A stretch of DNA of 17,190 bases from JBFMHD01 sp040752395 [NCBI: Candidatus Hydrogenedentota bacterium] (GTDB taxonomy: Bacteria > JBFMHD01). A program made the position numbers and the translations under genes. The stretch lies in NCBI GenBank assembly GCA_040752395.1, contig JBFMHD010000031.1, positions 1 through 17,190 on the forward strand. Reading direction: 5' to 3'. The notes below the pieces were generated by a model. That model was not told the DNA's origin. It saw only the letters and a program-made list of their open reading frames with translations, and searched no databases. Positions 1 through 17,190 of this stretch are shown here, piece by piece. Numbering within the stretch: position 1 is the first letter of the stretch; the number at the start of each line of letters is the position of its first letter.

Positions 1-128
1 TGCGGATAATCTTTGATTTATCGAGTGGTAGTGATGTATCGGTTGATGTAGGAGACACTGCTAATAAGGCTGATAAAGGACAGGATACAGACAAAGGATA
101 TATGAGTTTCATAGTGAGGATAAAGTAA
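1..128 (+). CDS. 3' end of an unrecognised protein gene (partial)
   Basis: The reading frame is open from position 3 to the TAA at 126-128, giving 41 residues of a C-terminus; the start lies outside the window. The tail is rich in Asp, Ser, Gly and Thr and ends in a short beta-strand-like stretch, SFIVRIK. This resembles the last strand of the sorting domains in the two giant proteins downstream (ending ITLIK and KFAIIR), so it could be another secreted or surface protein, but the fragment is too short to assign a family. It is on the same strand as the rest of the cluster and is separated from the next gene by about 300 bp with strong inverted repeats, so it may belong to a different transcript. 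Confidence 0.6.
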   Translation, partial: RIIFDLSSGSDVSVDVGDTANKADKGQDTDKGYMSFIVRIK

Positions 129-138
129 TTATAAGAAT

Positions 139-161
139 TACACAGACCGCTCATCTGTGTA
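139..161 (+). terminator. Hairpin just after the first stop codon, possible terminator
   Basis: TACACAGA (139-146) pairs perfectly with TCTGTGTA (154-161) around a 7-base loop, 10 bases after the TAA at 126-128. The position fits a transcription terminator for the upstream gene. The following sequence (GTGTTTAAAC) has only a short T run, so it is not a textbook Rho-independent terminator. It could instead be an mRNA-stabilising hairpin. Confidence 0.4.
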
Positions 162-163
162 GT

Positions 164-183
164 GTTTAAACTTAAGTTTAAAC
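164..183. other. Perfect 20-bp palindrome
   Basis: The sequence GTTTAAACTTAAGTTTAAAC equals its own reverse complement over all 20 bases: two GTTTAAAC half sites around TTAA. It starts three bases after the preceding hairpin. Such symmetry fits a binding site for a dimeric DNA-binding protein or a cruciform/hairpin element. No binding protein can be named from the window. Confidence 0.5.
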
Positions 184-201
184 CTTCTTCTCCAAAAGAG
201 T

Positions 202-230
202 TCCAGCTGGGTTAACCCGGCCCAGCTGGA
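202..230. other. GC-rich inverted repeat with nested palindromes
   Basis: TCCAGCTGGG (202-211) and CCCAGCTGGA (221-230) form a perfect 10-bp stem around a 9-base loop. Each arm contains the palindrome CCAGCTGG (203-210 and 222-229), and GGGTTAACCC (209-218) is a third palindrome bridging arm and loop. It is conspicuously GC-rich in an AT-rich spacer. It could end transcription of the upstream gene (although no T run follows) or serve as an operator for the genes downstream; the sequence does not decide between these. Confidence 0.5.
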
Positions 231-283
231 TTGTAGAGTTCAAATTGCGGGTTTTAAAGATGAAATATGGAGATAGAAGTCAG

Positions 284-419
284 TTTAAGTACTGAAGTAC
301 CAATGACTAATGACTATTTTATAGAGTGGTCAGTAGTCAATTGAGGTATTTAAGTACTAAGGCCGAAGTAGTAAGGGTCTTTAGACCCGAGGCAGTGAGT
401 GGTTAGTAGTCAATTCAGG
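284..419. repeat. Two degenerate copies of a ~65-70 bp spacer unit
   Basis: Two units lie head to tail, at 284-346 and 349-419. Both begin with TTTAAGTACT followed by GA or AA (284-295, 349-360). Both end with a 23-bp segment, 324-346 and 397-419, matching at 21 of 23 positions (core AGTAGTCAATT). Within the first unit, CAATGACTAATGAC (301-314) is an imperfect inverted repeat of 329-343. Within the second, GGGTCT/AGACCC (375-388) forms a tight hairpin. The second copy runs into the ribosome-binding site of the discoidin gene, so these units form part of its leader. No convincing -35/-10 promoter pair was found. Confidence 0.5.
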
Positions 420-422
420 AGG
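417..422 (+). promoter_or_regulatory. Shine-Dalgarno AGGAGG setting the GTG start at 430
   Basis: A full consensus AGGAGG ends 7 bases before GTG 430, which is ideal spacing. The in-frame TTG at 424 is only one base after the motif and cannot use it. This places the start of the discoidin-domain protein at GTG 430. Confidence 0.8.
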
Positions 423-429
423 TTTGAAC

Positions 430-1554
430 GTGTATAAACATCTTATTATTGGGATTAGTTGCTTAATCGTGATGACTTATGCAGGGATTGGCCTTGGTCA
501 AAACAAGTTAATTGAGGAGATAAAGATACTCGATGTATCTAAGAATACTATAACTGTATATTTTAAAACAACGAGACCGAGTTCTGGTGTTGTGAAATAT
601 GGGATGTTTAAAACCAAGCTTGATAATATTACCTATAGTATAGGTCCGGCCACGGAGCATTATGGTACTATGGTAGATTTACAGGAAGGGAGTGAGGTAT
701 GGTTCAGGATTGAATGTACTGATACAGCAGGTGTTATGGAAACCACTAATATATATAAGGAAGAGACTAAAGGGATTCCACCCTTGAGACTTATAAGATC
801 AGATGTTGAAGGGGTAACAGATTCTGGGGGTATGGTGGTGGTTATAACTAATTTACCAACAAAACTATGGTTTGAGGCGAGTATGGATATAAAGAAGTTA
901 AGAGAGATAGTGGAGGAGACAGAACAATGGAGTGGTGTATATAGATCATATCATCCTATTTATATAAATGGTCATAAGATTAGATTAGATGCGTTCCCGC
1001 CTCTTACAGATGTTTATTATAGATTTTCAGCAGAAGACACGCTGGGTAGGAGCCTGAGATCAGATATTTTGTCCTTCAAAACAAATGAATTAAATGTAGC
1101 TATCTATAAACCAGTTGAAGGTAATTTTGATAATCCGCGATTAGTTACTGATGGGGGATTAAATTATTTTAATAGCATGGCAACGAGTGGAGACCCTATG
1201 TATAAAGAGCAATGGATTATAGTTGATTTAGAGGATTTTGTTGAAATCGATAAAATTATAACTTATTGGAGAAGTATAACAAGGCCGCTTGATTTTGATA
1301 TATATGGTAGTTTTGATAAAGAGAATTGGAAACCTATAGCAGAGCATTTAACAACAGATAGTGGAACAGGTGGTTTAAGCCAGACAGGGGACCCATTACA
1401 TATACTTACAGTTGATGCTAAAGGAGTTATGTATAGATACTTAAAGCTATATATACCAAAAGGTGCTAAATATTTTAAGAAAAGGAGGGGATTAGACTTT
1501 GTTCAATTATTTGAGATAAAGGTGTATCCGGTTGTGAGGATGAAAGAAAGATAA
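430..1554 (+). CDS. Secreted protein with FN3-like domains and a C-terminal F5/8 type C (discoidin) domain
   Basis: The gene encodes 374 residues from GTG 430, chosen because AGGAGG sits 7 bases upstream. Residues 1 to about 22 form a signal peptide with a hydrophobic core LIIGISCLIVMTYAGIG. Residues about 25-115 and 117-220 look like two fibronectin-III / purple-acid-phosphatase-N-like beta domains. Residues about 222-368 match a discoidin fold: the opening NVAIYKPVEGNFDNPRLVTDG, then EQWIIVDL, the DFDIYGSFDKENW strand pattern, and the closing YRYLKLYI ... FEIKVYPV. These domains usually bind carbohydrate or other surface ligands, so an extracellular binding role is inferred. The protein lacks the C-terminal sorting domain of its giant neighbours and ends in a basic tail (RMKER). 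It is followed after 18 bp by the first giant gene, implying co-transcription. No catalytic domain is visible. Confidence 0.8.
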   Translation: MYKHLIIGISCLIVMTYAGIGLGQNKLIEEIKILDVSKNTITVYFKTTRPSSGVVKYGMFKTKLDNITYSIGPATEHYGTMVDLQEGSEVWFRIECTDTAGVMETTNIYKEETKGIPPLRLIRSDVEGVTDSGGMVVVITNLPTKLWFEASMDIKKLREIVEETEQWSGVYRSYHPIYINGHKIRLDAFPPLTDVYYRFSAEDTLGRSLRSDILSFKTNELNVAIYKPVEGNFDNPRLVTDGGLNYFNSMATSGDPMYKEQWIIVDLEDFVEIDKIITYWRSITRPLDFDIYGSFDKENWKPIAEHLTTDSGTGGLSQTGDPLHILTVDAKGVMYRYLKLYIPKGAKYFKKRRGLDFVQLFEIKVYPVVRMKER

Positions 1555-1570
1555 CGAAAGAAGCAAGAAG
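1542..1570 (+). repeat. Purine-rich spacer element, copy 1
   Basis: An almost pure A/G stretch covers the last codons and stop of the discoidin gene and the gap to the next gene. It has two parts: GAAAGAAAGATAACGAAA (1542-1559), matching 10152-10169 at 17 of 18 positions, and GAAGCAAGAAG (1560-1570), identical to 10131-10141. The two parts occur in opposite order at the later site. The GAAG/AGAAG cores could act as weak ribosome standby sites. Confidence 0.55.
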
Positions 1571-1572
1571 TA

Positions 1573-4500
1573 GTGAAATTTATGGTTAAACAAGTTATTG
1601 GTCTTTGTAAGAAGGCCAGATGGAAACAAAAAATTAAAAGGGTTCTTTTGCCAGGCACTGCTATAAGTGTATTTTTATTTAGTATTTTATTATTAAGTAG
1701 CAGTGGAGTATATGGTGTTAATGATCCCAATTATACGCCTTATCAAAGTCTTATCATCCATGGTGGTGATACGATAGGTGCATTATTCCCGGAGTTAAAC
1801 GTCGTTGATACGTTCCCTGATGCTATAATGTATTATGGCAACAATCCAAAGGATGGTTGCGGGACCACATTAATTGTTGTGGTACCGCGTAATGCGCCGA
1901 CCTGTTCCCCGGTGCCTCAATTAACACCTGATAGTGATGTCATTGTAGATTCTATCTATTTTGTTGTTTTAGAGACAGACACTTTTGATACAAGTGCAAA
2001 GGTTGCTGATACCGCTTATCTTATACATACAATCTATAATTTTGCTAACACCACTGATAGTTTTTCATTCAGGATTTATTTATCAGATACAATAGATTAT
2101 GATTCAGCTGGTGTTTACTATGATGCAGATACTGATGGTGTATTAGATACAACCGATCCTCTAATAACAACCACTTCTACTATGAATCAGGGTGATACTA
2201 TGCAAATCATCATACCAATATTAATATCGCCTCATACAACTTTACCTGATACCTGTCTTGTAAGGATCGAGGTATGGTCTATATATCATTCAACTTATAT
2301 GAAACCTGATTCTGATGTAGCTGATACTTCTTATGACATAGTAACCGCAACTGTGGGCGACATAGATTCATTTGTTATAAGTTCTCCGACGTATAATGTT
2401 ACAGCAGGTATTAATTTTATTCTATACATAACACCAGTTGACCCGGCTTGGAACCCGATATATGGATATTCAGGGGACTCAATGTATAGTACATCAAGAG
2501 ACACCATAACACCTGATCGGGTGTTAAATACTTTTACTCAGGGTGATGGTTATACAATTGAGAATGTTTCGATAACAAAGACAGGTTATATCACTATCAC
2601 TGTGCAGGATGGTTTGGGTCATTATGGTATCATAGGTTTAAACGTTGAGCCTGATACTATTGGTAGTTTCTTAATCTCTTCGAGTTCAGGTATAGTGACA
2701 GCAGGTTGGGGCTTCAATCTCTCCATAACAGCGTTTGACAGATGGGGTAATCAAGCTAATGATACATCATTCAGGGATACAGCGTTCTTTAGTGTCACAA
2801 CAGGTTGCTCAATTACGCCAGAGGTAACAGGAGAGTTTAGAGCCGGGACCGTAGCTTTATCTAATGTTACACTTAATAGAACAGGGACTATTACAATAAC
2901 AGTGTATTATGCTAATGCTATTGGTACAACAACTCTCTGGGTCGAGCCAGACACCACGCAATACTTTGCATTGAGTACTGATACGTCAATTGTAGCGATT
3001 GGAGAGAATTTCAATCTAAGCATAACAGCGTATGACAGGTTCGGGAATATCAACTGGAACCATAGTGATTCAGTAACATTGATAGTATCGAAGGGCGATA
3101 TTTCACCGGATACGACAGCAGGATTTACAAGTGGTATAAAGACATTAGCAGTTAGTTTGAGTCAGAGCGGCACAATAACAATAACAGCGTATACGAATGA
3201 AGGCAAGTATGGTACGACGAGTATAGTTGTGGCGCCTATAGGTGTTGAGTATTTTATAATAACAGCGAATGTGAATTCGATTACAGCAGGTTATGGGTTT
3301 AGTTTATACATTACAGCGTATGACCAGTACAACAATGTGAACCTTGATTTCGAGGATAGTGCGAGTTTGAGTGTTTCGACAGGTGTAATTGTTCCGAGTA
3401 TAACAGATACTTTTACTTCAGGCACGTGTGCGATGTCAGGTGTCACGATAGATAAAGCAGGTACGCAGGTTATCCGTGTTGCGTATGGTGTAGCCGAGGG
3501 CACCACAGTGATTTATATTATACCAGATACACCGACATATTTCATAGTAAGTTCAGTTTCAGAGATAGTAGCAGGTGATACATTTAATCTATACATAACA
3601 GCTTATGACCGGTTCTGGAACATATCAACAGTGTATAGTGATAGTGTAAAGCTGATAGTAGATACTGGTAATATAGTTCCTGATAGTGCATACGGATTTA
3701 CAGATGGTATAAAGGTGCAGGCTGTGAGTGTAACGAAGACAGGGACGAGGGTAATAACAGTGACAGATGCGAATAATTATGCTACTGGGACGACAACCAT
3801 CTATGTGACACCGGATTCGACAGCATATTTTGAGATTAGCGGTCCGGACACAGTATTAACAGGTGATACATTTATATTACAGATAACAGCGTATGATAGG
3901 TTTTGGAACATACAGACAGAGTTTGACAGCAAGATATTGTTCTATATTTCTGATGGTAATATATATCCGGATATATCAGGTAACTTCAGTTCAGGGTTCA
4001 GGGAGGAGAGTGTCTCGATAACAAAGACAGGGGATAGCATAGTAATAACGTGTTCAGATCCGATAACAGGTTCGTATGACACATTTGTGATTCAGGTATT
4101 ACCGTCAGAGTTAAGTTATTTTATGATAAGTTCAGATTCAGTGGTTGTGACAGCTGGTTATAGTTTCAGGTTAGATGTAACAGCGTTTGACAGATTCGGG
4201 AACGTGAAGACAGATTACACTGGCGATGCGTATCTTGAGGTGAGTTCAGGTACGATAACACCAGTGATGACAGGTAATTTCACAGGTGGTACGGTTACAG
4301 TATATCCAGTAACTTTAACTCGTTCTGGTACGATAACAATAACAGTAGAGACAGGTACTATTTTTGGTACGATGCAGATCTGGGTCGAGCCAGACACCAC
4401 GCAATACTTTACGTTATCTACGGATACGAGCATAGTAGTGGCAGGTAATTCCTTTGTTTTAGGAATCACAGCGTATGACAGATTCGATAATATTAACTGG

Positions 4501-7500
4501 AATTATCTTGATACAGTTTCTATTTTAGCATCTGATGGAATAATATATCCTGATACTGCGAGATTCAGTACTTATGGTGGTACGGTTGTTTTATCTGCTG
4601 TGAGTCTTACGAAGGTAGGGAATATTACAATAACTGCGATTAACAATTCTGGTAGGTTCGGGACTACAACGATTCAGGTTATACCTGCGGCTGTTGACCA
4701 TTTTATCTTAAGTGCTTCAGTTACAAACATTACAGCAGGTTATCCATTTATTCTAAACATTACTGCCTATGATGAGTTCAACAATCTTCAGACTTTATTT
4801 AACAACAGCGCTTATTTGACTGTTACTGCCGGAACGATTACACCATCTATAACCGCTGCATTTACTTCAGGTACTATAACGATTACTGGTGTTACAATAG
4901 ACAGAGCAGGAACACAGACAATAACCTGTTATTATGGTTCTGCCACTGGTACCACAGTAATTTATATCATTCCAGATACGCCTACATATTTTGTTCTCAA
5001 AGTATCATCCTCGGCTGTAGCTGGTGATACTTTCTCATTAGAGATAACAGCGTGTGACAGGTTTAGGAATGTATCAACTCTTTATAACGAGACAGCGAGT
5101 ATATCAACCGATACAGGTATAGGTGCATGGATCTATCCGACTTGGACCTCGAATTTCGTTAACGGTACAACAGTGGTTTATGTTTCAATCAATCGAACCG
5201 GGACCCGAACGATTACAGTAAGAGACATCTGGGATTATGGCACAGGCACGACATCAATCCTTATAACACCTGATTCAACATCGTATTTTGTAATAGCTAT
5301 GTCTGATACAGTAAGAGCTGGTGTCCCATTCCAGATGCAGATAACCGCTTATGATATATTTGATAATATCCAGACGAATTTCGATGATACTGTAAAAATC
5401 GAGATATCTTCTGGTACGATATACCCGAGTGTGACAGGTAATTTCAACCAGGGAGTTATTGTTGTGAACAATGTTACTGTCACAAAAATAGGTGCTGTAG
5501 TAATAACCTGTATTGATGGTTCGTCAGCTACCACAGCTACAGGGACTAAACCTGTTTACGTATTACCTGGTATATTATCTTATTTTGTAGTCACCACAGA
5601 TACACCAGAGATACCTGCAGGCGAAACATTCAGCATAACCATAACTGCTTATGATTCTATCGGTAATATAAAGACCGATTCAAATATTTATATCTCATTA
5701 CTGGTTAATTTAGGTGTTATCACTCCGACTATAGCTGATACTATGTTAGACAGTGGAACTGTAACAATACAGAATGTTACTTTGACAAAGACTGGTACAG
5801 TGACTATCACAGCATATTATTACAGTGGGGTTGATACTGTTTATGGAGCTGATACAATTCTTGTAACTCCTGGTAGCTTAAGTTACTTTATTATCTCAGT
5901 CGATACAAATAACCTGCAATTAGGCGACTCATTTATTTTATATGTTACTGCTTATGACAGGTTTGCTAATATAAGGTTAAATAAATTTGATACGGCGATT
6001 ATTACAACAGATGATCCAGCAGAGGATCAGGAAACGCCTGCATTCTTAATAATGGGTGATTCAGGTTGCACAACTACTGTCTGTTATATAGTAGCCCAAC
6101 CCAATACTACAACAATAGTGATTGTACAAAATGGAGAGGCTCAAGGCACAGTACCGATTATTTTAAGTTTCGAGGGTATATATACTTTAGAGTTAAGCAT
6201 ACCTGATACTACCATAGAAGCAGGCACGCCATTTACTTTAAGGGTAACAGCTGTTGACCCATTTGGTTATCCGATTGCAACTATTACAGGCGATACTTCG
6301 GCCTCGTATTTCTATTTCAGGATATTAGGTGGTGGGCCTGAAGATGTGGAGCCAGATACTTTCGCATTCCCGATAGAATTCAATGATGGTTATTATGAAA
6401 CCAACATACTTATTATAACTCAGGCAGGAGTAGACACTTTAGAAGTGAGTATACAAAGTTATGCTCCTTTTGGTGTAAAAACAGAGTATCCTTGCAAAAT
6501 AGATGTAGATGTTGATCCTGCAGAACATACACGATACGGCGTATCTATTGTTGGCGGTGATACTGAGATCACAGCAGGTGAGACATTTGCTTTACAGGTT
6601 AGTGCCTGGGATACCTGGGCTAACCTGGTCCCGATAAATGGAGGTACTGTAAGTATCTATGCTTATATAGACTTTGAAACAGTCCCAATATTAACCAATG
6701 CCTCCGGTGTTCTTAATAATGGTACCTGTGTTACGATCGAGATATTATATCGAACAGGTACAACACAGATAATAGTCTATGATACCTTAGCTAGAACTGG
6801 TACTCTCACACCACTTATTATATTACCTGCAGAACTACATCATTTTGTTATAGATACTCCTGTATTTCCAACAGCTGGTGTATGGTTTACACTTAAAGTT
6901 ACAGCAAGAGATATCTATGAAAATCTTGTAACTTCATATACAGGCAAAGTAGATTTTGAAGTAACAGAGATACAGTCTGGTCTTCAGTATCCTATACAAC
7001 CACAACAGAGTAATCAATTTACAAATGGTGTACTGGTACAGAGCGTATCAATCACTTATGGTGGAACCGTTGTTTTAACCGTGAAAGACTCTGTTACTCC
7101 TTCGGATTCAGGAAGTATTATATTCTTTATATCTTTATATAGTGGAGTTGAGCTAACAGGTGGTGATACGCTTTATTTATATCCTGGTGAAAGAGGATAT
7201 ATAACATTAATAGTGAAAAATTATGGTGAGGGTGTAGATATATTTGATCTTAGTATAGCGCAGGATTATGATTTTGCTGTGAAATTTATTCAGGATGATG
7301 ACCAGGACAATAAACATGATGAAAGCGAAACCACAGAGTTACCAGCTTATACTGATTTAATATATCCGTTGGATACCTATTCATTCTTTGTCTATGTTGA
7401 TGTCCCATCAACTACGCAGGTATTACTTTATAATTATATAATAGTTGCTGCTACCTCGAGAGCAAATAACAGCAAGACAGATACAGAGCGTAGTTTAGTG

Positions 7501-8598
7501 ATAACAGTCAGTGAGAGCATACCTGCTACTACTTTGGGGTTGAAAATAATAACTGAGGATTATCCTGGTGAGAACAAGATGTATATAGAGATAATATTAG
7601 CAGATGCAACGACAGGCCAGCGAGTAGCACCACATCTTGTAGAGGTCGAGTTTGTACCCTATGACGCAAGAGCGAGTGTTGAATACATACCTGATAGCTA
7701 TGCATATTTAGGTAGAGCAAAAATCTGGTATCGGCCATTACCTGAGAAGACAGTCAACGTAGGGTTAGATGGCAGGATCGGCTCATTTGGCTTCAGCAAG
7801 GCGTTCGTAAAACGTAAACATACAACATTTATTGTGCCTGACCCGGATAATTCTCAGGTACTTGTTGAAAGAGATATATTACCAACTGATACACACTTTA
7901 TTACAATAGCGAGACCTGATACCGATGAACTCGCAATAATTAATGCTGCTTATGATGTATTAAGCGGTAATTTTGCGTTAATGCCGATAGTTGTAAAGAG
8001 CCCGGATATTAACACTTATGTTCCGCATCATAAATTTTCGTTACTCGATGACCAGGGGAATATTAATGAAAAACCACAATTTATTAAACCAGTTAGAATT
8101 ATAATACCATATCCGGATAATGACCATAATGGAGTGGTTGATGAGTTTGGGATACCTGAAAGTACTTTAAGGATGTATAGACTTAATCCACAGGCACAAA
8201 GATGGGAACTGGTTGAGAATCAGCAGAGAAACGCTGACTATGATTATGTTGAAGCTGTTGTATCTGAATTTAGTTTCTATACATTACTCGGTTCAGCATC
8301 AACCAATGCTTTATCAATGTCGCGTAGTTATCCGAACCCGTTCTATCCATTACAGCGCCAGACCATAACTATTAACACATTTACCACGATTAGTTCTTTA
8401 AGGGTTAAGATTTATAATATTGCGGGTGATTTAGTTAGAACGCTTGATGACGGTTCTGAAATAATCAGTTTAGATCCTGGAATGGCGGTCTGGGACGGCA
8501 AAAACGATAGAGGTAATTTTGTAGCAAGTGGTTTGTATATTTTTGTGGCTGAAACGAATTTAGGCACAGCGACCGGAAAGATTACATTGATAAAGTAG
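1573..8598 (+). CDS. Giant surface protein: 16 Ig-like modules with a T9SS-type C-terminal sorting domain
   Basis: The product has 2341 residues from GTG 1573; ATG 1582 is an equally possible start, and neither has a good Shine-Dalgarno. A basic N-region is followed by the signal-peptide core AISVFLFSILLLSSSGVYG (about residues 31-49). Residues 50-265 form a beta-rich region with a calcium-loop pattern at D184-x-D186-x-D188-G-x-x-D192. Sixteen Ig-like modules of about 96-118 residues start near residues 267, 366, 465, 561, 657, 753, 850, 946, 1044, 1140, 1239, 1338, 1439, 1537, 1655 and 1758. Their signature is AGxxFxLxITAYDRFxN, then GTxTIT and a closing xPxxxxYFxIS, as in adhesin-type Ig/filamin-like repeats. 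Residues about 1857-1975 resemble a NEW3-like domain with an acidic D1908-D1916 loop. About 2174-2245 is a module shared with the second giant protein. Residues 2253-2341 are the sorting domain (YPNPF, YNIAGDLVRTL, WDGKNDRGNFVASGLYIF). Role inferred: cell-surface adhesin or matrix fibre. It ends with TAGTAG. Confidence 0.85.
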   Translation: MKFMVKQVIGLCKKARWKQKIKRVLLPGTAISVFLFSILLLSSSGVYGVNDPNYTPYQSLIIHGGDTIGALFPELNVVDTFPDAIMYYGNNPKDGCGTTLIVVVPRNAPTCSPVPQLTPDSDVIVDSIYFVVLETDTFDTSAKVADTAYLIHTIYNFANTTDSFSFRIYLSDTIDYDSAGVYYDADTDGVLDTTDPLITTTSTMNQGDTMQIIIPILISPHTTLPDTCLVRIEVWSIYHSTYMKPDSDVADTSYDIVTATVGDIDSFVISSPTYNVTAGINFILYITPVDPAWNPIYGYSGDSMYSTSRDTITPDRVLNTFTQGDGYTIENVSITKTGYITITVQDGLGHYGIIGLNVEPDTIGSFLISSSSGIVTAGWGFNLSITAFDRWGNQANDTSFRDTAFFSVTTGCSITPEVTGEFRAGTVALSNVTLNRTGTITITVYYANAIGTTTLWVEPDTTQYFALSTDTSIVAIGENFNLSITAYDRFGNINWNHSDSVTLIVSKGDISPDTTAGFTSGIKTLAVSLSQSGTITITAYTNEGKYGTTSIVVAPIGVEYFIITANVNSITAGYGFSLYITAYDQYNNVNLDFEDSASLSVSTGVIVPSITDTFTSGTCAMSGVTIDKAGTQVIRVAYGVAEGTTVIYIIPDTPTYFIVSSVSEIVAGDTFNLYITAYDRFWNISTVYSDSVKLIVDTGNIVPDSAYGFTDGIKVQAVSVTKTGTRVITVTDANNYATGTTTIYVTPDSTAYFEISGPDTVLTGDTFILQITAYDRFWNIQTEFDSKILFYISDGNIYPDISGNFSSGFREESVSITKTGDSIVITCSDPITGSYDTFVIQVLPSELSYFMISSDSVVVTAGYSFRLDVTAFDRFGNVKTDYTGDAYLEVSSGTITPVMTGNFTGGTVTVYPVTLTRSGTITITVETGTIFGTMQIWVEPDTTQYFTLSTDTSIVVAGNSFVLGITAYDRFDNINWNYLDTVSILASDGIIYPDTARFSTYGGTVVLSAVSLTKVGNITITAINNSGRFGTTTIQVIPAAVDHFILSASVTNITAGYPFILNITAYDEFNNLQTLFNNSAYLTVTAGTITPSITAAFTSGTITITGVTIDRAGTQTITCYYGSATGTTVIYIIPDTPTYFVLKVSSSAVAGDTFSLEITACDRFRNVSTLYNETASISTDTGIGAWIYPTWTSNFVNGTTVVYVSINRTGTRTITVRDIWDYGTGTTSILITPDSTSYFVIAMSDTVRAGVPFQMQITAYDIFDNIQTNFDDTVKIEISSGTIYPSVTGNFNQGVIVVNNVTVTKIGAVVITCIDGSSATTATGTKPVYVLPGILSYFVVTTDTPEIPAGETFSITITAYDSIGNIKTDSNIYISLLVNLGVITPTIADTMLDSGTVTIQNVTLTKTGTVTITAYYYSGVDTVYGADTILVTPGSLSYFIISVDTNNLQLGDSFILYVTAYDRFANIRLNKFDTAIITTDDPAEDQETPAFLIMGDSGCTTTVCYIVAQPNTTTIVIVQNGEAQGTVPIILSFEGIYTLELSIPDTTIEAGTPFTLRVTAVDPFGYPIATITGDTSASYFYFRILGGGPEDVEPDTFAFPIEFNDGYYETNILIITQAGVDTLEVSIQSYAPFGVKTEYPCKIDVDVDPAEHTRYGVSIVGGDTEITAGETFALQVSAWDTWANLVPINGGTVSIYAYIDFETVPILTNASGVLNNGTCVTIEILYRTGTTQIIVYDTLARTGTLTPLIILPAELHHFVIDTPVFPTAGVWFTLKVTARDIYENLVTSYTGKVDFEVTEIQSGLQYPIQPQQSNQFTNGVLVQSVSITYGGTVVLTVKDSVTPSDSGSIIFFISLYSGVELTGGDTLYLYPGERGYITLIVKNYGEGVDIFDLSIAQDYDFAVKFIQDDDQDNKHDESETTELPAYTDLIYPLDTYSFFVYVDVPSTTQVLLYNYIIVAATSRANNSKTDTERSLVITVSESIPATTLGLKIITEDYPGENKMYIEIILADATTGQRVAPHLVEVEFVPYDARASVEYIPDSYAYLGRAKIWYRPLPEKTVNVGLDGRIGSFGFSKAFVKRKHTTFIVPDPDNSQVLVERDILPTDTHFITIARPDTDELAIINAAYDVLSGNFALMPIVVKSPDINTYVPHHKFSLLDDQGNINEKPQFIKPVRIIIPYPDNDHNGVVDEFGIPESTLRMYRLNPQAQRWELVENQQRNADYDYVEAVVSEFSFYTLLGSASTNALSMSRSYPNPFYPLQRQTITINTFTTISSLRVKIYNIAGDLVRTLDDGSEIISLDPGMAVWDGKNDRGNFVASGLYIFVAETNLGTATGKITLIK
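2668..4119 (+). repeat. Five-module super-repeat, copy 1 (Ig modules 2-6)
   Basis: Modules 2-6 of the first giant protein are each most like the module five places further on (2 with 7, 3 with 8, 4 with 9, 5 with 10, 6 with 11). Marker phrases recur in the same order: WVEPDTTQYF, INWN, TAGYxF, GTTVIYIIPDTPTYF, and TPDST with YF. A 32-base stretch, 2936-2967, recurs exactly at 4379-4410. The period is about 1.45 kb. Confidence 0.75.
4120..5583 (+). repeat. Five-module super-repeat, copy 2 (Ig modules 7-11)
   Basis: This is the second copy of the five-module block that starts at 2668. Module offsets between copies are 1443-1458 bp, so little length has changed since duplication although most of the DNA has diverged. 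Module 12, starting at 5584, again resembles the first module of the block (GNIKTD, TLTKTGTVTITAYY), hinting at the start of a third, partial copy. Confidence 0.7.
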
Positions 8599-8603
8599 TA
8601 GTT

Positions 8604-8668
8604 AAGAAGCAAGAGGCAAGAGGCAAGATGATAATTTGAATCTTTGAATCTTTCAATCTTTGTGCCTC
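8604..8668. repeat. Purine-rich spacer element, copy 2, plus inverted tail
   Basis: After the tandem stop TAGTAG, the spacer carries GAAGCAAGAGG (8606-8616) and a heptamer ladder (GCAAGAG, GCAAGAG, GCAAGAT, 8609-8629). A pyrimidine-rich ladder of AATCTTT units follows (8639-8661). GAGGCA at 8613-8618 and at 8620-8625 can each pair with TGCCTC at 8663-8668, so the spacer can fold back on itself. The AATCTTT ladder read on the minus strand (TTGAAAGATTC type) resembles 17025-17047 after the last gene. Confidence 0.5.
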
Positions 8669-8721
8669 AAACTATGTGTTTTATTTAAAGATATAAAGTT
8701 TCTATGACGAAAATTACTATT

Positions 8722-8725
8722 AGGA
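8722..8725 (+). promoter_or_regulatory. Shine-Dalgarno AGGA supporting the ATG start at 8731
   Basis: AGGA lies 5 bases before ATG 8731. The in-frame upstream ATG at 8704 has no Shine-Dalgarno-like sequence. Starting at 8731 also gives a compact signal peptide. Confidence 0.5.
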
Positions 8726-8730
8726 TTAGT

Positions 8731-10107
8731 ATGTTAACTTATAGAAGTATATATAGTATAATATTATTTCTGGTAGTTACAATATTCAACTTACAAGCCA
8801 CAGGTTTATTTGCTGATGACAAAGGTACGACATCAGCACAGTTTTTAAAAATAGGTGTTGGCGCGAGACCTGGTGCGCTTGCGAATGCTTATTCTTCAAT
8901 CGGCGAGGATGTTATAAGTATTTTTTATAATCCTGGTGGCCTTGCATTTACTGAAAAAGCTGAGATATCAGCTATGCATAACGAATATTTCCAGGATATA
9001 AATTTTGATTTTATTGGGCTATCTTTTCCAGTAGGCAAGCGTCATACTTTAGGCACCGGTCTACAACTTTTAAAAACCACAGATACAGAGCGAAGCGAAT
9101 ATTTAGGGATCGTATTATCCGAGTTCGATATTGAGGATATTGCAGCTACATTCTCCTATGCATATTTATTAAATGAAAGATTAGGCCTCGGCATAAACGG
9201 CAAATATATCAGAGAGGTTTTATTTCATCATTCAGCAAGCACTTTAGCAGCTGATGTCGGTGTCCTTTTTAAGACGCCGTTTAGAGGGTTAAATCTTGGA
9301 TTAAGTATTCAGCATCTTGGCGGTAAGCTAAAATTTATTCAGGTTAGTGATCCATTACCTGCAAATATAAGATTCGGGATATCTTATAAAATTTTTAAAG
9401 ACCAGGCACTCATAACAGTTGATACGTTTAAATATAGAAATGAAGACCCTGATGGGTGTATCGGATTTGAGTGGAATTTTAAAAATCTGTTACAATTAAG
9501 AGCAGGCTACAGATTTACATCTGATTTAGAACCTTCAGATGCTATAACCGCAGGACTTGGAATAAGTTATAAAGATTTGTCATTTGATTATGCTTATGTG
9601 CCTTATGGCGAGTTGGGTAATACTCATCGGTTCAGCGGTAATTTTAAATTCTGGAAGACTGAGCGAGATATAACACCGAAACCGCCACCAGCAACTTATA
9701 TTACTCTACCAAAAAAAGAAGTAAAGGTTGTGCCTAAAAAGCTTGGGAAAGCAGCTATCTTTAAATTGACCCCGGTCGAGGAATTATATCGATCAGAACT
9801 TATTGAAGAAGAGATAAAAGAGGGTTTGAAAGTGATTTTACAAGAAGGCGGTGTTTTTACTGTTTTGTCTGATGAAGAAATGAGAGTTAAAATGGCCTTG
9901 GCACCTGAATCACTTAACCTTGAGAACGCTTGCAGACTATTTGGAACTGATTATGTTATTTTTGGTGGTTATAGTATGGATGAAGATAAAATAAATATCA
10001 ATATTAGTTCTGTTGATTCGTTAGGAAAGATAAAATCAATTCAAATTAAAACTGAGATAAAAAATATTATCCGTGAAATCAGAAAATCTATTGATAAAAT
10101 ATTATGA
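8731..10107 (+). CDS. PorV/UPF0164-like outer-membrane barrel fused to a CsgG/LpoB-like domain
   Basis: The product has 458 residues from ATG 8731 (AGGA 5 bases upstream); ATG 8704 would add nine residues. Residues 1-27 are a signal peptide (core IILFLVVTIFNL, then GLFA before DDKG). Residues about 32-308 match the PorV/PorQ-UPF0164 family: the opening GTTSAQFLKIGVGARPGALA, then IFYNPGGLAF near residue 67, alternating beta strands, and a last strand NFKFW. PorV proteins are FadL-fold barrels that receive type IX secretion cargo at the outer membrane. A Pro/Lys-rich linker (about 311-336) leads to a roughly 120-residue periplasmic-type domain (340-458). Its segment ACRLFGTDYVIFGGY (400-414), followed by strands and a D-x-x-G-K turn, resembles the core of CsgG/LpoB-like lipoprotein domains. 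Ordinary PorV ends at the barrel, so this fusion is unusual. The flanking genes encode giant proteins with sorting domains, suggesting it serves their export or anchoring. The barrel family is fairly sure; the C-terminal assignment is tentative. Confidence 0.75.
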   Translation: MLTYRSIYSIILFLVVTIFNLQATGLFADDKGTTSAQFLKIGVGARPGALANAYSSIGEDVISIFYNPGGLAFTEKAEISAMHNEYFQDINFDFIGLSFPVGKRHTLGTGLQLLKTTDTERSEYLGIVLSEFDIEDIAATFSYAYLLNERLGLGINGKYIREVLFHHSASTLAADVGVLFKTPFRGLNLGLSIQHLGGKLKFIQVSDPLPANIRFGISYKIFKDQALITVDTFKYRNEDPDGCIGFEWNFKNLLQLRAGYRFTSDLEPSDAITAGLGISYKDLSFDYAYVPYGELGNTHRFSGNFKFWKTERDITPKPPPATYITLPKKEVKVVPKKLGKAAIFKLTPVEELYRSELIEEEIKEGLKVILQEGGVFTVLSDEEMRVKMALAPESLNLENACRLFGTDYVIFGGYSMDEDKININISSVDSLGKIKSIQIKTEIKNIIREIRKSIDKIL

Positions 10108-10130
10108 TTATAGTATGTAATCCGTCAGTA

Positions 10131-10169
10131 GAAGCAAGAAGCAAGATAACGGAAAGAAAGATAATGAAA
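10131..10169 (+). repeat. Purine-rich spacer element, copy 3
   Basis: This element sits in the spacer before the second giant gene. It holds GAAGCAAGAAG (10131-10141, identical to 1560-1570), a second GCAAGA, and GAAAGAAAGATAATGAAA (10152-10169, one mismatch to 1542-1559). The order of the two parts is swapped relative to copy 1. No terminator or promoter is evident in the rest of this spacer (10108-10220). Confidence 0.55.
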
Positions 10170-10210
10170 AACGTAGATGGTCTAACATTAACAAACTCTA
10201 CCGAAAACTG

Positions 10211-10216
10211 AGGGAG
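10211..10216 (+). promoter_or_regulatory. Shine-Dalgarno AGGGAG for the start at 10221
   Basis: AGGGAG ends 4 bases before ATG 10221. The alternative in-frame ATG at 10239 is preceded by a T-rich run without any Shine-Dalgarno, so 10221 is preferred. Confidence 0.55.
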
Positions 10217-10220
10217 TACT

Positions 10221-13200
10221 ATGGTATTCGTTTTTTCTATGGTAAAGAGGTTTATATTAGCAACTCTACTTATATATTTTTTTATTTTATCCCAGGCTTC
10301 TTATGGTGATACATATATTTTTGTAAGAAAATGGGGTAGCTCAGGTACCGGGGATGGACAATTTGATAGACCGAGCGGCATCGGCATGGATAAATACGGC
10401 CATGTGTATATATCAGAGTACAGTAACTCTCATCGTTGTCAGAAATTTACAAAGAATGGTAATTTTATATTAAAATGGGGGAGTTTAGGTGCTGGTAACG
10501 GCCAGTTTAATTATGCCAGTGGTGTGGTCGTGGATTCAGCAGGCTATATTCATGTAGTAGATAGAGTTAATGAACGTGTTCAAAAATTTACGCAAGATGG
10601 CAGCTTTGTTACTATATGGGGTAGTGGAAATCTGGATCTTCTGTTTGATCACTATGCAGGTATTGCAATAGATTCTTCTTCTAATATTTATGTTTGCAGG
10701 ACAGATGGGAGTAGTATAAGTAGCGTGAGAAAATTTAATTCAAGTGGTGGTTATATCTTAGATATTGGCAGCAGGGGTACTGCATTTGGTAAATTTCAAG
10801 ATCCTCATGGTGTAGCAGTTGATGATACAGGTTATGTTTATGTTTCAGACCGAAAAAGTGGTGGTAGTATCAGATTACAGAAATTTACAGTCGGAGGTTC
10901 CACGATTATGGCAATTGATACTGGTGGACTTAATGATCCTACGGGTGTTGCGGTAGATAAATATGGTTATGTATATGTTTGTGATAAAGATAACCACCGC
11001 ATTAAGAAATATGATTCTAATGGTAATATTATAACAGTTTGGGGTAGTAATGGTGCGGCTGATGGCCAGTTCTCTTCTCCTGAAGGCATCTTTGTGGATT
11101 CTTTTGGGTTTGTATATGTTTGCGATGGTGGGAATAGCAGGATACAGGTCTTTGCATTAACTGATGCTGATAGTATCCCCTGCTCAGCACCAGGCAGCGT
11201 TATAGTTTCCAACCCTGGTTATGGGGGACAATTAAATTTATCCTGGTCCAACCCACCCCAACCAGATTTTTCCTATGTAATGATTTATCGCTCTACCGCT
11301 TCATTATCTCTCGGCTCACTTATTTATTCTAATGTAACAGAAACGTCAAAAATAGATACAGGACTTACAAATGGTGAGACATATTATTATACTTTCTTTG
11401 CTGTTGATACCAATGGTAACTGGTCAATTGATACTACGCAATATAGTGGGACCCCCTATGATACTATAACACCAACCGAAGTCACATTATTAACACCGGC
11501 TGACGGAACCCCAACCTCAACAGTTAGACCTGTGTTCACTTATACTAATTCGTTAGATTCGTCAAACATTGAGTACATTTTAGAGATAGATGATACATAT
11601 AGTTTTAGTTCGATTAACTATACAGGTACATCATTGACATTAAGTTGTAGTCCGAGCGTAGATATACTAAACGGCACATATTACTGGCGAGTAAGAGTAA
11701 AGGATATTTATAATAATTCAAATCAAGGTATAGATTCACGAATGATAGTAATAGATACCGCGGCTCCAAATGAGGTAAGTTTAATTTCGCCGGTCGATGG
11801 TACGTGTACGAATGTAGTAAAGCCAGTGTTTTATTATACTGCATCAGGTGATACGAGCGGTATAAAGTGGTATATATTAGAGATAGATGACACGAGTACT
11901 TTCAGTTCAATAAACTACAGTGGTACGTCAGTGAGTACGAGTTGCAGTCCGAGTGCGGATATGGTAAATGGTACGTATTATTGGCGAGTGCGGGTGCTGG
12001 ATATTCTTGATCAATCGAATGCTGGTATAGATACGAATGTAATAGTGATAGACACAGCTGGCCCGAATGAGGTGAGTTTAATAAGTCCGGCAGATGGTAG
12101 TAGTACGAATGTAGTAAGACCAGTGTTTTATTATACTGCATCAGGTGATACATCGGGCATAAAATGGTATATATTAGAAATAGATGATACTTATTCTTTT
12201 ACTTCGATAAACTATAGTGGGACATCTACCACTACAAGTTGTTCGCCAACTGCTGATATGGCAGACAATACATATTACTGGCGAGTGCGGGTGCTGGATA
12301 TTCTTGATCAATCGAATGTTGGGATAGATACAAGGGTTATAAGGATAGTAGCTGAGACAGTACCGCCTACTGAGGTAAGTTTAATTTCACCGGTTGATGG
12401 AGCATGTACGAATGTAGTACAGCCGGTATTTTGGTATAGTGCATCGAGTGATAGTTCAGGTATAAAGTGGTATATTTTAGAGATAGACGACACGAGTAGT
12501 TTCAGTTCAATAAACTACAGTGGTACGTCAGTGAGTACGAGTTGCAGTCCGAGTGCGGAGATGGTAAATGGTACGTATTATTGGCGTGTGCGGGTGATAG
12601 ACGTATGGGATATATCGAATACCGGGATAGATAGCAGGGTAATAGTGATAGACACAGCTGGCCCGAATGAGGTGAGTTTAATAAGTCCGGCAGATGGTAG
12701 TAGTACGAATGTAGTAAAGCCAGTGTTTTATTATACTGCATCAGGTGATACGAGTGGCATAAAGTGGTATATCTTAGAGATAGATGACACGAGTAGTTTT
12801 GCTTCGATAAACTACAGTGGTACATCAGTGAGTACGAGTTGCAGTCCGAGTGCGGATATGGTAAATGGTACGTATTACTGGCGAGTGCGGGTGCTGGATA
12901 TACTTGATCAATCGAATGCTGGTATAGATACGAGAGTAATAATAATAGATACTTATATCTCTGTTAGTTTAGTTTCACCAGAGGACACATATTATACGAA
13001 TGACACCACGCCGAGGTTTGTATGGTCAGGTAGCAGTGTAGATACCTATACGTTAGAGGTAGATAATGATATAAGTTTCACATCAATTAATTATACGGTT
13101 ACGACTGGTGATACAGAGGCGAGTGCTGATGTATTAGGAGAGGACACATATTACTGGCGTGTGATAGGTTTTGATAAAGGTGGGAACTGGGAGACGACAG

Positions 13201-16200
13201 TAGCGAGGGTGATAGTGATAGATACTGGGTTACCGGCAGAGGTTAGTCTTATAGCGCCTGAAAATAATACAGAGACAAACGAACAGAGGCCGAGGCTTGT
13301 ATGGGGTAGTTCGAGTGATAGTCGTAGTGGTGTATGGTATTATCAGATAGAGCTTGATAATAGCAGTAATTTTTTATCGATAGAGTATAGTGATACGAGT
13401 GATTCTTGTGAGTGGGAGAGTGATGTAGATATAGCTGGTGATACATATTACTGGCGGGTGAGGGTATATGATGTAGCTGGTAATAGTAATAGTGGGATAG
13501 ATAGCAGGGTAATAAAGATAGTTGCGGACACGTTAGCGCCTGATGAAGTAAGTTTAATAAGTCCGGCAGATGGCAGTAGTACGAATGTAGTACAGCCGGT
13601 ATTTTGGTATAGTGCATCGAGTGATAGTTCAGGTATAAAGTGGTATATTTTAGAGATAGATGACACGAGTAGTTTTGCTTCGATAAACTACAGTGGTACG
13701 TCAGTGAGTACGAGTTGCAGTCCGAGTGCGGAGATGGTAAATGGTACGTATTATTGGCGTGTGCGGGTGATAGACGTATGGGATATATCGAATACCGGGA
13801 TAGATAGCAGGGTAATAGTGATAGACACAGCTGGCCCGAATGAGGTGAGTTTAATAAGTCCGGCAGATGGTAGTAGTACGAATGTAGTAAAGCCAGTGTT
13901 TTATTATACTGCATCAGGTGATACGAGTGGCATAAAGTGGTATATCTTAGAGATAGATGACACGAGTAGTTTTGCTTCGATAAACTACAGTGGTACATCA
14001 GTGAGTACGAGTTGCAGTCCGAGTGCGGATATGGTAAATGGTACGTATTACTGGCGAGTGCGGGTGCTGGATATACTTGATCAATCGAATGCTGGTATAG
14101 ATACGAGAGTAATAATAATAGATACTTATATCTCTGTTAGTTTAGTTTCACCAGAGGACACATATTATACGAATGACACCACGCCGAGGTTTGTATGGTC
14201 AGGTAGCAGTGTAGATACCTATACGTTAGAGGTAGATAATGATATAAGTTTCACATCAATTAATTATACGGTTACGACTGGTGATACAGAGGCGAGTGCT
14301 GATGTATTAGGAGAGGACACATATTACTGGCGTGTGATAGGTTTTGATAAAGGTGGGAACTGGGAGACGACAGTAGCGAGGGTGATAGTGATAGATACTG
14401 GGTTACCGGCAGAGGTTAGTCTTATAGCGCCTGAAAATAATACAGAGACAAACGAACAGAGGCCGAGGCTTGTATGGGGTAGTTCGAGTGATAGTCGTAG
14501 TGGTGTATGGTATTATCAGATAGAGCTTGATAATAGCAGTAATTTTTTATCGATAGAGTATAGTGATACGAGTGATTCTTGTGAGTGGGAGAGTGATGTA
14601 GATATAGCTGGTGATACATATTACTGGCGGGTGAGGGTATATGATGTAGCTGGTAATAGTAATAGTGGGATAGATAGCAGGGTAATAAAGATAGTTGCGG
14701 ACACGTTAGCGCCTGATGAAGTAAGTTTAATAAGTCCGGCAGATGGCAGTAGTACGAATGTAGTACAGCCGGTATTTTGGTATAGTGCATCGAGTGATAG
14801 TTCAGGTATAAAGTGGTATATTTTAGAGATAGATGACACGAGTAGTTTTGCTTCAATAAACTACAGTGGTACATCAGTGAGTACGAGTTGCAGTCCGAGT
14901 GCGGAGATGGTAAATGGTACGTATTATTGGCGTGTGCGGGTGTTAGATATCTGGGACCAGTCCAATCTCGGGTTGGATTCGAATGTATTAATAATAGATA
15001 CAGTGCCACCTGTTGTTTATCTGAATTCTATTGTGATAAACAATGATGCATTGGTTACTAATGCTGAAACAGTGACTTTAAGTTTGCTATATGATAACAG
15101 TTCTATAGAGATGCAGATTTCTGATACTGAGACGTTTGCAGGAGCGAGCTTTGAGCCGGTTAGTTTGACTGATACTTATGTCTTGACCTCAATTGAGGGA
15201 ACAAAGGCGCTGTGGGTAAGGTTTAAAGATGCTGCAGGCAATATCTCAAATTCGGATTCTGATACAATTGTGCTTGATAAAACTCCACCCGCTGGTTCGG
15301 TTATATTAGACAATGGTGCAGCGATTACAACGAGCCAGGTGGTAATAGCATCTATAACAGTAACAGAGACATACCAGATGATAGTTTCAACAGACGGTGT
15401 CTTTGATAATGAAGAGTGGGAATCAAAATCAGATACTAAAGTTATTAATTATGGTGATACAGACGGAGTGAAATGGGTTTATGTAAGGTTCAGGGATTTA
15501 GCAGGGAATGCGAGTGACACGTGTTCGGATAGTATAACTCTTGCCGTGCCGCCATTACCCGTTGTTAATCTTTCAGGTACGTTACTTGATGGGGCAAAGG
15601 TTAGACTTGATTGGTTAAAATCAGCGTCAAATGATGTTGTAAAATATTATATCTATTCTGATAGCACACAAGGAATAATAAATTGGAGTATACCTATTGA
15701 TACAGTATCTGCACCAACAGTAACCTGGACAAGTGATACGCTGTTAGCTGATACGTATTATCTATTAGGGGTACGAGCTGTAGATAATAATGGATATACT
15801 GATGAAGAATATAATGCAGTAAGAGTAATGCCGAGAACATCAATAGATACTAATAAACCACAAACAGCTATAAAAAAGGCAAAAGTATATAGTGGTATAT
15901 ATGCGAATATTATAGCAGAGGTTGTTGTAAGTTCTGTTAATAATATCAGCAAAGTATTATTTCAGTACAGCGTGGATACAGGTGCTACGTGGGTGGATAT
16001 GCTGCAATATAATGCTACTAATTATCCTAATCCTGTTTTTAATTGTTTTGATCTGGCAAAATACAATACTTTATGGGATATAAGTGGTTTGGCTCAGGGA
16101 GAATATCTTATCCGTGCAGTGGCTTATAATTTAAATAATGTTCCTGATACATACGCACCTGGTATCTGGGTAGAGATAGGTGGCGACAATAGTTCGAGTA

Positions 16201-17021
16201 ATCCACGGGATTGGCCTGATGAGATGGGTGATACTACAACAGAGGGTATAAGGTCAAGGGTTAAATGTTATACTACTATAAGTAATACCTTAGAGTTAGC
16301 AGTTCCGAATCGTCAGAGCTCAATTGACCAGTTAAACATAGCAAATGGACTTCTGAATAATGAGATAGACCAGCTCGAGATAATATTTGTAGATTCGTCG
16401 TATTATGATACCTGGATTAGAGCAGCTCAGTTTGTGTATGCTAATGAAATAAGAAAAATAGAGTTACGCAGTGGCCAGACACAATTTACTGCGGGTAATG
16501 TAGAATTTAATATTTCTTATCAGGATCAAGATCTGGATGGTATTGTAGATGGAACGACTTTAAGAGAGGATGATTTAAAAATTTATCGGCTAAGTAATAC
16601 TGATAGCAAATGGTATGAGATATCAAGTCAGGTAGATAAAACTAATAAACGAGTGAATGGGTTAACAAGTCAGTTTAGTGTGTTTGCAGTTGGTGCTATA
16701 CCTGTAGCGAGTAATCTTGCTAATGTTATAGTATATCCGAATCCATTCAGGCCGAATGATGGGAACTGGCAGACAGGGGTTGATTATAATGGTTCTGCGG
16801 GCAGCGGGATATATATAACAAACCTTATGGCAAGTACTGAGGTTGAGGTTTATAATGTATCGGGCCAGAAAGTCTACGATTTTGTTACCTCTGCGAATAC
16901 CGGAACAGTGCAGTGGGATGCAAAGGATAAGAACGGTCGGTATCTGCCAAGCGGTGTGTATATAATGTTATTAAAGAAAGGCGGAGATAGAAAGATAGTT
17001 AAGTTTGCGATAATTAGATGA
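10221..17021 (+). CDS. Giant surface protein: six-bladed NHL propeller, 12 Ig/FN3-like modules, T9SS-type sorting domain
   Basis: The product has 2266 residues. The signal peptide ends near residue 29 (core FILATLLIYFFILSQASYG). Residues 34-311 hold six NHL repeats (pattern KWGSxGxGxGQFxxPxGVxVD, YVYVxD, RIQKF), enough for a complete six-bladed beta-propeller. An FN3 domain spans about 320-415. Twelve modules of about 92-102 residues start near 418, 516, 615, 716, 815, 912, 1005, 1107, 1206, 1303, 1396 and 1498, with signature EVSLISPADG, YILEIDDTxSFxSINY, GTYYWRVRV and a closing VIVIDT. Modules 8-11 largely copy 4-7 through a 1173-bp tandem duplication. Two more Ig-like domains (1596-1775), an FN3 (1777-1873), a mixed region, and a module with the loop D2102-x-D2104-x-D2106-G-x-x-D2110 follow. 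The sorting domain is 2172-2266 (YPNPFRP, VEVYNVSGQKVY, WDAKDKNGRYLPSGVYIMLL). Modules often carry one or two Cys (SCSPS, DGxCTN). Role inferred: long extracellular stalk presenting a propeller for binding; no enzyme motif is visible. Confidence 0.85.
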   Translation: MVFVFSMVKRFILATLLIYFFILSQASYGDTYIFVRKWGSSGTGDGQFDRPSGIGMDKYGHVYISEYSNSHRCQKFTKNGNFILKWGSLGAGNGQFNYASGVVVDSAGYIHVVDRVNERVQKFTQDGSFVTIWGSGNLDLLFDHYAGIAIDSSSNIYVCRTDGSSISSVRKFNSSGGYILDIGSRGTAFGKFQDPHGVAVDDTGYVYVSDRKSGGSIRLQKFTVGGSTIMAIDTGGLNDPTGVAVDKYGYVYVCDKDNHRIKKYDSNGNIITVWGSNGAADGQFSSPEGIFVDSFGFVYVCDGGNSRIQVFALTDADSIPCSAPGSVIVSNPGYGGQLNLSWSNPPQPDFSYVMIYRSTASLSLGSLIYSNVTETSKIDTGLTNGETYYYTFFAVDTNGNWSIDTTQYSGTPYDTITPTEVTLLTPADGTPTSTVRPVFTYTNSLDSSNIEYILEIDDTYSFSSINYTGTSLTLSCSPSVDILNGTYYWRVRVKDIYNNSNQGIDSRMIVIDTAAPNEVSLISPVDGTCTNVVKPVFYYTASGDTSGIKWYILEIDDTSTFSSINYSGTSVSTSCSPSADMVNGTYYWRVRVLDILDQSNAGIDTNVIVIDTAGPNEVSLISPADGSSTNVVRPVFYYTASGDTSGIKWYILEIDDTYSFTSINYSGTSTTTSCSPTADMADNTYYWRVRVLDILDQSNVGIDTRVIRIVAETVPPTEVSLISPVDGACTNVVQPVFWYSASSDSSGIKWYILEIDDTSSFSSINYSGTSVSTSCSPSAEMVNGTYYWRVRVIDVWDISNTGIDSRVIVIDTAGPNEVSLISPADGSSTNVVKPVFYYTASGDTSGIKWYILEIDDTSSFASINYSGTSVSTSCSPSADMVNGTYYWRVRVLDILDQSNAGIDTRVIIIDTYISVSLVSPEDTYYTNDTTPRFVWSGSSVDTYTLEVDNDISFTSINYTVTTGDTEASADVLGEDTYYWRVIGFDKGGNWETTVARVIVIDTGLPAEVSLIAPENNTETNEQRPRLVWGSSSDSRSGVWYYQIELDNSSNFLSIEYSDTSDSCEWESDVDIAGDTYYWRVRVYDVAGNSNSGIDSRVIKIVADTLAPDEVSLISPADGSSTNVVQPVFWYSASSDSSGIKWYILEIDDTSSFASINYSGTSVSTSCSPSAEMVNGTYYWRVRVIDVWDISNTGIDSRVIVIDTAGPNEVSLISPADGSSTNVVKPVFYYTASGDTSGIKWYILEIDDTSSFASINYSGTSVSTSCSPSADMVNGTYYWRVRVLDILDQSNAGIDTRVIIIDTYISVSLVSPEDTYYTNDTTPRFVWSGSSVDTYTLEVDNDISFTSINYTVTTGDTEASADVLGEDTYYWRVIGFDKGGNWETTVARVIVIDTGLPAEVSLIAPENNTETNEQRPRLVWGSSSDSRSGVWYYQIELDNSSNFLSIEYSDTSDSCEWESDVDIAGDTYYWRVRVYDVAGNSNSGIDSRVIKIVADTLAPDEVSLISPADGSSTNVVQPVFWYSASSDSSGIKWYILEIDDTSSFASINYSGTSVSTSCSPSAEMVNGTYYWRVRVLDIWDQSNLGLDSNVLIIDTVPPVVYLNSIVINNDALVTNAETVTLSLLYDNSSIEMQISDTETFAGASFEPVSLTDTYVLTSIEGTKALWVRFKDAAGNISNSDSDTIVLDKTPPAGSVILDNGAAITTSQVVIASITVTETYQMIVSTDGVFDNEEWESKSDTKVINYGDTDGVKWVYVRFRDLAGNASDTCSDSITLAVPPLPVVNLSGTLLDGAKVRLDWLKSASNDVVKYYIYSDSTQGIINWSIPIDTVSAPTVTWTSDTLLADTYYLLGVRAVDNNGYTDEEYNAVRVMPRTSIDTNKPQTAIKKAKVYSGIYANIIAEVVVSSVNNISKVLFQYSVDTGATWVDMLQYNATNYPNPVFNCFDLAKYNTLWDISGLAQGEYLIRAVAYNLNNVPDTYAPGIWVEIGGDNSSSNPRDWPDEMGDTTTEGIRSRVKCYTTISNTLELAVPNRQSSIDQLNIANGLLNNEIDQLEIIFVDSSYYDTWIRAAQFVYANEIRKIELRSGQTQFTAGNVEFNISYQDQDLDGIVDGTTLREDDLKIYRLSNTDSKWYEISSQVDKTNKRVNGLTSQFSVFAVGAIPVASNLANVIVYPNPFRPNDGNWQTGVDYNGSAGSGIYITNLMASTEVEVYNVSGQKVYDFVTSANTGTVQWDAKDKNGRYLPSGVYIMLLKKGGDRKIVKFAIIR
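12510..13681 (+). repeat. 1173-bp tandem duplication, copy 1
   Basis: Comparing the sequence with itself at an offset of 1173 bases, I see no difference from 12510 to 13681 (1172 bases). This covers the second half of module 4, modules 5-7 and the first half of module 8. 1173 is 391 codons, so the frame is kept. Homology continues upstream to 12407 with five differences (12488, 12503, 12504, 12505, 12509). Confidence 0.9.
13683..14854 (+). repeat. 1173-bp tandem duplication, copy 2
   Basis: This is the second copy of 12510-13681. The first difference downstream is at 14855 (A, against G at 13682). Similarity then continues to about 14942 before module 12 diverges. Lack of synonymous change implies very recent duplication, probably by unequal recombination between modules 4 and 8, or gene conversion. 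Confidence 0.9.
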
Positions 17022-17190
17022 GAGAGATTCAAAAATTGAAAGATTTACAAATTCAAGCGTGCCAAGATAAGCTCTTTGAAATCTAACTGAGTGCAAGGTG
17101 TCAGTAATCGTAAAAGTCTGTAAACGATTTAGTTTGAGGTGCAACTTATGGAGTAATCTGTAAAGTTGAAGCCACGTGACAAAGCACGTA
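17022..17190. other. Non-coding 3' flank with weak hairpins
   Basis: No reading frame or recognisable RNA is seen in these 169 bases. AGATTTACAAA (17041-17051) can pair with TTTGAAATCT (17075-17084) with one bulge and a 23-base loop. AATCGT (17106-17111) pairs with ACGATT (17124-17129). Neither is followed by a T run, so terminator function is only possible. The stretch at 17025-17047 echoes the AATCTTT ladder at 8639-8661 in inverted orientation. Confidence 0.4.

Follow-up and report, generated by a model that had tools for sequence, protein, structure and literature searches.

A probable recent unequal crossover duplicated four modules in the gene of a predicted NHL-headed surface protein

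In-frame tandem duplication is already a known route by which modular surface-protein genes change in length. Periscope Proteins are rod-forming proteins made of highly similar tandem domains, whose repeat tracts lengthen and shorten across a population, and near-identical DNA repeats favour intragenic recombination, as described in the available parts of two papers (PMC8201768, PMC9704523), the first of which also states that arrays of similar domains pose a misfolding problem (PMC8201768). For yrIlm of Yersinia ruckeri, the accessible text of PMC6868369 reports that short-read assemblies underestimate the number of identical Ig-like repeats 4- to 5-fold. The locus described here lies in a 17,190-nt window (the whole stretch of DNA that was analysed, without any N) and contains an exact tandem duplication inside a modular gene. 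We consider it probable that this duplication arose by a recent unequal crossover between module M4 and a downstream homologue, which would have duplicated a four-module stalk block of a predicted exported surface protein.

The product of the host gene is predicted to be a long exported surface protein that carries an NHL propeller on an Ig/FN3-like stalk and ends in a T9SS-type sorting tail (Table 1). Three NHL stretches pass the PF01436 cut-off individually, and besides the type A sorting domain, CHU_C also scored above its cut-off (29.3 bits vs 27). When the modules were scanned singly, 5 of 9 rows matched Big_13 at E <= 0.1, and M5 alone scored 14.0, under the gathering cut-off. A model of M5 (nine module rows) had a pLDDT of 65.5, and among its best Foldseek matches fibronectin type III domains predominated (lowest E 3.8e-3, with no match at E <= 0.001); a four-module model from a single sequence had a pLDDT of 37 and was too poor for use. 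The module profile had no sequence relatives in the PDB at E <= 0.1. The array may form a rod-like stalk. Two NCBIfam families were also considered, ScyF-type NHL (159.9 bits vs a cut-off of 350) and MakCD (74.6 bits vs 110), and membership was assigned to neither.

Table 1. Positions of the genes, domains, modules and repeat units discussed in the text, numbered from the first base of the window.
Feature	Position	Strand	Remarks
Second giant gene, 2341 aa	1573..8598	+	Contains a diverged super-repeat (481-486 aa)
Gene for PorV/PorQ-family protein, directly upstream of host gene	8704..10107	+	NF033709, 194.4 bits, cut-off 90
Host gene, 2266 aa	10221..17021	+	N-terminus signal-peptide-like (by eye), NHL propeller, Ig/FN3-like modules, C-terminal sorting tail
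NHL-type beta-propeller, N-terminal head	10311..11165	+	Six repeats by eye, approximate limits; PF01436, 90.8 bits, cut-off 20
Array of 12 modules, M1-M12	11457..14993	+	92-101 aa each; Big_13 (PF19077), 81.6 bits on whole protein, gathering cut-off 27
Module M4	12345..12647	+	One inferred crossover partner
Tandem unit, copy 1	12510..13682	+	1173 bp, 391 codons
Module M8	13518..13820	+	Hybrid junction: left part as M12, right part as M4
Inferred crossover interval	13679..13699	+	Apart from G13682, 21 bp common to M4 and M12; reduced to 17 bp (13683-13699) should G be the older state
Tandem unit, copy 2	13683..14855	+	Last base alone departs from copy 1 (A for G, synonymous)
Module M12	14691..14993	+	Other inferred crossover partner
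T9SS type A sorting domain (aa 2194-2262)	16800..17006	+	TIGR04183, 29.2 bits, cut-off 23

The first-pass annotation had claimed an exact in-frame tandem duplication of four modules, with its edges inside the homologous modules 4, 8 and 12 and with sibling modules that differ at many sites, and our results bore out each of these points. Positions 12510-13681 and 13683-14854 were equal at 1172 of 1172 sites, and the offset of 1173 bp, which leaves the reading frame of the host gene intact, was the sole one to exceed 50% identity when offsets of 100-1599 were scanned within 10501-15500. The pairs M5/M9, M6/M10 and M7/M11 are identical, whereas the ten possible pairings of M2, M3, M4, M5 and M12 show 31-90 differences in 297-303 sites. 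Pairs with M8 were excluded from this range, as this module is composed of M4 and M12, from which it differs at 25/303 and 23/303 sites, respectively. Set against such divergence among other similar modules, 0 mismatches in 1172 rule out chance identity of the two units. Pairs with M1 diverge more (106-115 of 294 sites), and identity to M5 is 79% for M4, 47% for M7 and 41% for M6.

We also looked for exact direct repeats in 39 comparison loci, comprising 3 from the scan with the PorV-family protein, 16 from the phylum searches described below and 20 further stretches, the last a non-random set picked for the length of their frames or the quality of their matches. With 20-base seeds, no exact direct repeat in these loci exceeded 117 bp, and 0 of 39 came near 1 kb; short-read MAG assemblies are biased against long exact repeats. 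The 117-bp run belongs to locus L037, at a contig end in another genome, where 1-410 and 2440-2849 form an in-frame repeat at an offset of 2439 bp, with exact runs of 117, 88, 44 and 43 bp.

The edges of the duplicated block point to the way in which it was formed. Alignment at the junction showed M8 to be identical to M12 in its left part and to M4 in its right part, and a stretch-by-stretch comparison of the modules agreed. M4 and M12 have 191 bp in common (12406-12596) with 5 mismatches, and two exact shared runs of 82 bp and 69 bp flank the 21-bp run to which the switch in M8 maps. When G13682 is set aside, the identity at offset 1173 runs from 12506 to 13699, i.e., 1194 bp, or one unit plus 21 bp. 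Such a footprint, in which one unit is extended by the bases common to both partners where they exchange, is what a single unequal crossover between M4 and a downstream homologue predicts, and it argues for one. In the proposed mechanism, M4 would have aligned with the present M12, a near-copy that then lay four modules downstream of it; through an unequal crossover within the 21-bp identical stretch, the four-module block would have been duplicated in frame, with the hybrid M8 left at the joint. The event itself would have taken place in the cell. The perfect 1.2-kb repeat may now be open to loss or amplification by the same route, and each added unit would lengthen the stalk by four domains, or by some 15 nm if extended, as a rough estimate.

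Several observations speak against this explanation. None of the 39 comparison loci has such a repeat, although MAG assemblies are biased against them. The exchange would have fallen in a 21-bp run despite the longer identical runs on either side, and the sole mismatch between the copies lies within the interval of the crossover, which would be coincidental for a later mutation with no link to the event. Bases 12509, 13682 and 14855 are A, G and A, each at the third position of a Ser codon, and within the switch region G13682 is the sole position at which M8 agrees with neither M4 nor M12. M8 is the same as M5 throughout 13650-13699, and M12 is the same as M5 over 14823-14905 save at position 14855. 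G13682 may be the older state and A14855 a later change, or a heteroduplex patch may have been involved; under either reading there is one difference between the copies.

The 390 unit codons contain 249.7 synonymous sites with no change, giving a Ks of at most ~0.012 at 95%, or a bound of 0.019 if the edge base is counted as one change. At E. coli mutation rates, this still permits up to tens of millions of generations. The term 'very recent' is to be taken as a Ks of at most ~0.012, and the identity does not in itself imply variation within the population. The first-pass annotation went on to suggest that gene length may differ from cell to cell and so change the reach of the propeller; by analogy, this is plausible.

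Among the rival explanations, the one that survives best is that the duplication is real but neutral, unconnected with any adjustable stalk length. We regard this as a serious possibility, though somewhat short of an even chance; it is compatible with the crossover, and its odds overlap with those of our preferred explanation. Zero synonymous changes would fit a young event on which selection has yet to act. On the other hand, the duplication is in frame and joins homologous points of like modules, so that modules stay whole, although homology alone would give this result, and a diverged block repeat is present in the neighbouring giant gene.

It is unlikely that the duplication is an artefact of assembly, in which the genome would hold one unit and the assembler would have circled a loop in the graph that joins M4 to the last module. 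Exact repeats of kilobase size are well known to trouble assemblers, and repeat counts from short-read assemblies can be wrong, as the accessible text on yrIlm shows (PMC6868369). We compared the k-mers of the window with those of a single-unit version of the sequence and found that none was missing from the latter at k=15, 17 or 18, one was missing at k=19 (13682-13700), 3 at k=21, 13 at k=31 and 55 at k=55. This junction 19-mer occurs nowhere else in the window. Moreover, a loop would be expected to switch within the 82- or 69-bp runs, whereas in M8 the M12-specific bases continue beyond the 82-bp run and M4-like sequence is present ahead of the 69-bp run. Because the single-unit version lacks the junction k-mers at any k of 19 or above and the switch lies outside the longest shared runs, a simple loop artefact is improbable. 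A search of viral contigs with the junction 30-mer gave 0 matches. Nonetheless, 1172 identical bases are more than a short-read assembly can bridge; the true count of units could therefore differ from two, and could be higher.

The remaining alternative is an old duplication held identical by gene conversion between the copies. In its favour, some modules share exact runs longer than those in shuffled sequences (M3/M5, 70 bp, 0/2000; M2/M4, 60 bp, 2/2000; M2/M8, 50 bp, 0/2000), but other pairs do not go beyond the shuffles (M3/M4, 823/2000; M2/M5, 107/2000), and such runs could equally arise from uneven constraint, which the shuffle test cannot separate from conversion. We consider this alternative unlikely, because the block of identity comprises one unit and the 21 bp in common, and its two edges fall at equivalent places of homologous modules, a pattern not expected from piecemeal conversion. 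Thus, of the two routes named by the first-pass annotation, recent unequal crossover is well supported by the hybrid M8 and the footprint of the block, and homogenising conversion has become the less likely.

The genes upstream of the duplicated one were also analyzed. In the second giant protein, aa 413-538, 526-699 and 701-829 match segments 481, 483 and 486 residues further on, at 54%, 59% and 48% identity, respectively. The scan covered offsets of 60-1199 and was run without a shuffle control, and its top-scoring offset, 194, was longer but just 30% identical. This super-repeat is probably an older block duplication. The PorV-family protein extends ~150 aa beyond its PorV_fam match (aa 42-316 of 467), and no Pfam match at E <= 0.01 was found there. 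Upstream of both giant genes, 424-1554 encodes a 376-aa protein with an F5/8 type C domain.

In searches for relatives, the PorV-family protein recovered 3 distant loci from the genome collection, one in Eisenbacteria (33% identity) and two in Calditrichota (32% and 27%). Two phylum searches with the giant host protein, in which 8 or 9 candidates were scored per genome, gave matches in 47/47 and 40/40 genomes. All of the matches listed were local, covering the NHL part, some modules, other Ig/FN3-like parts or the tail. The top match listed was 46% identical over aa 34-312 (the NHL part) and came from the 47-genome search; the best of those listed from the 40-genome search was 36% identical over aa 48-213. 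No whole-length match was present among those listed from the 47 + 40 genomes, and no orthologue was found in them. The module profile was run on the 47-genome set only and matched 7 of the 47 at E <= 1e-6. The giant protein had no relative in IMG/VR.

The locus can be placed beside three known systems. Like the Periscope Proteins SasG, Rib, Sgo_0707 and CdrA, as far as the available parts of the sources describe them, it encodes a predicted single-chain surface protein in which an array of beta-sandwich-type modules links a head at the N-terminus to a sorting signal at the C-terminus, and its tandem repeats are near-identical in DNA (1172/1172 here), though here there are only two units. A figure legend in the accessible part of the review lists BIg_13 (PF19077) among Periscope stalk folds (PMC8201768, PMC9704523), and Big_13-type modules occur here too. 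Unlike Periscope Proteins as described there, the step here is a four-module block with some dissimilar modules rather than one domain, and the predicted export route is T9SS-like rather than by sortase or autotransporter. By analogy, the array would be a Periscope-type stalk on paper; membership of that group would turn on repeat-number variation between strains, and we do not file the gene as a member. As described in the accessible parts of PMC6868369 and PMC10174560, yrIlm likewise has an array of Ig-like modules with DNA-identical repeats; it differs in its repeat, a single domain of ~300 bp present in ~20 or more copies that are identical or nearly so, and in being an inverse autotransporter, usually with a lectin-type domain as its cap. 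Finally, the product resembles T9SS cargo with a type A sorting domain, as TIGR04183 scores above its curated cut-off and a PorV-family gene adjoins; with this tail and neighbour, T9SS-type export would be predicted, and the protein may be attached to the surface.

The main text of PMC9210967 mentions neither NHL nor Big_13, and in the open-access literature, which lacks most subscription papers, we found no paper that mentions both Periscope Proteins and type IX secretion. It is possible, though doubtful, that the gene encodes a length-variable 'periscope' surface protein on T9SS-type export, with steps of a four-module block rather than of single domains. Since, within the block, M6 and M7 resemble M5 much less than M4 does, block-wise steps could alter length yet keep some adjacent domains dissimilar, and, if true, this would ease the misfolding problem stated for arrays of similar domains in the accessible part of PMC8201768. 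The locus offers a clean snapshot of a probable unequal crossover within a gene for a modular surface protein, and the point of exchange can be placed to within ~20 bp. Should the number of units prove variable in the population, length variation of the Periscope type would be extended to T9SS-type cargo; otherwise, the locus would serve as a well-behaved example of how modular arrays grow.
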